Of a stretch of DNA of 64,000 nt, positions 1-64,000 are shown in pieces. Below the pieces are notes generated by a model. That model was not told the DNA's origin. It made no database searches and was given only the letters and a program-made list of their open reading frames with translations. Position 1 is the first letter of the stretch, and every line of letters starts with the position of its first letter. A program made the position numbers and the translations under genes. Source of the DNA: Geothrix sp. PMB-07 (lineage in GTDB: Bacteria; Acidobacteriota; Holophagae; Holophagales; Holophagaceae); the NCBI RefSeq assembly GCF_030758935.1, contig NZ_CP132333.1, positions 1,736,992 to 1,800,991 of the forward strand, in the 5' to 3' direction.

Positions 1-948
1 CCTGGTTCCGCCGCCGCTCTGGAACAGGTCGATGCGAATGGGATCACCGCTGATCTTCCTGCATTCCAGGCGGAGCGTCTGCACTTTGCGCCGGTGGATC
101 CGCTGGCCTACTACCTGGTGCGGAAGGGCGCCCGGGGCCTGGGATTGGTCCAGGCGATGTCGCTTCCCCAGGCTTCCTTCGAGGCTTTTTTTCTCAACTG
201 CGATTCACGCCACAGCTTGCTCGGGGATTTGGCCATCCGCAAAGCGGTGGCTGAGTTGGTTCCATGGCAGCAGTTGGCCAGGGCCCGGCGGTTCTTCCCC
301 AGCCGCCTCGCCACGAGCTTCTGGCCTCCCGAGAGCTGGGCCTACAATCCGACTCCCCGCCCGCTGCCTCAGGTGGCGAATGCGGCGGCCATCCTGGAGG
401 CAGCGGGGTGGAAACTGGGGCCGGATGGCATCCGTCAGGATGCCCGCGGGCGGCGTCTCAGCCTGGTGGTTCACGATGGGGCGCCTTCGCCCAAGGAGAG
501 TTCGGCCCGCCGGATGGTGGCCTTGGCCGCCCAAGTCGGAATCCACATCGATCTGCGGCCCGGATCGCTGCGCGATGTGTTCGAGAAAGCCACCCAGCGT
601 GACGGCGATTTGTGGGCTTTCGGTTGGGCCCTCTCCCTGGATCCGGATGTGCACAGCCCTCTGTTCACGCGGGAAGGGTTTCTGACCAAGGCGAACGTGA
701 GCAGCTTCCTGAATCCGGAGATTGATCGCAAGTTCGATGAGGGTCGGCACACCATGGATCCCGAAGCGCGGAAACGGATCTACCAGGAGATCGCCGAGCT
801 CATCTACCAGTACAAGCCCGTCATCCCCATCAACTATCGGCAGACGCGGGTGCTGATCCATCGACGTTTGCATGGCGTCGTCTTCGATCAGCTGGGCCAA
901 AGTTCCGGATTCTGGCCCGGTCGCAGAGGCTGGGTGCTCGGGAGCTGA
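1..948 (+). CDS. Family 5 extracellular solute-binding protein (5'-truncated by window edge)
   Basis: The reading frame is already open at base 1 and runs to TGA at 946-948, so only the C-terminal 315 residues are present. The sequence is the C-terminal lobe of a family 5 (peptide/nickel type, DppA/OppA-like) periplasmic binding protein. Evidence is the stretch with LSLDPD, SPLFTREG and FLNPEID, followed by the ARKRIYQEIAELIYQYKPVIP helix-strand typical of this family. It is a close paralogue of the next gene and shares the unusual ending GFWPGRR-W. Known family members deliver peptides or similar ligands to an ABC importer; no permease or ATPase gene is visible here, so the ligand cannot be assigned. 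The missing N-terminus should hold the signal peptide. Confidence 0.85.
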   Translation, partial: PGSAAALEQVDANGITADLPAFQAERLHFAPVDPLAYYLVRKGARGLGLVQAMSLPQASFEAFFLNCDSRHSLLGDLAIRKAVAELVPWQQLARARRFFPSRLATSFWPPESWAYNPTPRPLPQVANAAAILEAAGWKLGPDGIRQDARGRRLSLVVHDGAPSPKESSARRMVALAAQVGIHIDLRPGSLRDVFEKATQRDGDLWAFGWALSLDPDVHSPLFTREGFLTKANVSSFLNPEIDRKFDEGRHTMDPEARKRIYQEIAELIYQYKPVIPINYRQTRVLIHRRLHGVVFDQLGQSSGFWPGRRGWVLGS

Positions 949-1022
949 GCGCGCCAATGGAGGCAGTTCCCACCCGGGCCGGGACTCACGACGAAGGCCA
1001 AAGGCACCGATTTAGGGGCATG

Positions 1023-2588
1023 ATGCACTGGCGTACCTTCGCTTTCACCCTCAGCCTTCTTTCCGGTCTCTGGGCCGGTGGAGACGTGATTCATGTGGCC
1101 GTGAATCCTTGGACCACCTTGAATCCCCTGATCCTGTCCCAGGATACCGATGTGGAGATGGCGGACCTGCTGTTCGACCGTCTGGTCACCATCGATGCGA
1201 AGGGCGCCTACATTCCCGAATTGCTGGAGTCGTGGAAAATCCTCCCGGGCGGCCGAGAGGTGATCCTGAAATTGCGGCCGGGGATGACTTGGCATGATGG
1301 CACTCCCATCGAGGCGGAGGATCTGGTCTTCACCTGGAAGGCGCTGAGGCTTCCGCGGGTCCGGCAGATCGCGGACACGGCTGGCGGGGTGACCAGCTTT
1401 GAGGACTTGAAGGCCGAGGATGCCCACACGGTGAGGATTCGCCTCCGGCGGCCCCGGGGCACCCTCCTCTCGGACCTCTACAACTTCATCCCGGTTCCCC
1501 GCCATCGCTACGAAGTAGGCCCCAAGCCGCTTCAGGATGCTGTCAATTTTGCGCCGATCGGCTCTGGTCCCTACCGGGTGGTGGGAAAGGGCAGTGCCAC
1601 AGAGGTGCGCCTGGAGCGCTGGGATGGCTACCGCGGGGCGCACCCGGGGCAGGCTACCGGGTTCATCTTGATGCAGCTGGGCAACGTGAAGGCGCTGAGC
1701 CTGATGCAGCAAGACCAGCTTCACTACGCGGGAGTGGGTTCCCTGCGCTACTACCTGGTGCGCAAGGGCGCCCAGGGCGCAGGCCTGGTGCAGGCTGTAT
1801 CGGTGCCCTTGGCCACCTTCGATGCGCTGATCCTCAACTGCGATTCAAAGCACAGCGTGTTGGGCGATCCCACCCTCCGGCAGGCTCTCTATGAACTGCT
1901 GCCCTGGGAAGAGCAGGCCAAGGTCCGACGCTTCTTCCCGGCCCGGTTGTCGACCAGCTTCTGGCCACCAGAAACCTGGGCCTACGACCCCACACCGCGT
2001 TCTCTTCCACAGCCAGAACGGGCTGCAGCGCTGATGGAGGCCGCAGGTTGGAAACTGGGGGCTGACGGTCTTAGGCACGATGCGAAGGGGCGGCCGCTCA
2101 GCCTGGAAATGTATGATTTCGCGCCCCCCAGCAAGCTGAATGTGAGCCATCAACTGGTTATTCAGGCCGCCAAGGTGGGCGTGCGGATCAACCTCCACTA
2201 CCTCACCTATCCCGAAGTGATGGCGAAGGCTCAAGGCCAGGCGGGCGACATCTGGACCTACGGTTGGGCACTCTCGCTGGATCCGGATCTTGAAAGTCCC
2301 CTCTTCACTCGGGAGGGGCTGACCACGAAGGCCAATCTGAGTGGCTATCTGAATCCCGAGATGGACCGCCTGTTCGATCAGGGGCGGCACACGCAGGATC
2401 AGGAGGCCCGGAAGCAGATCTATCGGCACATCTCCGAGATCATCTTCCGGGACAAGCCCATCATTCCGATCAACTATTTCCAGCAGCGGGTGCTGGTGCA
2501 TCGGCGGTTGAAGGGCGTCACCTTCAACCAGTTGGGCCAACCGTATGGCTTCTGGCCCGGCCGGCGCAACTGGAAGCTGGAACCCTGA
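1023..2588 (+). CDS. Family 5 extracellular solute-binding protein
   Basis: A complete family 5 binding protein of about 521 residues. The frame extends upstream to 957, but adjacent ATGs at 1020 and 1023 are the likely starts: AGGGG lies at 1014-1018, and the protein then opens with a signal peptide (MHWRTFAFTLSLLSGLWAGG). The N-terminal lobe has the family pattern NPLILSQDTDVEMADLLFDRL and GMTWHDGTPIEAEDLVFTW. The C-terminal lobe aligns almost without gaps to the preceding truncated gene. No lipobox Cys follows the signal peptide, so a soluble periplasmic protein is expected. The 74-base gap from its paralogue suggests tandem duplication and possibly co-transcription. Ligand unknown. Confidence 0.88.
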   Translation: MHWRTFAFTLSLLSGLWAGGDVIHVAVNPWTTLNPLILSQDTDVEMADLLFDRLVTIDAKGAYIPELLESWKILPGGREVILKLRPGMTWHDGTPIEAEDLVFTWKALRLPRVRQIADTAGGVTSFEDLKAEDAHTVRIRLRRPRGTLLSDLYNFIPVPRHRYEVGPKPLQDAVNFAPIGSGPYRVVGKGSATEVRLERWDGYRGAHPGQATGFILMQLGNVKALSLMQQDQLHYAGVGSLRYYLVRKGAQGAGLVQAVSVPLATFDALILNCDSKHSVLGDPTLRQALYELLPWEEQAKVRRFFPARLSTSFWPPETWAYDPTPRSLPQPERAAALMEAAGWKLGADGLRHDAKGRPLSLEMYDFAPPSKLNVSHQLVIQAAKVGVRINLHYLTYPEVMAKAQGQAGDIWTYGWALSLDPDLESPLFTREGLTTKANLSGYLNPEMDRLFDQGRHTQDQEARKQIYRHISEIIFRDKPIIPINYFQQRVLVHRRLKGVTFNQLGQPYGFWPGRRNWKLEP

Positions 2589-2594
2589 GCAGAC

Positions 2595-3656
2595 TCAGAG
2601 TCGGTCGAAACGGATGACTTCGATCTTCCCGGGCTTCGCCTTGGGCGCCTCTTCGCGTTCGGGCCGGTGTTCCCGCTCGGGCCCACGGTCGGACCGATGT
2701 TCGCGGGGCGGGCGGGACTCATGGCGACGGGGTTCGGGGGGAGGTTCGGGCCGTGGCGCGGGTTTCGCCGCAGGCGCGGCGGCGGGGATTCCCTGGCGCT
2801 CGCGGCCAGCCCAGACCGCACCCACCTGCTTGATGCGGTCCACCAGACGGGCCGGTTCCAGCACCTGGATGCCATCGCCGAACTGCATGGCCCAGCGGGC
2901 GATGGCGCGGAGATCGGTGGCCGTGAAGGACACCAGAGCCTGGCCATCCCCCTGTTCTTCGATCTTGAAGTTCGGGAAGGCGGGAGGGGCCTGCTTCACC
3001 GCGAACACCCACTGCTTGAGCAGGGTGGCTTTGACTTGGATGGGGTCGCCGCCCAGCCAGCCGCCGATGAGGTTCGCGGGAGTGCCCTCCGCGTAGGGCC
3101 CCTGCGCGGCGCGGCCGGCACCATCCACGGCATTGACCTCGGCCAGCAGGTCCACGCGGTGGTGGCGCTCGGCGTTGTAGCGGCGGTCCCAGCCCCAGAC
3201 GTACCAGGCCTTGCTCAGGGCGTCGAAGGTGAGGTGGCGGGGTTCAAAGGTGCGGGGCGCGTTGGTCTCGGCGTCGGCAAAGATGAATTCCACCGCCCGG
3301 CCTTCGCAGATGGCCGAAAGGACGGCCTGGGCCAGGGGCGGAAGGGTGGCGGGGACAGTTGCTGCTGCGGTGGTTGCGGCGCGCTTCTGCTCCACGGGCA
3401 TCGACTCGGGAGTCTCAGAGCTGAGGGAGACCGGTGTCGCTTCCACTGCCTTGGCGGCTTTGCCCTTGGCGGGTGCCTTCGTGGCGTCCTTGCTCTTGGC
3501 CACAGCAGCCTCGGCCGCGACGGAATCAACCACGGCAGGCTCAACGGCCTTTGCGACAGCCTTCTTGGCGGAGGCGGTCTTGGCTTTGGCGGCGGGTTTA
3601 TCTTCCGCGGTGGCGGCAGTCACGGGCTTCTTGCGAGGGGTCTTAGTCACGGCCAT
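2595..3656 (-). CDS. WYL-domain protein with Ala/Lys-rich N-terminal tail
   Basis: 353 residues in three parts. Residues 1-105 are low-complexity Ala/Lys/Pro/Thr with repeated AKA, KKA and PAKGKAAK, resembling histone H1-like tails. Residues 106-285 match a WYL ligand-sensing domain, with W151-Y152-V in the AWYVWGWD strand, the conserved Arg in HHRVDL, and a WCX-like C-terminal half. Residues 286-353 are a charged Pro/Arg/Glu tail rich in PEPRR and REHR. WYL regulators normally carry an N-terminal HTH domain; none is visible, and the basic tail may replace it for DNA or RNA contact (inference). The gene converges on the solute-binding gene with only 6 bases between the stops. Function beyond regulation is unknown. 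Confidence 0.7.
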   Translation of the reverse strand: MAVTKTPRKKPVTAATAEDKPAAKAKTASAKKAVAKAVEPAVVDSVAAEAAVAKSKDATKAPAKGKAAKAVEATPVSLSSETPESMPVEQKRAATTAAATVPATLPPLAQAVLSAICEGRAVEFIFADAETNAPRTFEPRHLTFDALSKAWYVWGWDRRYNAERHHRVDLLAEVNAVDGAGRAAQGPYAEGTPANLIGGWLGGDPIQVKATLLKQWVFAVKQAPPAFPNFKIEEQGDGQALVSFTATDLRAIARWAMQFGDGIQVLEPARLVDRIKQVGAVWAGRERQGIPAAAPAAKPAPRPEPPPEPRRHESRPPREHRSDRGPEREHRPEREEAPKAKPGKIEVIRFDRL

Positions 3657-3744
3657 GGGTTCGAGGCTCCTGGCCCATCATCCACCAAAGACGCGGGAAT
3701 GGTCCATCTCCCAGTTGAGCACCGGGTTTTCCTGGCCATCGGGA

Positions 3745-4680
<936 letters not shown>

Positions 4681-4717
4681 GGTTCCATCCTCCACGCCTG
4701 CTCGAATGGCGCAATCC

Positions 4718-4992
4718 CTAGGAGCCCGTCCAGGTCATGGGTAGGGGCTGCACTGGGGCGCCAGCCGAGGGAGGCAAGGAAGGCGACGAAGGCCATGGCG
4801 GCTCCAAGGACGAGGAGTCTGACGCAACATCCCGACGGCTGCCGCCCCAGCCCGAAGGGTTGGCGGCAAAGGGCCCCCATGCTGTGTCGGCGGGCTTGAA
4901 CGGTGAACCCGCACCGCCCTGCGCCCCCCTCCTTGCCTGGTGGCCCTTTGCCGTCAATGCAGCCCCTATCGATGACTTGGACGGGCTCCTAG
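4718..4992. repeat. 275-bp element with 39-bp imperfect terminal inverted repeats (MITE-like)
   Basis: The gap between xerD and acpP (4681-5088) has no credible gene. Its ends 4718-4756 and 4954-4992 are inverted copies of each other over 39 bases. The outer 21 bases (CTAGGAGCCCGTCCAGGTCAT against ATGACTTGGACGGGCTCCTAG) differ at one base, and there are about six differences over the full arms. CTAG occurs at both extremes and could be a target duplication or part of the repeat. A second nested pair (about 4861-4878 and 4940-4956, core GGCAAAGGGCC) sits inside. This looks like a small non-autonomous transposable element or degraded insertion sequence. The interior contains only short open frames without recognisable protein similarity. 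Confidence 0.6.
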
Positions 4993-5088
4993 TATTCTTG
5001 CGGGTTTGCAGGGGATGCTTTACCTGGGGTTTGGAAAATCGGCCCGGGTTGTGTTAGGGTTTCCAGGTTCGATTTGGAGGAGCCCCCG

Positions 5089-5328
5089 ATGGCTGATGTC
5101 CGTAAGAAGGTTATTGCGATCATTGCTGAGCAGCTGGCCAAGCCCGAAGATTCCATCTCCGAGTCCAGCCACTTCGTCGACGATCTCGGTGCCGACAGCC
5201 TCGACACCGTCGAGATCATCATGGCGATTGAGGAGGCCTTCAGCCTCGAGATCCCCGAGAGCGAGCAGGAGAAGATCCGCACCGTGGGCGACGCCATCGC
5301 CTACATCGAGAAGCACTCGAAGGCCTGA
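5089..5328 (+). CDS. acpP: Acyl carrier protein
   Basis: 79 residues, the standard ACP length. The ATG at 5089 is chosen over an in-frame start at 5074 because GGAGG at 5076-5080 lies 8 bases upstream and the protein then begins MADVRKKV. The 4'-phosphopantetheine attachment serine is in GADSLDTVEI, followed by the acidic helix IMAIEEAFSLEIPESE. The protein carries growing acyl chains for type II fatty acid synthesis in the cytoplasm. fabF follows after a strong terminator, the classic acpP-fabF order. The hairpin between them probably lets acpP be expressed at a higher level than fabF (inference). No confident promoter was identified. Confidence 0.97.
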   Translation: MADVRKKVIAIIAEQLAKPEDSISESSHFVDDLGADSLDTVEIIMAIEEAFSLEIPESEQEKIRTVGDAIAYIEKHSKA

Positions 5329-5344
5329 TCCCTACGCGTAGTGA

Positions 5345-5385
5345 CGTGCCGCAGCGCCCCCATGGCCCTGCGGCACGTTTGTTTT
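5345..5385 (+). terminator. Intrinsic terminator between acpP and fabF
   Basis: A perfect 10-bp stem, CGTGCCGCAG (5345-5354) with CTGCGGCACG (5368-5377), a 13-base loop and the T-rich tract TTTGTTTT (5378-5385). It lies just after the acpP stop and before the fabF start. It fits partial termination that would keep acpP mRNA in excess. Confidence 0.85.
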
Positions 5386-5408
5386 CCGATCCCACCTGAG
5401 GTGAATCC

Positions 5409-6662
5409 ATGAGCAGGACCGTCCAGCGTCGTCGCGTCGTCATCACCGGCATGGGGACCGTCAACCCCTGCGGGCTCACCGTGCCCGAGACCTGGGACAA
5501 CCTGCTGGCCGGCAAGAGCGGCATCAGCACCATCGACCGCTTCGATGTCACCGACTTCGCCTGCAAGATCGCGGGCCAGGTGAAGGGCTTCAACCCGGAT
5601 CTGTTCATCGACAAGAAGGAACAGAAGAAGATGGACATCTTCATCCACTACGCCCTGGGCGCGGCCCATGAGGCCTGGGTGGATGCGGGCTTCGACCAGA
5701 TCGAGCTGACCAAGGCGGAGCGGGAAGTCTTCGGTACCTACATCGGCAGCGGCATCGGCGGTCTCAGCACCATCTGGGACGAGGCCAACGGCTACCGCGG
5801 CCCCCGCCGCACCAGCCCCTTCTTCATCCCCAGCCTCATCGTGAACCTGGCCAGCGGCCAGGCCAGCATCAAGTACGGCCTGCAGGGACCCAACAGCGCA
5901 GTCGCGACGGCATGCGCCACCGGCGCCCACGCCATCGGCGACGCAGCTCGTTTGATCGCCTTCGGCTACGCGGATCGCATGATGGCGGGCGGCAGCGACT
6001 CCGTCATCAACCAGCTGGGCGTCGGCGGCTTCGCGGCCATGCGCGCCCTCAGCACCCGCAACGATGAGCCCGAGCGCGCTTCCCGTCCCTTCGATGTGGA
6101 CCGGGATGGCTTCGTCATGGCGGAAGGCGCGGGCATTGTCATCCTCGAGGAGTACGAGCTGGCCAAGGCCCGGGGCGCGAAGATCTACGCCGAAGTGGCC
6201 GGCTACGGCATGAGCGGTGATGCCAACCACATCACCACGCCCGCTCCCGAGGGCGAGGGCGGCCAGCGCGTCATGCGCGCGGCGCTCAAGGATGCCGACA
6301 TCGCGCCCGAGCAGGTGGGCTACGTGAACATGCACGGCACCAGCACGCCCGTGGGCGACAAGCTGGAGTGCCTGGCCATCCAGAAGGTCTTCGGCGAGCA
6401 CTCCAAGAAGATCAAGGTGAGCAGCTCCAAGTCCATGCACGGCCACTTGCTGGGTGCCGCCGGCGGCCTGGAGACCATCGTGGCGGCCCTGGCCGTCAAG
6501 ACCGGGAAGATTCCCCCCACCATCAACGTGGACAACCAGGATCCCGAGTGCGGCCTGGATGTCACGGCCAATGTGGCCGGAACCTTCGATGCCGAATACG
6601 CCATGAACAATGGCTTCGGCTTCGGCGGCACCAATGGCTGCTTGGTGCTGCGCAAGGTCTAG
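5409..6662 (+). CDS. fabF: 3-oxoacyl-[acyl-carrier-protein] synthase II
   Basis: 417 residues, a full-length KAS II. The thiolase-fold catalytic triad is visible: C169 in ATACATGAHAIGDA, H309 in MHGTSTPVGD and H346 in KSMHGHLLGAAGG, with the C-terminal GFGFGGTNG loop. It condenses malonyl-ACP with acyl-ACP in fatty acid elongation. The canonical NHGTSTPxGD reads MHGTSTPVGD here, a mild variant. It follows acpP and its terminator. Together with the desaturase (9444-10598), the acyl-CoA ligase (48655-50478) and accC at the right edge, it forms part of the cell's lipid machinery scattered through the window. Confidence 0.97.
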   Translation: MSRTVQRRRVVITGMGTVNPCGLTVPETWDNLLAGKSGISTIDRFDVTDFACKIAGQVKGFNPDLFIDKKEQKKMDIFIHYALGAAHEAWVDAGFDQIELTKAEREVFGTYIGSGIGGLSTIWDEANGYRGPRRTSPFFIPSLIVNLASGQASIKYGLQGPNSAVATACATGAHAIGDAARLIAFGYADRMMAGGSDSVINQLGVGGFAAMRALSTRNDEPERASRPFDVDRDGFVMAEGAGIVILEEYELAKARGAKIYAEVAGYGMSGDANHITTPAPEGEGGQRVMRAALKDADIAPEQVGYVNMHGTSTPVGDKLECLAIQKVFGEHSKKIKVSSSKSMHGHLLGAAGGLETIVAALAVKTGKIPPTINVDNQDPECGLDVTANVAGTFDAEYAMNNGFGFGGTNGCLVLRKV

Positions 6663-6700
6663 AAGCACCCGAACAATCTGGGAAGAAGAGGAGGCATTCC

Positions 6701-9388
6701 ATGTCCTTCGGCATCGTCCGTCTATGGGCCCTCGCCATTTCCTTGCAGCTGCCCATGACGATGTTGGCTGCGGGGCTTCCGGATCAGGTCACGCCCGTGG
6801 CGCGGCACCTCCACGCCAAGACCGGCCTTGAGGTGGTCAGCGGCGAGGTGCTGCTGCCCCGGGCCTTTCTCCGCGGCTACCTGCGCCCCGCCGCCGGAGA
6901 GACGGGCCTGGTGACGCCCCAGCTGCTGCCTGCGGCACCCCTGGATGCGGCCGATCAGCGGGAGGCCATTCCCTTCCAGGTGGTGGCCCTGCGGCGAGGC
7001 CAAGTGGCCGAAGCCCGGCTCGAACTGATGGATGATCGCGGCGTGAAGGTCGCGGACCTGCGCTTCCCCATGCCCAGCCGCGTGGGTGATGCGAAGCCCC
7101 TGCAGCAATGGCTCACCCGGCGCCTGCAGGACTGGGAGCTGTGGTCTGACGAACCTTCGCCTCTGCGCCTGCCCCTGCGACGTGCGGCAGCCTCGGCCTA
7201 CGGCTTCGAGGTGCCGGATCGTTCCTCCCGTCGTCGCCAGCGGGAAGAGCAGGGTGGTCCTTCGCTGCTGGCGCTCCTGGGTGGCCGGGCCGCGGTGGAT
7301 GAAACCCTGCAATTGGATCGGCCCCTGGTGCCCCGGGGCAAAAAAGCAGCCGTAGAAGCTCCGGTTTCACTCGCCTCCCTGACGGGCATCACCACGCCCC
7401 CCCATCCCTGGGCGGAGATGCGCCGGTCCTCTGCGCGCCTCGCGCTGACGGATTGTGTGCCCCAGGATCGCGCCCTGCTGTACCTGCCCAAACCAAAGGC
7501 GGCGCTGGCCTCGCTGGAAGGGGCTGGCGCGACCTTCCTGCAGCGGGTTTCCAGTTTCTCCGGCAGCGGCGGCTTGGATACGAGCATCATCAGCCGGACG
7601 CTGGAGGACCTGGGCCTGGGCGATGGCCGGGGGCGGCGTCTGATCGAATCCGGCGCGATCCGCGAAGCGGCGATCTTCTTTCCGGATCTGGCTTTCATGG
7701 CGGGCACCGAAGCCACGGTGGTGGCCGATCTGGCCCGGCCCGAGGAAGGCAGCTTCATCCCGGAGGGTTCGGTTCACAGCTACAAGACCCTCGGCGGGAA
7801 GGCCTTTGCGGCCCGCCGGGGTTCCCGCATTTTCCTGTCCACTTCCAAATCAGAACTGGAGCTGGCCCTCGCGCTGCAAACCGCCAGCGGAAAGAACAGC
7901 CTGGGCCGCTCCGATGAATTCGCCGTGGTGTTGGAAAAACTCGCACCCGAGGCGGATACCGAGGTCTTCGCGTACCTTTCAGATGCTTTCATCCGCGCCC
8001 TGGTGGGGCCTCGCCAGCGCCTCCTGCAAGCCCGGCAAGCCGAGGCCCGCGCCGACATGGAGGTGGTGGCGGCAGCGGCCCTGCTGCGCCGCATGGACGC
8101 GCCGGGTGAACCCTCGAATCTGGCTGATCTGAAGGCTCGCGGCTACATTCCCCAGGGTGTGAATCTGGGGCCCCTGACGCTCACCGCCACGGGCCAGGTG
8201 CGTCACGCGGTCTTTGGTCCTCTGGAACGTCTGCACCCCCTGGCCCGGATTCCATTGAAGGAGGTCAGCGCCGACGAGGCAGCAGCCTATGCGGCCTTCA
8301 AGGAGGCCTACAGCCGCTACTGGAGCCGCTATTTCGATCCCATCGCCTTCCGTCTGGATGCCAAGGTGGACGGTCGGCAGGAGCTGGAAACCTTCGTGCT
8401 GCCCCTGCTGGACAGCAGCATCTACCTGCCCATGCGGACCCTGCTCTCACAGGAGGGGCCGCTGCCGCAGCCACGCTGGCGCCAGCCCATGGTGGCGGAG
8501 CTGAGTCTGCGGCTGCGCACCGAAGAAGGCTCACTGCCTCGGCCCTTGGGGGAGATGGCTCAGGGCCTGATGCAGGTGAGCACGGGCGTCATGGTGGCGG
8601 CCTTTCCCGACGGCGCACCCGTGCTGGCCACAGGCAACGGGAGCCCCGCCACCATCCTGGAATCCGATCCCTTCAACCAGCGTAATGGGCTGGTGGGCAT
8701 GGGCGCCCTGGCCTTGGGCGTGTTCACGCGCCCGGTGGTGATCGCCCTGGAGCTGAAGGATCCAGAGGCCACCCGAAAGTCCCTGCGGGAGGTGGTCTAC
8801 CGCATGTTGCCTTCCAGCCTGTGGCAGGGCGGTGAGCTGGATGGCCTGCTGAGCACCGAACCCGACGGCAGCCTGATGCTGCGGCTGGGCTTCCTGCGCC
8901 TGGCCAGCATGCGCTTCACGTTCCGGGTGGAGGACCGCTGGCTGCTGCTGTCCAACGACGCCAGCCTGCCCGCCAGTCTCCTGACAGGGACGGATGCGGG
9001 CGAGGCTTACGCGGCCAGCCTGCGCTTGCATCCGGAAGCGCTGGATCGGGGCCTTCCCGCGGCCTTCCAAGCGGCGGTGGAGGGGGAATCCCGCAGCGCC
9101 TTCGCGGCCATGGCCTGGCTGGGACCTTGGCTGCGCCTGGGGGAGGATGTGAAGGCCGCGCAAGCCGACAGCCACCGCATCCTCGGCGTGGCGCCCTTGC
9201 TCGCTCCGGACGCCCTGACCACTGGCCGTTGGCTGGAGCACAAGGCTTACGGTCGGCCCACCCGACCTGCCACGCCCTTGCGAGATCCCGCCCGGGATTT
9301 CGGATTGCTGGAGGGCGTCCGCGATCCCAAGGTGGAGATGCGCTTCGAGGACACGGGGCTGCGGGCTCGCCTGAGCTGGCGGCGCTAG
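6701..9388 (+). CDS. Large exported protein of unknown function
   Basis: 895 residues starting at the ATG at 6701, preceded by GAGG in AAGAAGAGGAGGCATTCC. A signal peptide is likely (MSFGIVRLWALAISLQLPMTMLAAG). There is no other obvious membrane segment. An Arg/Glu-rich linker at about residues 165-185 (SSRRRQREEQGG) separates an N-terminal region from a long remainder with phrases such as FLSTSKSELELALALQTASG and LLLSNDASLPASLL. These resemble proteins that compare or score stored values, but no family was recognised with confidence. It sits 38 bases after fabF and 55 bases before the desaturase, so it may be in the same transcript. Periplasmic or outer-membrane-associated location is inferred from the signal peptide only. 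Confidence 0.75.
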   Translation: MSFGIVRLWALAISLQLPMTMLAAGLPDQVTPVARHLHAKTGLEVVSGEVLLPRAFLRGYLRPAAGETGLVTPQLLPAAPLDAADQREAIPFQVVALRRGQVAEARLELMDDRGVKVADLRFPMPSRVGDAKPLQQWLTRRLQDWELWSDEPSPLRLPLRRAAASAYGFEVPDRSSRRRQREEQGGPSLLALLGGRAAVDETLQLDRPLVPRGKKAAVEAPVSLASLTGITTPPHPWAEMRRSSARLALTDCVPQDRALLYLPKPKAALASLEGAGATFLQRVSSFSGSGGLDTSIISRTLEDLGLGDGRGRRLIESGAIREAAIFFPDLAFMAGTEATVVADLARPEEGSFIPEGSVHSYKTLGGKAFAARRGSRIFLSTSKSELELALALQTASGKNSLGRSDEFAVVLEKLAPEADTEVFAYLSDAFIRALVGPRQRLLQARQAEARADMEVVAAAALLRRMDAPGEPSNLADLKARGYIPQGVNLGPLTLTATGQVRHAVFGPLERLHPLARIPLKEVSADEAAAYAAFKEAYSRYWSRYFDPIAFRLDAKVDGRQELETFVLPLLDSSIYLPMRTLLSQEGPLPQPRWRQPMVAELSLRLRTEEGSLPRPLGEMAQGLMQVSTGVMVAAFPDGAPVLATGNGSPATILESDPFNQRNGLVGMGALALGVFTRPVVIALELKDPEATRKSLREVVYRMLPSSLWQGGELDGLLSTEPDGSLMLRLGFLRLASMRFTFRVEDRWLLLSNDASLPASLLTGTDAGEAYAASLRLHPEALDRGLPAAFQAAVEGESRSAFAAMAWLGPWLRLGEDVKAAQADSHRILGVAPLLAPDALTTGRWLEHKAYGRPTRPATPLRDPARDFGLLEGVRDPKVEMRFEDTGLRARLSWRR

Positions 9389-9443
9389 CCAGAAGTTACA
9401 GCGAATTGGGAGAAGCGGCTGGACCTCAGGGCTACCCTTTTTC

Positions 9444-10598
9444 ATGGCCCAACAAGCGCAGCGTTCCCTTCTCAACACCCTTTTCCTGTGGGGAACCCTG
9501 ATCCTCGCGCTTATTCTGGTGCCCCTCAAGCTCGTGCTGCAGGGGCTGCGCTGGAGCGAGGTGGGGATGTTCCTGCTGATGTACACGCTCATCGGCCTTT
9601 CGGTGACCATCGGCTACCACCGGCTCTTCAGCCACCGGGCCTTCCGCGCCGCCTGGCCGCTGCGCCTGGCCTTCCTGGTGTTCGGCGCCGCCGCCTTCGA
9701 AAATTCGGCCCTGTGGTGGTCCAGCGACCACCGCCAGCACCACCGCTTCGTGGATGATCCGGAAGGCGATCCCTACGCCATCTCCAAGGGTTTCTGGTAC
9801 GCACATTGGGTCTGGGTGATGGAAGGCGCGGTGCGCCCCCTGGAGGCGGTGGAGGATCTCCAGAAGGATCCCCTGGTGCGTTGGCAGCACCGCTACCACT
9901 TCTGGATCGGCGCGGTGGTGGCCCTCATCCCGGTCTACGTGGGATGGGCCACAGGCAATGTCTGGGGCCATGCGGCCATCGGCCTGCTGCTGCGGATCGT
10001 GGCCACCCACCACAGCACCTTCCTCATCAACTCCGCTGCCCACCGCTGGGGCAGCCAGCCCTATTCGGATACGAACAGCTCGCGGGACAACGCCTTCCTG
10101 GCTCCGCTCACTTTCGGCGAGGGGTACCACAACTTCCACCACAAGTGGCAGTGGGACTACCGCAATGCGGCCAAGTGGTACCAGTGGGACCCAGGCAAGT
10201 GGCTCATCTCCCTCTTCGCGTGGGTGGGCCTTGCCCACGGCCTGAGGCGCGTGCCGGAAACCCAGATTCAACGCGCACGCCTGGACATGGAGGCCAAGCG
10301 GCTGGCCGCCGTGCTGGCCTCGACTTCGCCAACCCTCACGGAAGACTTGAGGGAGCGCCTGGGCCTGGCCAAGGCCCGGATGGAGGAGGCCCTGGGCACC
10401 TTCCAGTCCCGCCGGGAAGCCTGGGAGGCCCTCACGGCTGAATGGAAGGCCAAGGGGCAAGCGCGAGGGGCGGCCTGGCAGGACCTGCGCGGCCAATGGA
10501 AATCCGAACGCAGCCGCTGTCAGCAGGAGCTGCGGGCGGCCTGGGCGGACTGGAAGGCTGCGAGGTTGAAGGTGCTCGCCTTTGATGGCGCCAGCTGA
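9444..10598 (+). CDS. Acyl-CoA/acyl-lipid delta-9 type fatty acid desaturase with C-terminal coiled coil
   Basis: 384 residues. The three histidine boxes of the membrane di-iron desaturases are present: HRLFSH near residue 60, HRQHH near 97, and HNFHH near 230 with GEGYHNFHHKWQWDYRN. The additional HSTFLINSAAHRWG motif is typical of the stearoyl-CoA desaturase family. Hydrophobic segments flank the boxes (TLFLWGTLILALILVPL, MFLLMYTLIGLSVTIGYH, FWIGAVVALIPVYVGW). The enzyme would introduce a cis double bond into membrane acyl chains using O2, so the organism or its ancestors see oxygen. Residues from about 275 to the end form an extra Ala/Arg/Glu-rich helical tail not found in minimal family members; its role is unknown. 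Confidence 0.9.
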   Translation: MAQQAQRSLLNTLFLWGTLILALILVPLKLVLQGLRWSEVGMFLLMYTLIGLSVTIGYHRLFSHRAFRAAWPLRLAFLVFGAAAFENSALWWSSDHRQHHRFVDDPEGDPYAISKGFWYAHWVWVMEGAVRPLEAVEDLQKDPLVRWQHRYHFWIGAVVALIPVYVGWATGNVWGHAAIGLLLRIVATHHSTFLINSAAHRWGSQPYSDTNSSRDNAFLAPLTFGEGYHNFHHKWQWDYRNAAKWYQWDPGKWLISLFAWVGLAHGLRRVPETQIQRARLDMEAKRLAAVLASTSPTLTEDLRERLGLAKARMEEALGTFQSRREAWEALTAEWKAKGQARGAAWQDLRGQWKSERSRCQQELRAAWADWKAARLKVLAFDGAS

Positions 10599-10660
10599 CG
10601 CGAAGGAAAGGCGAAAAACAATCCTTCCCGTGAGCCCGACTTGGTGGTTTTCTTTCCTTC

Positions 10661-12700
10661 ATGTCCAAAGCCATTCCCTTCAAGCTCGTCGCACCCTATT
10701 CGCCCGCAGGGGATCAGCCCGAGGCCATCACACAGCTGGTGGCGGGGCTCGAACGCGGTGACTCCGCCCAGACCTTGCTGGGCGTGACCGGCTCGGGGAA
10801 GACCTACACCATGGCCAGCACCATCGCCCGGGCGGCACGGCCCGCGCTCATCTTCGCGCCCAACAAGACCCTGGCCGCCCAACTCTTCAGTGAGTTCAAG
10901 CAGTTCTTTCCCGAGAACGCCGTCGAGTATTTCGTCAGCTACTACGACTACTACCAGCCCGAGGCCTACGTGCCCGAGCGGGATCTCTTCATCGACAAGG
11001 ATGCCAAGGTCAACGAGGAGCTGGAGAAGCTGCGCCTCAGCGCCACCCGCTGCCTGCTGGAGCGCCGCGACACCATCGTGATCGCCTCGGTGAGTTGCAT
11101 CTATGGTCTGGGCGATCCCTCGTCCTACCTGAACCTCTCCGTGGCGCTGAAAGTGGGGCAGACGGTTGACCGGGCCCTGTTGCTTCGGAACCTGGTGGCC
11201 ATCCAATACCAGCGCAACCACCTCAGTTTCGAGCCCGGCATCTTCCGTGTGCGGGGCGATGTGGTGGAGGTTTATCCGGCCTACGAGGATGTGGCCTACC
11301 GCATCGAGCTGTGGGGCGACGAGGTGGAGCGCCTGTCGAAGATCGATCCCCTGCGCGGTGTTGTGATCGAGAAACTGGATGAACTCACCATCTGGCCCAA
11401 GACGCACTACGTGACGCCCGAGGACAAGCTCAAGACCGCCATCCGCGACATCAAGGAGGAGTTGGAAGCCCGCGAAAACGAGCTGCGCGCCGCAGGCAAG
11501 ATCGTCGAGCTGCAGCGCCTGCATCAGCGCGTGATCTACGATGTGGAAATGATGAAGGAAATGGGCCACTGCAGCGGCATCGAGAACTACAGCCGCTTCC
11601 TGGATGGCCGCCAGCCGGGCCAGCCGCCCCACACGCTGCTGGACTACTTCCCGGAGGACTTCATTGTTTTCATGGACGAAAGCCACGTGGCCACGGGCCA
11701 GCTCCACGGCATGTACAACGGCGACCGGGCCCGCAAGACCACGCTGGTTGATTACGGCTTCCGCCTCCCCTCGGCCTTGGACAATCGCCCCCTCAAATTC
11801 GAGGAGTTCGAGAGTCGGGTGAAACAGGTGATTTATGTTTCCGCCACGCCGGGTTCCTACGAGCTGGAGCAGAGCGGCGGCGCCTTTGTGGAGCAGGTGG
11901 TGCGACCCACGGGGCTGGTGGATCCCGTGGTGGAGGTTCGCCCCGTGGGCACCCAGGTGGACGACCTCCTGGAGGAGATCCGCAAGGTGGTGGCCCGCGA
12001 CGAGCGGGTGCTGGTGACGGTGCTCACCAAGAAGCTGGCGGAGCAGCTCACGGCCTACTATCAGGAACTGGGCATCAAGGCCGAATACCTCCACAGCGAG
12101 ATCGACACGCTGGAGCGGGTGGAGCTGCTGAAGAACCTGCGCCGGGGCGTCTTCGACGTGCTGGTGGGCATCAACCTTTTGCGTGAGGGCCTGGACCTGC
12201 CGGAAGTGAGCCTGGTGGCCATCCTGGATGCGGACAAGGAGGGCTTCCTCCGCAACACCCGCAGCCTCATTCAGACCATCGGCCGGGCGGCCCGCAACGT
12301 CAGCGGCAAGGCCATCCTCTACGCCGATGTGATGACCGGCTCCATGAAGCAGGCCATCGGCGAGACCGAGCGCCGCCGCAACAAGCAGCTGGCCCACAAC
12401 GCCGCCCACGGGATCACCCCCGAGACCGTGAAGCGCAACCTGGACGATGTCATGGGCGAGGCTCTGGCCCGCGAATTCATCAACGTCACGAAGGAGGAGC
12501 GGGCCGCCGAGGAACCCCTGCTCTACCTGGAGGACAAGCATTTCGAGCGGGAAGTGGCCAAGCTCGAAAAGCGCATGAAGGAACTGGCTTCCCAGATGAA
12601 GTTCGAGGAGGCGGCAGAGCTGCGGGACCGCATCCAGCATGCCCGGCGGGAGCGCCTGCTGGACGTGAATGGCGTGACCGCCACGGGGCCGAGTCTCTAG
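10661..12700 (+). CDS. uvrB: Excinuclease ABC subunit B
   Basis: 679 residues, full length. Walker A is [13 protein letters not shown], followed by the UvrB beta-hairpin region [18 protein letters not shown]. Helicase motif VI-like [19 protein letters not shown] is present, and the C-terminal UVR motif [13 protein letters not shown] binds UvrC. UvrB verifies lesions in nucleotide excision repair together with UvrA and UvrC, which are not in this window. The start is the ATG before SKAIPFKL. The 20 bases upstream (TTTCTTTCCTTC) lack a purine-rich ribosome-binding site, so translation initiation may be weak or leader-dependent. Confidence 0.98.
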
Positions 12701-12763
12701 GCCGCCCCGGAAATTGGCCCTTTCGCCCCAGAGTCCCCTGGGTTGGTTCTGGAGGGTGGCAGC

Positions 12764-13792
12764 ATGAAGCCAATTCCAGGAGACCCCATGGTTTTTCCAG
12801 CCATCAAGGCCTGCTTTCTGTTCGGTTCCTTCCTGGGCTCCAGCCTCTTGGCCCAGGCCCCCTACCTGGGGCAGCCCCTTCCCGGCCGCGAAGCGGTCCC
12901 CTTCGCCGAGGGGGTCCTGAACACGGGCCATTCCACCCGGGACATCGCGCTGATGCCCGATGGCTCAGAGGTCTATGTGGGCCTCTTCCTTCCGGGATTC
13001 CACAAGGCCCTCATCATTGAGTCCCACCAGGCTGAAGGAGCCTGGACACCGCCTGAAGTGGCACCCTTCTCCCGAGATCCCCGCTGGCGCTGCCTGGAGC
13101 CCTGCATCAGCCCCGATGGGCGGCGCTTCTTCTTCACGTCAGATCGACCCGTGGATCCCAAATCCGGCAAGCCGGGCCCCTTCGGCATCTGGATGATGGA
13201 GCGGCAGGTCCAGGGCTGGTCCGAGGCGCGCCGTCTTCCGGACACCATCAATGGCGGCGGAAACACGTTCTATCCCACCGTTACACGGGACGGCACCCTC
13301 TATTTCCTGAAGGAGGAGGGGCAGGGCGGCTGGATTCTGCGCTCCCGCTGGAAGGATGGGGCCTGGGGCGTGGCGGAGAAACTGCCAGCGCCATTCAACA
13401 AGGATTCCAAGCAGGCCAATCCTCGGGTGGATCCTGATGAGCGGTTCGTGCTCGTCCCCCTCCTGGGACGCCCAGATTCCCTTGGCGGGGCTGACTACTA
13501 CGCCTACTTCAAGCGACCGGATGGGAGCTGGACCGAGCCTGTGCATCTGGGCCCCACCGTGAACAGCCCGGCCAACGACGAGTACTCCATCAACCTCAGC
13601 CCCGATGGCAAGGTGGTGTTTTTCGGAAGTGACCGGGTGATCCCGCGGTTGGATGGGCACCCTCTGCGCTGGTCGGAGGTACTGGCTGAGCGCACCCTCT
13701 CAGGCAACGGCCAGACCACCCTCTGGTGGGTGGATGCAGGTTTTCTGTGGGACCTCCGGGCCAAGGCCCTGGCGCATCCCAAAAAAGAGTGA
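12764..13792 (+). CDS. Exported WD40-like beta-propeller (PD40) protein
   Basis: About 342 residues. The ATG at 12764 has GGAGGG seven bases upstream; a second in-frame ATG at 12788 would give a tidier signal peptide (MVFPAIKACFLFGSFLGSSLLAQ). The mature part contains repeated propeller blades with the TolB/PD40 signature: DIALMPDGSEVYVGLF, EPCISPDGRRFFFTSDR, YPTVTRDGTLYFLKE, NPRVDPDERFVLVPL and SINLSPDGKVVFFGSDR. Such domains usually bind protein or peptide partners in the periplasm. No catalytic domain accompanies the propeller. It converges on the M64 peptidase gene with 25 bases between the stops; whether they cooperate is unknown. Confidence 0.8.
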   Translation: MKPIPGDPMVFPAIKACFLFGSFLGSSLLAQAPYLGQPLPGREAVPFAEGVLNTGHSTRDIALMPDGSEVYVGLFLPGFHKALIIESHQAEGAWTPPEVAPFSRDPRWRCLEPCISPDGRRFFFTSDRPVDPKSGKPGPFGIWMMERQVQGWSEARRLPDTINGGGNTFYPTVTRDGTLYFLKEEGQGGWILRSRWKDGAWGVAEKLPAPFNKDSKQANPRVDPDERFVLVPLLGRPDSLGGADYYAYFKRPDGSWTEPVHLGPTVNSPANDEYSINLSPDGKVVFFGSDRVIPRLDGHPLRWSEVLAERTLSGNGQTTLWWVDAGFLWDLRAKALAHPKKE

Positions 13793-13817
13793 CTGCCCAT
13801 TTGGGCTGTGATTGTCC

Positions 13818-15212
13818 CTATTTCGAATACTGGCCAATCACCCGCTCGATGGCGGCCCGGCAGGCGGCGCAGAAGCCCACGTCATCGCGGGTGAACATGA
13901 GGCAGTCTTCCTGGCTGCGGAAGTAGCCCTTGGCCTCGTAGTTGGCGCCCTCGAAGGCTCCCACCTGGCCGGCGTGGGCATCCTTGCCCAGCAGGTTCAT
14001 CTCGTAGACCTTCTCCTTGGCGAAGAGGGCGTCCATTTCGGATTCAGGCCGGTTGTTGGCACGGATGGCGCGGCGCTCCTTCTGGTACTCGTGGCTGTGG
14101 GCCTCGAATTCATCCTTCTTCCAGGGGGTGGGCAGGGGCACGCCGGGGCTCAGCAGGCTGCCCCACTTGGGCTGCTTGGGATTCACGGTGACGTTGGGTT
14201 CCCAGGGCTCGGGCTTGGCGGCATCGTTGGTGACAGCCACATCAGACGTGTAGTATTCGTCCGCCAGGCCCGCGAAGTGATGGCCGAACTCGTGGACGAA
14301 CAGGTAGCCGATGGTGCTGTTGCCTGCGGAGGCCGTGCTGTAGAGGTTGTGGATACCGCCACCGCCGTAGGTTTCGGAATTGGTGAGAATCTCCACGAAC
14401 TCATAGGGCGCCTGGGCGGCGATGTCGCGCCAGACGCGGTTGTCGAAGGTAAGCACGTAGCGCTCGCTGCCAAAGGCGTCATAGGTGGTGCCCAGGGGCG
14501 TGCGCTTGTGGGTGCCCGTGGAAGGCCGAGAGATGCCGCTTTCCTTCGAGGGTGGGCAGAGGGCCCACACGTTGAAATCCTTCCGGTGCTCCTTGAAGGG
14601 CGACTGCTGGAAGAGCAGTTCCATGACCTTGCGGGCCTGCTGCTCGAATTTGCCGCGCTCCGCGGCCGTGTAGCCATCGCCCAGGATGAGGAAGTCCACC
14701 TTGTCCGCAGGGTCGCCGCTCTTCTGCAGCGTGATGAGGCCACCGGCGTCGGGAGCCGGAGCCTGTTCGATGAGGGGATCCTTGGGATCGAGCTCAAAGG
14801 TCCAGCAGGTCTTGAAGGCATTCTGGGCGTCGCGCTTCTTCACCTGGATGCGAACCGGTGCATCGGGTTGGGGGAAGCGCAGGGATTCATGGAAACTGCG
14901 GCTCAGGCTCTTGGCCTCGTCGGTGGTTTCCCACTCCCCGTAGATGCTGGCGAAGCCCCGGGAAAAGAGCAGCTTTCCCGTGGTCTTGTCCATCACTTCG
15001 AAGCAGTATTTCCCGAGGTTGCTGCGATCCACGGCCTTGGCGAGGTCCCCGGGCCAGGGCAGGGGCTCCAGCACCAGACGGTCGATGCCGAAGTGCTCAG
15101 ACCCCGCGTTGCCCGTGTGGCCATAGTCCACCCGCAGGGTGCGGGGCGGTGCCGCCAGGCAGGCCAGGGTGGCCAGGGAGAGCAGGAGGGGACGGAGCAT
15201 GGGCCATCGCAT
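13818..15212 (-). CDS. Secreted M64 family (IgA peptidase-like) zinc metallopeptidase
   Basis: 464 residues. The start at 15212 (MRWPMLRP) is preceded by GAGGTG and gives a signal peptide ending near CLAAPPRT. The zinc site is HEFGHHFAGLADEY: two His and the Glu of HEXXH, plus the downstream GLADE segment that defines the M64 family. Upstream is the M64 N-terminal beta domain (about 25-150). The phrase DFLILGDGYTAAERGKFEQQARKVMELLF is strongly conserved in this family. The founding member cleaves immunoglobulin A, but environmental relatives are general extracellular proteases, so IgA should not be read as the substrate. It diverges from the yhbY-like gene across 45 bases that must hold both promoters. 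Confidence 0.88.
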   Translation of the reverse strand: MRWPMLRPLLLSLATLACLAAPPRTLRVDYGHTGNAGSEHFGIDRLVLEPLPWPGDLAKAVDRSNLGKYCFEVMDKTTGKLLFSRGFASIYGEWETTDEAKSLSRSFHESLRFPQPDAPVRIQVKKRDAQNAFKTCWTFELDPKDPLIEQAPAPDAGGLITLQKSGDPADKVDFLILGDGYTAAERGKFEQQARKVMELLFQQSPFKEHRKDFNVWALCPPSKESGISRPSTGTHKRTPLGTTYDAFGSERYVLTFDNRVWRDIAAQAPYEFVEILTNSETYGGGGIHNLYSTASAGNSTIGYLFVHEFGHHFAGLADEYYTSDVAVTNDAAKPEPWEPNVTVNPKQPKWGSLLSPGVPLPTPWKKDEFEAHSHEYQKERRAIRANNRPESEMDALFAKEKVYEMNLLGKDAHAGQVGAFEGANYEAKGYFRSQEDCLMFTRDDVGFCAACRAAIERVIGQYSK

Positions 15213-15257
15213 GGGAGCACCTCGCCATCCAAGATAGACTGATTGGCCGGAGTCCCG

Positions 15258-15557
15258 ATGCTTACCTCTCGACAGCGCCAGTACCTCAAGGCCCAGGCCC
15301 ACAAACTCAAACCCGTCATGCACGTGGGGAAGGGCGGGGTGACCCCGGCCCAGGCCGCTGAATTGGACGTGATGGTGGACAGCCTCGAGCTTGTGAAGGT
15401 CAAGATCAATCCCAACAGTTTCGAGGATGAAGACACGGCTGCCCGGGCCCTTTGCGCCGCGGTGCCGGACCTTCAGCATGTCTGGACCATCGGCCACACC
15501 ATGCTCTTCTTCCGCCCCAGCCGCACTCACGAGCCGCGGTACTCCCTCCCCTCGTAA
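15258..15557 (+). CDS. yhbY: YhbY/CRS1-YhbY domain RNA-binding protein
   Basis: 99 residues. The ATG at 15258 follows GGAG by 5 bases. The CRM (YhbY) fold signature is visible: LTSRQRQYLKAQAHKLKPVMHVGKGG with the GxxG-like VGKGGVT loop, then ELVKVKINPNSFED, and TIGHTMLFFRPS near the C-terminus. The family associates with pre-50S ribosomal particles and helps ribosome assembly. The protein is about the expected size for a stand-alone CRM domain. Confidence 0.9.
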   Translation: MLTSRQRQYLKAQAHKLKPVMHVGKGGVTPAQAAELDVMVDSLELVKVKINPNSFEDEDTAARALCAAVPDLQHVWTIGHTMLFFRPSRTHEPRYSLPS

Positions 15558-15602
15558 TTCAGGTCGGCTGCGGGCCCGTCCGAAAGACCGGATGGAGGTT
15601 CG

Positions 15603-17705
15603 ATGCCCTACCTGTCCTGGCCGGAGGGGAGTCAGTTGATGTGGCATGCCGTTCACACGGCATGTCAGATTGGCCGTGATCCCTTGGCCTGCGCGGTGGC
15701 CCGCCCCAGCGAGGCCCGCCTGTCACGAGCGCACGCGGCCATTGATCGCATCGGCGCCATCTGGTGGGTGCGCGATCTGGAATCTGCCAACGGCACCTTC
15801 CTCAATGGTGTGCCCCTCCTCGGGCATCAGGGCAATGCCTTGCAGGATGGCGATGTGCTGGAGATGGGCGATTGGCGTCTGACCTTCACGGAAGGTTTTC
15901 CGGGCCTGGATGGCACCACCTTCGCAGAGCGGGTGGGCGACCTCTTCCACGAGGTGCGCCCCGAACCGGCCCAGGCCATGGTGCTGATCCGCGGCATCGA
16001 ACTCATGCAGCGTTCCACCGAGAAGCTGCTGGCCCAGGTGGATCCCGATGCCATGGTGAAGGGGTTGCTGGATGAATCCCTGCGGCTGCTGAACAGCGAC
16101 CGCGGCTTCCTGGTGCTGAAACAGAAGGATGGCAGCTGGCGCACGGTGCATCGGGTGGGCAATGTTCAGGAAGGCATCGGTCTGTCCCGCTCCGTGCTGG
16201 ATTATGTGGCGGTGGAACTCACGGCGGTGCTGTCCAACCGGCCCCTGGCAGATCCCCGCTTCGGCGGTCTCAGCCTGGTGGAACTCCATCGGGGGTCGCT
16301 GCTCTGCACCCCCATCGTGGATGAAGGGGAGATCCACGGCGCGCTCTACTTGGACCGGGAGGCCGAAGGGCGGCCCTTCAGCCGCTTCGACCTGGCCATC
16401 CTCCAGGCCTTCGTTCGGCTGGGTTCCATGGCCTTGCGGCAGGCGATGTTGAACCGTCGGGCCCTCAGCCAGGCGGAGCAGCAGGGCGAGCTGCTGAGGC
16501 TACGCACCGAATCCCAGCGGGAGGCCGACCGGCATGGCGAGCTGCTCGCGGCCATGGCCACCCACCTGCGCCGGGTCAGCAGCTGGGCCGAGCAGCTTCC
16601 CGATGCCACGGGGGAGGCCATTCGCAGCCAGCTGGACCATTCCCTGGCGCTGCTGGAACATGGGAGCCGCGATGAAAGCGCGGACACCACCCCCGTGGCG
16701 GGACATCCCCTGCCCATGGCCTCGCTGCAGGAGGATCTGGTCCGTCGCTGGGATTCGCTGCTGCGCTTGCGGAAGGCCCGGTTCGAGATCGCCGAGGCGC
16801 CAGCCGCCTCCGTGTGGCTGGCGGGTGGGCCCCTGGTGGTGGCCCTGGCCGGTCTGGTGGAGCCCATGCTCATGCAGCTGACCGATGGCGCCATCGCCAC
16901 GGGTCGCTGGGATCAAGAGCGGGGCTTCCGGGTGCTGCGCATGAGCCTGCCCAGCGGCCTCCATGGCCCCATCCCCGATGCCTGGACCCAGCGCGTGCTG
17001 CAGGACGCCGGGGTGCGATGGCGCTGGTCCGACCAGGCCCTCGATCTGCTGTTGCCAGAAGGACCAGACGCCATGCCGGAAGAGCCCGCTCGGCCTCTGT
17101 TGGGCCTGGTCAGCGAGGAACTGAACCTGCTCGGCCTCTTTCAAACGGTGGCCGAGGCAGGCAACCTTTGGCTGAACCCCCTGGAGCAGGAGCCGCCTCC
17201 GCCCCCCCTGCCGAAATTCCGGTTTCTGGTCATCGATGCCAAGGGTACGCGAGATCTGGAAGGGTGCATCCGCGCCTACCGGCATCACCCCTCCTTCGCC
17301 ACCACCCCCATTCTGGTGGTGCGCTGCAACGAGGATGAAACCCCCAAGCTCATCGAGGCCGGTGCCACCGATTGGCTGGCGGAGGGTTTCCGCTGGGAAG
17401 CGCTGCATCATCGCCTGCAGGTGCTGCGCGGCCACACCGAGCTGCAGCAGCGGGCTCTGGCGGCCGAGCGCCTGGATTCCTTCCGGCAGATGGCGGGCAC
17501 CCTCAAGCATGAGATCAACAACCCGCTGGCCATCATTTCGATGCAGGTGGAGATGCTGCAGCGGAAGTACCCGGAGGAGGTCAAGCTGGGCAAGATCGGC
17601 GAGATGGTGGATCGCATCCGGGCCCTGGTGCAGGTGCTGCAGAAGATGCGGGAGACCCCCACCGAAGGCTACGCGGACGGGTCGAGCATCCTGAAGCTGG
17701 GCTAA
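15603..17705 (+). CDS. FHA-GAF-pseudo-receiver protein with C-terminal HisKA domain
   Basis: 700 residues with an odd order of signalling domains. An N-terminal FHA domain (about 20-100) has LSRAHAAIDR and DLESANGTFLNG, the phosphothreonine-binding signature. A GAF domain covers about 135-285 (LLNSDRGFLVLKQKDG to GALYLDREAEGRPFSRFDLAIL). A helical linker follows, then a region (about 375-490) that may be a decayed HATPase fold. Next comes a receiver-like domain (about 520-620) whose aspartate-bearing strand reads FRFLVIDAKG and which lacks the usual phospho-acceptor. The chain ends with a HisKA H-box, MAGTLKHEINNPLAIISMQVEML (H636), and only about 40 further residues, with no C-terminal ATP-binding domain. 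The stop overlaps the convergent fthC stop by 3 bases. It could be a phosphotransfer or scaffold protein rather than a kinase. Confidence 0.75.
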   Translation: MPYLSWPEGSQLMWHAVHTACQIGRDPLACAVARPSEARLSRAHAAIDRIGAIWWVRDLESANGTFLNGVPLLGHQGNALQDGDVLEMGDWRLTFTEGFPGLDGTTFAERVGDLFHEVRPEPAQAMVLIRGIELMQRSTEKLLAQVDPDAMVKGLLDESLRLLNSDRGFLVLKQKDGSWRTVHRVGNVQEGIGLSRSVLDYVAVELTAVLSNRPLADPRFGGLSLVELHRGSLLCTPIVDEGEIHGALYLDREAEGRPFSRFDLAILQAFVRLGSMALRQAMLNRRALSQAEQQGELLRLRTESQREADRHGELLAAMATHLRRVSSWAEQLPDATGEAIRSQLDHSLALLEHGSRDESADTTPVAGHPLPMASLQEDLVRRWDSLLRLRKARFEIAEAPAASVWLAGGPLVVALAGLVEPMLMQLTDGAIATGRWDQERGFRVLRMSLPSGLHGPIPDAWTQRVLQDAGVRWRWSDQALDLLLPEGPDAMPEEPARPLLGLVSEELNLLGLFQTVAEAGNLWLNPLEQEPPPPPLPKFRFLVIDAKGTRDLEGCIRAYRHHPSFATTPILVVRCNEDETPKLIEAGATDWLAEGFRWEALHHRLQVLRGHTELQQRALAAERLDSFRQMAGTLKHEINNPLAIISMQVEMLQRKYPEEVKLGKIGEMVDRIRALVQVLQKMRETPTEGYADGSSILKLG

Positions 17706-18247
17706 AGCGAGCGGAAGCCCCGCTCGCTCAGCAGCGCGCCCACGGGCAGGTCATGGGGATCGACTGGAACGGGCAGATCCATCTGGGCCTCGAAGCCCAC
17801 CCCGACCGTGAGCACATCCTCCGGCAGCTGCGCCAGCAGGGCGTCGTAGAAGCCGCGGCCGTACCCGATGCGGTACCCGTTTCCGTCGAAGGCCAGGCCC
17901 GGCACCAGCAGCAGCTGGACGGGCGGGAGGAAGTGCTGAGCCAGGACAGGCTCCAGGAGCCCCCACTGCCCCTTCTCCAGGGGCTCGGTGCCCCAGGCCA
18001 GGCGGGGTGGCTGAGTCGAGACGACCCGCGGAAAGAACCACAGGGCCTCCGGGTGGGCGGCCACGGCGGGGCGGAGGTCGATCTCCGAGCCATAGGGCCA
18101 GAAGGCGCCAACGCGGGTGATGTGGCGGCGGCGTAAAAGCTCGGTGACATGACCGCAGATGGATTGGGACCAAGCCGCACGCGATTCCGGCGGAAGCCCA
18201 TCCCGGCGGGCCTTCAGGTGGGCGCGGAATTCGGCTTTTGTTTCCAT
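17702..18247 (-). CDS. fthC: 5-formyltetrahydrofolate cyclo-ligase
   Basis: 181 residues, the usual size. Family motifs are the N-terminal helix KAEFRAHLKARRDGLP, the substrate loop LVPGLAFDGNGYRIGYGRGFYDALLAQ, and the C-terminal HDLPVGALLSERG. The enzyme converts 5-formyl-THF to 5,10-methenyl-THF using ATP, returning an inhibitory folate to the one-carbon pool. The 6S RNA gene often sits beside this gene in proteobacteria; the 65-base divergent gap to the next gene is too short to hold one. Confidence 0.95.
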   Translation of the reverse strand: METKAEFRAHLKARRDGLPPESRAAWSQSICGHVTELLRRRHITRVGAFWPYGSEIDLRPAVAAHPEALWFFPRVVSTQPPRLAWGTEPLEKGQWGLLEPVLAQHFLPPVQLLLVPGLAFDGNGYRIGYGRGFYDALLAQLPEDVLTVGVGFEAQMDLPVPVDPHDLPVGALLSERGFRSL

Positions 18248-18312
18248 GGTTTCAGATCAACAGGGGCGAAGGCCCTGCGTCAACGGGGTATGCTCAGCGG
18301 CGGAGTGCAGCC

Positions 18313-19497
18313 ATGATCCGCCGGTCCATGTTCCCCCTGTTTCTCGGCGCCACCCTTCTGGGGGCGCCCTTGGTGGCTCAATCTGCGGCGCCTGTTACGC
18401 AGCTGGTGCAATCCATTCCGGCCGAGACCGACCTGGCGGATCCAGCGCTACCCTTCGCGAAGGATGCCTGGGTGGACATGATCCGCAAAGCCGTTGTCAG
18501 CATCGACGCGGCGGAATTCTATGTGACCAACCGGCCCGGAAGTGCGCTGGAGCCCGTCCTCGCCGAGCTGGAGAAGGCCGGAGCGCGGGGCGTGAAGGTG
18601 CGCTTCCTCCTGTCGGCGAAGATGCTGGAAAACGATCCGATCTCGGTGGCACGGCTCCGCCGCATTCCCGGCGCCCAGGTGCACAGCTTTGATCTGGCGG
18701 ACGTTTCCAAAGGCATTCTTCACGCCAAGTATTTTCTGGTGGATGAGAAGGAGGCCTTCATCGGCAGCCAGAACTTCGACTGGCGGGCCCTGGAGCACAT
18801 CCACGAACTGGGCGTGCGCACCGCGGAGCCCGTTATTCTGTCGCGGCTGGCGCGCCTCTTCGCCATTGATTGGGCCTTCGCCGCGGATGGGAAGCTACCG
18901 GTGTTCCCTGGTCTGCCCGGCATGTCCGCACACTCTCAGGTGGAGCTGGTGGCCAGCCCGCCCTTCCTGACTCCGAAAGACATCCGGCCCTCCATCGATG
19001 CGCTGGTGGATCTCATCGGCCAGGCACGGCAGAGCATTCGGGTTCAGCTGCTGACCTATTCGCCCATCGCAGGCCAGGATGGCTTTTGGCCCGTGCTGGA
19101 CAACGCCCTCCGGGCCGCTGCGGTGCGGGGCGTGAAGGTGCGGCTCATGGTGTCGGATTGGGTGCTAGGCAGCCGTGCCCTGCCTCATCTGAAAGCCCTC
19201 CGTCTGATTCCCAACCTGGAAGTGAAGGTGGTCTCCGTCCCCGAAGCCAAGGAGGGCCACATCCCCTTTGCCCGCACCATCCACAGCAAATACCTGGTGG
19301 TGGATGACACCCACCTGGCCCTGGGCACCAGCAACTGGGAGGAGAGCTACTTCAGCGGCTCTCGTAACGTCGAGCTGATTTTCCGGGATTCGCCTCTGGC
19401 GGCGCAGGCAACCCGCATCCACGACCGCCTCTGGGACAGCCGCTACGCCTTCGTGTTGGATCCGGCGAAGGTCTATGAGAAGCGCAAGGTCGACTAG
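18313..19497 (+). CDS. Exported phospholipase D-like (HKD) protein
   Basis: 394 residues from the ATG at 18313, giving a signal peptide (MIRRSMFPLFLGATLLGAPLVAQ). Two phospholipase D half-sites are present: LHAKYFLVDEKEAFIGSQN near residue 137 and IHSKYLVVDDTHLALGTSN near 318, each with the H-x-K-x4-D pattern and the following GSQN/GTSN. Two complete HKD motifs in one chain are what a catalytically competent monomer needs. Substrate may be phospholipid (phosphatidyltransferase or hydrolase) or another phosphodiester; the sequence does not decide. The stop overlaps that of mqnE by 4 bases (CTAG). Confidence 0.88.
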   Translation: MIRRSMFPLFLGATLLGAPLVAQSAAPVTQLVQSIPAETDLADPALPFAKDAWVDMIRKAVVSIDAAEFYVTNRPGSALEPVLAELEKAGARGVKVRFLLSAKMLENDPISVARLRRIPGAQVHSFDLADVSKGILHAKYFLVDEKEAFIGSQNFDWRALEHIHELGVRTAEPVILSRLARLFAIDWAFAADGKLPVFPGLPGMSAHSQVELVASPPFLTPKDIRPSIDALVDLIGQARQSIRVQLLTYSPIAGQDGFWPVLDNALRAAAVRGVKVRLMVSDWVLGSRALPHLKALRLIPNLEVKVVSVPEAKEGHIPFARTIHSKYLVVDDTHLALGTSNWEESYFSGSRNVELIFRDSPLAAQATRIHDRLWDSRYAFVLDPAKVYEKRKVD

Positions 19498-20621
19498 ACC
19501 GCGGCGTAGACGTTGTAGAGGTTGTCCCGTTCCAGGGCCTCGAAGCCGGCTTCGCGGATGAGGCGTACCAGCTCGCTCTGCTGCAGGCCCTGCGGGCTCT
19601 TGGCGCCGGCCAGGTGGGCGATCTCCTCGGCGATGACGGTGCCGTCGAGGTCGTCTGCGCCATAGCTGAGCCCGGCCTGGGCGAGCCCAGGCGAGATCAT
19701 CACCCAGTAGGCCTTGATGTGCGGAATATTGTCGAGCAGCAGCCGGGCCACGGCGATTTCCCGCAGGTCCTGGGTGCCCGTGGTCTCGTGGATGACGTGG
19801 GTGGCGCTCAGCTCGTTGTCCTCGTTCTGGTAGGCCAGGGGGATGAAGGCCAGGAAGCCGGTGTAGCCTGCGGCGAGGGATTCATCCTGCAGCTTGCGCA
19901 GGCGGAGCAGGTGGTCGACCCGGTGCTTCGGCTCCTCGATGTGGCCGTAGAGCATGGTGCAGTTGGTGGGCAGGCCCTTGCGGTGGCAGATGGCAGCTGT
20001 ATCCAGCCAGACCTGGGCGTCCTTCTTGCCGATGCAGATCTTCTCGCGGATGTCCTCGTCGAAGATCTCGGCGCCGCCGCCCGGGCAGCTCTCCAGACCC
20101 GCCGCCATGCAGCGGTCCAGGAAGGCCTCGGTGCTCAGGCCCGAAATTCGCGCGTAGTAATCCATCTCGATCATGGTGAAAACCTTGAGGTGGATGGCGG
20201 GGAAGCGGGCCTTGATCTTGCGGAACAGATCCTCGAAATAGTCGATCTTCAGCTTCGGGTTGTGGCCCGAGGTCATGTGCAGTTCGCGCACGCCCAGGTT
20301 TTCGGGCTGCTCCAACTCGCGGATGATGTCTTCGGCGGACAGGGCGTAGGCCCGGGGATCGCCCGGCTTGGCCTGGAAGGCGCAGAACTGGCAGTGGGTG
20401 TAGCAGACGTTGGTGTAGGAAAGGCGGCGGCTCTTCACGTAGTAGGCGGCGCGGCCGTGCTTCTGCAGGCGCACATGGTGGGCCATGGCGCCTACGCCAT
20501 TGAGGTCGGGCGTGGCGTAGAGCAGCAGGCCATCCTCGAAACTCAGGCGCTCTCCGCGCAGCACCTTGTCCGCGAGGGGCAGCAGGCGGGGGTCGCGGAT
20601 CCTCGAATGAAGTGACAACAT
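19494..20621 (-). CDS. mqnE: Aminofutalosine synthase MqnE (radical SAM)
   Basis: 375 residues. The radical SAM cluster is C73-x3-C77-x2-C80 in NVCYTHCQFCAF, followed by ELHMTSGHNPKLKIDYFEDLF and the family phrase SCPGGGAEIFDEDIREKI. GAVE of the related MqnC is replaced by this GGGAEIFD, which favours MqnE. It joins 3-[(1-carboxyvinyl)oxy]benzoate and SAM to give aminofutalosine, the first committed radical step of the futalosine menaquinone route. None of mqnA, mqnB, mqnC or mqnD is in the window. The start has GAGG five bases upstream. It is the last gene of a minus-strand run that begins at 27666. Confidence 0.93.
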   Translation of the reverse strand: MLSLHSRIRDPRLLPLADKVLRGERLSFEDGLLLYATPDLNGVGAMAHHVRLQKHGRAAYYVKSRRLSYTNVCYTHCQFCAFQAKPGDPRAYALSAEDIIRELEQPENLGVRELHMTSGHNPKLKIDYFEDLFRKIKARFPAIHLKVFTMIEMDYYARISGLSTEAFLDRCMAAGLESCPGGGAEIFDEDIREKICIGKKDAQVWLDTAAICHRKGLPTNCTMLYGHIEEPKHRVDHLLRLRKLQDESLAAGYTGFLAFIPLAYQNEDNELSATHVIHETTGTQDLREIAVARLLLDNIPHIKAYWVMISPGLAQAGLSYGADDLDGTVIAEEIAHLAGAKSPQGLQQSELVRLIREAGFEALERDNLYNVYAAV

Positions 20622-20674
20622 CGATACCTCGGTCCACCAGTGTAACGCCGGTGGGAGGATGCCCGAAGCGGCGC

Positions 20675-22417
20675 TCAGGAGAGGCCGGGCAGGCGGATCT
20701 GGAAGATGGTCCCCTGGCCTGGCATCGAGGTGAAGCGGATGCTGCCTCCCGCCTGCTCCAGCAGGCTCTTCACGCAGACCAAGCCCAGGCCCGTGCCGGA
20801 ACCCGAGGCCTTGGTGGTGAAGAAGGGCTGGAACACCTGACTCTGCATGTCTTCGGGGATGCCTTGGCCGGTGTCTTCGACCTCGAGCAGCGGGCCGGTC
20901 TCTGCTTCATGGGGTTGGGCACCGCGGGCGCGGAGGGTGATGGTGCCCCCCTCGGGCATGGCGTCGCGGGCGTTGCTCACCAGGTTCACGAGGGTTTGTT
21001 CCAGCAGGCCCCGGGTGCCTCGAAAGGGCATGGGCTCACCGGTACTGATCAGCCTCAGCTTTTGACTCCGCGGTAGCAGCACCTGCAACAGGGGTTGGAT
21101 CGAATGCAGCTCAGCTGTCAGGTCCATGGCCCGGGGCGCCTCGGCATCCTGGCGGCCCATGGCCATGAGCCGCCCGCTCAGTTTCGCCGCGTGCTGGGTG
21201 GCTTCCTGGACACGCACCATGTCCTCCCGGTTGGGCAGCTTGCCTTCGTCGAGATCCATGACCACCAGCTCTGCGCGCGTCTGAATGGCGTTCAGCACAT
21301 TGTTCATGTCGTGGGCCAGGCCCGCACCCATGGTGGCCATGGCATTGATGCGCTCGGTACGCAGCAGGATGCTCTGCACCTTTTCAAGCGCCTGGGTGCG
21401 TTCTGCCACGCGGGATTCGAGGTGCTGCGACAGGGCCGCGAAATCGCGCAGGGCCAGGTACTGCCGCAGCAGCAGCACCAAAATGAGGCTCAGAGCCAAC
21501 CAGACCAGGATGATCCGGTGCCCCGGCATCGCTCCAGTGGACAGCAGCCACCCGGCGAGTACGGCGGCCCCGAGGACCGGCACGTAGGGCAGCAGGTGGA
21601 CGATGCGCACGGGAGCATCCGCTCCGGATTGGGAGCGCACGGGTTGGGGCGATAGGGCTGCGCCCAGGTACGTCAAGGGGATGGCGTAGATGAGGGCACC
21701 GACTGGGAAGTGGAAGACGGGATTCCCCGAGAGGACATCCATGAGCCACTTGAAATTGTGCAGGCCCGCCAGCAGGAAGGCCGCTGCCAGCCAGCCCAGG
21801 GGGCCCCGCAGACGGCTTGGTTCGGGGAGGCAGAAGAACACCACCAGGCCCAGCAGCAGGTCGTAGACCAGGAAGGTGCCAAGCCAGACGAACCGATCCA
21901 GAAGCGGAAACCGGTCGCTGAGGAAGGCGGGCCCCAGCACCAGGCCCCACAGGATGAAGAAGGCGGCCAGGGCGAAGAGCAGACCATCCAGGCCGTGCCG
22001 GATTCGGGCGAAGCGGGTGGGCGGGGCCAGGTTCCAACTCAACAGCGTGCCAATGAAGAGACAGGAGCCCAGCACCTGCAGCAGGATGGTCAGCCGTGTC
22101 AGATAGCCTGGAGCAGGAATGCCGTAGAAGCCTGGAATCCGCATGACCTGCATGAGGGCGTTGATGAGCAGGGCGCAGCTGAGGAGCACCCAGCCGAGGG
22201 CCTCTGGACCGCGTTGCTTCGCCCGCAGCACGGAGGCACTCAGTGCCACCACGGTGAGTGCCACCAGCCCCAGCTGAAGCAGGCGGGTCTGCGCCATGCC
22301 GCTCAGGGCAAAGTGGGCCAACAGCCCGACCAGGAGGGCCAGGCTGGCCGCAGCGGCGAGGAAGGCATGACGAAAGAGGGGCGAGGCGGAGAACCGGGTC
22401 TGGCGAAGAAGAGTCAA
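20675..22417 (-). CDS. Multi-spanning membrane sensor histidine kinase
   Basis: 580 residues. About ten hydrophobic segments occupy residues 15-320 with little extracytoplasmic sequence, suggesting a sensor that reads the membrane or a small lipophilic signal. A coiled linker (325-355) leads to HisKA with H369 in GAGLAHDMNNVLNAIQ. A full HATPase_c follows: N-box LVNLVSNARDAM, G1 EDTGQGIPEDM, F-box FQPFFTTK and G2 GSGTGLGLVCVKSLL. The N-terminus overlaps the pyrD stop by 4 bases, so the two are translationally linked. No response regulator gene is adjacent; the nearest receiver is at 53981-54358. Confidence 0.9.
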   Translation of the reverse strand: MTLLRQTRFSASPLFRHAFLAAAASLALLVGLLAHFALSGMAQTRLLQLGLVALTVVALSASVLRAKQRGPEALGWVLLSCALLINALMQVMRIPGFYGIPAPGYLTRLTILLQVLGSCLFIGTLLSWNLAPPTRFARIRHGLDGLLFALAAFFILWGLVLGPAFLSDRFPLLDRFVWLGTFLVYDLLLGLVVFFCLPEPSRLRGPLGWLAAAFLLAGLHNFKWLMDVLSGNPVFHFPVGALIYAIPLTYLGAALSPQPVRSQSGADAPVRIVHLLPYVPVLGAAVLAGWLLSTGAMPGHRIILVWLALSLILVLLLRQYLALRDFAALSQHLESRVAERTQALEKVQSILLRTERINAMATMGAGLAHDMNNVLNAIQTRAELVVMDLDEGKLPNREDMVRVQEATQHAAKLSGRLMAMGRQDAEAPRAMDLTAELHSIQPLLQVLLPRSQKLRLISTGEPMPFRGTRGLLEQTLVNLVSNARDAMPEGGTITLRARGAQPHEAETGPLLEVEDTGQGIPEDMQSQVFQPFFTTKASGSGTGLGLVCVKSLLEQAGGSIRFTSMPGQGTIFQIRLPGLS

Positions 22418-23448
22418 TGCGACCTCGGGTGTTCGGCAAGACCCTGGTGGATGCGCCCCACCAGGCTGGGCCCTTCGAAAATCAGGGCGCTGTAGACCTG
22501 CGCCAGGGCCGCGCCATCATCCAAGGCGCCTTGAACGTCGGCCGCGGAACCCAGGCCGCCGCAGGCGACCAGGGGCAGCCGCCCCGCCAGTGCCGCGAGG
22601 ATGCGCTGGCGAACCTGCCGGGCCTTGTCCTTGAGCGGGACGCCGCTCAGGCCACCGGCGCCCTTGCTTTCCACGAAGGCGCGCAGCGGCTCCTGCACCA
22701 CGCCGCGATCCAGCGTCGTGTTGGTGGCGATGAGGCCTGAGATGCCTGCGGCCACGGCCACTTCCACGATGGCGTCGAGGTCCTCCGGGGCCAGGTCCGG
22801 CGCGAGTTTGAGCAGCAACGGTTGGCGCTCCAAGCCCATCTCCTTGCGCAGGTCCAGCATGCCCGCCAGCAGGGGCTTCAATGCCTCCGGGGCCTGAAGG
22901 TTCCGCAACCCGGGTGTGTTCGGACTGCTTACGTTCAGGGCGATGTAGTCCACCTGGGGGGCGATGAGGCGGTAGGCGGCGCGGTAGTCATTGAGGGCAT
23001 CCGCCTCCGGCGTCTCCTTGTTCTTGCCCAGGTTGCCACCCACGACGAGGCCCGCGGGGCGGCGGCGCAGGCGCGCGGCGACCACTTCGGCGCCCTCGCT
23101 GTTGAAACCCATGCGGTTGAGGATCAGCCCCGCCTCGGGAAAGCGGAAGATCCGAGGTTTGGGATTGCCGGGCTGAGGCCGCGGTGTAACCGTGCCCACC
23201 TCCACATGGCCGAAGCCCAGGGATTTCCACAGGGGCAGCAGGGTGGCGCCCTTGTCCAGACCAGCTGCCAGCCCAAGCGGCGTGGGAAATGAAAGGCCGA
23301 GTGCTTGGCAGCGCAGGGATGCAGGTAAGGCGGGTTTGGGCAGCCACGGCCAAGCGCAAGCGCGGGCTCCCATCCAGAAGGTGAGGTTGTGCGCGGTCTC
23401 GGGATCCAGCCGGAAGATCAGGGGGCGCAGCGCGCCGTATAAATCCAT
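22414..23448 (-). CDS. pyrD: Dihydroorotate dehydrogenase (quinone), class 2
   Basis: 344 residues starting MDLYGALRPLIFRLDPETAHN. That amphipathic N-terminal helix is characteristic of the membrane-associated class 2 enzyme, which passes electrons to quinone. Also present are GLAAGLDKGATLLPLWKSLGFGHVEVGTVTPRPQPGNPKPRIFR, the FMN-binding NVSSPNTPGLR loop with the class 2 catalytic Ser, and ATNTTLDR, GGLSG and GGLGSAADV. The ATG at 23448 shares its first base with the stop of the preceding lipoprotein gene (TGATG), indicating coupled translation. It catalyses dihydroorotate to orotate in pyrimidine synthesis; here the acceptor is presumably menaquinone. Confidence 0.96.
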   Translation of the reverse strand: MDLYGALRPLIFRLDPETAHNLTFWMGARACAWPWLPKPALPASLRCQALGLSFPTPLGLAAGLDKGATLLPLWKSLGFGHVEVGTVTPRPQPGNPKPRIFRFPEAGLILNRMGFNSEGAEVVAARLRRRPAGLVVGGNLGKNKETPEADALNDYRAAYRLIAPQVDYIALNVSSPNTPGLRNLQAPEALKPLLAGMLDLRKEMGLERQPLLLKLAPDLAPEDLDAIVEVAVAAGISGLIATNTTLDRGVVQEPLRAFVESKGAGGLSGVPLKDKARQVRQRILAALAGRLPLVACGGLGSAADVQGALDDGAALAQVYSALIFEGPSLVGRIHQGLAEHPRSH

Positions 23449-23834
23449 CACTTCACCGTGACGGTGGCCGTGGCGGTGACTTCCGGGAAATCCTCGCGGG
23501 TGACCTTCACGTGATAGACGCCTGCCGCAGTGGGAGCGGTGTAGAGGCCGCTGCCGCTGATGGTGCCACCGCCAACTTCTACCACTTCCCACTTCACAGG
23601 CTGCCGCAGGTAGCGCACGCCCTCGGGATAGTTGATTTCTGCCTGGAAAACTTGAGTGGCGCCAACGGACAGGCTGATGGCCCTGGGGCGCAGGCTCAGA
23701 ACGGGGGTGAAGGGTTCGGTGTTCTTTGCGGCGGTGTTGGGAGGCACGGTGGTTTCCGGAGTTCCGCACGCGATGGTCAGTGCCGCAAAAGCCAGGGCGG
23801 GGGCGAGGGTGAGAAAGGAAAAGGATCGAAGCAT
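23448..23834 (-). CDS. Small lipoprotein with Ig-like (BIG2-type) domain
   Basis: 128 residues. A lipoprotein signal peptide ends in LTIAC, so Cys23 should be lipidated. A short Pro/Thr-rich linker follows, then a single bacterial Ig-like domain: LSLRPRAISLSVGATQVFQAEI, VKWEVVEVGGGTISGSGLYTAP and GVYHVKVTREDFPEVTATATVTV. This pattern (claim about S at position 'ISLSVG', 'GLYTAP', 'ATVTV') is typical of BIG2 modules that act as spacers or adhesive units on the cell surface. It is coupled to pyrD by a one-base overlap, but no functional link is obvious. Confidence 0.82.
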   Translation of the reverse strand: MLRSFSFLTLAPALAFAALTIACGTPETTVPPNTAAKNTEPFTPVLSLRPRAISLSVGATQVFQAEINYPEGVRYLRQPVKWEVVEVGGGTISGSGLYTAPTAAGVYHVKVTREDFPEVTATATVTVK

Positions 23835-23844
23835 GGTCAGGCTT

Positions 23845-24507
23845 TCAAATGCCGGTCATCACCGTGGCGTGGTCCATGACGAGTGGCGGTTCCGTTTTCG
23901 CTTGAACCTCTTCCCTGGTGACGCCGGGGGCCACCTCCACCAGGCGCAGGCCCTCTCGGCCGGGCACCACGTCGATGACGGCCAGATCGGTGATGATGCG
24001 ATGCACGCAGCGCTGGCCCGTGAGGGGCAGGTCGCATTTGCGCAGGATCTTGAACTCGCCGTTCTTGTTGGTGTGCTCCATGACCACCACCACGCGCTTG
24101 GCGGCGGCGACGAGATCCATGGCGCCGCCCATGCCCTTCACCATCTTGCCGGGGATCATCCAGTTGGCGAGGTTGCCCTCCATGTCCACCTGCATGGCGC
24201 CCAGGATGCTGAGGTCGATCTTGCCGCCGCGGATCATGCCGAAGCTGTCGGCGCTGCTGAAGAAGCTGGCGCCGGGGGCCGTGGTGACCGTCTGCTTGCC
24301 GGCGTTGATGAGATCGGCGTCCACCTCTTCAGGCGTGGGGAAGGGGCCGATGCCCAGCAATCCGTTCTCGCTCTGCAGGATGACTTCCATGCCTTCGGGG
24401 ATGGCGTTGGCCACCATGGTGGGGATGCCGATGCCGAGGTTCACGTAGTAGCCATCACGCAGTTCCTGCGCGGCACGGCGGACAAGTTGATCGCGGGACA
24501 GCGCCAT
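23845..24507 (-). CDS. scoB: 3-oxoacid CoA-transferase subunit B
   Basis: 220 residues, the normal length of a stand-alone beta subunit. Motifs are [17 protein letters not shown], the catalytic glutamate in [51 protein letters not shown] and [23 protein letters not shown]. The enzyme moves CoA between succinyl-CoA and acetoacetate or related acids. The alpha subunit gene normally lies immediately upstream, but the upstream neighbour here is a Wzi-like membrane protein. The partner must therefore be elsewhere, or this copy is an orphan. Confidence 0.92.
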
Positions 24508-24556
24508 TCGGACCTCGAGCAGTAGCCATCAGGATAGCGCAGGCCGGGCGATCGGT

Positions 24557-25852
24557 TCAGAACACCCGGAACGCTTGGAAGATGCTGAAGCTCCAGCCCC
24601 AGCGGGGGCCTTGCGTCGCAGGTTCCTGGCGCAGCGAAGCCAGGGAGGCTCCCAGGCGTCCGTTGGACGTGCGCCATTGGGCCTCGACCTGCAGAAACCA
24701 GGCGGCAGGGCCGCAGGGTTGATCCAGTGAGGCGGTGGCCCGGATCAGCCGGACATGGCTCTGGCCCTCCAGGAAGAAGGGCGTCCCCAGCGCAACCGTG
24801 CGCGTGATCGCCTGGCGCCAGTAGGCATCGCCAAGGGGGTCGCCGTGGCTGGAGAAGCCCGCGAGGGTGGTGGGCTGGAGGAAGGGGCCCGCCGAAATGG
24901 GATGGACAGGGCGGGCGGGCCCGGCATATTCCGCGCCCACATCCCATCCATCCCAGACCAGCTGGAGGTTGGCCAGGTTCCGGGCCGGGTTCAGGGCCAA
25001 GGCCTGGCCCTCCGGGGTGGCGCTGCGGCTGAATTGAAACGTGGCCCCCCGGGCATGGAGGGTCTGGGCCAGAAGGGGGATGCGAACCTTGGCTTCCACC
25101 AGGGCCTGGGTGTGCTTGACTCGGGGCCCGGAAGGCTCCGTTTCGCCCTCCAGACTGATGGCGCCCAGACCGAGCTCGAGCAAGCCCGCGGCCTGCATGC
25201 GGAGCATGGCGCCCTGTAACTGGGGGCGGGTCAGGACTAGCCCGGCCGTGCGGGCGGCCAGTCCCGCGTTGCGATCGGCGGCCCACTGGGGAATCGGCGC
25301 CGCGCTTTCGAGGCGGCCTATGAAGGTTTCCAGGCGCCAGGTCGTTTCGAGAATTGATGCCTCGGGTGTGATCAGGCTGAGCCGCGGAAAGGCCCGGGTT
25401 TGAGCCCCCAACAACTCACCACCGAGCAGGCTGACGCCCCAATCAAAAGGGGCCTGCTCCAGCGCGACGCGCCAACCGGATTCGGTCTGATAGGCGAGGG
25501 CGGCGCGATGAAGGGTGCCGCGGGTGGAACCGTGGTCGCGCAGACCCAGCGCGGTGAAGGCGAAGGACCAGCCTCCCCGCACATAGCGCCCCTGCAGGCC
25601 CAACCCCCAGCCCTGGCTGCCGTGCCCCATGCCTTCCCCATCCAACAGAGGCGCGTAGAGGCCGTCGGAACCCGCGCCGCCCCACCCCACTTCAAGGGAG
25701 GGCACGGACGAGGGCTCCAGAGGCCTCTGGCCCTGGGCCCAATCCAGCCGCGCCTGTCGCAGCGCGGTGGCGCCATCCTGCAGGAGCGGGGCCTGGGCGA
25801 AGGCTTCGGAAACCGCGAAGGCAAGCAGGAGCGGCCATTGCCCTCCTTTCAC
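24557..25852 (-). CDS. Outer-membrane beta-barrel, capsule assembly Wzi-like
   Basis: 431 residues with a signal peptide (MKGGQWPLLLAFAVSEAFAQ). The rest alternates short aromatic-ended strands and Gly-rich turns and ends in Phe (IFQAFRVF), as expected for an outer-membrane barrel. It is a divergent paralogue of the protein at 37308-38936: both contain a GWR-ALE-PF-WG segment, FPR at the start of a strand, P-WAADR, and a GDP-GDA...TRTV segment. The second copy sits in the glycan locus, which supports a Wzi-type role in holding polysaccharide at the surface, but the family assignment is by motif impression. Its start overlaps the cyclophilin stop by 4 bases (ATGA), so they share a transcript. 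Confidence 0.6.
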   Translation of the reverse strand: MKGGQWPLLLAFAVSEAFAQAPLLQDGATALRQARLDWAQGQRPLEPSSVPSLEVGWGGAGSDGLYAPLLDGEGMGHGSQGWGLGLQGRYVRGGWSFAFTALGLRDHGSTRGTLHRAALAYQTESGWRVALEQAPFDWGVSLLGGELLGAQTRAFPRLSLITPEASILETTWRLETFIGRLESAAPIPQWAADRNAGLAARTAGLVLTRPQLQGAMLRMQAAGLLELGLGAISLEGETEPSGPRVKHTQALVEAKVRIPLLAQTLHARGATFQFSRSATPEGQALALNPARNLANLQLVWDGWDVGAEYAGPARPVHPISAGPFLQPTTLAGFSSHGDPLGDAYWRQAITRTVALGTPFFLEGQSHVRLIRATASLDQPCGPAAWFLQVEAQWRTSNGRLGASLASLRQEPATQGPRWGWSFSIFQAFRVF

Positions 25853-27666
25853 GGTTCCAGCACTTTGATGGTGAGGATTCGGGCGCCCAGCTCCAGGTCA
25901 TCGAGCAGGGGCAGGGCCTGATCCAGGTCTTCCACTTCGCCCAGGCGCGTGTACTTGCCCGTGAGGTGGGGCGTGCCATTGGTGGTGATGAAGAATTGGC
26001 TGCCGCCGGTGTCCTTGCCGGACAGGGCCATGCCCACGCTGCCGGGGCCATACCAGGTGAGGCTGTTCTCGCAGCGGACGTTATAGCCCGGGCCGCCGTC
26101 CATGGTGTCGAAGGGCGAGCCCATCTGCACCACGAAGTCCGGCACCACCCGGGGGACCAGCCGCCCGTTGAAGTACCCGGCCCGCGCCAGCAGCACCAGG
26201 TTGGCGACGTTCATGGGAGCCACCGTGGGATCGAGCCGGAGCGTGACGCTCCGCTTTCCGGCGAAGGTGATGCGCACCCGCACAGGTTGGCCCCGTTCGG
26301 CCAGGTGAGTGGCTTCCTTCAGGATGGCTTCATGCGTGCTGGTCGGCGCGGGCGCCGCGGGCCAGGCCGTGGCGGGATCCAGCTTCACCAGGGCCTGGTG
26401 GGCTTCCCAGCGGCAGGTCCAGTCGGGATGCTGCAGCCAGGGCCGCAGCTGAGCCTTCTGTTCATCGGGCGTCAGCTTCCAGCGGCTGTAGCTCTGAATG
26501 AGGGTCTGCTGGGATTCAAACTGGCCATCCGCCCAGGTCCGCTGAGTCAATGCGGCCAGATCGGCCGGGGCCGCAGGAAGATCGTCGATGGCCGCCGCGC
26601 GGCCCAGGGGATCCTTGCCCGCCAGGAGTTCAGCCCGCACACGATCCGCCTGGGTGGGGCTCTGCTTGCGCAGGGCGGGCAGCAGGGTGCCCAGCATGAG
26701 GGGTGTCGTGGCGCCGAGGGGCGGTTCTTGTGCCAGGGCCGTCTGGATGGAGGGCAGGGGCGTCTCCAGCTTGGCCAGAGCCTGGTAGCCGTACCAGGTG
26801 GCCAGGGGGCTGGTGGCGCAAGACCAGGGCCCGCCCTGCACCTGGAAGGCTTCCGCTGGGGCGGGGCTCGGAACCCCCTCCGAAAGGCGGGACAGGATGC
26901 CGACGCAGGCCTGGTTCAGCACGGCCTCCGTGGGACGCTGCACCCCCAGCCGAGGCCAGATGGGCGAATCGGGGCTGAGGGTTTTGAACGCGCTCAGGGC
27001 CAGCTCGCGCCGCTGGGCCCAAGGGGCCCGATTCCATGCATCCAGCAGGGCGAGCAGGCTGCCGGGCGTGGCCTTCACTGGAGGCAGCAGGTCCTTCTCC
27101 TTGCCTGCCATGACCAGGCGCAGCCGCGCGGCCTGGGCCCGCACAGGATCCACCTTGCCTGTCTTCTGAAGGGCATCTAGGAAGGCTTGCAGGCTGGGCG
27201 AAACCTCGGCGCCATTCAGGCGGGCCGAGGCGATGGCCGCCTCCAGGTGCAGGTGGCGGGGCCAGGCGCTGGCATCGGCCGGGCCCAGGCCATTGAGGGG
27301 GCTTAAGGCCTTGGAGCTTTTCAGGCGGTTGAGGAAGAACAGCGCGGTGAAGCGATCCTGCGGCGTGCGGGCGGTTTGGGCCTTCACTTCCCAGACCTCC
27401 AGGGTGGGCTTCTCCAATTCCGGTGGCAGCAAAGGTGAGGTGCCCGGTGCGCCAATGCGTTGTTGGGCACGTTCCAACAGCGCCCGATCCGCGGGGGACA
27501 GGGCTGCCTTCTGCGTCTCTATGAAGGCAAGGGGTTGGCGCGACCACTCGGCCTGGATGGCTTCGCGCACCGTGAAATGAGGCAACTGTGTCTGCGGCCC
27601 GGCTTGGGCAAAGGCGGCTTGAGGGGCGAGCAGGGACAGCGGCAACAGGCTGAGCAGGGGGCGCAT
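25849..27666 (-). CDS. Exported cyclophilin-type peptidyl-prolyl isomerase with long N-terminal extension
   Basis: 605 residues from the ATG at 27666 (GAGG five bases upstream; an in-frame GTG lies at 27672). A signal peptide is followed by about 420 residues of Leu/Ala-rich helical repeats (for example LRPWLQHPDWTCRWEAHQALVKL, which resembles a HEAT-type unit). The C-terminal 155 residues are a cyclophilin domain: VTLRLDPTVAPMNVANLVLLARAGYFNG, VPDFVVQMGSP, GSVGMALSGKDTGGSQFFITTNGTPHLTGKYTRLGEV. The catalytic Arg of the FHRVIP motif is retained as VPRVVPDF. The fusion suggests a periplasmic folding factor whose helical part recruits clients. The next gene downstream is a predicted outer-membrane barrel, a plausible client (inference). 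Confidence 0.85.
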   Translation of the reverse strand: MRPLLSLLPLSLLAPQAAFAQAGPQTQLPHFTVREAIQAEWSRQPLAFIETQKAALSPADRALLERAQQRIGAPGTSPLLPPELEKPTLEVWEVKAQTARTPQDRFTALFFLNRLKSSKALSPLNGLGPADASAWPRHLHLEAAIASARLNGAEVSPSLQAFLDALQKTGKVDPVRAQAARLRLVMAGKEKDLLPPVKATPGSLLALLDAWNRAPWAQRRELALSAFKTLSPDSPIWPRLGVQRPTEAVLNQACVGILSRLSEGVPSPAPAEAFQVQGGPWSCATSPLATWYGYQALAKLETPLPSIQTALAQEPPLGATTPLMLGTLLPALRKQSPTQADRVRAELLAGKDPLGRAAAIDDLPAAPADLAALTQRTWADGQFESQQTLIQSYSRWKLTPDEQKAQLRPWLQHPDWTCRWEAHQALVKLDPATAWPAAPAPTSTHEAILKEATHLAERGQPVRVRITFAGKRSVTLRLDPTVAPMNVANLVLLARAGYFNGRLVPRVVPDFVVQMGSPFDTMDGGPGYNVRCENSLTWYGPGSVGMALSGKDTGGSQFFITTNGTPHLTGKYTRLGEVEDLDQALPLLDDLELGARILTIKVLEP

Positions 27667-27751
27667 GGTCACCTCGGGGATGTCTCATGCTACCGGTTCC
27701 GCTCCGTGCTGGAGCGGCCCTTCGGGCACAATGGCCACTGGAGGTGGTGTG

Positions 27752-28897
27752 GTGGGCAAGGTCAAACCGGGGCAGGAGCGGTTGCGGGAGGTGCTCCCAT
27801 CCTTCGATCAGCCCGAGGTCTGGATCCGCTTCCCCCGGCAGTTGGGCGATGTCATCTTCGCCATCCCTTTCCTTCACGGATTGCAGCAGTCCTGGAATGC
27901 CGTGGCGGCCGCCCAGGGCAAGACCATCCGCTGGGTGGCGGTTGGCCACGCCATTGGTGCCGCCATCTTCAGCGAGGCCCATCCGGATTTCATCGCCGAA
28001 AGCGTCATCGAGGCGGGGAAGGATCAGAAACCTGATCCCTGGGGGTTGATCCGCCGCTGGCGCAAGCAGCCGCCCGTGGCCTTCATCAACCTCAGCCAGT
28101 CCGCCCGTCTGGCCTTCGCCGCCTGGACCGCCGGTGTGCCCATCCGCGCCGGCATCGCCGACAACAGCCTGTCCCTGCTCTACCACTACCCTTTCATCTA
28201 CCGTGACCTGCCCGTCCATCTGGTGCGCCGCTACGAACCCCTGCTGGAACAGCTCACGGGCAGTTCGCGGCTGGAGTGGATGCCCATGCGGCCAGACCGG
28301 CTGGGGGGCGAAGCTGGCTTTGCCAAGCTGCGCCAGGCGGGCTGGCAGGGTGAGCCGTTCATCACCCTCGCCTTCGGCACCCGGGGCTTCAACAAGCGCT
28401 GGTTCCCGGAGGTGGCCCAGTGGACTGGCATTGCACGGATCGCCAGGGAAAAGGGGTTTGGCGTGGTGTGGCTGGGCGGGCCTGATGAAGTGGAGCTGGG
28501 GAATCGGCTGGCCGGGGAGGTGCCGGGCTCCTGGAACCTGACGGGCCAGACCACCATGCCTGAGGCTTGCGCCATCCAGAGTGTGGCCTGGGGCAACGTG
28601 GCGGTGGATACCGGACTGGCCCACACGGCCGCCGGAACAGGCCGCCCCACGGTCACGGTGAATGGCGTTTCGCCGGAGCAACTCATCAATCCCCTGGGGC
28701 CCTTCGCCCTTTCGGTGCGCGGGCCCTGCATCGATGTGTCCGAAGACCCCACCCCGCTCGGGCCGGAGGAGATCCAGGGTACGGCCCACCGCGTGACACC
28801 TCTGCGGGTCTGGAACCTGCTCGAGGGGCTGGTCATGGAGTCCGAGGGACGCCTGCTCGGCGCCAAGGCTTCCGGGGAGAACCATGGCCATTCCTGA
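27752..28897 (+). CDS. Glycosyltransferase family 9 (heptosyltransferase-like)
   Basis: About 381 residues if the GTG at 27752 is used; GGAGG lies seven bases upstream. ATGs at 27731 and further upstream are possible but have no ribosome-binding site. GT9 features: an N-terminal RFPRQLGDVIFAIPFLHGL loop, central FITLAFGTRGFNKRWFPEVAQW, VVWLGGPDEVELGNRLAG, and the nucleotide-sugar pocket NVAVDTGLAHTAAGTGRPTVTV. These enzymes add heptose or related sugars to the lipopolysaccharide inner core on the cytoplasmic face. It is the first of three GT9 genes in this locus and overlaps the second by 14 bases. Confidence 0.85.
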   Translation: MGKVKPGQERLREVLPSFDQPEVWIRFPRQLGDVIFAIPFLHGLQQSWNAVAAAQGKTIRWVAVGHAIGAAIFSEAHPDFIAESVIEAGKDQKPDPWGLIRRWRKQPPVAFINLSQSARLAFAAWTAGVPIRAGIADNSLSLLYHYPFIYRDLPVHLVRRYEPLLEQLTGSSRLEWMPMRPDRLGGEAGFAKLRQAGWQGEPFITLAFGTRGFNKRWFPEVAQWTGIARIAREKGFGVVWLGGPDEVELGNRLAGEVPGSWNLTGQTTMPEACAIQSVAWGNVAVDTGLAHTAAGTGRPTVTVNGVSPEQLINPLGPFALSVRGPCIDVSEDPTPLGPEEIQGTAHRVTPLRVWNLLEGLVMESEGRLLGAKASGENHGHS

Positions 28898-29891
28898 GGG
28901 CGCGCTGTGGGTGCGCATGCCCCGGTTCATTGGCGACGCGATGATGATCACCCAGGCGGTGGCGCCGCTGCGGGCGGCAGGGCACAGCCTCGTGGCCTGG
29001 GGACCGCCTCCCATCATGGATCTCTTCGAGGGTTCGGCCCCTTACGCCGCAACTGTTCCCGACGTCGGCAAGCCGGGCGCCCTGCCGATGGCCCGCCTGC
29101 TCCGTGCCCATCGGGCGGCGGGCGTCATCAACCTCCCGCGAAGCACCCGCGGGTTGCTGGCCGGGGCCCTGGCGTGTACGCCAATCCGCGTGGGCTGGTC
29201 TGAGAGCGGGGGCCGCTTCCTGGCCTCCCGGGCGATCCCTTTCAAGGGGCGGGAGGATCACCAGTTGGATCGCTATCGGGAGGTCCTGCGCCGGGCCTTT
29301 CCGGCGGTGACAGCCTGGGACTCGGAGCCCTTCCGGCCCCGAGCGGCGGCCATGGACCAGGCGGATCGGCTGCTGGGCGGGCTGGGTGTGGAGGGCCGCT
29401 TCGTGGGCATCGGGCTCAGTGCGGCCGCGGCGGTGAAGCGGCTGGGCACGGGCATTTGGATCGAGGTCATTGCGCGGCTCCGGGCCCGGGGCATTCCGCA
29501 TGTTCTCCTGGGTGGCAACCACCACGAGGATCTGGAGCAGGCCGAAGCCCTGCGGGCGGTCTTCCCCGGCATCTCCGACCTGTGCGGGAAGACCAGCCTG
29601 GCCGTGTCCGCCGCGCTGGCAGCCCGCGCTGCCGCCGTCGTCGGCAACGATTCGGGCCTGTCTCACATCGTGGCGGCCAGCCAGGTTCCGCTCGTCGCGG
29701 TGTTCGGCCCGACGCGGCCCACGTTGACCGCACCCCAGGGGCCTCAGGTGGTCGTTCTCCGGAATGAAGCGGTGCCCTGCCTGGGATGCCTCCGGCTGGG
29801 CTGTCCGGTGGCGGGCCACCCCTGCATGGAGGCCGTGGATGCCGCGGCCCTGAGCGAGGCGCTGGAGAAGCTGCTGGGCGAGACCGCCTAG
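28884..29891 (+). CDS. Glycosyltransferase family 9 (heptosyltransferase II-like)
   Basis: 335 residues, close to WaaF length. Opens with LWVRMPRFIGDAMMITQAVAPLRA, the GT9 glycine loop. It contains FVGIGLSAAAAVKRLGTGIWIEVIARL, HVLLGGNHHEDLEQAEAL and the signature VGNDSGLSHIVAASQVPLVAVFGPTRP. The C-terminal CLGCLRLGCPVAGHPCMEAV is the cysteine-rich tail seen in many heptosyltransferase II proteins. Likely acts in lipopolysaccharide core assembly; acceptor sugar unknown. Its stop is 10 bases from the convergent fcl stop with no terminator visible. Confidence 0.88.
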   Translation: MAIPEGALWVRMPRFIGDAMMITQAVAPLRAAGHSLVAWGPPPIMDLFEGSAPYAATVPDVGKPGALPMARLLRAHRAAGVINLPRSTRGLLAGALACTPIRVGWSESGGRFLASRAIPFKGREDHQLDRYREVLRRAFPAVTAWDSEPFRPRAAAMDQADRLLGGLGVEGRFVGIGLSAAAAVKRLGTGIWIEVIARLRARGIPHVLLGGNHHEDLEQAEALRAVFPGISDLCGKTSLAVSAALAARAAAVVGNDSGLSHIVAASQVPLVAVFGPTRPTLTAPQGPQVVVLRNEAVPCLGCLRLGCPVAGHPCMEAVDAAALSEALEKLLGETA

Positions 29892-29901
29892 CTGCGACCG
29901 G

Positions 29902-30858
29902 CTAGCCCAGCGCTTCGCGCATCCAGGCCACGGTGCGGGTGAGGCCCTCGCGGAGGCCCACCTGGGCCTTCCAGCCGAAGCGCTCCAGGGCCCGGCTCGT
30001 GTCCAGCTGGCGCTTGGGCTGGCCATCCGGGTAGGCCGGGTTGAAGACCAGCTCGCCCTGGAATCCGGTGAGCTCCTGGATGAGGGCGGCCAGGTTTCCG
30101 ATGGTGATCTCTTCTCCCGTGCCCAGGTTCACGGGGTCGATGTCCTCGTAGGCCTCCATCCCATCGCAGATGCCCCGGGCCGCGTCCTCGACGAAGAGGA
30201 ACTCCCGGCTGGCGCTGCCTGTGCCCCAGAGCTCGACGGTGGGCTTTCCCTGGGCCTTGGCCTCGAGGAACTTCCGGATGAGGGCGGGAATGACGTGGTT
30301 GGTTTCCAGGTCCAGGTGATCACCGGGCCCGTAGAGGTTCACGGGGATGAGGAAGATGCCCCGAGTGCCGTATTCCTGTTTGTAGGACTGCATCTGCACG
30401 AGGAGCGCCTTCTTCGCCACGCCGTAGGGGGCGTTGGTCTCCTCGGGGTAGCCGTTCCAGAGGTCGTCCTCGTGGAAGGGCACGGGGCAAAATTTCGGGT
30501 AGGCGCAGACGGTGCCGAGGACCGCCAGTTTCTCGACCTGCTCCAGGCGGCAGGCTTCGATGAGGTGGATGCCCATCACTGCGTTGGCGAAGAAGAAGGA
30601 GCCGGGATGGGCGCGGTTGGCGCCGATGCCCCCGACCCGGGCAGCCAGATGGATCACGCCATCCGGGCGCTGATCCTTGATGAAACGCTGGGCGGCACTC
30701 GGATCCATCAGATCCACCTCGGCGCTGCGGGTGGCCAGTACCCGGGCGCCCCGGCGCTCCAGCTCGGCCACCACCTGCTTGCCGAGAAAGCCGTGGCCGC
30801 CGGTCACCCAGAGACGCTTGCCATGGAGGGGAAAGGACACCGAATGCATGAAGCTCAT
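29902..30858 (-). CDS. fcl: GDP-L-fucose synthase
   Basis: 318 residues. The start at 30858 is chosen because it forms an ATGA overlap with the stop of the upstream methyltransferase gene. A short-chain dehydrogenase fold is clear: GGHGFLGKQVV NADP loop, LAARVGGIGANRAHPGSFFFANA, the catalytic serine/threonine region LGTVCAYPK and the YGVAKKALL Tyr-Lys pair. NLYGPGDHLDLETNHVIPALIRKF is diagnostic of this epimerase-reductase. It turns the product of Gmd into GDP-L-fucose. gmd is two genes upstream in the same operon, so the strain should make GDP-L-fucose for its surface glycan. Confidence 0.94.
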   Translation of the reverse strand: MSFMHSVSFPLHGKRLWVTGGHGFLGKQVVAELERRGARVLATRSAEVDLMDPSAAQRFIKDQRPDGVIHLAARVGGIGANRAHPGSFFFANAVMGIHLIEACRLEQVEKLAVLGTVCAYPKFCPVPFHEDDLWNGYPEETNAPYGVAKKALLVQMQSYKQEYGTRGIFLIPVNLYGPGDHLDLETNHVIPALIRKFLEAKAQGKPTVELWGTGSASREFLFVEDAARGICDGMEAYEDIDPVNLGTGEEITIGNLAALIQELTGFQGELVFNPAYPDGQPKRQLDTSRALERFGWKAQVGLREGLTRTVAWMREALG

Positions 30859-31574
30859 ACCCGCTGAAAAATGGCGAAGCCGTTGCGCACCTGCCAATCC
30901 TCGCGCACCAGCCGGTAGGCGGGATCCTGGCGGAGGCGGTGGTAGTTGCGGAAATTTTTGTGGGCGTTGACGTCGTCCAGGAGGATCCAGGCTGCGCCGT
31001 AGACACGCTCCAGCTCGGGTTCGCCGGTGAATTCCGAACCATCGATCAGCACGAGGTCGAATGAGGCCACGCCGATCTGGGTCAGGATGTGCCGGATCCC
31101 ATCGGGGATGACGGCATCGCTCATGTAGGCCCGGTCCGCCTCCAGCCAGCCCAAAACCTGCTCGAGCGGATAGTCATTCAGCTTGGTGGTCTGATCGCGG
31201 TAGAACTGGGCCACCTGGTCGGCACTGGGCAGTTCCGCAGCCGGCACAGAAGACGCGTTGTAGACCTTGACCTGTGGGTTGCCGGCATGATGATCCCGCA
31301 ATGCGGCGAAGCGGGTTTTGGAGATCTCCATGCAGTGCAATTGGGGCCGGGCCGGGTTGCGCGCGATGCCCCTGACGAAGGCATCGGTGCTGCCCTGGCC
31401 GGAGGAGGAGCCGATCTCCAGGATGTGGCGGGCTTCCACCGTCGAGGCCAGTTCGAGAATGGCCGCGTAGAATTCATCGCCTTTGATTTCTGGCGGAATG
31501 ATCGATTCGATGCCGGATATCCCCTTGGTCAAGTCAGGCCGAAGGATGCGGAGGAGGGAACGAAGGGAAACCAT
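30855..31574 (-). CDS. Class I SAM-dependent methyltransferase-like protein
   Basis: 239 residues. The SAM-binding motif I is ARHILEIGSSSGQGSTDAFV, and a later acidic strand is FDLVLIDGSEFTGEPELERVYGAAWILLDDV. Together these resemble the cephalosporin-hydroxylase or macrocin O-methyltransferase type fold. It lies between gmd and fcl with a 3-base gap on one side and a 4-base overlap on the other, so it probably modifies a fucose- or deoxyhexose-containing glycan, for example by O-methylation (inference). The catalytic metal-binding residues of the TylF family cannot be confirmed by eye. Confidence 0.65.
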   Translation of the reverse strand: MVSLRSLLRILRPDLTKGISGIESIIPPEIKGDEFYAAILELASTVEARHILEIGSSSGQGSTDAFVRGIARNPARPQLHCMEISKTRFAALRDHHAGNPQVKVYNASSVPAAELPSADQVAQFYRDQTTKLNDYPLEQVLGWLEADRAYMSDAVIPDGIRHILTQIGVASFDLVLIDGSEFTGEPELERVYGAAWILLDDVNAHKNFRNYHRLRQDPAYRLVREDWQVRNGFAIFQRV

Positions 31575-31577
31575 GGG

Positions 31578-32618
31578 TCAGCGGTATCCGCCGCGGGGAG
31601 CGCCTTCGTGGCCGGCGTTCCGGAGCACCAGCTCGCGCTCGGCCAGTCGCAGATCCGCATCCACCATCATTCTTGCAAGGGCCTTCACATCAGTCTTCGG
31701 CTGCCATCCCAGCAGTCGGGAAGCCTTGCTGGCATCGCCTTCCAGGTGGTCCACTTCGGCAGGGCGGAAGTAGCGCGGATCGATCTCCACGTGCTGCTGC
31801 CAGTCCAGGTCCAGTGCTTCAAAGACCAGGCGGAGGAAGTCGCGGATGGTGATGCTCACGCCAGTGGCGATGACGAAATCATCCGGGCGCTCCTGCTGGA
31901 GCATGAGCCACATGGCCTCGACATAGTCGCCGGCGAAGCCCCAATCGCGGCGGGCATCGAGGTTGCCGAGGTAGACCTTGTCCTGGAGTCCGAGCTTGAT
32001 GCGGGTGGCCGCGCGGGTGATCTTGCGGGTTACGAAGGTCTCGCCTCGGCGCGGGCTTTCGTGGTTGAAGAGGATGCCGTTGGCGGCGAACAGCCCATAA
32101 CTTTCGCGGTGGTTCACCACCTGGTAGTGGCCGTAGGCCTTGGCGCAGGCGTAGGGGCTGCGGGGCTCGAAACGGGTCAGTTCATGCTGCCTGGGCTTGG
32201 CAGAGCCGAACATCTCGGAACTGCCAGCCTGGTAGATCCGAACCTCCCGATTGGTGTGCTTCTGGTGGCCACGCACGGCCTCCAGCAGGCGAATCACGCC
32301 CATGCCCACCACGTCCACGGTGTATTCGGGCTGATCGAAGCTCACCCGCACGTGGCTCTGCGCGCCGAGGTTGTAGATCTCGTTGGGGCGCACTTCTTCC
32401 AGCAGGTTGCGCAGGGCGCCGGAATCGGTCAGGTCGCCATAGTGAAGCTGGAGGCGGCCCTGCTGGTGCGGGTCCACGTAGATGTGGTCGATGCGATCCG
32501 TGTTGAAGTTGGACGCACGGCGTACCACCCCGTGGACTTCGTAGCCCTTTCCGAGGAGGAATTCCGCCAGGTAGCTTCCGTCCTGTCCTGTGATGCCAGT
32601 GATGAGGGCAGTGGGCAT
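31578..32618 (-). CDS. gmd: GDP-mannose 4,6-dehydratase
   Basis: 346 residues, full length. N-terminal [37 protein letters not shown] is the characteristic Gmd NADP-binding start, followed by [11 protein letters not shown], the catalytic [31 protein letters not shown] with the Tyr-x3-Lys pair, [17 protein letters not shown], and [20 protein letters not shown]. It dehydrates GDP-D-mannose to GDP-4-keto-6-deoxymannose, the precursor for fcl. First gene of a gmd, methyltransferase, fcl operon. Confidence 0.97.
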
Positions 32619-32686
32619 CAGGGTCTCTTTCAGAAGGAAGCGTCAACGCTGTGTGGTGAATGGGATTTACACTAGCAGAAGATCCT

Positions 32687-33952
32687 CTAGAGGGCACCTG
32701 GGACCGAGGTCAGCAGGACGCCACTCAGCCAATGCGCCGGATCGACGGGAGGCGGCCAACCATCCTTGGGGGGAAGGGCTTCTGGATAGAAGCACCGAGG
32801 CTCGTCGGCCGCGCCCGACCAGACTGCCTCGATGGCTGCTTCGAGCACTCCAGGCGGAACATCCTTCACACAATGCACACGCTCATACGGGCACTGCCAA
32901 TTGCAGCCAAAGCAGGCCAGGGGCAGACAGGCTACGGCGGTCAACGGGCTGTAGGGCAGGAATCGGCCGAAGTGGCCCCCGCCCAGCACAATCGCCTGGG
33001 GCACTCCCAGGGCACAGGCCAGGTGGGCCAGTCCTGTATCCGCGCCTACGGCCATCCGGCAGTGGGCCAGCAGGGCAGCTGTTTCGCGCAGGCTGGACTG
33101 ACCGGTTAAATCCACGTGGGGACCCGGCGGCAGGCGGCTCAGGTTTGCCTGGTTGATGAGGGCGTCAGCCGGCCCTCCCAGCGCCAGCACGCGAAGGCCC
33201 TCGCGCTGGACCAGGGGGCCCAGGGCCTCGCCATACCTTTCGTAGAACTTGATCTCGTGCTGGGCGCCGGCGAAGAGTGCCACCGTTCGGTGGGGATCCA
33301 GGCCGTGCTCGGCGAAGACGCGCTCTGCATAGCTCTGCTCCTCAGGCGTCAGGGTGAGCCTGGGCTGCAGCAGGGGCGCTTTCCAGCCCAGGCGCGTGAG
33401 GAATTCCTGATGGCGGAGCATCTCCGGCTTGCCTGGTTTTTCGATGGGAAGCAGGTGCGTGTAGCGCCAATTGTTCCATCCCTCGCGTTGAGGGGCGAGG
33501 TTGGCGAAATCGCCCGAGAAGGCGACGCGGATGGGGGCTTCACTCGCGAAGGCTAGCTCATCGGAAAGCCCTGTTCGGGAGCAGACCGTGTTGAGTGCCA
33601 CGTCGAAGTGGCCGATTCTCAACTGACTCTTGATTTCCTTCCGGTGGCGCCGACTTGCCTTGAATTGCGAGGCATTGAACACAAGAATGTCGTCGGCCAG
33701 TTCTTGCCACACGGCGGCCACATGGTCCTGGCAGACCACCGTGATGCTCGCGCCTGGAGCGGCTTTGCGCAGTTCTGGCACCAGGCTCGTGGCGAGAATG
33801 CCGTCCCCGATGCTATCGGTGCGGATGAGCAGGATGCGCTTGAAGGTGCCCCAGGGCAGCTCAAACCGTGGGCTTCGAAGGGGCTGCTCCCCTTTACTTT
33901 TGGCGCGAAGAATGAATGAATGGAACCACGGTTTGAGATCCTTCCCGCGCAA
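32687..33952 (-). CDS. Glycosyltransferase family 9 (heptosyltransferase-like)
   Basis: About 421 residues. GT9 motifs: RILLIRTDSIGDGILATSLVPELRKAAPGASITVV, TVALFAGAQHEIKFYERYGEAL, VLALGGPADALINQANL and CRMAVGADTGLAHLACALGVPQAIVLGGG. A cysteine cluster CFGCNWQCPYERVHCVKD occurs near the C-terminus. The only start codon before the fold is a TTG at 33952, so the exact N-terminus is uncertain. It diverges from the GT2 gene across 111 bases that should contain both promoters; no clear -35/-10 pair was found there. Confidence 0.85.
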   Translation of the reverse strand: MRGKDLKPWFHSFILRAKSKGEQPLRSPRFELPWGTFKRILLIRTDSIGDGILATSLVPELRKAAPGASITVVCQDHVAAVWQELADDILVFNASQFKASRRHRKEIKSQLRIGHFDVALNTVCSRTGLSDELAFASEAPIRVAFSGDFANLAPQREGWNNWRYTHLLPIEKPGKPEMLRHQEFLTRLGWKAPLLQPRLTLTPEEQSYAERVFAEHGLDPHRTVALFAGAQHEIKFYERYGEALGPLVQREGLRVLALGGPADALINQANLSRLPPGPHVDLTGQSSLRETAALLAHCRMAVGADTGLAHLACALGVPQAIVLGGGHFGRFLPYSPLTAVACLPLACFGCNWQCPYERVHCVKDVPPGVLEAAIEAVWSGAADEPRCFYPEALPPKDGWPPPVDPAHWLSGVLLTSVPGAL

Positions 33953-34063
33953 CGGCCTGCCCCCATTTCCGGTGAATGTGAATAGCGAAGAACACTGGGC
34001 ACTGGCGACAACGGACGCCGGACTGCCGTCATTTTACCCAGCTATTCCCTCGATGAGTTCCTG

Positions 34064-35437
34064 ATGCCTTTCCTCCTTCTGATGCCTTCGTACAACCAGG
34101 CGCACTACATCAAGGAGGCGGTGGATTCCGTTCTGGCCCAGGACGATCCGGATTGGGAACTGTGGATCCTGGATAACAGCACCGATGGCACACCCCAGGT
34201 CATGGCGGCCTACTCGGATCCTCGCATCCATTTCATCCATGAGCCGCGGCGCATGGATCCCGGCCTCTGCCTCAATGAAATGCTGCGCATGGCCACCGGG
34301 GAATTCTTCAGCTACATCCATACGGATAATCGGCTGGGCCCCAACTACGTCTCCGCCTTCCGAACGGCCCTTCGCCAGCACCCGATGGCCTTGGCCTATT
34401 GCGATCAGTACGACATCGATGAAGACGTGCGCGGAAGGAAATACCGGAAGCGACCGCCGGTGTTTTCCTCCGCCCGGCTCTTCTCCTGGGATTCCCTGGG
34501 TGCACCCTTCGCCGCCACCACCAAGCTGGCCGAAGCTGTGGGCGGCTTCAGTGCCGATGACCTGGCGGACGATGTCTACTTCGCTCTCAAGTCCGATGGT
34601 CTGGGTCCCCGCATCCATGTTCCGAAGGCCCTGGTGGAATACCGCAGCCACGGGGGATCGCGGGCCGAATCGCTGGGCTACCACGCCGTGGCCCAGGCCA
34701 TCTATCGGAGTGTTCTGAAGGTGTACGGTACCCGCGCCGCACACCTCCCGGATCCCTTCGAGGGCATGCTCCCGGCCATCCAGCGCCACGCGGAGCGCGC
34801 CTTCGCCCAGGCGCGTTGTCTCGCGGGAGCGCTGCTCGCGCGCACCCCTCGGGAGGCTCCCCTCTGGATCGATGACGTGGGCCCTGCTTCGTTCTGGCTG
34901 GCCCTGGCCTGTGAGTCCCTGGGGCGACCGCCGAAGGGCTTCCGCGCAGCCAAACCGGGCACCCTCATGGGGCTTCCCGTCCGCTCACTGGCGGAACCTT
35001 TGGAATTGGGCGCCCACTGCCTTCGCCCCCGACGAAAAGGCCTGGATTCGTCGAGCCTGGGGCAGGATTGGACTCAGCCCTTCCGCTGGCTGCTGCGTGG
35101 CCTTCCGCCCACGGACCACGCGCTGAAGCGGTACCCCGCCTCGATCATGTGCAGCCTGCTGGTGCCCTTCCACCATCAGCATCCTGGCGGTGCTGTCTGC
35201 ATTCAGGGGCAGGGCCCCTTGGGCGCCTACCTTGCCTACGGCCTTGAGACCATTGCGCAGCTGCCGGTGCTCGGATTCTCCTCCGGCCCTGGTGTCTTGG
35301 GGCTGCCCCAAGCCGATGGCGAGGGTGAAGGCACCCTTTGGAGCCTACCCGGAGCGCCCTTTGCGGCCCGGGGCATTGCATGGCGCATGCGTGCATCTCA
35401 CGATCCTCAGGTCACGTCTCCCGCGGAGCAACCATGA
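34064..35437 (+). CDS. Glycosyltransferase family 2 with unassigned C-terminal domain
   Basis: 457 residues. Residues 1-215 form a GT-A domain: [41 protein letters not shown], then a DxD-like [14 protein letters not shown] and the later [13 protein letters not shown]. Residues 240-457 have no recognised family: they are Pro/Leu/Gly-rich with several Cys and His and could bind the acceptor. The stop overlaps the start of the UDP-xylose synthase gene (ATGA), so both are in one operon, possibly making the enzyme and its donor together (inference). Confidence 0.82.
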
Positions 35438-36369
35438 CGAAACGCATCCTTGTCACCGGCGGCGCGGGTTTCCTCGGATCCCACCTCTGTGAGCGGCTGC
35501 TCGCCCAGGGGCATGAGGTCATGTGTCTGGATAATTTCTTCACGGGCAGCAAGCAGAACGTCTTGCACCTCACGGCCAACCCCTACTTCGAAGTGATCCG
35601 CCACGACGTCATGGTGCCCATCCACCTGGAGGCCGACGAGGTCTACAACCTGGCCTGCCCGGCCTCGCCTGTGCACTACCAGAAGGATCCGGTGGAGACC
35701 ATCAAGACCTGCGTGCACGGTTCCATCAACATGCTGGGGCTGGCGCGGCGTACTGGCGCTCGCATCCTGCAGGCCTCCACGTCGGAAGTCTACGGCGATC
35801 CCAAGGTGCAACCTCAGACCGAGGACTACTGGGGCAATGTGAATCCCCTGGGCATCCGCAGCTGCTACGACGAAGGCAAGCGTTGCGCGGAAAGCCTGTT
35901 CTTCAGCTACCACCGGCAGTACGGCACAGACATCCGCGTCATCCGCATTTTCAACACCTACGGTCCCCGCATGCATCCCAACGATGGCCGCGTGGTGAGC
36001 AACTTCATCGTGCAGGCCCTGCAGGGACAGGATGTCACCATCTACGGTGAGGGCCAGCAGACCCGCTCCTTCTGCTATGTGGACGACCTCATCACTGGGA
36101 TGACCGCCTTCATGGAGCAGGATTCCACCACTGGGCCCATGAACCTGGGCAACCCCGGCGAGTTCACCATGCTGCAATTGGCGGAAGCGGTGATCCGGTT
36201 GGCGGGAAGCAAATCCAAGCTCATCTTCCAGCCGCTGCCGCCGGATGACCCCCAGCAGCGGCGCCCGGACATCTCCAAGGCCAAGGCCCTGCTGGGCTGG
36301 GAACCCAAGGTGAACCTGGAGGACGGCCTCAAGGAGACCATCGCCTATTTCCGGAAACGGCTGGCATGA
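35434..36369 (+). CDS. UDP-glucuronate decarboxylase (UDP-xylose synthase)
   Basis: 311 residues, the usual bacterial UXS length. Motifs: [71 protein letters not shown], the catalytic [32 protein letters not shown] with Tyr-x3-Lys, and [26 protein letters not shown]. These are near-diagnostic for UXS over other epimerases. It oxidatively decarboxylates UDP-glucuronate to UDP-xylose. Translationally coupled at both ends (ATGA overlaps) with a GT2 gene and another putative glycosyltransferase gene. Confidence 0.95.
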
Positions 36370-37304
36370 GCGCACTGCCCATTCATTTCTTCACCATCGT
36401 CCTCAACGGCGAACCCTTCATCCGCCATCACCTGGAGCTGTTCAAGCAATTGCCCTTTCGCTGGCATTGGCACGTGGTCGAAGGCGTGGCCGAACTCAAG
36501 CATGACACCGCCTGGAGTGTGGCGGCGGGCGGGCGCATCGAAGGGTCCTTCCACGATCAGGGCCGCAGCAACGATGGCACCAGTGCCTACCTGGATGAGA
36601 TCGCCGCTGCCCATCCCGACCAGGTGACGGTCTACCGCCGTCCCTTGGGGACCTTCTGGGATGGCAAGCTGGCCATGGTGCGCGCGCCCCTGGCGAACAT
36701 CCAGGAACCGTGTCTCCTGTGGCAGGTGGATGCGGACGAGCTGTGGACCGCGGAGCAGATCATCCGCAGCCGCCAGCTCTTTCTCACCCATCCCGACAAG
36801 CGCGCCGCCTACTACTGGTGCCACTTCTTCGTAGGCCCCAACCATGTGCTGACCAGCCGCGACACCTACGGGAACAACAGCTCGTACGAGTGGCTCCGCA
36901 CGTGGCGGTTCGAACCCGGCGACCACTGGGAATCCCACGAGCCGCCGGGCCTGTTTCATCGCTTCGAGCAATGGCGGCAGTGGCCCCGGATGCTTCGCGG
37001 AAAGCGCCTGAGGCCTCCCTTCAAGGCGACGGACAAGTCCGTCTTCTCCCATCGCGAGACCGAGGAGGCGGGCCTGGTGTTTCAGCATCTGGCCTATGTC
37101 ATTGAGGCCCAGCTGCGGTTCAAGGAAACCTATTACGGCTACCAGGGCGCGCCAGACCGTTGGCGGGCGATGCTGGCTGAGGAGCGGTTTCCCCTGGCGC
37201 TCAAGGACTACTTCCCCTGGGTGAAAGATGAGGCGAAGGTCGGTCTGGCTTCGGATCAGGGAATCGCTCCCCTTCTGAATCAGGGCGTCGATTTCGGTGG
37301 CTGA
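36366..37304 (+). CDS. Putative glycosyltransferase (GT-A-like)
   Basis: 312 residues. The start [35 protein letters not shown] resembles GT2-type enzymes, and [11 protein letters not shown] provides a DxD metal-binding motif. The remainder is rich in Trp, His and Phe ([23 protein letters not shown]) as in several poorly described glycan-locus proteins. Donor and acceptor are unknown; UDP-xylose is a reasonable guess because the UXS gene overlaps it by 4 bases. It ends 3 bases before the convergent Wzi-like gene. Confidence 0.65.
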
Positions 37305-37307
37305 ACC

Positions 37308-38936
37308 CTAGAACCGGCGGCTGATGGCCACCACCGCATTGGTGCCGCGGGCATTGAGGCCTGGCTCGAAATGCAGCTTCTGCTCCCGCTGGAAGGCGAG
37401 GCTGGCGCCGATGCTCCACTTCTCCGCGAAGGCAAGGGTGCCTTGCAGTTCCGCATGCTGGAAATGGTTTGGCATGGGGGAGAAGCCGGGGTGTGCGGCT
37501 TTCCAGGCAATGAGATCGTCCTTGAATGTGCGGAGACCATCCGTAAAGATGCCGCGGACGGACCAGCCCTGCTGCTTCCAGCCCCAGGACACGGTGCGGG
37601 TGATGATGCTGCCGCCGAAGGCATCGCCCATGGGATCGCCGCCATTGGAATGGCCCGCCAGGAAGAACCAGTGTGAGTATGTCTGGTAGCCATGGCCGGG
37701 CACCTCGCCTGTCCGGTTGTCGAGATACTCGATTCCCAGGTCGGCGTGGTCCCAGGTGAACTGCAGGCCCACGGCCTCGTTGGGCCACTGCAGGTTGGGC
37801 GAGGCCTCCCGCCGATCCTTGTGCCAGACGGTGCGAGGTGAAGTGGTCGCGTCAGACTTCACGTCGTGCCAAATGGCCTGGAGGGGATGGTGGAGGAAAT
37901 CCTTCCACTGCCAGTTGACGTTCTCGGCCCCGCGGCTGATGTAGGCGAAGGCGCCCTTGGCGCCCGCCAGTTCGGCGAGCCAGGAGGGACGAAACCGCAT
38001 TTCGACATTGGCGATGCCATTGCTCTGGCTTTTGGTCGGGCCACCGCTGGGGTTGCCCGGGTCTCCAGAAGCCTCGCTTACCCCGATGTTCTGGGAGCCC
38101 AAAAAGGAGCTTAGGTAGTCTCTGAATCCATAGCCATCGGTAACCTTGCGACCATCAGCTGCGATGCCTCCCCACTGTGAGGAGACGGCGAAGTTCATCT
38201 CGAGGCTTGAACCGAACCGGGCCTTCAGCCGGTAGCCGCCCTGGAAGGCCTTCTGGACGATGCCGCCCTGGGTTCTGGCGGCCGCCAGAATTTGCTCGCG
38301 GTCCGCGGCCCAATCCGGCACCTGCTGATCGGCGCCGAGCTTGCCCAGGAAGGCCTCGAAGCCCCAGTTGCCCAAGGGAACGCCAAAGACCGAGAGATCC
38401 ACCGCGGGGGTTTCCAGCACGGCCCTGGGGAAGGTCCGGGCAGAGGTTCCGAACAGGTACCCGCCGGTGATGCCATAGCCCCACTGGAAGGGCATGCGTT
38501 CCAGGGCAAAGCGCCACCCCCTTTCGGAGCGGTAGCCGAGACGGCCCTGGAACAGGCGCAGCCGGTCGGCCTGGTCCCCGCTGCCATGGACGGCGAGGAA
38601 CGTGGTGTCCACCTCAAAGCCCCCACTGGACCAGCCCAACTGCCAAGCCAGGCCTGTGCCGTTCAGAACCGTGCCGAGGCCTCCGCCATCCAGCAAGGGT
38701 GTGCGAGCCGTACCGCCCGGCGCAATGGCCACGAGGGCCACAGCACCCGTGAAGGCTGAGGCCTGGTGGAGAGGGGCACTCGCGGGAGCAGAGCCACCCT
38801 CGCCCCAATGCACGAAGGCCTGCCGCAGACGCTCTGCCTCATCCTGCAGAACCGGAGTCTGTGCGGCCAAAGGGGCGCAGAGCAGGGCGAAGTAAAGGCG
38901 GCGACGTAAGAAGCCAGAAGGGGAATCCAGGGTCAT
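37308..38936 (-). CDS. Outer-membrane beta-barrel, capsule assembly Wzi-like
   Basis: 542 residues with a signal peptide (FLRRRLYFALLCAPLAAQ). The chain is strand-rich with many Trp/Tyr/Phe and ends NAVVAISRRF, an outer-membrane barrel terminus with C-terminal Phe. It shares with the protein at 24557-25852 the segments GWRFALERMPFQWGYGITGGYLFG, PRAVLETPAVDL, VPDWAADRE, and GDPMGDAFGGSIITRTVSWGW. Wzi proteins anchor capsular polysaccharide at the surface; position at the end of the glycan locus fits that. Assignment is by motif and context. Confidence 0.65.
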   Translation of the reverse strand: MTLDSPSGFLRRRLYFALLCAPLAAQTPVLQDEAERLRQAFVHWGEGGSAPASAPLHQASAFTGAVALVAIAPGGTARTPLLDGGGLGTVLNGTGLAWQLGWSSGGFEVDTTFLAVHGSGDQADRLRLFQGRLGYRSERGWRFALERMPFQWGYGITGGYLFGTSARTFPRAVLETPAVDLSVFGVPLGNWGFEAFLGKLGADQQVPDWAADREQILAAARTQGGIVQKAFQGGYRLKARFGSSLEMNFAVSSQWGGIAADGRKVTDGYGFRDYLSSFLGSQNIGVSEASGDPGNPSGGPTKSQSNGIANVEMRFRPSWLAELAGAKGAFAYISRGAENVNWQWKDFLHHPLQAIWHDVKSDATTSPRTVWHKDRREASPNLQWPNEAVGLQFTWDHADLGIEYLDNRTGEVPGHGYQTYSHWFFLAGHSNGGDPMGDAFGGSIITRTVSWGWKQQGWSVRGIFTDGLRTFKDDLIAWKAAHPGFSPMPNHFQHAELQGTLAFAEKWSIGASLAFQREQKLHFEPGLNARGTNAVVAISRRF

Positions 38937-39000
38937 CGAACATCCAAAAGATCAAGCCTACCAGCCCTTCCTGATCGGTTTTGCACCTGGAGCGTCAGGA

Positions 39001-40191
39001 ATGAACCCTTCCCGTGACGAAGGCGTCGCTCGCCGTCACAATGGAGCGATGCTCTTCGATTCTCCCTCCAGTTTTGGTCGCGCCTTCCGCATGGTGACCT
39101 TCGGCGAAAGCCACGGCGCGGCCGTGGGTGTGGTCATTGACGGCGCGAAACCCGGGCTGCCCTTTGACCTGGAAGCCATCCAGGGAGAAATGGACCGCCG
39201 CCGCCCGGGCCAGTCGGACCTGGTGACCCCCCGTAGCGAAGCCGACCGCGTGCAGGTGTTGAGCGGTGTCTTCGAGGGTAAGACCACGGGCCATCCCATT
39301 GCCCTGGTGGTGTTCAACGAGAACCAGAAGAGTGGCGACTACAAGGCCATCTCCGATCTCTTCAGGCCGGGCCACGCGGACCTCACTTACGACCGGAAAT
39401 ACGGCATCCGGGACCCCCGCGGGGGTGGCCGCAGCAGTGGCCGAGAAACCCTGGCCCGTGTCGCCGCAGGCGCCTGGGCCAAGCAGCAGCTGGCTGCGCT
39501 GGGCGTGACGGTGCGTGGCTTCAATCGGGAGATTGCAGGCATCGCCGGGCGCGCCGTGGACTGGGCCTTCGTGGAGAGGAATGCGCTCCGCGTGGCGGAT
39601 GCCTCTGTCTTCGAGGCCCAGAAGGCTGCCGTGGAAGCTGCCAAAGCCGAGGGCGACAGCGTGGGGGGCGTCTGCGAGGTGTGGATCGAAGGGCTACCCA
39701 TCGGCCTGGGCGATCCTGCCTTCGGGAAGCTGGATGGGCTGCTGGCCCTGGCCTGCATGTCCATCGGGGCGGTGAAGGGCGTGGAACTGGGCTCGGGGTT
39801 TGAGAGCGCCCGGCGCCGCGGCAGCGAGAACAACGATCCCCTGGGGCCGGAGGGCCCCGAGAAGAATGACGCAGGCGGCACCCTGGGTGGCATCAGCACC
39901 GGTGCTCCGGTGGTGGTGCGGTTGGCGGTGAAACCCACCAGCTCCATTTCAAAAACCCAGCGCACCATCAACCGCGAGGGACAGACTGCAGATATCGCCA
40001 CTCACGGCCGCCACGATCCCTGCATCGCACCCCGCATCGTGCCCGTGGCGGAGGCCATGTGCGCCCTGGTGATCTACGATGCCTGGCTCACCCAGCAGGA
40101 GCTGCGGGAGGGCTCTGTTCCATCTGTGCCGGAATGGGACTGGACAGCCCTGGAGGCCCTGTTTCCAGACCGCGAAAGCCAACGGCTGTGA
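39001..40191 (+). CDS. aroC: Chorismate synthase
   Basis: Up to 396 residues. GGAG lies 8 bases before the ATG at 39001; an in-frame ATG at 39049 (MLFDSPSSFGRAF) would match the family N-terminus better, so the first 16 residues are uncertain. Signature motifs: FRMVTFGESHGAAVGVVIDG, RRPGQSDLVTPRSEADRV, RPGHADLTYDRKYGIRDPRGGGRSSGRETLARVAAGA, GSGF, GGTLGGISTGAPVVVRLAVKPTSS, and HDPCIAPRIVPVAEAM. It converts EPSP to chorismate with reduced flavin. It is 33 bases upstream of hemA and may be co-transcribed with the haem cluster. Confidence 0.96.
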   Translation: MNPSRDEGVARRHNGAMLFDSPSSFGRAFRMVTFGESHGAAVGVVIDGAKPGLPFDLEAIQGEMDRRRPGQSDLVTPRSEADRVQVLSGVFEGKTTGHPIALVVFNENQKSGDYKAISDLFRPGHADLTYDRKYGIRDPRGGGRSSGRETLARVAAGAWAKQQLAALGVTVRGFNREIAGIAGRAVDWAFVERNALRVADASVFEAQKAAVEAAKAEGDSVGGVCEVWIEGLPIGLGDPAFGKLDGLLALACMSIGAVKGVELGSGFESARRRGSENNDPLGPEGPEKNDAGGTLGGISTGAPVVVRLAVKPTSSISKTQRTINREGQTADIATHGRHDPCIAPRIVPVAEAMCALVIYDAWLTQQELREGSVPSVPEWDWTALEALFPDRESQRL

Positions 40192-40224
40192 TGACTGCCA
40201 CTTTCATGGTGGCATGACGAAGCG

Positions 40225-41430
40225 ATGACTGAGCCGAACCCCGACTTCTCGATCATGAAATCCGATATGGAACCCGTCCTCATCAGCTTCCACGCCCCGG
40301 TCCACGACTTGGATCAGGTGGCGCACTACGTGGTCCGCGATGGGCTGCCGACCCACCTCCGGGACTGGCAGCGCCGTTCCGGGGCCCGGGAGCTGGTCTA
40401 CCTGGCCACCTGTCAGCGGGTGCTTTGGATGGTGTGGGGGGGCGAGGCTGAAGCCCTTGATCCTGGCCCCGGCGTGCGCCGCTATCAGGGCGAGGAAGCC
40501 TGGACCCATCTGTTGGCCATGTCGGCCGGATTGGAATCCGCCAACCTCGGCGACCGCGAGATTCCGGGCCAGCTGAAGGATGCCCTGGTACAGGCCCGCC
40601 AGGTCGGCGTGGCCGGGGATGAGGCCCAGACCGCCCTCGAGGATGTGATCCGCGAAGGCCAGCGGCTGCGGGCCCGGTTGGGCCTGGCGGACGGCAATGT
40701 GAGCGTGGCCACGGTGGCCCTCAAACATCTGTCCGAAGGCCTGCCTCAGGGCTCGTCCATCGTGCTGGTGGGCGTGGGGCCCATGACCCAGTACCTGGCG
40801 GAACGTCTGCCCGAACGGGGTTTCAAGGTCGCCGTCGCGAACCGCACCAAGAGTCGAGCCCACGATCTGGCCGATCCTCTGGGATTGCCGGTGGTGGACC
40901 TGGCCCGGTTGCAGCACGATCCGGAAGGCTTTGATGCCATCGTGAGTGCCACGGCCGCGCCTGAACCCATCTTCACCCTGGATGCGTGGCAGTCCCTCAA
41001 ACGGCCCATCCTGCGCATTCTGGATCTGGCCCTGCCGCCGGATTCCGAACCCGGCCTGGAACAGCTGCCCTGGGTGCATCGCATCGATTTGAACGCGTTC
41101 CTGGCCCAGACCACCACGGCCCGCGCCCAGCGGGCTGAAGCCGCGCTCAAGGCCGAACCCTACCTTATTGGCGCCGCAGCGCGCCTGCGTCACCGGGCCA
41201 TGGCCCGGGCTCGGAAACGGCAGATGCAATCCGCCCAGGAGCGCCTGGATGCGGCCTGGGGCGCCCTGGAGGCCGAGGCGCAGGCTTTGGAGGACTCCAT
41301 GGCCGGCCTGGATGATGCTCAGCGCGAAGCCCTCAAAGAGATCCTTTCCCGGGGCCGGACGCTGGCCTTCCGCGCCTTGATCCAGACCCAACCCAAGCCC
41401 AACGCAGACGGAGAGGCGGTTCAGCCATGA
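40225..41430 (+). CDS. hemA: Glutamyl-tRNA reductase (divergent)
   Basis: 401 residues. The order of features matches GluTR: the catalytic cysteine C63 in LVYLATCQRVLW (usual form STCNRxE), GDREIPGQLKDAL (usual GExQIxGQ), VATVALKHLSEG, the NADPH loop IVLVGVGPMTQYLAERL, VANRTKSRA, and a C-terminal helical dimerisation region. The canonical Asn-Arg-x-Glu after the cysteine is changed, and the N-terminus is short of the usual start, so it is a divergent branch. Position at the head of hemC-hemD-hemB strongly supports the role: it reduces Glu-tRNA to glutamate-1-semialdehyde in the C5 pathway. Confidence 0.88.
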   Translation: MTEPNPDFSIMKSDMEPVLISFHAPVHDLDQVAHYVVRDGLPTHLRDWQRRSGARELVYLATCQRVLWMVWGGEAEALDPGPGVRRYQGEEAWTHLLAMSAGLESANLGDREIPGQLKDALVQARQVGVAGDEAQTALEDVIREGQRLRARLGLADGNVSVATVALKHLSEGLPQGSSIVLVGVGPMTQYLAERLPERGFKVAVANRTKSRAHDLADPLGLPVVDLARLQHDPEGFDAIVSATAAPEPIFTLDAWQSLKRPILRILDLALPPDSEPGLEQLPWVHRIDLNAFLAQTTTARAQRAEAALKAEPYLIGAAARLRHRAMARARKRQMQSAQERLDAAWGALEAEAQALEDSMAGLDDAQREALKEILSRGRTLAFRALIQTQPKPNADGEAVQP

Positions 41431-42305
41431 GACACGTCACAGTCGCCACCCGGGGGTCCGCGCTGGCCGTGGGCCAGGCCGAGCCCATGGTGCGGTTCCT
41501 CGAATCCAGGGGCTACGAGGTGTCCTGGCGCAAGTTCTCCACCTCGGGCGACCAGTGGCTGCAGGGCCCCCTCGACAAGCAGGTGGGCGGCGGCTTCTTC
41601 ACCAAGGAGTTGGAAGACGCCATGGCTGCGGGCCAGGCGGATCTGCTCATCCACAGCCTCAAGGACGTGTCCCTGGAGCGTCCGGTCGGCATCGTACCCG
41701 CCTGCATTCCCCTTCGCGAAGATCCCGCCGACTGGCTGGTGATGCGGCCTGATGCACCGGAGGATCTGGTCATCGGCACCAGCGCCGTGCGCCGGGAGCG
41801 GGTGCTCAGCCAGCTCTTCCCCAAGGCCCGATTTACCTGGATCCGCGGCAATGTTCAGACGCGCCTGCAGCGGGTTCGTGATGGTGTTCTCCGCGAAGCG
41901 CCCCTGCATGCGACCCTGCTGGCGGCGGCTGGGCTGAAGCGCCTTGGTATGGATCTCAGCGGTCTCACGGTGCGACCCCTTACACCCGCGGAGCTGCCTT
42001 CGGCGCCGGGGCAGGGGGCTTTGCTGGCCGAAGCCCGCGCAGACCGCCCCGACCTCATCGAGGTGCTGGCTGAAATCCATGACGCCACGACGGCCCGCTG
42101 CGTCAGCCTCGAACGCCAGGTGTTGGCGGGCATCGGGGGCGGCTGCCAGCAGCCTCTGGGCGCCTTGGCCACGCCCCAGGCCGATGGTTCGTTGTTGCTG
42201 CAGGCGGTCTATGCGCCTGATGGACAACTGCGTCGCGCCGAAGCCCGCGGCACCGATGACAAGGCCCTGCTCGCTTCCGTGCTCAAGGGCATCGGCCTCT
42301 CATGA
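41427..42305 (+). CDS. hemC: Hydroxymethylbilane synthase
   Basis: 292 residues. Motifs: RGSALAVGQAEPM, the catalytic aspartate D80 in LLIHSLKDV, GTSAVRRERVLSQLFP, RGNVQTRLQRVRDG, and the dipyrromethane-attaching cysteine C240 in GIGGGCQQPLGALA. It polymerises four porphobilinogen units. The start overlaps the hemA stop by 4 bases and the stop overlaps hemD by 4 bases, so all three are translationally coupled. Confidence 0.96.
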   Translation: MRHVTVATRGSALAVGQAEPMVRFLESRGYEVSWRKFSTSGDQWLQGPLDKQVGGGFFTKELEDAMAAGQADLLIHSLKDVSLERPVGIVPACIPLREDPADWLVMRPDAPEDLVIGTSAVRRERVLSQLFPKARFTWIRGNVQTRLQRVRDGVLREAPLHATLLAAAGLKRLGMDLSGLTVRPLTPAELPSAPGQGALLAEARADRPDLIEVLAEIHDATTARCVSLERQVLAGIGGGCQQPLGALATPQADGSLLLQAVYAPDGQLRRAEARGTDDKALLASVLKGIGLS

Positions 42306-43006
42306 GCGCTGCCACGCCTCCCCGCCTGGCGCTGGCCCGGCCCGCGCACCATCCGCTGACGGATATCGTGCGCAAGGCCGGGTGGGCGCCTGTTCCCTAT
42401 TCCTTCACATCCCTGAAACTGACCGGTTCCAGGCCGCCGGTTTCCTTCGAGAAGATCAAGGCGATGCTGTTGCTGAGCCCTTCGGGGGCCAAGGTGGTCG
42501 GGCCGTCCCTGCCCGCGGGAATGACCTGCCTGGTTCAGGGCGCTGGCACTGCCGATGCCTTGGAGCGGGAGGATCTGGACGTGCACCTTCCCTCCGAGGC
42601 CCGGGCTGAAGCCCTCTGGGAGCTGATCCAGAAGCGCTTTCCGGGAGGCGGAGATTTCCTGTTGGCCCGCGGCGAACGCAGCCGCGAGTTCTTGGAAGTG
42701 GCGGCCCGCAACACCGCCTGGCGCATCTATCCCTGGATCACCCATCGCGAGTCACCCCGGGTACCCTTTCCGCCCCTGCCGGACGTGGAGGGCGTTCTGG
42801 CCCTGAGCCCGCTGCAGGCCGAGATCCTGGCGCCCCTCACTGGAAAAGTGCAGCGCTTCGCCTGGGGTGAGGCCACGGCCGAAGCCTTTACCCGGGCCGG
42901 GGCCCCGGTTCATGCCCGCTGCGACCCGAAGCCGAGCCTGCTCTGGGCCATGTTGGCCCAGCAATTGGCCTCTGAAGAAAACCCGAAGGAGGAGTCCCCA
43001 TGCTGA
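42302..43006 (+). CDS. hemD: Uroporphyrinogen-III synthase
   Basis: 234 residues. HemD sequences are poorly conserved; here the call rests on size, a two-lobe alternating alpha/beta pattern (LALARPAHHPLTDIVRKAG; FLLARGERSREFLEVAARN; VEGVLALSPLQAEILAPL) and its fixed place between hemC and hemB. It cyclises hydroxymethylbilane with ring D inversion. Overlaps hemC by 4 bases and hemB by 7 bases; the GGAGG for hemB lies inside its last codons. Confidence 0.85.
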   Translation: MSAATPPRLALARPAHHPLTDIVRKAGWAPVPYSFTSLKLTGSRPPVSFEKIKAMLLLSPSGAKVVGPSLPAGMTCLVQGAGTADALEREDLDVHLPSEARAEALWELIQKRFPGGGDFLLARGERSREFLEVAARNTAWRIYPWITHRESPRVPFPPLPDVEGVLALSPLQAEILAPLTGKVQRFAWGEATAEAFTRAGAPVHARCDPKPSLLWAMLAQQLASEENPKEESPC

Positions 43007-43977
43007 ACCGCTCCCGCCGCCTCCGCACGACGCTGGCCATGCGCAACTTGGTGGCCGAGACCGATCTCCGGCCCCGCCACCTCATCCAGCCCCACTTCGT
43101 GCAGCCCCATGCGGGCAGCAGCGACATCGCCAGCCTGCCGGGCATCGTCCGCGCCGGGGTGGAAGACACGGTCCGTCAGGTGGAGAAGGATCTCAAGAAG
43201 GGGCTGGCCAGCGTGCTGCTCTTCGGTGTGCCCGATGCAGATGCCAAGAGCCCCGATGCCTCCTACAGCTGCGATCACGAAGGTGTGATCCCCCAGGCCG
43301 TGAGGGCTCTGAAGAAGGCTTTCGGATCCGATCTCATCGTCATGACCGATGTGTGCCTCTGCGGCTACACCAGCCACGGCCACTGCGGCCTCGTGGATGA
43401 CGAAGGCGTGGTGCGCAACGACGAGACTCTGCCCATTCTGGCGGAGATGGCCCTGCGTCACGCCGAGGCGGGCGCCGATGTGGCCGCGCCCAGCGACATG
43501 ATGGACGGCCGGGTGTCTGCCATCCGCGATGTGTTGGATGCCAACGGTTTCACCCAGACCAGCATCCTCAGCTACGCCATCAAGCACGCAGGCGCCTACT
43601 ACGGCCCCTTCCGGGATGCGGCCGATAGCAGCCCCAAGTTTGGCGACCGCCGCAGCTACCAGATGGACCCCCGCAACGCCCGCGAGGGCCTGAATGATGC
43701 GTTGCTCGATGTGGACGAGGGCGCGGACATGCTCATGATCAAACCCGCGCTGCCGAACCTCGATCTCATTTGGCGCCTGCGCGAGGCCCAGCTGGCGCCC
43801 ATCTGCGCCTACCACGTCAGCAGCGAGTTCAGCAGCGTGAAGGCTGCCGACCGCCTGGGGTGGGTGAACGGCGATCAGCTGATGTACGAACACCTCATCG
43901 CCATCCGGCGCGCTGGTGCCGACATGATCGTCACCTACGCGGGTCGCGAGGCTGTTGAGAAGGGCTGGATCGCTTAA
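43000..43977 (+). CDS. hemB: Delta-aminolevulinic acid dehydratase (porphobilinogen synthase)
   Basis: 325 residues. Both Schiff-base lysines are visible: K195 in LSYAIKHAGAYYGPFRDA and K248 in MLMIKPALPNLDLI. The active-site zinc cysteines are present as C119, C121 and C129 in DVCLCGYTSHGHCG, so this is a zinc-type enzyme rather than the Asp-rich magnesium type. RSYQMDPRNAREGL is also conserved. It condenses two ALA into porphobilinogen. The ATG follows GAAGGAGG and overlaps hemD by 7 bases. Downstream is a long palindrome separating it from hemL. Confidence 0.97.
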   Translation: MLNRSRRLRTTLAMRNLVAETDLRPRHLIQPHFVQPHAGSSDIASLPGIVRAGVEDTVRQVEKDLKKGLASVLLFGVPDADAKSPDASYSCDHEGVIPQAVRALKKAFGSDLIVMTDVCLCGYTSHGHCGLVDDEGVVRNDETLPILAEMALRHAEAGADVAAPSDMMDGRVSAIRDVLDANGFTQTSILSYAIKHAGAYYGPFRDAADSSPKFGDRRSYQMDPRNAREGLNDALLDVDEGADMLMIKPALPNLDLIWRLREAQLAPICAYHVSSEFSSVKAADRLGWVNGDQLMYEHLIAIRRAGADMIVTYAGREAVEKGWIA

Positions 43978-43985
43978 AAGGTCCA

Positions 43986-44090
43986 TCCACAGATTTCACA
44001 GATTCACACAGATTTGAATTGCTGAAATCTCGGGTGTCCCTATCTTTTGTCTGTCTTTTTAATCTGTGAAATCTGTGGAATCTGTGGACC
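43986..44090. repeat. Intergenic palindrome A, CACAGATT-word type
   Basis: The hemB-hemL gap holds a hairpin of unusual make-up. Left arm TCCACAGATTTCACAGATT (43986-44004) and right arm AATCTGTGAAATCTGTGGA (44061-44079) are perfect reverse complements over 19 bases. Each arm is itself built of a word of about 9 bases (ACAGATT plus spacer), repeated three times on the left through 44015 and three times on the right through 44090. The A/T-rich words contrast with the GC-rich surroundings. A 30-base left arm identical to this one recurs at 45381-45410. Confidence 0.85.
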
Positions 44091-44106
44091 CCTTTTTGAG
44101 GTTTTC

Positions 44107-45363
44107 ATGAGCAACGAGACCCTGTTCCAAGAAGCGCTCACCCACTTTCCCGGTGGCGTGTCCAGCCCCGTGCGGGCGTTCCGCGCCGTGGGCGGCACGC
44201 CCAAGTTCTTCAAGAAGGCCAGCGGCGCCTGGTTCGAGGACGAGGACGGTGTGCGCTTCCTCGACCTCTGCATGTCCTGGGGTCCGCTGATCCTGGGCCA
44301 TGCGCAGGCCGACATTCTCGCTGCGGTGAACGAGGCCATGCACGAAGGCCTCACCTTCGGCGCCCCCAGCCGCCGCGAGCTGTCCCTGGCCCGCAAGATC
44401 AAGGAGATGGTGCCCTTCATCGAGAAGATGCGCTTCGTCTCTTCGGGCACGGAAGCGGTGATGTCGGCTCTGCGGGCGGCTCGGGGCTTCACGGGCCGGG
44501 AGCGCATCCTGAAGTTCGAAGGCTGCTACCATGGCCACAGCGATGGCCTGCTGGTGAAGGCCGGCTCGGGTCTCGCGACTTTCGGCGCGCCCACCAGCGC
44601 AGGCGTGCCCAAGGGCATCGCCGAGCTCACCTCGGTGGTGACCCTGGATGACCTCGAGACCCTGGAGCGGACGTTCGCGGAGATCGGTGGCGAGCTGGCC
44701 GCGGCCATCATCGAGCCCATCCCCGCCAACAACGGCCTGCTGCTGCAGCGCCCCGAGTTCCTCAAGCGCCTCCGCGAGCTCTGCACCCAGCACGGCGTCA
44801 TCCTCATCTTCGATGAAGTCATCAGCGGTTTCCGCGTGGCTCCGGGCGGCGCGGCGGAGCGCCTGGGCATCACGCCGGACATGGCCACCTACGGCAAGAT
44901 CATCGGCGGCGGCATGCCCGTGGGCCTCTACGGTGGCCGCAAGGACATCATGGGCGTGGTCGCGCCGGACGGTCCGGTCTACCAGGCGGGCACGCTGTCG
45001 GGCAATCCCGTGGCCATGGCCGCGGGCCTGGCCACCATGGAGAAGCTGACTCCAGCCTTCTATGCGGGACTGGAGGCCCAAGCGGAAAAGTGGGCCGCGG
45101 CGTTCGAGGGCATCCCCGGCCTCCACTGCCCGCGTTACGGCAGCCTGCTCTGGCCCCTGTTCCAGGACAGCGTCCGCCGCAGCGATGCGGTGAAGGGCGA
45201 GGCCATCGGCAGCTTCAATCGCCTGCACAAGGCCTTGCTGGCCCAGGGCGTGTACCTGCCCCCCAGTGGCTACGAAGTGGCCTTCCTCAGCGCCGCCCAT
45301 GGCGATGCCGAGTTGGCGCACTTCAAACAGGCCGTGACCGCCGTGGCCAAGGATTTCGCCTGA
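44107..45363 (+). CDS. hemL: Glutamate-1-semialdehyde 2,1-aminomutase
   Basis: 418 residues from the ATG at 44107 (GAGG six bases upstream). Motifs: FPGGVSSPVRAF, SSGTEAVMSALRAARGFTGR, FEGCYHGHSDGLLVKAGSG, the PLP pocket LIFDEVISGFR, and the PLP lysine K264 in TYGKIIGGGMPVGLYGGR. It moves the amino group to give 5-aminolevulinate, completing the C5 route begun by HemA. It is flanked on both sides by near-identical palindromes A and B, which could form alternative structures in a shared mRNA. Confidence 0.97.
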   Translation: MSNETLFQEALTHFPGGVSSPVRAFRAVGGTPKFFKKASGAWFEDEDGVRFLDLCMSWGPLILGHAQADILAAVNEAMHEGLTFGAPSRRELSLARKIKEMVPFIEKMRFVSSGTEAVMSALRAARGFTGRERILKFEGCYHGHSDGLLVKAGSGLATFGAPTSAGVPKGIAELTSVVTLDDLETLERTFAEIGGELAAAIIEPIPANNGLLLQRPEFLKRLRELCTQHGVILIFDEVISGFRVAPGGAAERLGITPDMATYGKIIGGGMPVGLYGGRKDIMGVVAPDGPVYQAGTLSGNPVAMAAGLATMEKLTPAFYAGLEAQAEKWAAAFEGIPGLHCPRYGSLLWPLFQDSVRRSDAVKGEAIGSFNRLHKALLAQGVYLPPSGYEVAFLSAAHGDAELAHFKQAVTAVAKDFA

Positions 45364-45380
45364 TCGTTCACATGCTTTTA

Positions 45381-45497
45381 TCCACAGATTTCACAGATTC
45401 ACACAGATTTCTTGGGTGAATCACGGTGAACCGGAAATCTGAATTCCACGCCATGTCTCAGTTTTTCAATCTGTGAAATCGGTGGAATCTGTGGACC
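45381..45497. repeat. Intergenic palindrome B, CACAGATT-word type
   Basis: Second copy of the hemB-hemL palindrome, in the hemL-hemE gap. Left arm TCCACAGATTTCACAGATT (45381-45399) plus CACACAGATTT is identical to copy A over 30 bases. Right arm 45468-45497 reads AATCTGTGAAATCGGTGGAATC then TGTGGACC, with one change (T to G) from copy A. The loop (about 70 bases) is unrelated to the loop of copy A. Conserved arms with a free loop suggest a mobile or gene-converted hairpin. Confidence 0.85.
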
Positions 45498-45522
45498 TCG
45501 CGCTTTTTAAATGGGAGTTCCC

Positions 45523-46509
45523 ATGCAGCCCCTCCTCAACGTTCTCAATGGCGAAATCCTCGACAAGCCCCCGGTCTGGTTCATGCGTCAGGCGGGCCGC
45601 TTTCTGCCTGAGTACCGCGAGGTGCGGGCCAAGGTCACCTTCGAGCAGCTGCTCAATGATTCCGATCTGGCGGCGGAGGTCACGCTCCAGCCCATCCGCC
45701 GCTTTCCTCAGATCGATGGCGCCATCATCTTCAGCGACATCCTGGTGATCCTGGATGCGCTGGGCTGCGAGGTCACCATTCCCGAGGGCGGTCCGCGCAT
45801 CGGCAAGACGCTGGATCAGATCGACATCAACCGCCCGCTGGACGAAAAGGTGTTCGAGCCGGTCTGCGAGGCCATCAAGAAGGTGAAGGCCGCCCTGCCG
45901 CCCAAGGTCACCATGCTGGGCTTTGCGGGCGCGCCCTGGACCCTGCTGGCTTACGGCATCGAAGGGAAGGGCAGCAAGACCTGGTCGAAGGCCAAGGCCT
46001 TCATCCACCAGAATCCCGTGCTGGCCCAGAAGTGGATGGACAAGCTGGCCGACGCCGCCGCCCGCTTGCTGAACCTCCACATCGAAGCCGGTGCCCAGGG
46101 CGTGCAACTCTTTGACACCTGGGCTGGTGAGCTGGACGCCGACGACTACGCGACCTTCGCACTGCCCTCGGTGAAGCGTACCCTGTCCCAGGTGACGGCG
46201 GCCCCCACGCTCTTCTTCGCCCGCACGGGCTACCTGCCGGATGCCCTCAATGACCTGCCCTGCAAGGGCCTGGCGGTGCCCTGGCAGGTGCCGATCTCCG
46301 AAGCGCGGCGACGTTTCCCGAAGATGGTGCTGCAGGGCAACCTCGATCCCATCGCGCTGCTGGCTGGGGCCGAGATTGCCAAAAGAAAATCGCGCGCCAT
46401 CATTGACGCCATGAAGGGACATCCCCACATTTTCAACCTAGGCCATGGACTCACGCCCGAGACTGATCCCGCCGTGGTGGCGGCGGTACTGGATGAAGTG
46501 AAAGCCTAA
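45523..46509 (+). CDS. hemE: Uroporphyrinogen decarboxylase
   Basis: 328 residues. The ATG at 45523 is favoured over 45511 because GGGAG lies five bases upstream and the protein then starts MQPLLNVLNGE. Family motifs: PPVWFMRQAGRFLPEYREVR with the substrate-binding Arg, IIFSDILVILDALGCEV with the catalytic Asp, LGFAGAPWTLLAYGIEG, LFDTWAGEL, and FNLGHGLTPETDP near the end. It removes four carboxyl groups from uroporphyrinogen III. Palindromes lie on both sides of the gene. Confidence 0.97.
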   Translation: MQPLLNVLNGEILDKPPVWFMRQAGRFLPEYREVRAKVTFEQLLNDSDLAAEVTLQPIRRFPQIDGAIIFSDILVILDALGCEVTIPEGGPRIGKTLDQIDINRPLDEKVFEPVCEAIKKVKAALPPKVTMLGFAGAPWTLLAYGIEGKGSKTWSKAKAFIHQNPVLAQKWMDKLADAAARLLNLHIEAGAQGVQLFDTWAGELDADDYATFALPSVKRTLSQVTAAPTLFFARTGYLPDALNDLPCKGLAVPWQVPISEARRRFPKMVLQGNLDPIALLAGAEIAKRKSRAIIDAMKGHPHIFNLGHGLTPETDPAVVAAVLDEVKA

Positions 46510-46516
46510 AAAAGTC

Positions 46517-46592
46517 ACCACCAAGACGCCAAGACACCAAGAAAAGCAAAAAAACTCCCCAGCAGTTCTTGGTGTCTTGGTGCCTTGGTGGT
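46517..46592. repeat. Intergenic palindrome C, ACCAAGA-word type
   Basis: The hemE-hemN gap holds a different hairpin of the same design. Left arm 46517-46543 and right arm 46566-46592 pair at 25 of 27 positions. The arms are made of a word of 8-9 bases, CCAAGAC, repeated three times on the left and as its complement (TTGGTGTC, TTGGTGCC, TTGGTGGT) on the right. The 22-base loop is A- and C-rich. It has no sequence relation to palindromes A and B, only the same architecture. Confidence 0.85.
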
Positions 46593-46626
46593 AAGCAGTT
46601 CTTCCTTAGATGTGATCGGACCTTCC

Positions 46627-47997
46627 ATGAACCAGCTTGCCGATTTGATCCGCCGCTATGACCGGCCCGGCCCGCGCTACACGGGCTATCCCATGCCGCC
46701 GGCCTGGACGGACGATTTCCCCGAGCCCGAGGTCCTCGCGGCCCTGGATCGTGCCGATCTCCGCAAGGATGAGGCGCTATCCCTCTACTTGCACATCCCC
46801 TTCTGTCCCCGTCGCTGCGCCTATTGCGGCTGCAACGTGGTGGTGAGCCCCCAGTACGATCCTGTCGAGGCCTATCTGGCGGCGGTGACCAAGGAGCTTG
46901 ATCTCGTCTGCGGCCATCTGAAGGAGCGCCGCAAGGCCCTGCAGTTGCACTGGGGCGGCGGCACACCCACTTATCTCAAGGCGGCGGATCTGCGGCGGAC
47001 CTTTCAGCTGTTCAAGGATCGCTTCGAGTTCCTGCCGGGCGCCGAGATCGCCATCGAGGTGGATCCCACCTACCTGGAGCCCGACCAGCTGCCAGCCCTG
47101 CGCGACATGGGTTTCAACCGCGTGTCCTTCGGCGTGCAGGATCTGGACGAGAACGTGCAGGCCCTCATCACCCGTGGCCAAACCTGGGACCACACCCTCA
47201 CCGCCATGCGCCAGTGCCGCGAGCTGGGCTTCGAGGGTGTGAATCTGGATCTGGTCTACGGCCTGCCGGGCCAGACGATGGACACGTTCAAGCGTACGCT
47301 GGAATCCACCCTGGAGCTGTCGCCGGACCGCATGGCCATCTACGGCTTCGCCTACCTGCCCAGCATCATGCCCTTCCAGCGCAGCATTCCTGCAGAGACG
47401 CTGCCCACGCCCGAAACCAGGCTGGACCTGCTGCTCATGGCCTCGGACATCCTGGAGAAGGCAGGCTACGTGGCCATCGGCATGGATCACTTCGCCCATC
47501 CCAACGACCCCATGGCCAAGGCCGTGCAGGAAGGTCGCCTCATCCGCAACTTCATGGGTTATGCCGTTTCGGCGGGCACGGATCTGCTGGGCTTTGGCCC
47601 CAGCGCCATCTCCAACGTGGCAGGCGTGTACGCCCAGAACGAGAAGATCCTCTCCAAGTGGGAGCACAGCATCACAGACGGCCACCTGGCCATCCACAAG
47701 GGGCACCGTCTGTCCGAAGACGACGAACTGCGCCGCTGGGTCATCCACCACCTCATGGGCCACTTCGAACTGCGCTGGGAGGACCTGAAGACGCGCTTCG
47801 GCGTGGACGGACCTGTGCTCTTCGCCGATGCCGTAGCTCAGCTTCAGGAAGAAGTGCCCCAGGGCACCGTGGACGTCCGTCCCGAGGGCATCTTCATCAC
47901 CGATCTGGGGCGCCGTTTCGTGCGCAACCTGGTGCAGCCCTTCGATGCCTACCTGGCCAAGCTCAGCGCCAAGACGCCCTTTTCGAGAACTGTCTAG
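46627..47997 (+). CDS. hemN: Oxygen-independent coproporphyrinogen III oxidase
   Basis: 456 residues from the ATG at 46627 (an in-frame start at 46585 would fall in palindrome C). The N-terminal RYDRPGPRYTGYPMPPAW is the true HemN signature. The radical SAM cysteines lie in IPFCPRRCAYCGCNVV (C-x3-C-x2-C, plus the fourth Cys of true HemN). Also conserved are LHWGGGTPTYL, EVDPTYLEP, FNRVSFGVQDLDENVQ and VNLDLVYGLPGQT. It decarboxylates coproporphyrinogen III anaerobically to protoporphyrinogen IX. Presence of the anaerobic rather than HemF enzyme fits an anaerobic or facultative organism. Confidence 0.96.
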   Translation: MNQLADLIRRYDRPGPRYTGYPMPPAWTDDFPEPEVLAALDRADLRKDEALSLYLHIPFCPRRCAYCGCNVVVSPQYDPVEAYLAAVTKELDLVCGHLKERRKALQLHWGGGTPTYLKAADLRRTFQLFKDRFEFLPGAEIAIEVDPTYLEPDQLPALRDMGFNRVSFGVQDLDENVQALITRGQTWDHTLTAMRQCRELGFEGVNLDLVYGLPGQTMDTFKRTLESTLELSPDRMAIYGFAYLPSIMPFQRSIPAETLPTPETRLDLLLMASDILEKAGYVAIGMDHFAHPNDPMAKAVQEGRLIRNFMGYAVSAGTDLLGFGPSAISNVAGVYAQNEKILSKWEHSITDGHLAIHKGHRLSEDDELRRWVIHHLMGHFELRWEDLKTRFGVDGPVLFADAVAQLQEEVPQGTVDVRPEGIFITDLGRRFVRNLVQPFDAYLAKLSAKTPFSRTV

Positions 47998-48149
47998 GCT
48001 GGGATTGCATACCCAACCCACAAGTCTATATTTGGAGATGTGGAGACCCGCCCGCTGGGGCCTCGGGCTCCGAGCCCCCGAAGCGCGTCACCCCTCCGGT
48101 GGTCTCTGCGAGTGCGCCTGGCGAGCCAGGCGATGTCGCGGAGGGTTCC

Positions 48150-48650
48150 ATGTCTCGTGCGCTGTTGTTGCTCGTCCCAGCCCTGGTGCTCCAGGCCTAC
48201 GATTCGGCCATTCCCGGCGCCGTGGAGGTGCGCCCAGGCATCTTCGTCCTTCGCGGCGCGCCCGATGAGGGCACCTGCGCCGCCATCAAGGCGCACCACA
48301 TCTCGCATGTGATCGATCTGCGCCAGGACGGGGACCCCAATCTGAACAGCCAGTGGGAATCCAGCCGCTTGCAGGATCTGGGCGTCCAGTATCTCCGCTA
48401 CGCCATCAACACCCGGCCACCAGCTGGGGACTTCGACTTCCTGCGCAACTTCATCAAGGATCTTCCAAGGGGCTCGAAGGTGCTCATTCACTGCGGCGAC
48501 GGCAACCGTGCCGCGGCGGTGGCCTGCACGTGGCTGGTGATGGACAAGGGCATGCCCCTGGAAGAGGCCCTGCGCATCAGCAAGGAGGCGGGTCTCCAAC
48601 TCCCGGAAACGGAGGAGGCGGTGCGACGGTATCTGAACCGAAAGGGCTAG
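48150..48650 (+). CDS. Small phosphatase-like protein with CX4R motif and signal peptide
   Basis: 166 residues from the ATG at 48150, preceded by GGAGGG. A short signal peptide is likely (MSRALLLLVPALVLQAYD). The active-site loop reads VLIHCGDGNRAAAV, in which Cys and Arg are four residues apart, as in DUF442/beta-lactamase-hydrolase-like phosphatases, rather than the five of classical tyrosine phosphatases. An upstream aspartate in HVIDLRQDGDPN could serve as general acid. Substrate unknown. A 150-base gap separates it from hemN; this holds GC-rich sequence with a small hairpin (48116-48131) and no gene. Confidence 0.72.
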   Translation: MSRALLLLVPALVLQAYDSAIPGAVEVRPGIFVLRGAPDEGTCAAIKAHHISHVIDLRQDGDPNLNSQWESSRLQDLGVQYLRYAINTRPPAGDFDFLRNFIKDLPRGSKVLIHCGDGNRAAAVACTWLVMDKGMPLEEALRISKEAGLQLPETEEAVRRYLNRKG

Positions 48651-48654
48651 GAAA

Positions 48655-50478
48655 TCAGTCCTTCGCTTCCTTGTACATCGCCTCAATCTGGGCGGAGTAC
48701 ATCTGGTTCACCACGCGCCGTTTCACCTTGAGCGAGGGCGTGAGCTGTCCTCCCTCAAGGGTCATCTCCTGATCCAGGATGACGATTTTTTTGATGCGCT
48801 CATAGTTTGAGAGCTGCTCGTTGACGCGCTCCACCCGGCTGCCCAGTTTGGCGTAGACCTGGGGGTCCTTCACCAGGGCTGACAGAGACTTCACGGGGAT
48901 CTTCTTGTAGCCGGCCCAGCGCACGAGGCTGTCGAAATTCGGCACGATGAGCGCCGTGATGAAATTGCGCTGGTCCCCGATGAGCACGGCCTGGGAAATG
49001 TACTTATCCTCTTTCAGCTTGTTTTCGATGGGCTGGGGGGCCACCTTCTTGCCGCCGCTGGTGACGATGAGTTCCTTCTTGCGGTCCGTGATGTACAGCC
49101 GACCGGAATCATCGAAGTGGCCGATGTCGCCGGTGTGGAAGTAGCCGTCGTCATCGATGGCCTCCCGGGTGGCAGTTTCATTGTTCCAGTAGCCCTGCAT
49201 GATGTTGGGCCCCTGGCAGAGGATCTCGCCATCCACTGCGATCTTCACGAAGGGGCGCCCATTCCATTCCTTGTAGAGGGGCCGTCCCACGCTGCCGGGC
49301 TGCACTTCACCGAAGCGGTTCACCGTGATGATGGGGCTGGTTTCGGTAAGGCCGTAGCCCTCCAGAATGGGGATGCCCAGGATCCAGAAGAACTCCATGA
49401 TCTTCCCGCCCAGGGGCGCACCGCCGCTGACGGCCACCTTCAGGCGGCCACCGGTGCGCTGGCGGATTTTCTCGAACACCACGGTGCGGGCGGCGCGGTA
49501 CCAGGCGCCCTTCCAGGAGGGTGGCTCCTGGTTCTTCAGCAGGTAGGGCAGGGCCTGGCGCCCGGCCTGCATGGCCCAATGGAAGATGAGGCGCTTGATG
49601 AAGGGCCCCGAAGAGACTGTGTCGTAGATCTTGGCGTAGATCTTTTCGTAGATGCGCGGCACCGAGGCCATGACGGTGGGCCGCACTTCCAGGAGGTCTG
49701 CCGCGACGGTGTTCACGCTTTCGGCATAGTAGATGGCCGCGCCGATGTGGAACCAGAGGAACTGCCCGGCCATGCGCTCGAAGATATGAGTGAGAGGCAG
49801 GAAGCTGAGGGCCCGCTCGTCGTCGATGAAATCTACGGTGGCTTCGGCGGCCAGCACGTTGGTGACGAGGTTGCCATGGGTGAGCATGGCGCCCTTGGGA
49901 TCGGCGGTGGTGCCCGAGGTATAGATCAGGGTGAGGATGTCCGAGGCCTTGCGCTGGGCGCCCCAGGCCCGCACCTCGGGCCGACGGTCCTCCATGGCCA
50001 GGCCCTCATTCTGGAGGACGGCCCAGGAGATGAGGGTGCGGCCTGTGCCCTCAGGGAGTTCGCCATCCATGAGCACGGCCACTTCGAGATGGGGCAGCTC
50101 GCTCCAGTGGGTGAGCACCTTGTCGAGCTGGGTGCGGTCGGAGCAGATCACCCAGCGGGCCTGGCTGTCTTTGAGGATGAAGGCCGCCTGGGGGGCATTC
50201 AGGGTGCAGTAGATGGTGACGTCGGGAAGGCCCTGGATGGCGCAGGCGAAATCCGTGATGGCCCATTCGGGGCGGTTCTCGGACATGATCGCCACGCGAT
50301 CGCCCACCTTGAGTCCACGGGCGGCCATGGCCAGCGCCAGCCGCTCCACCAGGGCCGTCATCTCCACGTGCGACATGGGCACGAAGGCGCCATTCCGTTT
50401 GGAGGCGAGCGCGTCCGGAAGGTTGCGTTCCACCGCCTGATAGAAAAGCTGGGCAATGGTTTCGATGGGCTGCGCCAC
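48655..50478 (-). CDS. Long-chain acyl-CoA synthetase (AMP-forming)
   Basis: About 607 residues from a GTG at 50478 (GGAG five bases upstream; another GTG is at 50493). Adenylate-forming motifs: LTLIYTSGTTADPKGAMLTHGNLVTN (P-loop), LPLTHIFERMAGQ, VAVSGGAPLGGKIMEFFWILG, ILEGYGLTETSPII, YFHTGDIGHFDDSGRLYITDRKKELIVTSGGKKVAPQPIENKL with the catalytic Lys region. Length and the FERM-Q segment fit the FadD15/long-chain group. It activates fatty acids with ATP and CoA. It diverges from xerC over about 50 bases. Confidence 0.93.
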   Translation of the reverse strand: MAQPIETIAQLFYQAVERNLPDALASKRNGAFVPMSHVEMTALVERLALAMAARGLKVGDRVAIMSENRPEWAITDFACAIQGLPDVTIYCTLNAPQAAFILKDSQARWVICSDRTQLDKVLTHWSELPHLEVAVLMDGELPEGTGRTLISWAVLQNEGLAMEDRRPEVRAWGAQRKASDILTLIYTSGTTADPKGAMLTHGNLVTNVLAAEATVDFIDDERALSFLPLTHIFERMAGQFLWFHIGAAIYYAESVNTVAADLLEVRPTVMASVPRIYEKIYAKIYDTVSSGPFIKRLIFHWAMQAGRQALPYLLKNQEPPSWKGAWYRAARTVVFEKIRQRTGGRLKVAVSGGAPLGGKIMEFFWILGIPILEGYGLTETSPIITVNRFGEVQPGSVGRPLYKEWNGRPFVKIAVDGEILCQGPNIMQGYWNNETATREAIDDDGYFHTGDIGHFDDSGRLYITDRKKELIVTSGGKKVAPQPIENKLKEDKYISQAVLIGDQRNFITALIVPNFDSLVRWAGYKKIPVKSLSALVKDPQVYAKLGSRVERVNEQLSNYERIKKIVILDQEMTLEGGQLTPSLKVKRRVVNQMYSAQIEAMYKEAKD

Positions 50479-50531
50479 AATGACTCCGGACACTCGGGGG
50501 ATGTGACGGAATGTTAACAGGGAAGGGCCCG

Positions 50532-51479
50532 ATGGGGCCCCGCGGGGGATCGAGCGAAGGCTCCGGCGAGGGATCGAGCGGATCCCTTGGCGAGGGCATC
50601 CAGGGTTTCCACCTGGAGCAGCGTGCCCGCGGCGTCTCGCCCCACACCGCCCGTGCCCAAAAGGGCGACCTCGACAAACTCCTGGATCACGCCCTGCGGT
50701 CCCGCTGGGGTACCTGGGAGGTCAGCGCCCGCACCCTCCGCGGCTTCGCGCTGGAACTGGGGGATCGGGGGCTGGATCCCGCCAGTCAGGCCCGCATCCT
50801 TTCCACCGCGCGGGCCTTCTTCAAATGGCTGTGGGAGACGCGCCGCATCGCCAAGAATCCCGCCTCGGGCCTGCGGAATCCCAAGCAGCCCAAGCGTCTG
50901 CCGGCCTTCTTGACGGAGGGCGAGAGCCAGGCCCTGCTGGACCTTCCGCCCATGGTGGATTTCCCCAGCGCGCGGCTGGCCTGCCTCCTGGAGCTGCTCT
51001 ACGCTTCGGGACTGCGTGTGTCGGAGCTGGTGGGGCTGGATCTGCAGGATGTGTATGAGGAGCAACGCACCCTGCGAGTGTTGGGCAAGGGGCGCAAAGA
51101 GCGCCTGGTGCCCTACCATCCCCAGGCGGCCACGGTTCTGGAAACGTACCTGGCCTTCCGCTCGGCCTTTCTCGCGGCCAAGGAATTGCAGCCCAGCCCG
51201 GCCATCTTCTTAAACCAGCGGGGCGGCCGTCTGACACCCACCACGGTGCGTTCTCTGTTGCGCGTGGCCCTGGAGGCCGCGGCGGTGCGGGGCAGGGTGA
51301 GCCCCCATGCCCTGCGGCACAGCTTCGCCACGCATCTGCTGAACCGGGGCATGGACCTGCGGGCCATCCAGGAGCTGTTGGGCCATGCCAGCCTCAGCAC
51401 CACGCAGCGCTACACTCACCTGGGGCTGGAGGAACTGGCCCGCACTTACGAAAAGGCCCACCCGCGGGCCAAGAGCTGA
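50532..51479 (+). CDS. xerC: Tyrosine recombinase XerC
   Basis: 315 residues from the ATG at 50532, which has GGGAAGG five bases upstream; the ATG at 50511 has no such site. The first 20 residues are a Gly/Ser/Glu stretch (GGSSEGSGEGSSGS). All catalytic residues are present: R162 in ASGLRVSEL, K186 in GKGRKERL, H259 and R262 in HALRHSFATHLL, H285 in LGHASLSTTQ and Y294 in RYTHLG. HASLSTTQRYTHL is the XerC form of the motif, complementing XerD at 3745-4680. The two would act together at dif; no dif site was recognised in the window. Confidence 0.88.
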   Translation: MGPRGGSSEGSGEGSSGSLGEGIQGFHLEQRARGVSPHTARAQKGDLDKLLDHALRSRWGTWEVSARTLRGFALELGDRGLDPASQARILSTARAFFKWLWETRRIAKNPASGLRNPKQPKRLPAFLTEGESQALLDLPPMVDFPSARLACLLELLYASGLRVSELVGLDLQDVYEEQRTLRVLGKGRKERLVPYHPQAATVLETYLAFRSAFLAAKELQPSPAIFLNQRGGRLTPTTVRSLLRVALEAAAVRGRVSPHALRHSFATHLLNRGMDLRAIQELLGHASLSTTQRYTHLGLEELARTYEKAHPRAKS

Positions 51480-51503
51480 ATCCCTGTGTTGCCGGAGTTT
51501 CCC

Positions 51504-52190
51504 ATGGAATCGGTCCTTCCCATCCCCGCCGTGCCCTTCATTCCGGTACAGGGCTCCTCCGCAGGCTTCCCAGTGCGACGCATCTACTGTGTGGGGCGGA
51601 ACTACGCGGAGCACGCGCGAGAGATGGGCAACGATCCCACTCGAGAGACGCCCTGCTTCTTTTCGAAGCCCCACGATGCGGTGGTGCCTGGCGGCGGCCA
51701 GGTCGCCTATCCCCCGGCGACGTCCAACCTGCACCATGAGGTGGAGCTGGTGGTGGCCCTGGCCAAGGGGGGCCACGACATCCCCGTGGCCGAAGCGCCA
51801 GATTGCATCTTCGGGTACGCGGTGGGCATCGATCTGACCCGCCGGGATCTCCAGTCCAAAGCCAAGGACAAGGGCCAGCCCTGGGATACCTCCAAGGGCT
51901 TCGATCAGTCCGCGCCCATCTCTCCCATCACGTCCGTTGCTGCCGGAGGGTGGCGCGATAGCGGCGCCATCTGGCTGGCCGTGAATGGCGTGGAAAAGCA
52001 GCGGGGCGACCTGGCCCAGATGACCTGGAGCGTGCCGGAAGTGATCGCGCACCTGTCCGGCCTCTTCACCTTGGCGCCGGGCGACCTCATCTTCACTGGC
52101 ACGCCTGCAGGTGTAGGCCCCATCGTCCGCGGCGACCGGATTCGCTGCGGCATCGACGGGCTGGGTGAGCTGGAGATCGTGCTGGTTTGA
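51504..52190 (+). CDS. Fumarylacetoacetate hydrolase family protein (acylpyruvase-like)
   Basis: 228 residues from the ATG at 51504 (GGAG six bases upstream). Single FAH domain: RIYCVGRNYAEHAREMGN, PCFFSKPHDAVV, the metal-binding HHEVELVVAL, GYAVGIDLTRRDLQ and KGFDQSAPISP, and GDLIFTGTPAGVGPI. Short single-domain members are acylpyruvate hydrolases, oxaloacetate decarboxylases or fumarylpyruvate hydrolases; the sequence does not separate these. It sits 24 bases after xerC and converges on the CheZ-like gene. Confidence 0.9.
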   Translation: MESVLPIPAVPFIPVQGSSAGFPVRRIYCVGRNYAEHAREMGNDPTRETPCFFSKPHDAVVPGGGQVAYPPATSNLHHEVELVVALAKGGHDIPVAEAPDCIFGYAVGIDLTRRDLQSKAKDKGQPWDTSKGFDQSAPISPITSVAAGGWRDSGAIWLAVNGVEKQRGDLAQMTWSVPEVIAHLSGLFTLAPGDLIFTGTPAGVGPIVRGDRIRCGIDGLGELEIVLV

Positions 52191-52213
52191 ACCGGGGCCC
52201 GGCTCGCTGAGGC

Positions 52214-53146
52214 TTAGTTCGAGCCCGTCTTTTTGAACTGGGCGATGATGTCGTCGACGCTGTCCTTGCGGCTGTCGGCCTCGAGGCTGGTGTCGAAGAT
52301 CCGGTCCTGGGTGGCGACCTTGCGCTCGGAGAAGCCTTGGCCGCCTGCCATGGCCTCGGTGTGGATGTTGAAGATGACCAGCAGCCGGTTCAAGCCATGC
52401 TGGAACTGCTTGAGGAGGATGACCACCTTCTCGATCTTCTGGCGGGTGATGTCCTGGAACTGGAGGATGTTCAGGATCTCGAAGGCCTCGTCGCTGACCT
52501 TTTGGATGTGCGTCTTGGTGGGCCCCAGGTCCACTTCAGCGGTCTGGCTGGCGATCTGGTGGGCGAAGAGGAATTCCAGCACTTCCTGGGCGAGGGCGTT
52601 CTGATCCTCCCCCGAGGCGGCCCGGTCCAGGAAACCGGCAATGGCGGTGTGCAGCTTGGCCTGCTGCTCGTTCTGGCGGCTGATGCCATCCTGGCAGGCC
52701 TGCACGGCCCGGGTGGCGTCGTCCGAGGCCGCCATGAGGGTGTCCAGGCGATTCATGACGCTCTGGGTGGCCTCTTCGGTGTCGGATGTGATGGCATCCA
52801 GCTGGGCGGCCAGCTCCGGTACCTGGGTGCTCTGGTGCTTCACCGAGGCGTCCAGCTGCTGAAGGTTCAGCAGGGTCTGGTTGATGCTGGAAACCAGGGC
52901 GCCCAGCTCACCTTTGGCTTCGATGTCGATCTTCTGGTAGACGCGGCCATTGGCCATGTCCTGGGCGGCCTCGGCCAGCCGGTGCAGGCTGGCCTGGGAA
53001 TCCCCCTGCAGCTCCTGCCGTAGGTCGGAAATGAGCTGTTCAAGGCTGACCAGCCTCTGGTCCAGCCGCTCCCGCCGGGCCTGGAATTCCGCTACCAGGC
53101 TGTCGGGGGTGCTGTCCTGCGATGTTGCTTCGGGACCTTCTGTCAT
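52214..53146 (-). CDS. CheZ-like phosphatase with HAMP-like N-terminal region
   Basis: 310 residues, almost entirely helical. The C-terminal third has NILQFQDITRQKIEKVV, in which D232 and Q236 form the DxxxQ dephosphorylation motif of CheZ. The extreme C-terminus, SVDDIIAQFKKTGSN, fits the CheY-docking peptide. Residues 55-100 (MANGRVYQKIDIEAKGELGALVSSINQTLLNL) look like a soluble HAMP-type module, not part of standard CheZ. It is last in the operon pdxJ, receiver, DUF4388, this gene, so the receiver encoded at 53981-54358 is the obvious partner (inference). No flagellar or chemotaxis genes are nearby. Confidence 0.72.
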   Translation of the reverse strand: MTEGPEATSQDSTPDSLVAEFQARRERLDQRLVSLEQLISDLRQELQGDSQASLHRLAEAAQDMANGRVYQKIDIEAKGELGALVSSINQTLLNLQQLDASVKHQSTQVPELAAQLDAITSDTEEATQSVMNRLDTLMAASDDATRAVQACQDGISRQNEQQAKLHTAIAGFLDRAASGEDQNALAQEVLEFLFAHQIASQTAEVDLGPTKTHIQKVSDEAFEILNILQFQDITRQKIEKVVILLKQFQHGLNRLLVIFNIHTEAMAGGQGFSERKVATQDRIFDTSLEADSRKDSVDDIIAQFKKTGSN

Positions 53147-53165
53147 GGGAACTCCAGAAGCGCCC

Positions 53166-53984
53166 TCAGGGCGCGGGCCTCACCTTTACATGGGTTCCTT
53201 CGGCCAAGCCCCAGGCTTGCATGAGTTCCCGCGGGACGGCGACCAGATGATCCGGCATCCCGGCCACGAACTCGACCCGCTCCACGGCCGGCCCCTTGGG
53301 CCAGATCACCCGGATGTTGCGAATGGCGGCACGGTAGGGCCCCAATTGGCCCCAGCGGGCTTCCAGCGATTTGGGAAGCTCCAGGTGGTCACCCTTCTTA
53401 AACAGGCCGGTCTTCAGGAGCCCCACCGAGACTTGGATTTCCGGTTCCAGAACCTCCAGGCGGCCCGCGTCCTTGAGAATGGCTGCGGCCTGCAACACGG
53501 CCACGTCATGCTGGCCCGAAACGGCCATCACCTCCTGGAAATCCCGGAAGCCGTCGAAGTAGGGGAGGATGCGCCGTTCTTCGGCAAAGAGCTTGAGGCC
53601 CTCCAGCAGCTGGGGGGCGGGCAGGGTGGGCCAGGGCACGGCCGTGTGTTTGGGGAAAATGGTGTTCAACCGCTTCCGGCTGTCCTGGAGGCGGGCCGAA
53701 TCCATGAGGAGATCCGGCACGGTGCGGCGGATGGCGGCGGGAATCTGCACCTGGGTGGTCAGGAACTCGAAATGGCCCGTGGTCCATTCCAGGATCTCGA
53801 AGGCGGCCATCTCTCCCCGGGCAGACAGGGTTTCCGCCTGGATCATCTCGCCCTGGGAGAAATACAGGACGCCGCTGACCTTGCCCGAGCTGACCTGCAG
53901 CATGCCGGTCTTGTGGTTGACGTGGAGCAGCTGGACCACGTCGGTGAGGGAGATGCTCTCCAGAGTGCCTCGAAGGTTGCTCAT
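53166..53984 (-). CDS. DUF4388 domain protein
   Basis: 272 residues. The N-terminal 100 residues match DUF4388 (PATAN-related): LRGTLESISLTDVVQLLHVNHKTGMLQVSSGKVSGVLYFSQGEMIQAETLSARGEMAAFEILEWTTGHFEF. This domain often accompanies receivers and gliding or chemosensory modules. The C-terminal half (about 130-272) has no clear family; a final piece ERVEFVAGMPDHLVAVPRELMQAWGLAEGTHVKVRP resembles a small SpoVT/AbrB-like beta unit. Start overlaps the receiver stop by 4 bases. Confidence 0.8.
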   Translation of the reverse strand: MSNLRGTLESISLTDVVQLLHVNHKTGMLQVSSGKVSGVLYFSQGEMIQAETLSARGEMAAFEILEWTTGHFEFLTTQVQIPAAIRRTVPDLLMDSARLQDSRKRLNTIFPKHTAVPWPTLPAPQLLEGLKLFAEERRILPYFDGFRDFQEVMAVSGQHDVAVLQAAAILKDAGRLEVLEPEIQVSVGLLKTGLFKKGDHLELPKSLEARWGQLGPYRAAIRNIRVIWPKGPAVERVEFVAGMPDHLVAVPRELMQAWGLAEGTHVKVRPAP

Positions 53985-54358
53985 GCCTGGTCCCCGGGCG
54001 AGAGCAGTTCCTCCAGCAGAACCTTGATGCGTTCGTAGTTCACGGGTTTGACCAGGAAAATGTCAGCCCCGCTTCGCAGCCCTTGCTGCCAGGCCCGCTC
54101 GCCGTTGAAGCCGGTCAGGAGCACCACCTTAATGCCCTGGCATTCGGGGTCATCCTTGAGGGAATGGCAAAGGGCCGAACCGCTCTCCCCGGGCATGAGA
54201 ACGTCCAGGAACATGAGGTCGACATGTTCCTTGGCGAGGGCCTTCCGGGCGAAGCTGGCATCGGCCGCTTCCAGCACCCGGTGCCCCTCCCGTTCGACAA
54301 AGGCTTTCAGGACCTCGCGGACACTGGGGTCATCATCCACCACCAGCACGGTGCTCAT
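53981..54358 (-). CDS. Single-domain response regulator (CheY-like)
   Basis: 125 residues, one receiver domain and no output domain. Acidic pocket D8-D9-D10 in VLVVDDDPSVREVL, phospho-acceptor D52 in LMFLDVLMPG, T82 in VLLTGF and K104 in FLVKPV are all present. It overlaps both neighbours by 4 bases (pdxJ stop, DUF4388 start). Stand-alone receivers act by protein contact; the CheZ-like protein two genes downstream could remove its phosphate. The cognate kinase is not in the operon. Confidence 0.92.
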   Translation of the reverse strand: MSTVLVVDDDPSVREVLKAFVEREGHRVLEAADASFARKALAKEHVDLMFLDVLMPGESGSALCHSLKDDPECQGIKVVLLTGFNGERAWQQGLRSGADIFLVKPVNYERIKVLLEELLSPGDQA

Positions 54359-55083
54359 GGACGGGCCTCGCCCATGGCGGTGAGCATCTCCTCCACGGCC
54401 CGTTCCAGGCCCACCAGCACAGCCCGGCCGATGATGCTGTGGCCGATGTTCAATTCCTCGATTTCGGGGATGGCGGCCACGGGGCCAACATTCTGAAGGG
54501 TCAGCCCGTGTCCGGCGAGGACGCGCATGCCCAGCCGGTTGCCCAGGCGGGCGGCGTCGCGGATCCGGCCCAGTTCGGTGGTGGCGTCGGAATCCATGGG
54601 CAGGTCGCTGTAGATGCCCGTGTTCAGCTCCACCGCGTCCGCTTCGAGTTTCGCGGCCATCTTCACCTGGTCGAGCACGGGATCCACGAAGAGGCTCACA
54701 TGCACGCCCGCGCTGCGGAGTTCCCGCACCACCGGCTTCAGCATGCCCTGGAGGAAAATGGCATCGAGGCCGCCCTGGGTAGTGAGTTCTTCGCGACTTT
54801 CGGGCACCAGGGTGACCCAGGAAGGTTTGACGGGGATGACCGCTTCCAGTGCATCCGGCGTGGCGGCGCACTCCACGTTCAGGGGCACAGCCAGCACGTC
54901 CTTCAGCACCCGGAGATCCCGCTCCTGGATGTGCCGCCGGTCGCCGCGGATGTGGACGGTGATGCCATGGGCACCGGCGCTTTGGGCCAACAGGGCGGCC
55001 GCCACGGGTTCGGGTTCGTGCCCGCCGCGGGCCTGCCGCAAGGTGGCCACATGATCAACATTCACGCCCAGCCTGAGGTTCAA
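54355..55083 (-). CDS. pdxJ: Pyridoxine 5'-phosphate synthase
   Basis: 242 residues, the standard length. Motifs: LRLGVNVDHVATLRQARGGHEPEPV, GITVHIRGDRRHIQERDLRVL, LNVECAATPD, FVDPVLDQVKMAAKLEADAVELNTGIYS, and VLAGHGLTLQNVGPVAAIPEIEELNIGHSIIGRAVLVGL. It closes the pyridine ring of PNP from 1-deoxyxylulose-5-phosphate and aminoacetone phosphate, so the strain uses the DXP-dependent B6 route. It is the first gene of the signalling operon, an unexpected partner. Confidence 0.97.
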   Translation of the reverse strand: MNLRLGVNVDHVATLRQARGGHEPEPVAAALLAQSAGAHGITVHIRGDRRHIQERDLRVLKDVLAVPLNVECAATPDALEAVIPVKPSWVTLVPESREELTTQGGLDAIFLQGMLKPVVRELRSAGVHVSLFVDPVLDQVKMAAKLEADAVELNTGIYSDLPMDSDATTELGRIRDAARLGNRLGMRVLAGHGLTLQNVGPVAAIPEIEELNIGHSIIGRAVLVGLERAVEEMLTAMGEARP

Positions 55084-55207
55084 AGCACGCTCCAGTGATT
55101 GGTTTTAGCTTAACCCCTGCGGGGCCTTGGGCGGCATGAAGGTTCAGGGTGAGGGAAATTTCAAAAAAAGAGTTGCAACATGTAATTGACGATCCGATCA
55201 TGGTGGC

Positions 55208-55993
55208 ATGAACGGTGCGACGCCCCTCCCGACCCTTTTCCTGGCTCACGGCTCTCCCATGCTGGCCCTGGAGGGCGGCGCCTGGGGCGAGGCCGTGTCG
55301 GCTCTGGGTAGGCGTTTGCCAGCACTCCGGGCCATCTTGGTGTGCTCGGCCCACTGGGAGGCGGCGGGAGCTTTCCGTCTTTCATCGGCGGAGTTGCCGG
55401 GCGTCATGCACGATTTCGGCGGGTTTCCCGAGGCCCTCTACGGGCTGGACTATCCGGCGCCGGGCTCACCCGCCTTGGCCGCCGAAGCGGCAGCGCTGCT
55501 GCAGGCCGCCGGGTTGGAGGCGGTGCTGGATGGTGAGCGGCCGCTCGACCATGGGGCCTGGGTGCCCCTGCGCTACCTGGCGCCGGCAGCGAAGGTGCCG
55601 GTGGTGCAGCTCTCCCTGCCGCGACCACGCACTCCCGAGCAACTGCTTGCTGCAGGCCGGGCCCTGGCGCCCCTGCGAGAACAGGGCGTGCTGCTGGTGG
55701 GCAGCGGGGGCATCGTCCACAACCTGGGCCGCCTGGATTGGCACGGTGATTCGGCGCAGCCCCAGCCCTGGGCCGCCGCCTTCGACGGTTGGGTGCGCAC
55801 GGAATTGGCCAAAGAGGACACGGCGGCCCTGCTGGATTGGCGCACGGCGCCAGGGGCCCGGGAATCGGTGCCCACCAGCGAGCACCTGGATCCGCTCTTC
55901 GTGGCGCTGGGCGCCGCCGACCGGGCTCCGGAATCCTTATTTGAAGGCTGGCAGCTGGGCAGCCTGAGCCTGGCCAGCTACCGCTTTCCCTAA
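55208..55993 (+). CDS. LigB-family extradiol dioxygenase (4,5-DOPA dioxygenase-like, YgiD)
   Basis: 261 residues. YgiD-type features: TLFLAHGSPMLALEGG with the first metal His, LVCSAHWEAAGAF, MHDFGGFPEALYGLDYPAPGSP, LDHGAWVPLRYLAP, VVQLSLPRPRTPEQLLAAGRALAPLREQGVLLVGSGGIVHNLG. These supply the His ligands of the non-haem iron or zinc site. Natural substrate is unknown. The upstream 124-base gap includes an A-rich stretch and TTGCAA/TTGACG boxes but no promoter I would defend. Confidence 0.88.
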   Translation: MNGATPLPTLFLAHGSPMLALEGGAWGEAVSALGRRLPALRAILVCSAHWEAAGAFRLSSAELPGVMHDFGGFPEALYGLDYPAPGSPALAAEAAALLQAAGLEAVLDGERPLDHGAWVPLRYLAPAAKVPVVQLSLPRPRTPEQLLAAGRALAPLREQGVLLVGSGGIVHNLGRLDWHGDSAQPQPWAAAFDGWVRTELAKEDTAALLDWRTAPGARESVPTSEHLDPLFVALGAADRAPESLFEGWQLGSLSLASYRFP

Positions 55994-57117
55994 CCCTCGG
56001 CCCGCTTCATGCTGCGCAGGGCCACGGTCCAGATGATGGCCGTGAGGCCCAGCAGCTTCAGGGCCTCGGGCCAGAAGGCCTCCAGGCCCACGCCCCGCAA
56101 CACGATGGCGCGGATGATGATGATGAAGTGGGTGAGCGGCATCACTTCGCCGATGAGGAAGAAGGGCAGGGGCATGCCCTCGCGGGGGAAGATGTAGCCG
56201 CTGAGGAACACGAAGGGGAGGATGGTGAGCATGCTCATTTGGGCACTCTGGCCCTGGCTTTGCGCCACAGTGGAGATGCGGATGCCGATGCCCAGCATGG
56301 GGATGATGAACAGCCCCGCCATGGCGTAGAGCAGCGGGATGGAGCCCGCCACGGGCACCCTAAAGAAGAGGTGGGCCACACCGAAGAGCACTGTCATCTG
56401 CGCGTAGGCCATCACCACCACGGGAATCACCTTGCCGGCGAACAGCTCCATGGGCGTCACGGGCGTGACCAGCACCTGGTCCAGGGTGCCGCGCTCCTTC
56501 TCGCGCACGATGGCGTTGGAGGCGAACATGATGCAGGTCATGGACAGGATGACGCCCACCAGGCCCGGCACGATGAAGGTGGGGCTGCGCAAATCCGGGT
56601 TGTACCAGGGCCGGATGCGCACCTCCACGGGCATGATGGGCTTGGCGGCGCCGCCGTAGCCCATGCGGTCGAAGAGCAACTGGGTGTTCCGCAGCTGGCC
56701 CACGCCCTGGGCCGTGGCCATGGCCGCAGATGCCGTGGTGGGGCTGGAGCCGTCCACGATGATCATCACTTCGCCCGTCTGGCCCGCGCGGATGCGCCGC
56801 CCGTAATCGGGCGGGAACCACACGCCCACCTGCGCCTTGCCGCGGTCCAGCGCGGCGCGAAGGTCTTTTTCAGAGCGCACTTCGGCCTTCACGTCGAAGT
56901 ATTGGGTAGAGACAAGGCCATCCACGAAGCTGCGGCTCTCCTGGCTCTGAGATTCATCCAGCACCACGGCGGGCATGTGCTTCACGTCGTAGTTGATGGC
57001 GAGCCCGAAGATGACCAGCTGCATGAGGGGCATGCCCAGCGTGAAAGCCAGGGTCAGCTTGTCGCGGCGGAGCTGGAGGAATTCCTTCCAGACCAGGGCT
57101 TTGATGCGGTTCCACAT
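55990..57117 (-). CDS. ABC-2 type exporter permease (YbhR/YhhJ-like)
   Basis: 375 residues. One N-terminal transmembrane helix (LAFTLGMPLMQLVIFGLAINY), a large external domain (about 50-175), then five further helices from FIVPGLVGVILSMTCIMFASNAIV onwards. The conserved REKERGTLDQVLVTPVTPMELFAGKVIP motif between helices is typical of the ABC2_membrane_3 family. Last gene of a TetR-HlyD-ATPase-ATPase-permease operon resembling E. coli cecR-ybhGFSR, which has two permeases; only one is present here. Its stop overlaps the dioxygenase stop by 4 bases. Confidence 0.92.
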   Translation of the reverse strand: MWNRIKALVWKEFLQLRRDKLTLAFTLGMPLMQLVIFGLAINYDVKHMPAVVLDESQSQESRSFVDGLVSTQYFDVKAEVRSEKDLRAALDRGKAQVGVWFPPDYGRRIRAGQTGEVMIIVDGSSPTTASAAMATAQGVGQLRNTQLLFDRMGYGGAAKPIMPVEVRIRPWYNPDLRSPTFIVPGLVGVILSMTCIMFASNAIVREKERGTLDQVLVTPVTPMELFAGKVIPVVVMAYAQMTVLFGVAHLFFRVPVAGSIPLLYAMAGLFIIPMLGIGIRISTVAQSQGQSAQMSMLTILPFVFLSGYIFPREGMPLPFFLIGEVMPLTHFIIIIRAIVLRGVGLEAFWPEALKLLGLTAIIWTVALRSMKRAEG

Positions 57118-57125
57118 GGGGCACC

Positions 57126-58055
57126 TCAGGCAGTTCGGGAGCGTTGGACCAGGTCCACGAACAGGTCTTCAAGGGAGGGCGATTCAGGCGGCAGGGCTTC
57201 GAGCGCGAACCCTTCCTGCCTCAGCTGGGCCAACAGGGGTGCAGGATCGAGGCTGGCGGGCAGGGAGAGGCGCACACTCCTGCCCAGCAGCTCGGCGGCG
57301 AGCACCTCTGGCTGGCGGCGGGCAGCCAACTGCAGCTCACGGAAACGCTCGGTGCGCAGCTCGATCACCTGGCGGCCCAGAGCCTCCTTCAAAGCCCTGG
57401 GTCGGCCATAGGCCATGAGCTTGCCGCCGAGGATGAAGGCCAGGCGGTCGCACTGGTCGGCTTCGCCCAGGTTGTGGGTGGTGACGAGGATGCTCATGCC
57501 CTCGGCCACCAGCTCGTCCATGGCCTCCCAGAAGAGGCGCCTGCGCAGGGGATCGACGCCACTGGTGGGTTCATCGAGGAAGAGGATCTGCGGACGGTGC
57601 AGGGTGGCGGAGGCCAGTGCCACCCGCTGCCGTTCGCCGGTGGAAAGGGCCGATACCAGCAGGTCCCGGTGCTCCCAGACCTGCATCTCGCGCAGGCGGA
57701 ACTGCACTTCGCGGGCCAGCTTTTCGCCTTGGAGGCCGTAGAGCCCTCCGAAAAAGGTGAGGTTTTCTGCCACCGTGAGATCGGTCAGCAGGCTGGATTT
57801 CTGGCTCATGTAGCCCATCTCGGCGCGCACCTGGTCGGCCTCGGTGAAGAGGTCGCGGCCCAGGGCCCGGGCCTCGCCCGAGCTGGGCGCCAGCACGCCG
57901 CAGAGCATGCGGATGGTGGTGCTCTTCCCGGCGCCGTTGGGGCCGAGGAAACCGAAGATCTCTCCCTGTTCGACGTGGAAGCTGAGGTCGGAAACTGCGG
58001 TGAAGTCTCCAAAACGCCGGGTCAGGTGCTGGACTTCCAAAACCGCTTCAGCCAT
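57126..58055 (-). CDS. ABC transporter ATP-binding protein (multidrug-type)
   Basis: 309 residues from the ATG at 58055, which has GGGGGAGG upstream. Walker A GFLGPNGAGKSTTIRML, Q-loop GYMSQKSSLL, signature LSTGERQRVALASATLHRPQILFLDEPTSGVDP and the switch His in LVTTHNLGEADQCDRLA are all present. The signature reads LSTGE rather than LSGGQ. It corresponds to one half of the fused YbhF protein of E. coli; the other half is the next gene upstream, and the two overlap by 8 bases. Confidence 0.94.
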   Translation of the reverse strand: MAEAVLEVQHLTRRFGDFTAVSDLSFHVEQGEIFGFLGPNGAGKSTTIRMLCGVLAPSSGEARALGRDLFTEADQVRAEMGYMSQKSSLLTDLTVAENLTFFGGLYGLQGEKLAREVQFRLREMQVWEHRDLLVSALSTGERQRVALASATLHRPQILFLDEPTSGVDPLRRRLFWEAMDELVAEGMSILVTTHNLGEADQCDRLAFILGGKLMAYGRPRALKEALGRQVIELRTERFRELQLAARRQPEVLAAELLGRSVRLSLPASLDPAPLLAQLRQEGFALEALPPESPSLEDLFVDLVQRSRTA

Positions 58056-58941
58056 GGCGACCTCCCCCGCTGACGCTGGCGAGGGCGTGGAGGAACACAT
58101 CCTCCAGGCTCGCCTCCGAGAGACGCACCTGCTCCACCCCAGGAAGGGTGGCCAGCCTGGCGTGAAGCGGTTCGGGATCCTGAACCGGGAACCGGGCGCG
58201 GATGACCTCACCCTCCGTGAAAAGATCCAGCGGGGCGAGGCTCTCGATGGCCTTCTGCACCTCGCGCCGTCGGGCACTCACCACGCGGAAGACAAGGCCC
58301 GGCAGGCTGGCCCGGAAGGTGGGGAGATCCCCTTCCATGAGGACGCGGCCTTCATCCATGAGCAGCATGCGGTGCGCATATTCGGCTTCATCCATGTAGG
58401 GCGTCGAGAAGAGGATGGCCACGCCTTGATCGTGCACGGTGTGGAGCAGCTCCCAGAACTCACGGCGGCTCACAGGATCGACGCCGGTGGTGGGCTCGTC
58501 CAGCAGCAGCAGCCGCGGCTCCGTGAGCAGGGCGCAGCAGAGGGCCAGCTTCTGCTTCATGCCGCCGGAGAGGGCGCCGGACAGGCGATCACGAAAGGGG
58601 GCGAGGCCCACGGATTCCAGCAGCCGCGCGATGCGGGGCGCTGCGTCTCCCAGGCTGAAGAGGCCGGCCTGGAACCGGAGGTTCTCCTCCACCGTGAGAT
58701 CCGGGGCCAGGCTGAAGGTCTGCGGCACATAGCTGATGCCTTCGCGGCCCAGCGGACGGTGCAGGGTTCCCCCCGTGGGCCGCTGCAGGCCTGTGAGCAT
58801 GCGGAAGGTGGTGGTTTTCCCTGCGCCATCGGGGCCGATGAGGCCCACCAGCTCGCCCTCGGACACGGTCAGGTCCAGGCTTTGGACGGCCACCTTGTCG
58901 CCGAAGCGGCAGCTCAGGCCCTGGGCTTCAAACAGGCTCAT
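58048..58941 (-). CDS. ABC transporter ATP-binding protein (multidrug-type)
   Basis: 297 residues. Walker A GLIGPDGAGKTTTFRML, Q-loop SYVPQTFSLA, signature LSGGMKQKLALCCALLTEPRLLLLDEPTTGVDP and an H-loop position in ILFSTPYMDEAEYAHRM where the usual switch His is replaced by Pro-Tyr. The non-canonical H-loop suggests that this subunit may form a degenerate ATP site in a heterodimer with the product of 57126-58055. Overlaps both neighbours (4 and 8 bases). Confidence 0.93.
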   Translation of the reverse strand: MSLFEAQGLSCRFGDKVAVQSLDLTVSEGELVGLIGPDGAGKTTTFRMLTGLQRPTGGTLHRPLGREGISYVPQTFSLAPDLTVEENLRFQAGLFSLGDAAPRIARLLESVGLAPFRDRLSGALSGGMKQKLALCCALLTEPRLLLLDEPTTGVDPVSRREFWELLHTVHDQGVAILFSTPYMDEAEYAHRMLLMDEGRVLMEGDLPTFRASLPGLVFRVVSARRREVQKAIESLAPLDLFTEGEVIRARFPVQDPEPLHARLATLPGVEQVRLSEASLEDVFLHALASVSGGGRHG

Positions 58942-59888
58942 GGGCGATTCGCTCCCAGGCGCACATCGACGGCGGCCCCGGGAACCAGGCCCTGATCCCA
59001 GCCCCGGACGATGTTCACGCGGGCGGGGTAGACGAGGTTCACGCGCTCTTCCCGGCTTTCCACCATCTTGGGAGTGAACTCGGATTCAGAGCCCACCTCG
59101 TCCAGGGTGGCTTCCAGGCTGCGGTGGTCCGCGGTGAGCACCGTCACGGCAGCGCCGAGGCGGGACTGGCTCTGGATGGCTTGGGGCAGGTAGACCCGCA
59201 CCCACAGCTGATCGAGCCGGGCCAGGGTGAGCACGGGCTGACCTGCGGCGATGACGCTGCCCGGCTCCCGCAAGCGGTGGGTGACAATGCCATCGAAGGG
59301 GGCGCGCACTTCGGTGAAGCCTGCTTGCAGCTTGGTTTGTTGCCAGGCGGCGTGGGCCTTGCGGGCCTCGGCTTGGCCGCCTTGGCGCTGCTCGATGCGG
59401 GCCCCGGCGCGGAGTTCGGCCAGAGCCTTGACCTGCAAGCTCAGGTTGGCTTCGGCGCGATCCCGGGCCGTGGCCGCATTGTCGAGATCGGCCTTGGCCA
59501 TAACTTTGTCCCCGAAGAGGCGGCGAGCCCGGGCCAGATTGTCCTCGGAGAGGTTCAGGGCCGCCTGGGCATCCTTCACGCGGGCCTCGCCCTGGGCGAT
59601 GTCCTCGGCCCGGCTGCCTCGATCCAGCTCCAGCCGCTTGGCGTCGGCGCTCTCGAACCCGGCCTGGTCGCGCAGCACGGCCGCATCCATCTCCTCGGCG
59701 ACCACCCGGGCCAGCAGGTCGCCCGCCTTCACGCGCTGACCCTCGCGGACGTTCAGATCCACCAGCCGACCACCAGTGCGCGGGCCCAGGTCGGTGAGGT
59801 AGGCCTCCACCCGACCGTTGAGCAGGGGGCGGGTGTCGCGGTGGCAGGCGGTCAGCAGGAGGGGCAGCAGGAGCACGAGCTTGCGCAT
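58938..59888 (-). CDS. HlyD-family periplasmic adaptor lipoprotein (YbhG-like)
   Basis: 316 residues. The start MRKLVLLLPLLLTACHRD gives a lipoprotein signal with lipobox LTAC. Then biotinyl-lipoyl half (GRLVDLNVREGQRVKAGDLLARV), a long coiled-coil hairpin (about 70-185, rich in AEAR, DNAATARDRAEANLSLQ), second lipoyl half (FDGIVTHRLREPGSVIAAGQPVLTLA) and a beta-barrel domain. It would bridge the inner-membrane ABC exporter to an outer-membrane TolC-like channel, which is not encoded here. Confidence 0.93.
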   Translation of the reverse strand: MRKLVLLLPLLLTACHRDTRPLLNGRVEAYLTDLGPRTGGRLVDLNVREGQRVKAGDLLARVVAEEMDAAVLRDQAGFESADAKRLELDRGSRAEDIAQGEARVKDAQAALNLSEDNLARARRLFGDKVMAKADLDNAATARDRAEANLSLQVKALAELRAGARIEQRQGGQAEARKAHAAWQQTKLQAGFTEVRAPFDGIVTHRLREPGSVIAAGQPVLTLARLDQLWVRVYLPQAIQSQSRLGAAVTVLTADHRSLEATLDEVGSESEFTPKMVESREERVNLVYPARVNIVRGWDQGLVPGAAVDVRLGANRP

Positions 59889-59895
59889 GGGAACC

Positions 59896-60576
59896 TCAAT
59901 CGATGGGGGCGGAGAGGGTGGGCAGGGGGGCGGCGGGGTTCGCGGCGGCGCCGCGCCAGAAGAGGTCAAACCAGGCGCGCATCCCCGTGGTCACGGCCGT
60001 TTCGGGGCTCAGGCCCGACAGCCGGGGCAGGACCGTGGGCAGCAGGTCGAGGATTTCGAGCTGCATTCTCGCCAGGAAGAAGGTGGCCAGCAGGGGCGGC
60101 AGGTCGGGGCGCAGGTCGCCGCGGGCGATGCCCCGGTCGAAGAGGCCCTTCACGGTCAGCACGATGGGGCGCAGCTGTTCTTCGATGAGCCCGCCCAAGC
60201 CTTCGCCGCCTCGGACGATTTCCCCGCGGATCATGGACCGGATCCCCGGATCATCCTTCAGGTGGCGGTGGTAGATCCGCAGCACGCCCCAAAGTTGTTC
60301 GGCGGTGGATTGGGTCTCATCCGCCACGAGCCGCTCCAGTTCCATCTGCATGGCGGGAAAACGCCGCTGCAGGAGGGCGGCGAAGAGGGCCTCTTTGTTC
60401 TCAAAGTGGTAGTAGATGAGGGCCGGGTCGCAGCCTGCCTTGCGGGCAATGGCGCGCAGGCTCGCAGCCTGGAGGCCCTCCTGGGCGAAGACAGCCTGGG
60501 CCGCGTCCAGCAGGTGGTTGGGATCCACCTTGGTGGGTTTGGGACCGCGGGACCGGGGAGCGGGGGCATTGGGCAT
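59896..60576 (-). CDS. TetR-family transcriptional regulator (CecR-like position)
   Basis: 226 residues from the ATG at 60576 (AGGA six bases upstream). The N-terminal HTH is typical: HLLDAAQAVFAQEGLQAASLRAIARKAGCDPALIYYHFENKEALFAALL. The C-terminal ligand domain is Leu-rich and ends in a Pro/Ala tail. First gene of the export operon, with a 7-base gap to the adaptor gene. The palindrome 10 bases upstream of the start is the likely operator for self-repression (inference). Confidence 0.92.
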   Translation of the reverse strand: MPNAPAPRSRGPKPTKVDPNHLLDAAQAVFAQEGLQAASLRAIARKAGCDPALIYYHFENKEALFAALLQRRFPAMQMELERLVADETQSTAEQLWGVLRIYHRHLKDDPGIRSMIRGEIVRGGEGLGGLIEEQLRPIVLTVKGLFDRGIARGDLRPDLPPLLATFFLARMQLEILDLLPTVLPRLSGLSPETAVTTGMRAWFDLFWRGAAANPAAPLPTLSAPID

Positions 60577-60585
60577 GGAGATCCT

Positions 60586-60603
60586 ATTCAACAAACGTTG
60601 AAT
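60586..60603. promoter_or_regulatory. Candidate TetR operator
   Basis: ATTCAACAAACGTTGAAT: a 7-bp inverted repeat ATTCAAC/GTTGAAT around a 4-base centre, located 10 bases upstream of the regulator start. Length, symmetry and place match operators of autoregulated TetR proteins. Binding is inferred. Confidence 0.65.
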
Positions 60604-60669
60604 TATTGGCCCGAAGGATGTCCTGGGCAAGAAAAATTTCAATGACTGTGGAAATTGTTTTCGGGCAAC

Positions 60670-60698
60670 AAAAAGCCCCCGACGGGCGGGGGCTTTTT
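60670..60698 (-). terminator. Intrinsic terminator after rpoZ
   Basis: Perfect 12-bp stem AAAAAGCCCCCG (60670-60681) and CGGGGGCTTTTT (60687-60698) with a 5-base loop. On the minus strand it ends in a T-run, so it should stop rpoZ transcription before the TetR operon. The flanking A- and T-runs would also allow it to work on the plus strand. Confidence 0.92.
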
Positions 60699-60715
60699 GC
60701 GGAAGTGTCTTCTCG

Positions 60716-61000
60716 CTATTCGCCGGAGATGGGCACCACGGTGGTGTCTTCGATGGTGAGGATTTCGGCCTCCTCGAAGGCGATGCGGTTCTCTTCCACC
60801 TCAGCCACGGCCACCTGGCCCCAGAAAGACGCCAGCTTGGGGGCATCCTGGGCCTGGCCGTGCTTGTTCACGGGGACCACAACCTCCACCTTGGGAAAGG
60901 CGCCCCGCTGAAGCTGCTCGCAACGCTTGCCCGCCACGACGACGAAGCGGTACTTGTTGGCGATTTCTTCAGGGACACGAACAATGGTGCGCTGGGTCAT
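60716..61000 (-). CDS. rpoZ: RNA polymerase omega subunit
   Basis: 94 residues from the ATG at 61000 (GGAG six bases upstream). The omega signature is FVVVAGKRCEQLQRGAFPKVEV, equivalent to the conserved AxRARQLxxGxxP of RpoZ, followed by an acidic helix rich in Glu (VAVAEVEENRIAFEEAEI). Omega aids beta-prime folding and assembly of RNA polymerase. It diverges from the dinB-like/coaBC pair; rpoZ is commonly a neighbour of coaBC, which supports the call. Confidence 0.85.
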   Translation of the reverse strand: MTQRTIVRVPEEIANKYRFVVVAGKRCEQLQRGAFPKVEVVVPVNKHGQAQDAPKLASFWGQVAVAEVEENRIAFEEAEILTIEDTTVVPISGE

Positions 61001-61019
61001 GGGGCACTCCGAACCACGA

Positions 61020-61048
61020 AGCATAACACCCAACAGGCATTCCATCAA
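61020..61048 (-). promoter_or_regulatory. Candidate promoter for rpoZ
   Basis: On the minus strand TTGATG (61048-61043) and TATGCT (61025-61020) are separated by 17 bases and each match the housekeeping consensus at 4 of 6 positions. The start codon lies about 20 bases further on. Based on sequence alone. Confidence 0.4.
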
Positions 61049-61103
61049 TGCGCGTGGAGTAGGATAGGGGTTCCTGTGCTTTGACACGACTTCGGGAGTC
61101 CCC

Positions 61104-61514
61104 ATGGAACGCGGCAAGCTTTGGCGCACAGCTTTCGGAGGCAATGTCCGCCTCCTGGAACTGAACCAGGTGGGGCTGACGGAGGATCTCGCCGCCCGCC
61201 GCCGCATCGTCAAGCTTCTGGGCGGCACCCTGGCGGAGGATCCGGCCTGGGAGCAGCACTACGCCCGGGGCGGCCCTGGGGAGACCGCCCATCTGGAGTG
61301 GGCCGCCCTGGTGACGGCCTTCAAGGCCATCGACCAGGATCTGAAGGCGGCCCTGCAGGGCATTCAGGATTGGGATCGTCCCACCCTGAACCCGGCGCTG
61401 GGGATGGAACAGTCCCTCGAGCAGGTGGTGGCCTTCCTCTACATGCACGAGTGCTACCACCTGGGCCAGATCGGGCTCATCCGCAAGCTGCACGGCCTTC
61501 CTGGAGCCATCTGA
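61104..61514 (+). CDS. DinB-superfamily protein
   Basis: 136 residues. A four-helix-bundle protein of the DinB/YfiT type: the terminal FLYMHECYHLGQIGLIRKLHGLPG carries the conserved His-x3-His metal ligand pair (H..YHLGQ). The third metal His, normally near the N-terminus, is not obvious. Family members include thiol transferases and many proteins of unknown role. The stop TGA shares one base with the coaBC ATG, so the genes are coupled. Confidence 0.8.
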   Translation: MERGKLWRTAFGGNVRLLELNQVGLTEDLAARRRIVKLLGGTLAEDPAWEQHYARGGPGETAHLEWAALVTAFKAIDQDLKAALQGIQDWDRPTLNPALGMEQSLEQVVAFLYMHECYHLGQIGLIRKLHGLPGAI

Positions 61515-62716
61515 TGCAGATCATCCTGGGCATCACCGGCGGCGTGGCCGCCTACAAGTCTGCGGAGCTGGCCCGCCTGCTGGCCAATCAGGGACACCGG
61601 GTCCGCTGCATCCTCACTGAGGCCGGGTCGCGGTTCATCACCCCGCTCACCCTCACCAGCCTCACGGGCGAGCCCTGCTACGGCGCCAACCCCGACCAGG
61701 GCGAATGGCGGGCCCAGCCCAGCATCGAGCACATCGAGCTGGCCCGCTGGGCCGACCTGGTGGCCGTGGTGCCCGCCACGGCGAACATCCTGGGCAAGGC
61801 CGCCAACGGCCTGGCCAGCGACCTGCTCAGCACGGTGCTGTTGGCCACGCAAGCCCCGGTGCTGTGGGCCCCCGCCATGAACACGGGCATGTGGGATCAC
61901 CCGGCGGTGCAGGCGAACCTTCAGCGCCTGCGTTCCTTCGGCCATGCCGTGGTCGAACCCGCCGCCGGCATCATGGCCTGCGGCGAGGAGGGCACGGGCA
62001 AGCTGGCGGATGTGGCTGCTATCGCCGAGGCCATCCAGGTGCACGGGACGCCCAAGCTGCGCTGCCTGAACGGTCGCCGGGTGCTCATCACGGCCGGACC
62101 CACTCGGGAAGACCTGGATCCCGTGCGCACCCTCACCAATCGCAGCACGGGCGCCATGGGCATCGAGCTGGCCCGGGCTTTCCGGGATGTGGGTGCCCAG
62201 GTCCAGCTGGTGCTGGGCGGGGATCTGGCGGCGCCCTGGGGCGTGGAAACTGTCCGCGTTCGCAGCGCCCAGCAGATGCTTGAGGCCTGCGAGGCCCGCT
62301 GGGCCGATGCGGATGGCCTGGTGGCCGCCGCAGCCGTGGCGGATCAGCGGCCCGAGGCACTCAGCCCCGAAAAAGTGAAGAAGAGCGACGGCATCGAAAC
62401 GCTGAATCTGGTGCGCACCCCCGACATCCTGGCGCAGCTCTCCGGTCGGAAGCGCTCGGACCAGTGGGTTCTGGGCTTTGCGGCCGAGAGTGAGAAGCAC
62501 CTGGAACACGCCAAGGCCAAGCTGGAGAAGAAGGGCCTGGATGCGGTGCTGGTGAATGATGTCCAGCATGGAAAGGCCTTCGGAGCCCAGGCCAATGCCC
62601 TGACGCCGGTCACGGCCCAGGGGGCGCAGCCAACCCTCGGGCCACTGCCCAAGGATCAACTGGCCCGCGCCGTGGTCCAGTGGTGGGGCCATCGGCTCGA
62701 TCTGCGCCAGGACTGA
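61514..62716 (+). CDS. coaBC: Bifunctional phosphopantothenoylcysteine decarboxylase / phosphopantothenate-cysteine ligase
   Basis: 400 residues. CoaC half: ILGITGGVAAYKSAELARLLANQGHRV, the catalytic His in QPSIEHIELARWADL, PAMNTGMWDHPAVQANL, and the active-site Cys in GIMACGEEGTGKLADV. CoaB half: RVLITAGPTREDLDPVRTLTNRSTGAMGIELARAF, VAAAAVADQRPEAL, EKVKKSDG and GFAAESEKHLEHAKAKLEKKGLDAVLVNDV. Carries out two successive steps of coenzyme A synthesis. The reading frame is open far upstream, but this ATG gives the exact family start. Confidence 0.97.
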   Translation: MQIILGITGGVAAYKSAELARLLANQGHRVRCILTEAGSRFITPLTLTSLTGEPCYGANPDQGEWRAQPSIEHIELARWADLVAVVPATANILGKAANGLASDLLSTVLLATQAPVLWAPAMNTGMWDHPAVQANLQRLRSFGHAVVEPAAGIMACGEEGTGKLADVAAIAEAIQVHGTPKLRCLNGRRVLITAGPTREDLDPVRTLTNRSTGAMGIELARAFRDVGAQVQLVLGGDLAAPWGVETVRVRSAQQMLEACEARWADADGLVAAAAVADQRPEALSPEKVKKSDGIETLNLVRTPDILAQLSGRKRSDQWVLGFAAESEKHLEHAKAKLEKKGLDAVLVNDVQHGKAFGAQANALTPVTAQGAQPTLGPLPKDQLARAVVQWWGHRLDLRQD

Positions 62717-62734
62717 TCCCGCAGCGACCGGGAC

Positions 62735-63178
62735 TCAGAACGCCGGGGCCATCCAAGGCAGCACTTCGCTGGGGCGGCCCGGCACGTTGCCCAGGCGCAC
62801 CGCCACCACCACCAGCCAGCCCGAGGAGCGCTGAAGGTTTTTCAGATCCATGAGCAAGACTCCGCCGGGGCCCGGCAGGTCCGGCCGGTGGCGCTCCAGC
62901 AGCACTTCGCCGCGGCTGAAGACCTCTTCCGGAGTGGGTTTCGCGAGGCCCAGGGGCAGGTACAACACCCGCACCAGTTCGACACCTGAAAGGCCCTCGC
63001 CCTTCACGTCCGCGGTGGGCAGCACCATGCGGAGCTGGCGCAGCCCTTCGAGACGGACCTCCATGGCCTGGGCCGCCGCCCTCGGCCGTGGAATGGGGTC
63101 GCCCTTCCTGCCGCAGTGGAGGGTCAGGAAGCAGAGGGTGATGGCGAGCAGTGGGTTTGCTAGGCTGGGGGAACTCAT
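62735..63178 (-). CDS. Small lipoprotein of unknown function
   Basis: 147 residues from the ATG at 63178. Signal peptide with lipobox LTLHC, then GRKGDPIPRPR, a start seen in many small outer-membrane lipoproteins. The rest is a compact alpha/beta chain (MEVRLEGLRQLRMVLP, GGVLLMDLKNLQRSSGWLVVVAVRLGNVPGRPSEV) without a recognised family. It converges on coaBC and diverges from the tandem array at 63213. Confidence 0.7.
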   Translation of the reverse strand: MSSPSLANPLLAITLCFLTLHCGRKGDPIPRPRAAAQAMEVRLEGLRQLRMVLPTADVKGEGLSGVELVRVLYLPLGLAKPTPEEVFSRGEVLLERHRPDLPGPGGVLLMDLKNLQRSSGWLVVVAVRLGNVPGRPSEVLPWMAPAF

Positions 63179-63212
63179 CACCCATCATCATGCCTGAATC
63201 CGAGGTCGGCCC

Positions 63213-63353
63213 ATGCCTGTGACCAAGATCTTGATTGCCAATCGCGGGGACGATGACCCCTCCGTGATCGAGCGTAGCGAGGGAGCGGGAGCGAAGCGAT
63301 CGGGGTCAGGTCCCCGCGCATGCCAGCGATTGATGACCTTCAAGCGAGGATGA
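63213..63353 (+). pseudogene. 46-codon mini-ORF 1, truncated accC start
   Basis: Opens MPVTKILIANRG, the N-terminus of a biotin carboxylase, then continues into unrelated DDDPSVIERSEGAGAKRSG and ends at TGA four bases before the next ATG. Codons for Ala and Asn in the accC-like part differ silently from unit 2 and accC (GCC/AAT against GCG/AAC), and residue 2 is Pro instead of Ser. This copy may therefore derive from a paralogous start or be older. Its upstream sequence (CGAGGTCGGCCC) differs from the one preceding unit 2. Could be a dead fragment or a translated leader. Confidence 0.6.
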
Positions 63354-63357
63354 GCCC

Positions 63358-63498
63358 ATGTCCGTGACCAAGATCTTGATTGCGAACCGCGGGGACGATG
63401 ACCCCTCCGTGATCGAGCGTAGCGAGGGAGCGGGAGCGAAGCGATCGGGGTCAGGTCCCCGCGCATGCCAGCGATTGATGACCTTCAAGCGAGGATGA
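63358..63498 (+). pseudogene. 46-codon mini-ORF 2, truncated accC start
   Basis: Opens MSVTKILIANRG, identical at the base level to the first 38 bases of accC, then departs into the same 34-residue tail as mini-ORF 1 and ends at TGA. It has GAGG 8 bases before its ATG. If translated, ribosomes would terminate four bases before the accC ATG, which could couple or compete with accC initiation. No protein function is proposed. Confidence 0.6.
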
Positions 63499-63502
63499 GC
63501 CC

Positions 63503-64000
63503 ATGTCCGTGACCAAGATCTTGATTGCGAACCGCGGGGAAATCGCGATTCGCGTGATCCGCACCTGCCGTGAGATGGGCATCCCCACCGTGGCTGTGTA
63601 CTCCGAAGCGGATCGTGGCGCCCTGCATGTGCGCATGGCTGACGAGGCTTACTGCATCGGCCCCGCCGCAGCGCGGGAGAGCTACCTGGTGCTGGAGAAG
63701 ATCCTGGATGTGTGCAAGCGCAGCGGCGCGGATGCCGTGCATCCGGGCTATGGCTTCCTCTCCGAGAATGCGGAAGCCGCGAAGGCCTTTCAGGCGGCGG
63801 GCATCACTTTCATCGGGCCTAGGCCCGAGTGCATCGTGAGCATGGGCTCGAAAACCGCCGCCCGGGAGGTGGCCATCGCCGCAGGCTGTCCCGTGGTGCC
63901 GGGCATCCAGGAAACCATGGCCGACGAGGCGCTGCTGGAGGCCTCCCTCAAGATCGGCTTTCCGGTGATGCTCAAGGCCGCCATGGGCGGTGGTGGCAAG
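63503..64000 (+). CDS. accC: Biotin carboxylase (acyl-CoA carboxylase subunit), 3'-truncated by window edge
   Basis: 166 residues are present, ending at GGGGK of the ATP-grasp loop where the window stops. Motifs: KILIANRGEIAIRVIRTCREMGIPTVAVYSEAD, DEAYCIGPAAARESYL, DAVHPGYGFLSENAEAAKAF, FIGPRPECIVSMGSKTAAR and PVMLKAAMGGGGK. It carboxylates biotin with ATP and bicarbonate; whether it serves acetyl-CoA or propionyl-CoA carboxylase cannot be told from this part. Its ribosome-binding site GAGG lies in the repeat unit just upstream, and two decoy copies of its start precede it. Confidence 0.93.
   Translation, partial: MSVTKILIANRGEIAIRVIRTCREMGIPTVAVYSEADRGALHVRMADEAYCIGPAAARESYLVLEKILDVCKRSGADAVHPGYGFLSENAEAAKAFQAAGITFIGPRPECIVSMGSKTAAREVAIAAGCPVVPGIQETMADEALLEASLKIGFPVMLKAAMGGGGK

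Follow-up and report, generated by a model that had tools for sequence, protein, structure and literature searches.

Gene Organization and ORF Integrity

The window, i.e., the whole stretch of 64,000 nucleotides that was analysed, belongs to a genome of 4.24 Mb assembled as one contig, and its close relatives are Geothrix and other Holophagaceae. A gene for a signalling protein of 700 aa was recognized between yhbY and a convergent gene. The features of the locus are given below.

15243-15557, plus strand: yhbY, a CRM-domain RNA-binding protein gene, directly upstream of the signalling gene; conserved, likely operon (Pfam, orthologous loci)
15603-17705, plus strand: whole signalling gene, 700 aa, ATG start, FHA - GAF - pseudo(DHp-CA-REC) - DHp (ORF, Pfam and orthologue alignment)
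15666-15869, plus strand: FHA domain, residues 22-89, with G24 R25, S41, H44 and N63 G64 present (Pfam E = 1.7e-12, above the cut-off)
16041-16436, plus strand: GAF domain, residues 147-278, running into a long signalling helix at 261-329 (Pfam E = 3.5e-11, above the cut-off; AlphaFold model)
16467-16673, plus strand: pseudo-DHp, about residues 289-357, two helices, acceptor His absent (T320, variable) (AlphaFold, profile, alignment)
16695-17072, plus strand: pseudo-CA, about residues 365-490, HATPase fold, N-box turned into GLVEP, G-box absent (profile, AlphaFold, Foldseek)
17091-17441, plus strand: pseudo-receiver, about residues 497-613, invariant D545 at the acceptor position, Thr/Ser changed to R574 and Lys to E594 (profile, alignment, Foldseek)
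17442-17654, plus strand: terminal DHp/HisKA, about residues 614-684, invariant KHEINNPLA around H636 (17508-17510) (Pfam E = 7e-7; 27/27; dN/dS 0.042)
17655-17702, plus strand: C-terminal tail Y-x-x-G-x-x-I-x-x-L, with Y690, G693 and I696 invariant (family alignment)
17702-18247, minus strand: 5-formyltetrahydrofolate cyclo-ligase gene, convergent, its stop overlapping that of the 700-aa gene

The stop codon of the 700-aa ORF is placed at 17703-17705. Because it overlaps the stop of the convergent cyclo-ligase gene, no downstream ATPase is hidden there. The same C-terminal end of the protein was also seen in orthologues. An assembly error, a frameshift or a pseudogene could be proposed to explain a HisKA protein without its ATPase, and one MAG copy (G023, L049) is broken by a frame change. 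However, the ORF is intact in the one-contig genome and in tens of independent genomes, cultivated strains included, the dN/dS is far below 1 in every region of the gene, and the downstream gene allows no space. For the family this explanation is already refuted by the observed conservation, and its chance of being right is negligible. A complete HATPase domain and a frameshift near 17700, which the earlier note had named as contrary to its reading, were searched for in 24 members, at the convergent gene and in the orthologues, and were not found. The convergent gene and the conservation of the whole family rule out a frameshift or a concealed downstream ATPase.

Family Distribution, Synteny and Short Forms

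Full-length orthologues were found in Geothrix and in seven other Holophagaceae genera (g17-g19, g21-g24), usually one per genome; these make up most of the Holophagaceae genera sampled. Three genera gave no orthologue, the small-genome genus g16 together with g20 and g25, and none was obtained from the two further families of the class that were sampled. Identity falls to 42% in L162 and L163, the most distant members found. Conservation was counted in 27 members in total, 24 of them full-length.

The yhbY gene was located directly upstream in every orthologous locus having upstream sequence, even where the other neighbours differ. This constant neighbour indicates that the family members are true orthologues. 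The two genes, at 15243-15557 and 15603-17705 in the window, are kept in this order across Holophagaceae and probably form one operon. Neither a Ser/Thr kinase gene nor a gene for a dedicated two-component partner was seen next to the 700-aa gene.

Short forms of 376-397 aa were found in G. campi, G. oryzisoli, G. fermentans DSM 14018 and G015. In these proteins FHA-GAF is joined straight to the DHp; about 320 residues are gone (L152, L155 and L158 are without about 295-615), and FHA-GAF-DHp is retained. In a tree of shared columns, the three short forms tested fell inside a clade shared with full-length members (100/100), which makes the core deletion a derived state. The tree requires two deletion changes, and the spacing from GAF to the histidine is the same in all three short forms. 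The deletion may have happened once or twice.

FHA and GAF Input Domains

The FHA and GAF domains and the C-terminal HisKA were all matched above the Pfam cut-offs, in agreement with the earlier note, which had described this combination without an ATP-binding domain. The FHA positions for phosphothreonine binding, i.e., Arg of GR, Ser of SxxH and Asn of NG, are present in the window protein as R25, S41 and N63. Across the family, R25 is kept in 24 of 27 members, S41 in 23 and N63 in 18. Relatives in which these positions are eroded still carry an unchanged DHp. The reading of phosphothreonine through FHA, which had been suggested, is therefore not well supported as the core role. Partners for the domain exist, since about 25 Ser/Thr kinase matches were counted in the genome.

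Dead Hybrid-Kinase Core

In the Pfam search, no HATPase match was obtained in the 700-aa protein up to E = 10, and residues 289-613 gave no kinase, HATPase or receiver match in any of the 24 full-length members. In a profile comparison, residues 289-492 were aligned with DHp-CA cores of kinases encoded in the same genome (probability 85%, E = 6e-6) and residues 496-620 with receivers (probability 92%, E = 6e-7), whereas the shuffled, reversed and crossed controls gave E = 0.097 or worse. The AlphaFold models, computed for the monomer and of low confidence at 617-632 and 686-700, showed a helix pair, a HATPase alpha/beta sandwich and a receiver-like fold in the middle region. In Foldseek with residues 289-613, the top PDB match was full-length ShkA (DHp-CA-REC; 351 columns, E = 5.5e-8); the list also contained CpxA, and RetS, DivL and ChpT were among the top 50. 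The global TM-scores were low, which is attributed to different domain placement.

The stretch 375-490 had been described as ATPase-like without N- and G-boxes, and fold and profile, not a family match, bear this out. The N-box position reads GLVEP and the CA-like fold has no G-box. A cryptic HATPase at 375-490 was thus rejected, the fold being present but both boxes absent.

The receiver-like domain needs a correction, as it had been said to lack the phospho-acceptor. D545 is aligned with the acceptor position and is invariant in the 24 full-length members. What has been lost is the Thr/Ser position, which is R574 in 24/24, the Lys position, which is E594 or D, and a part of the acidic pair. 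One acid of the pair is kept (S/T504, E/D505); this assignment comes from the first strand of the AlphaFold model, not from the profile alignment. A receiver is supported by both fold and profile, but the full set of Response_reg residues, i.e., acceptor Asp, acidic pair, Thr/Ser and Lys, is not present. It is unlikely from these residues that the pseudo-receiver switches normally.

Taken by profile, alignment and model, residues 289-613 are a catalytically dead hybrid-kinase core. The dN/dS values of the core are lower than 1, i.e., 0.089 for the pseudo-receiver and within 0.12-0.20 for the dead DHp-CA, and from these values the core is still constrained, less than the terminal DHp.

Terminal DHp Domain and C-Terminal Tail

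The HisKA match (PF00512) was found at residues 628-676 with E = 7e-7, above the curated cut-off. The DHp region was matched by PF00512 only, plus weakly by PF07568, and did not belong to Hpt, HPTransfase or SPOB_a. H636 has 64 residues behind it, close to the 65 given earlier, and then the protein ends, with no HATPase_c after HisKA. The tail is read as the DHp-CA linker strand, at which the protein stops.

No other part of the protein is nearly as constrained as the terminal DHp. The KHEINNPLA motif around H636 is unchanged in all 27 members, down to 42% overall identity, and the domain is conserved along its whole length, beyond the H-box. Mean column conservation among the full-length Geothrix members was 0.95 in the DHp versus 0.73 in the pseudo-DHp and pseudo-CA. 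Pooled dN/dS was 0.042 in the DHp with the tail, 0.089 in the pseudo-receiver, and 0.12-0.20 in FHA, linker, GAF and dead DHp-CA, so that the values outside the terminal DHp run from 0.089 to 0.197. An ordinary kinase encoded nearby (20675-22417) was used as a control. Its DHp is 58-78% identical against 92-98% for the terminal DHp in the same genome pairs; the close relative L114 stands apart from this range, with 95% for the ordinary DHp and 100% for the terminal one.

HisKA kinases place residues for phosphotransfer and phosphatase reactions at the positions H+1 and H+4. E637 (H+1) and N640 (H+4) are kept in the window protein and are invariant with H636 in 27/27. In VicK, phosphatase activity needs Thr at H+4 and the Pro after it (PMC3582566).

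In each of the 24 full-length members, H636 lies at a spacing of 42 residues from the position of the lost receiver Lys. The same spacing was found in L113 and L048, two REC-DHp proteins without ATPase. In the LvrB study, Rec-controlled kinases were reported to prefer multiples of seven in REC-DHp linkers (PMC13269768). The spacing of 42 appears in line with this preference, although the exact offset of the published rule may differ (PMC13269768).

Domain Order and Comparison with Known Systems

The genome also encodes an FHA-GAF-HisKA-HATPase kinase (L002) and an FHA-GAF-HisKA-HATPase-REC-Hpt kinase (L007). Each domain of the 700-aa protein has its counterpart in L007, except that the core is dead and a DHp stands where Hpt would be. 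Since its order is that of a complete kinase of the same genome, the domains have not been rearranged. FHA-GAF-(dead HisKA-HATPase)-(dead REC)-terminal His domain is how an unorthodox hybrid kinase is ordinarily arranged. The earlier note had proposed a rearranged hybrid kinase turned into a hub or scaffold; the decayed hybrid kinase stands, with the C-terminal HisKA probably working in trans, and the word rearranged is dropped.

The L007 gene (L007:40-2472, minus strand; genome about 998,900-1,001,400) adjoins a Ser/Thr protein kinase gene (Pkinase match at 1,001,492-1,002,235). This pair is reminiscent of the EspA type of cross-talk.

Several known systems share part of this architecture. 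Unorthodox hybrid kinases (HK-REC-HPt; L007 here) have the same order from FHA to receiver and likewise end in a histidine phosphotransfer domain, but the kinase core and the receiver are dead in the window protein, and its terminal domain is a HisKA DHp and not Hpt. In LvrB and other Rec-controlled kinases (Rec-DHp-CA), a helix likewise leads directly from the receiver fold into a HEINNP DHp, and LvrB (8vc9) was the best solved-structure sequence match to the DHp (E = 3.2e-8). The window protein has the REC fold, the heptad-spaced helix and the DHp of the LvrB type; it differs in having no CA after the DHp, no phosphorylatable REC, the receiver being without Thr/Ser and Lys, and a long FHA-GAF-pseudokinase N-terminus.

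With ChpT and Spo0B the chemistry would be shared, as histidine phosphotransfer by a DHp that has no kinase activity, but a degenerate CA follows their DHp, whereas the window protein has nothing after the DHp and input domains before it. RetS and DivL also keep a degenerate histidine kinase core under selection. Their DHp-CA is the acting module, whereas a second, intact-looking DHp follows the dead core here. EspA of Myxococcus xanthus likewise has an FHA input on a hybrid kinase, and a weak NCBIfam match was obtained (E = 5e-9), but that model describes a full kinase, and the window protein, which has no ATPase, scored 34.7 bits against a cut-off of 1400.

Other HisKA and ATPase Proteins in the Genome

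Of the 73 HisKA matches in the genome, 69 are followed by a HATPase match no more than 500 bases downstream. The four unpaired matches were assigned to the 700-aa gene, a transposase-interrupted kinase, the 251-aa REC-DHp protein L113 and the 197-aa protein L111. As only four are unpaired, a terminal HisKA without ATPase is rare, and in this gene it is real.

The interrupted kinase (L110, genome about 3,297,900-3,300,600) is split by an IS-like transposase gene, and its HATPase piece is a separate short ORF. This piece is the sole stand-alone HisKA-type CA piece, and it was rejected as a partner because it is the end of the split kinase.

L113 (L113:1973-2728, minus strand; genome about 870,472-871,227) has no ATPase and lies in a flagellar locus, with flgE- and flgD-like genes upstream and an ispG-like gene downstream. 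Its tail, YADGHILDL, resembles the tail YADGSSILKL of the window protein. A similar REC-DHp protein of 237 aa (L048:1423-2136, minus strand) was found in another family of the class. L111 (L111:1090-1683, minus strand; genome about 2,773,589-2,774,182) looks like a small DHp with a degenerate CA; it had no Pfam or NCBIfam match and, by inspection only, is possibly a ChpT-like phosphotransferase.

Pfam was used to check all but a few of the weakest matches among the genome's unpaired HATPase proteins. They were CheA-like, HisKA_2 or HisKA_3, LytS-like (His_kinase), SpoOB-type, anti-sigma-like and HDxNN-type kinases, and GyrB- and MutL-like ORFs were also recognized, from their sequence starts only. 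No dedicated ATPase-only partner was found among the proteins checked; L184 is a weak candidate, being the only one clearly without an acceptor His. L184 (L184:36-1850, plus strand; genome 1,964,835-1,966,649) has the order REC-GAF-(DHp without His)-HATPase and is conserved across Holophagaceae, including genera that do not have the window gene. It is another family-wide degenerate kinase.

Proposed Function and Alternatives

We consider it fairly probable that the protein has arisen by degeneration of an unorthodox hybrid histidine kinase and is now a signal-gated DHp protein with no kinase function of its own, with phosphotransfer or phosphatase activity in trans. Its task would probably be to relay or take off phosphate on behalf of other kinases and not to generate any itself. 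Because no ATPase is present in cis, H636 can act only with other proteins. The DHps of two subunits would form the usual four-helix bundle. In this bundle H636, with E637 and N640, may receive phosphate from, or hand phosphate to, the receivers of other two-component proteins, like HPt, Spo0B or ChpT, an exchange that sequence and predicted fold allow. Alternatively, H636 may help to remove phosphate from receivers, like the phosphatase state of a HisKA kinase, and the two modes are alike compatible with the sequence. The GAF ligand, the FHA contact and the dead core, acting via the helix to the DHp as in Rec-controlled kinases, would set the accessibility of the bundle.

The main rival, though rather unlikely, is a modulator that heterodimerises like RetS with GacS or DivL with CckA, which are published precedents for pseudokinase modulators (PMC12189002). 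The terminal DHp would pair with the DHp of one or more complete kinases and inhibit, drain or redirect them. The fold of the dead core resembles that of RetS and DivL, the genome offers about 70 HisKA kinases as possible targets, and the strong conservation of the DHp, along its full length and not at the H-box alone, could serve pairing with a full kinase. However, the phospho-active motif keeps H, E and N invariant, which pairing alone does not need, and no kinase of the genome has a closely matching DHp, the best being 43% over 59 residues. DHp domains dimerise, and FHA and GAF are interaction and ligand domains, so a scaffold in which the DHp only dimerises the FHA-GAF input and the histidine is chemically idle was also considered. 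This is improbable, as a plain dimeriser would need no H-box, and H636, E637 and N640 with KHEINNPLA are fixed in 27/27, whereas an ordinary DHp varies over the same distances.

The case of a split kinase, in which an ATPase partner without acceptor His, e.g., L184, phosphorylates H636 in trans, is very improbable. L184 has a HATPase match (E = 1.4e-7), no HisKA match and a DHp-like stretch without acceptor His, and it is present in nearly all Holophagaceae genomes having the 700-aa gene. Its distribution is not specific, however, as it also occurs in two genera (g20, g25) without that gene; moreover, its N-box looks degenerate (HLVAHA), its gene is unlinked, and the other unpaired HATPase proteins checked have their own DHp or Hpt or are of other kinds.

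Significance

In the literature searched for HATPase-less HisKA proteins, nothing was found on this yhbY-linked Holophagaceae family. As a more tentative proposal, the family may be a relay class of hybrid-kinase descent with a bare DHp in place of Hpt and a dead kinase. Its members would be sensor-gated phosphate acceptors or receiver phosphatases that couple FHA/GAF inputs to the circuits of other kinases, and the loss would be stepwise, the dead core being kept and then deleted.

The domain content, the dead core, the conservation pattern, the deletion forms and the synteny are established. The family records in nature how a sensor kinase loses its engine while the strongest selection comes to act on its phosphate-handling histidine module. 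Both the intermediates and the end state occur in cultivated strains with sequenced genomes (Geothrix fermentans, G. terrae and others). This makes it testable whether a bare DHp at the end of a sensor can be a relay or a phosphatase in vivo. The family also cautions against annotating HisKA-only proteins as kinases or as broken genes.
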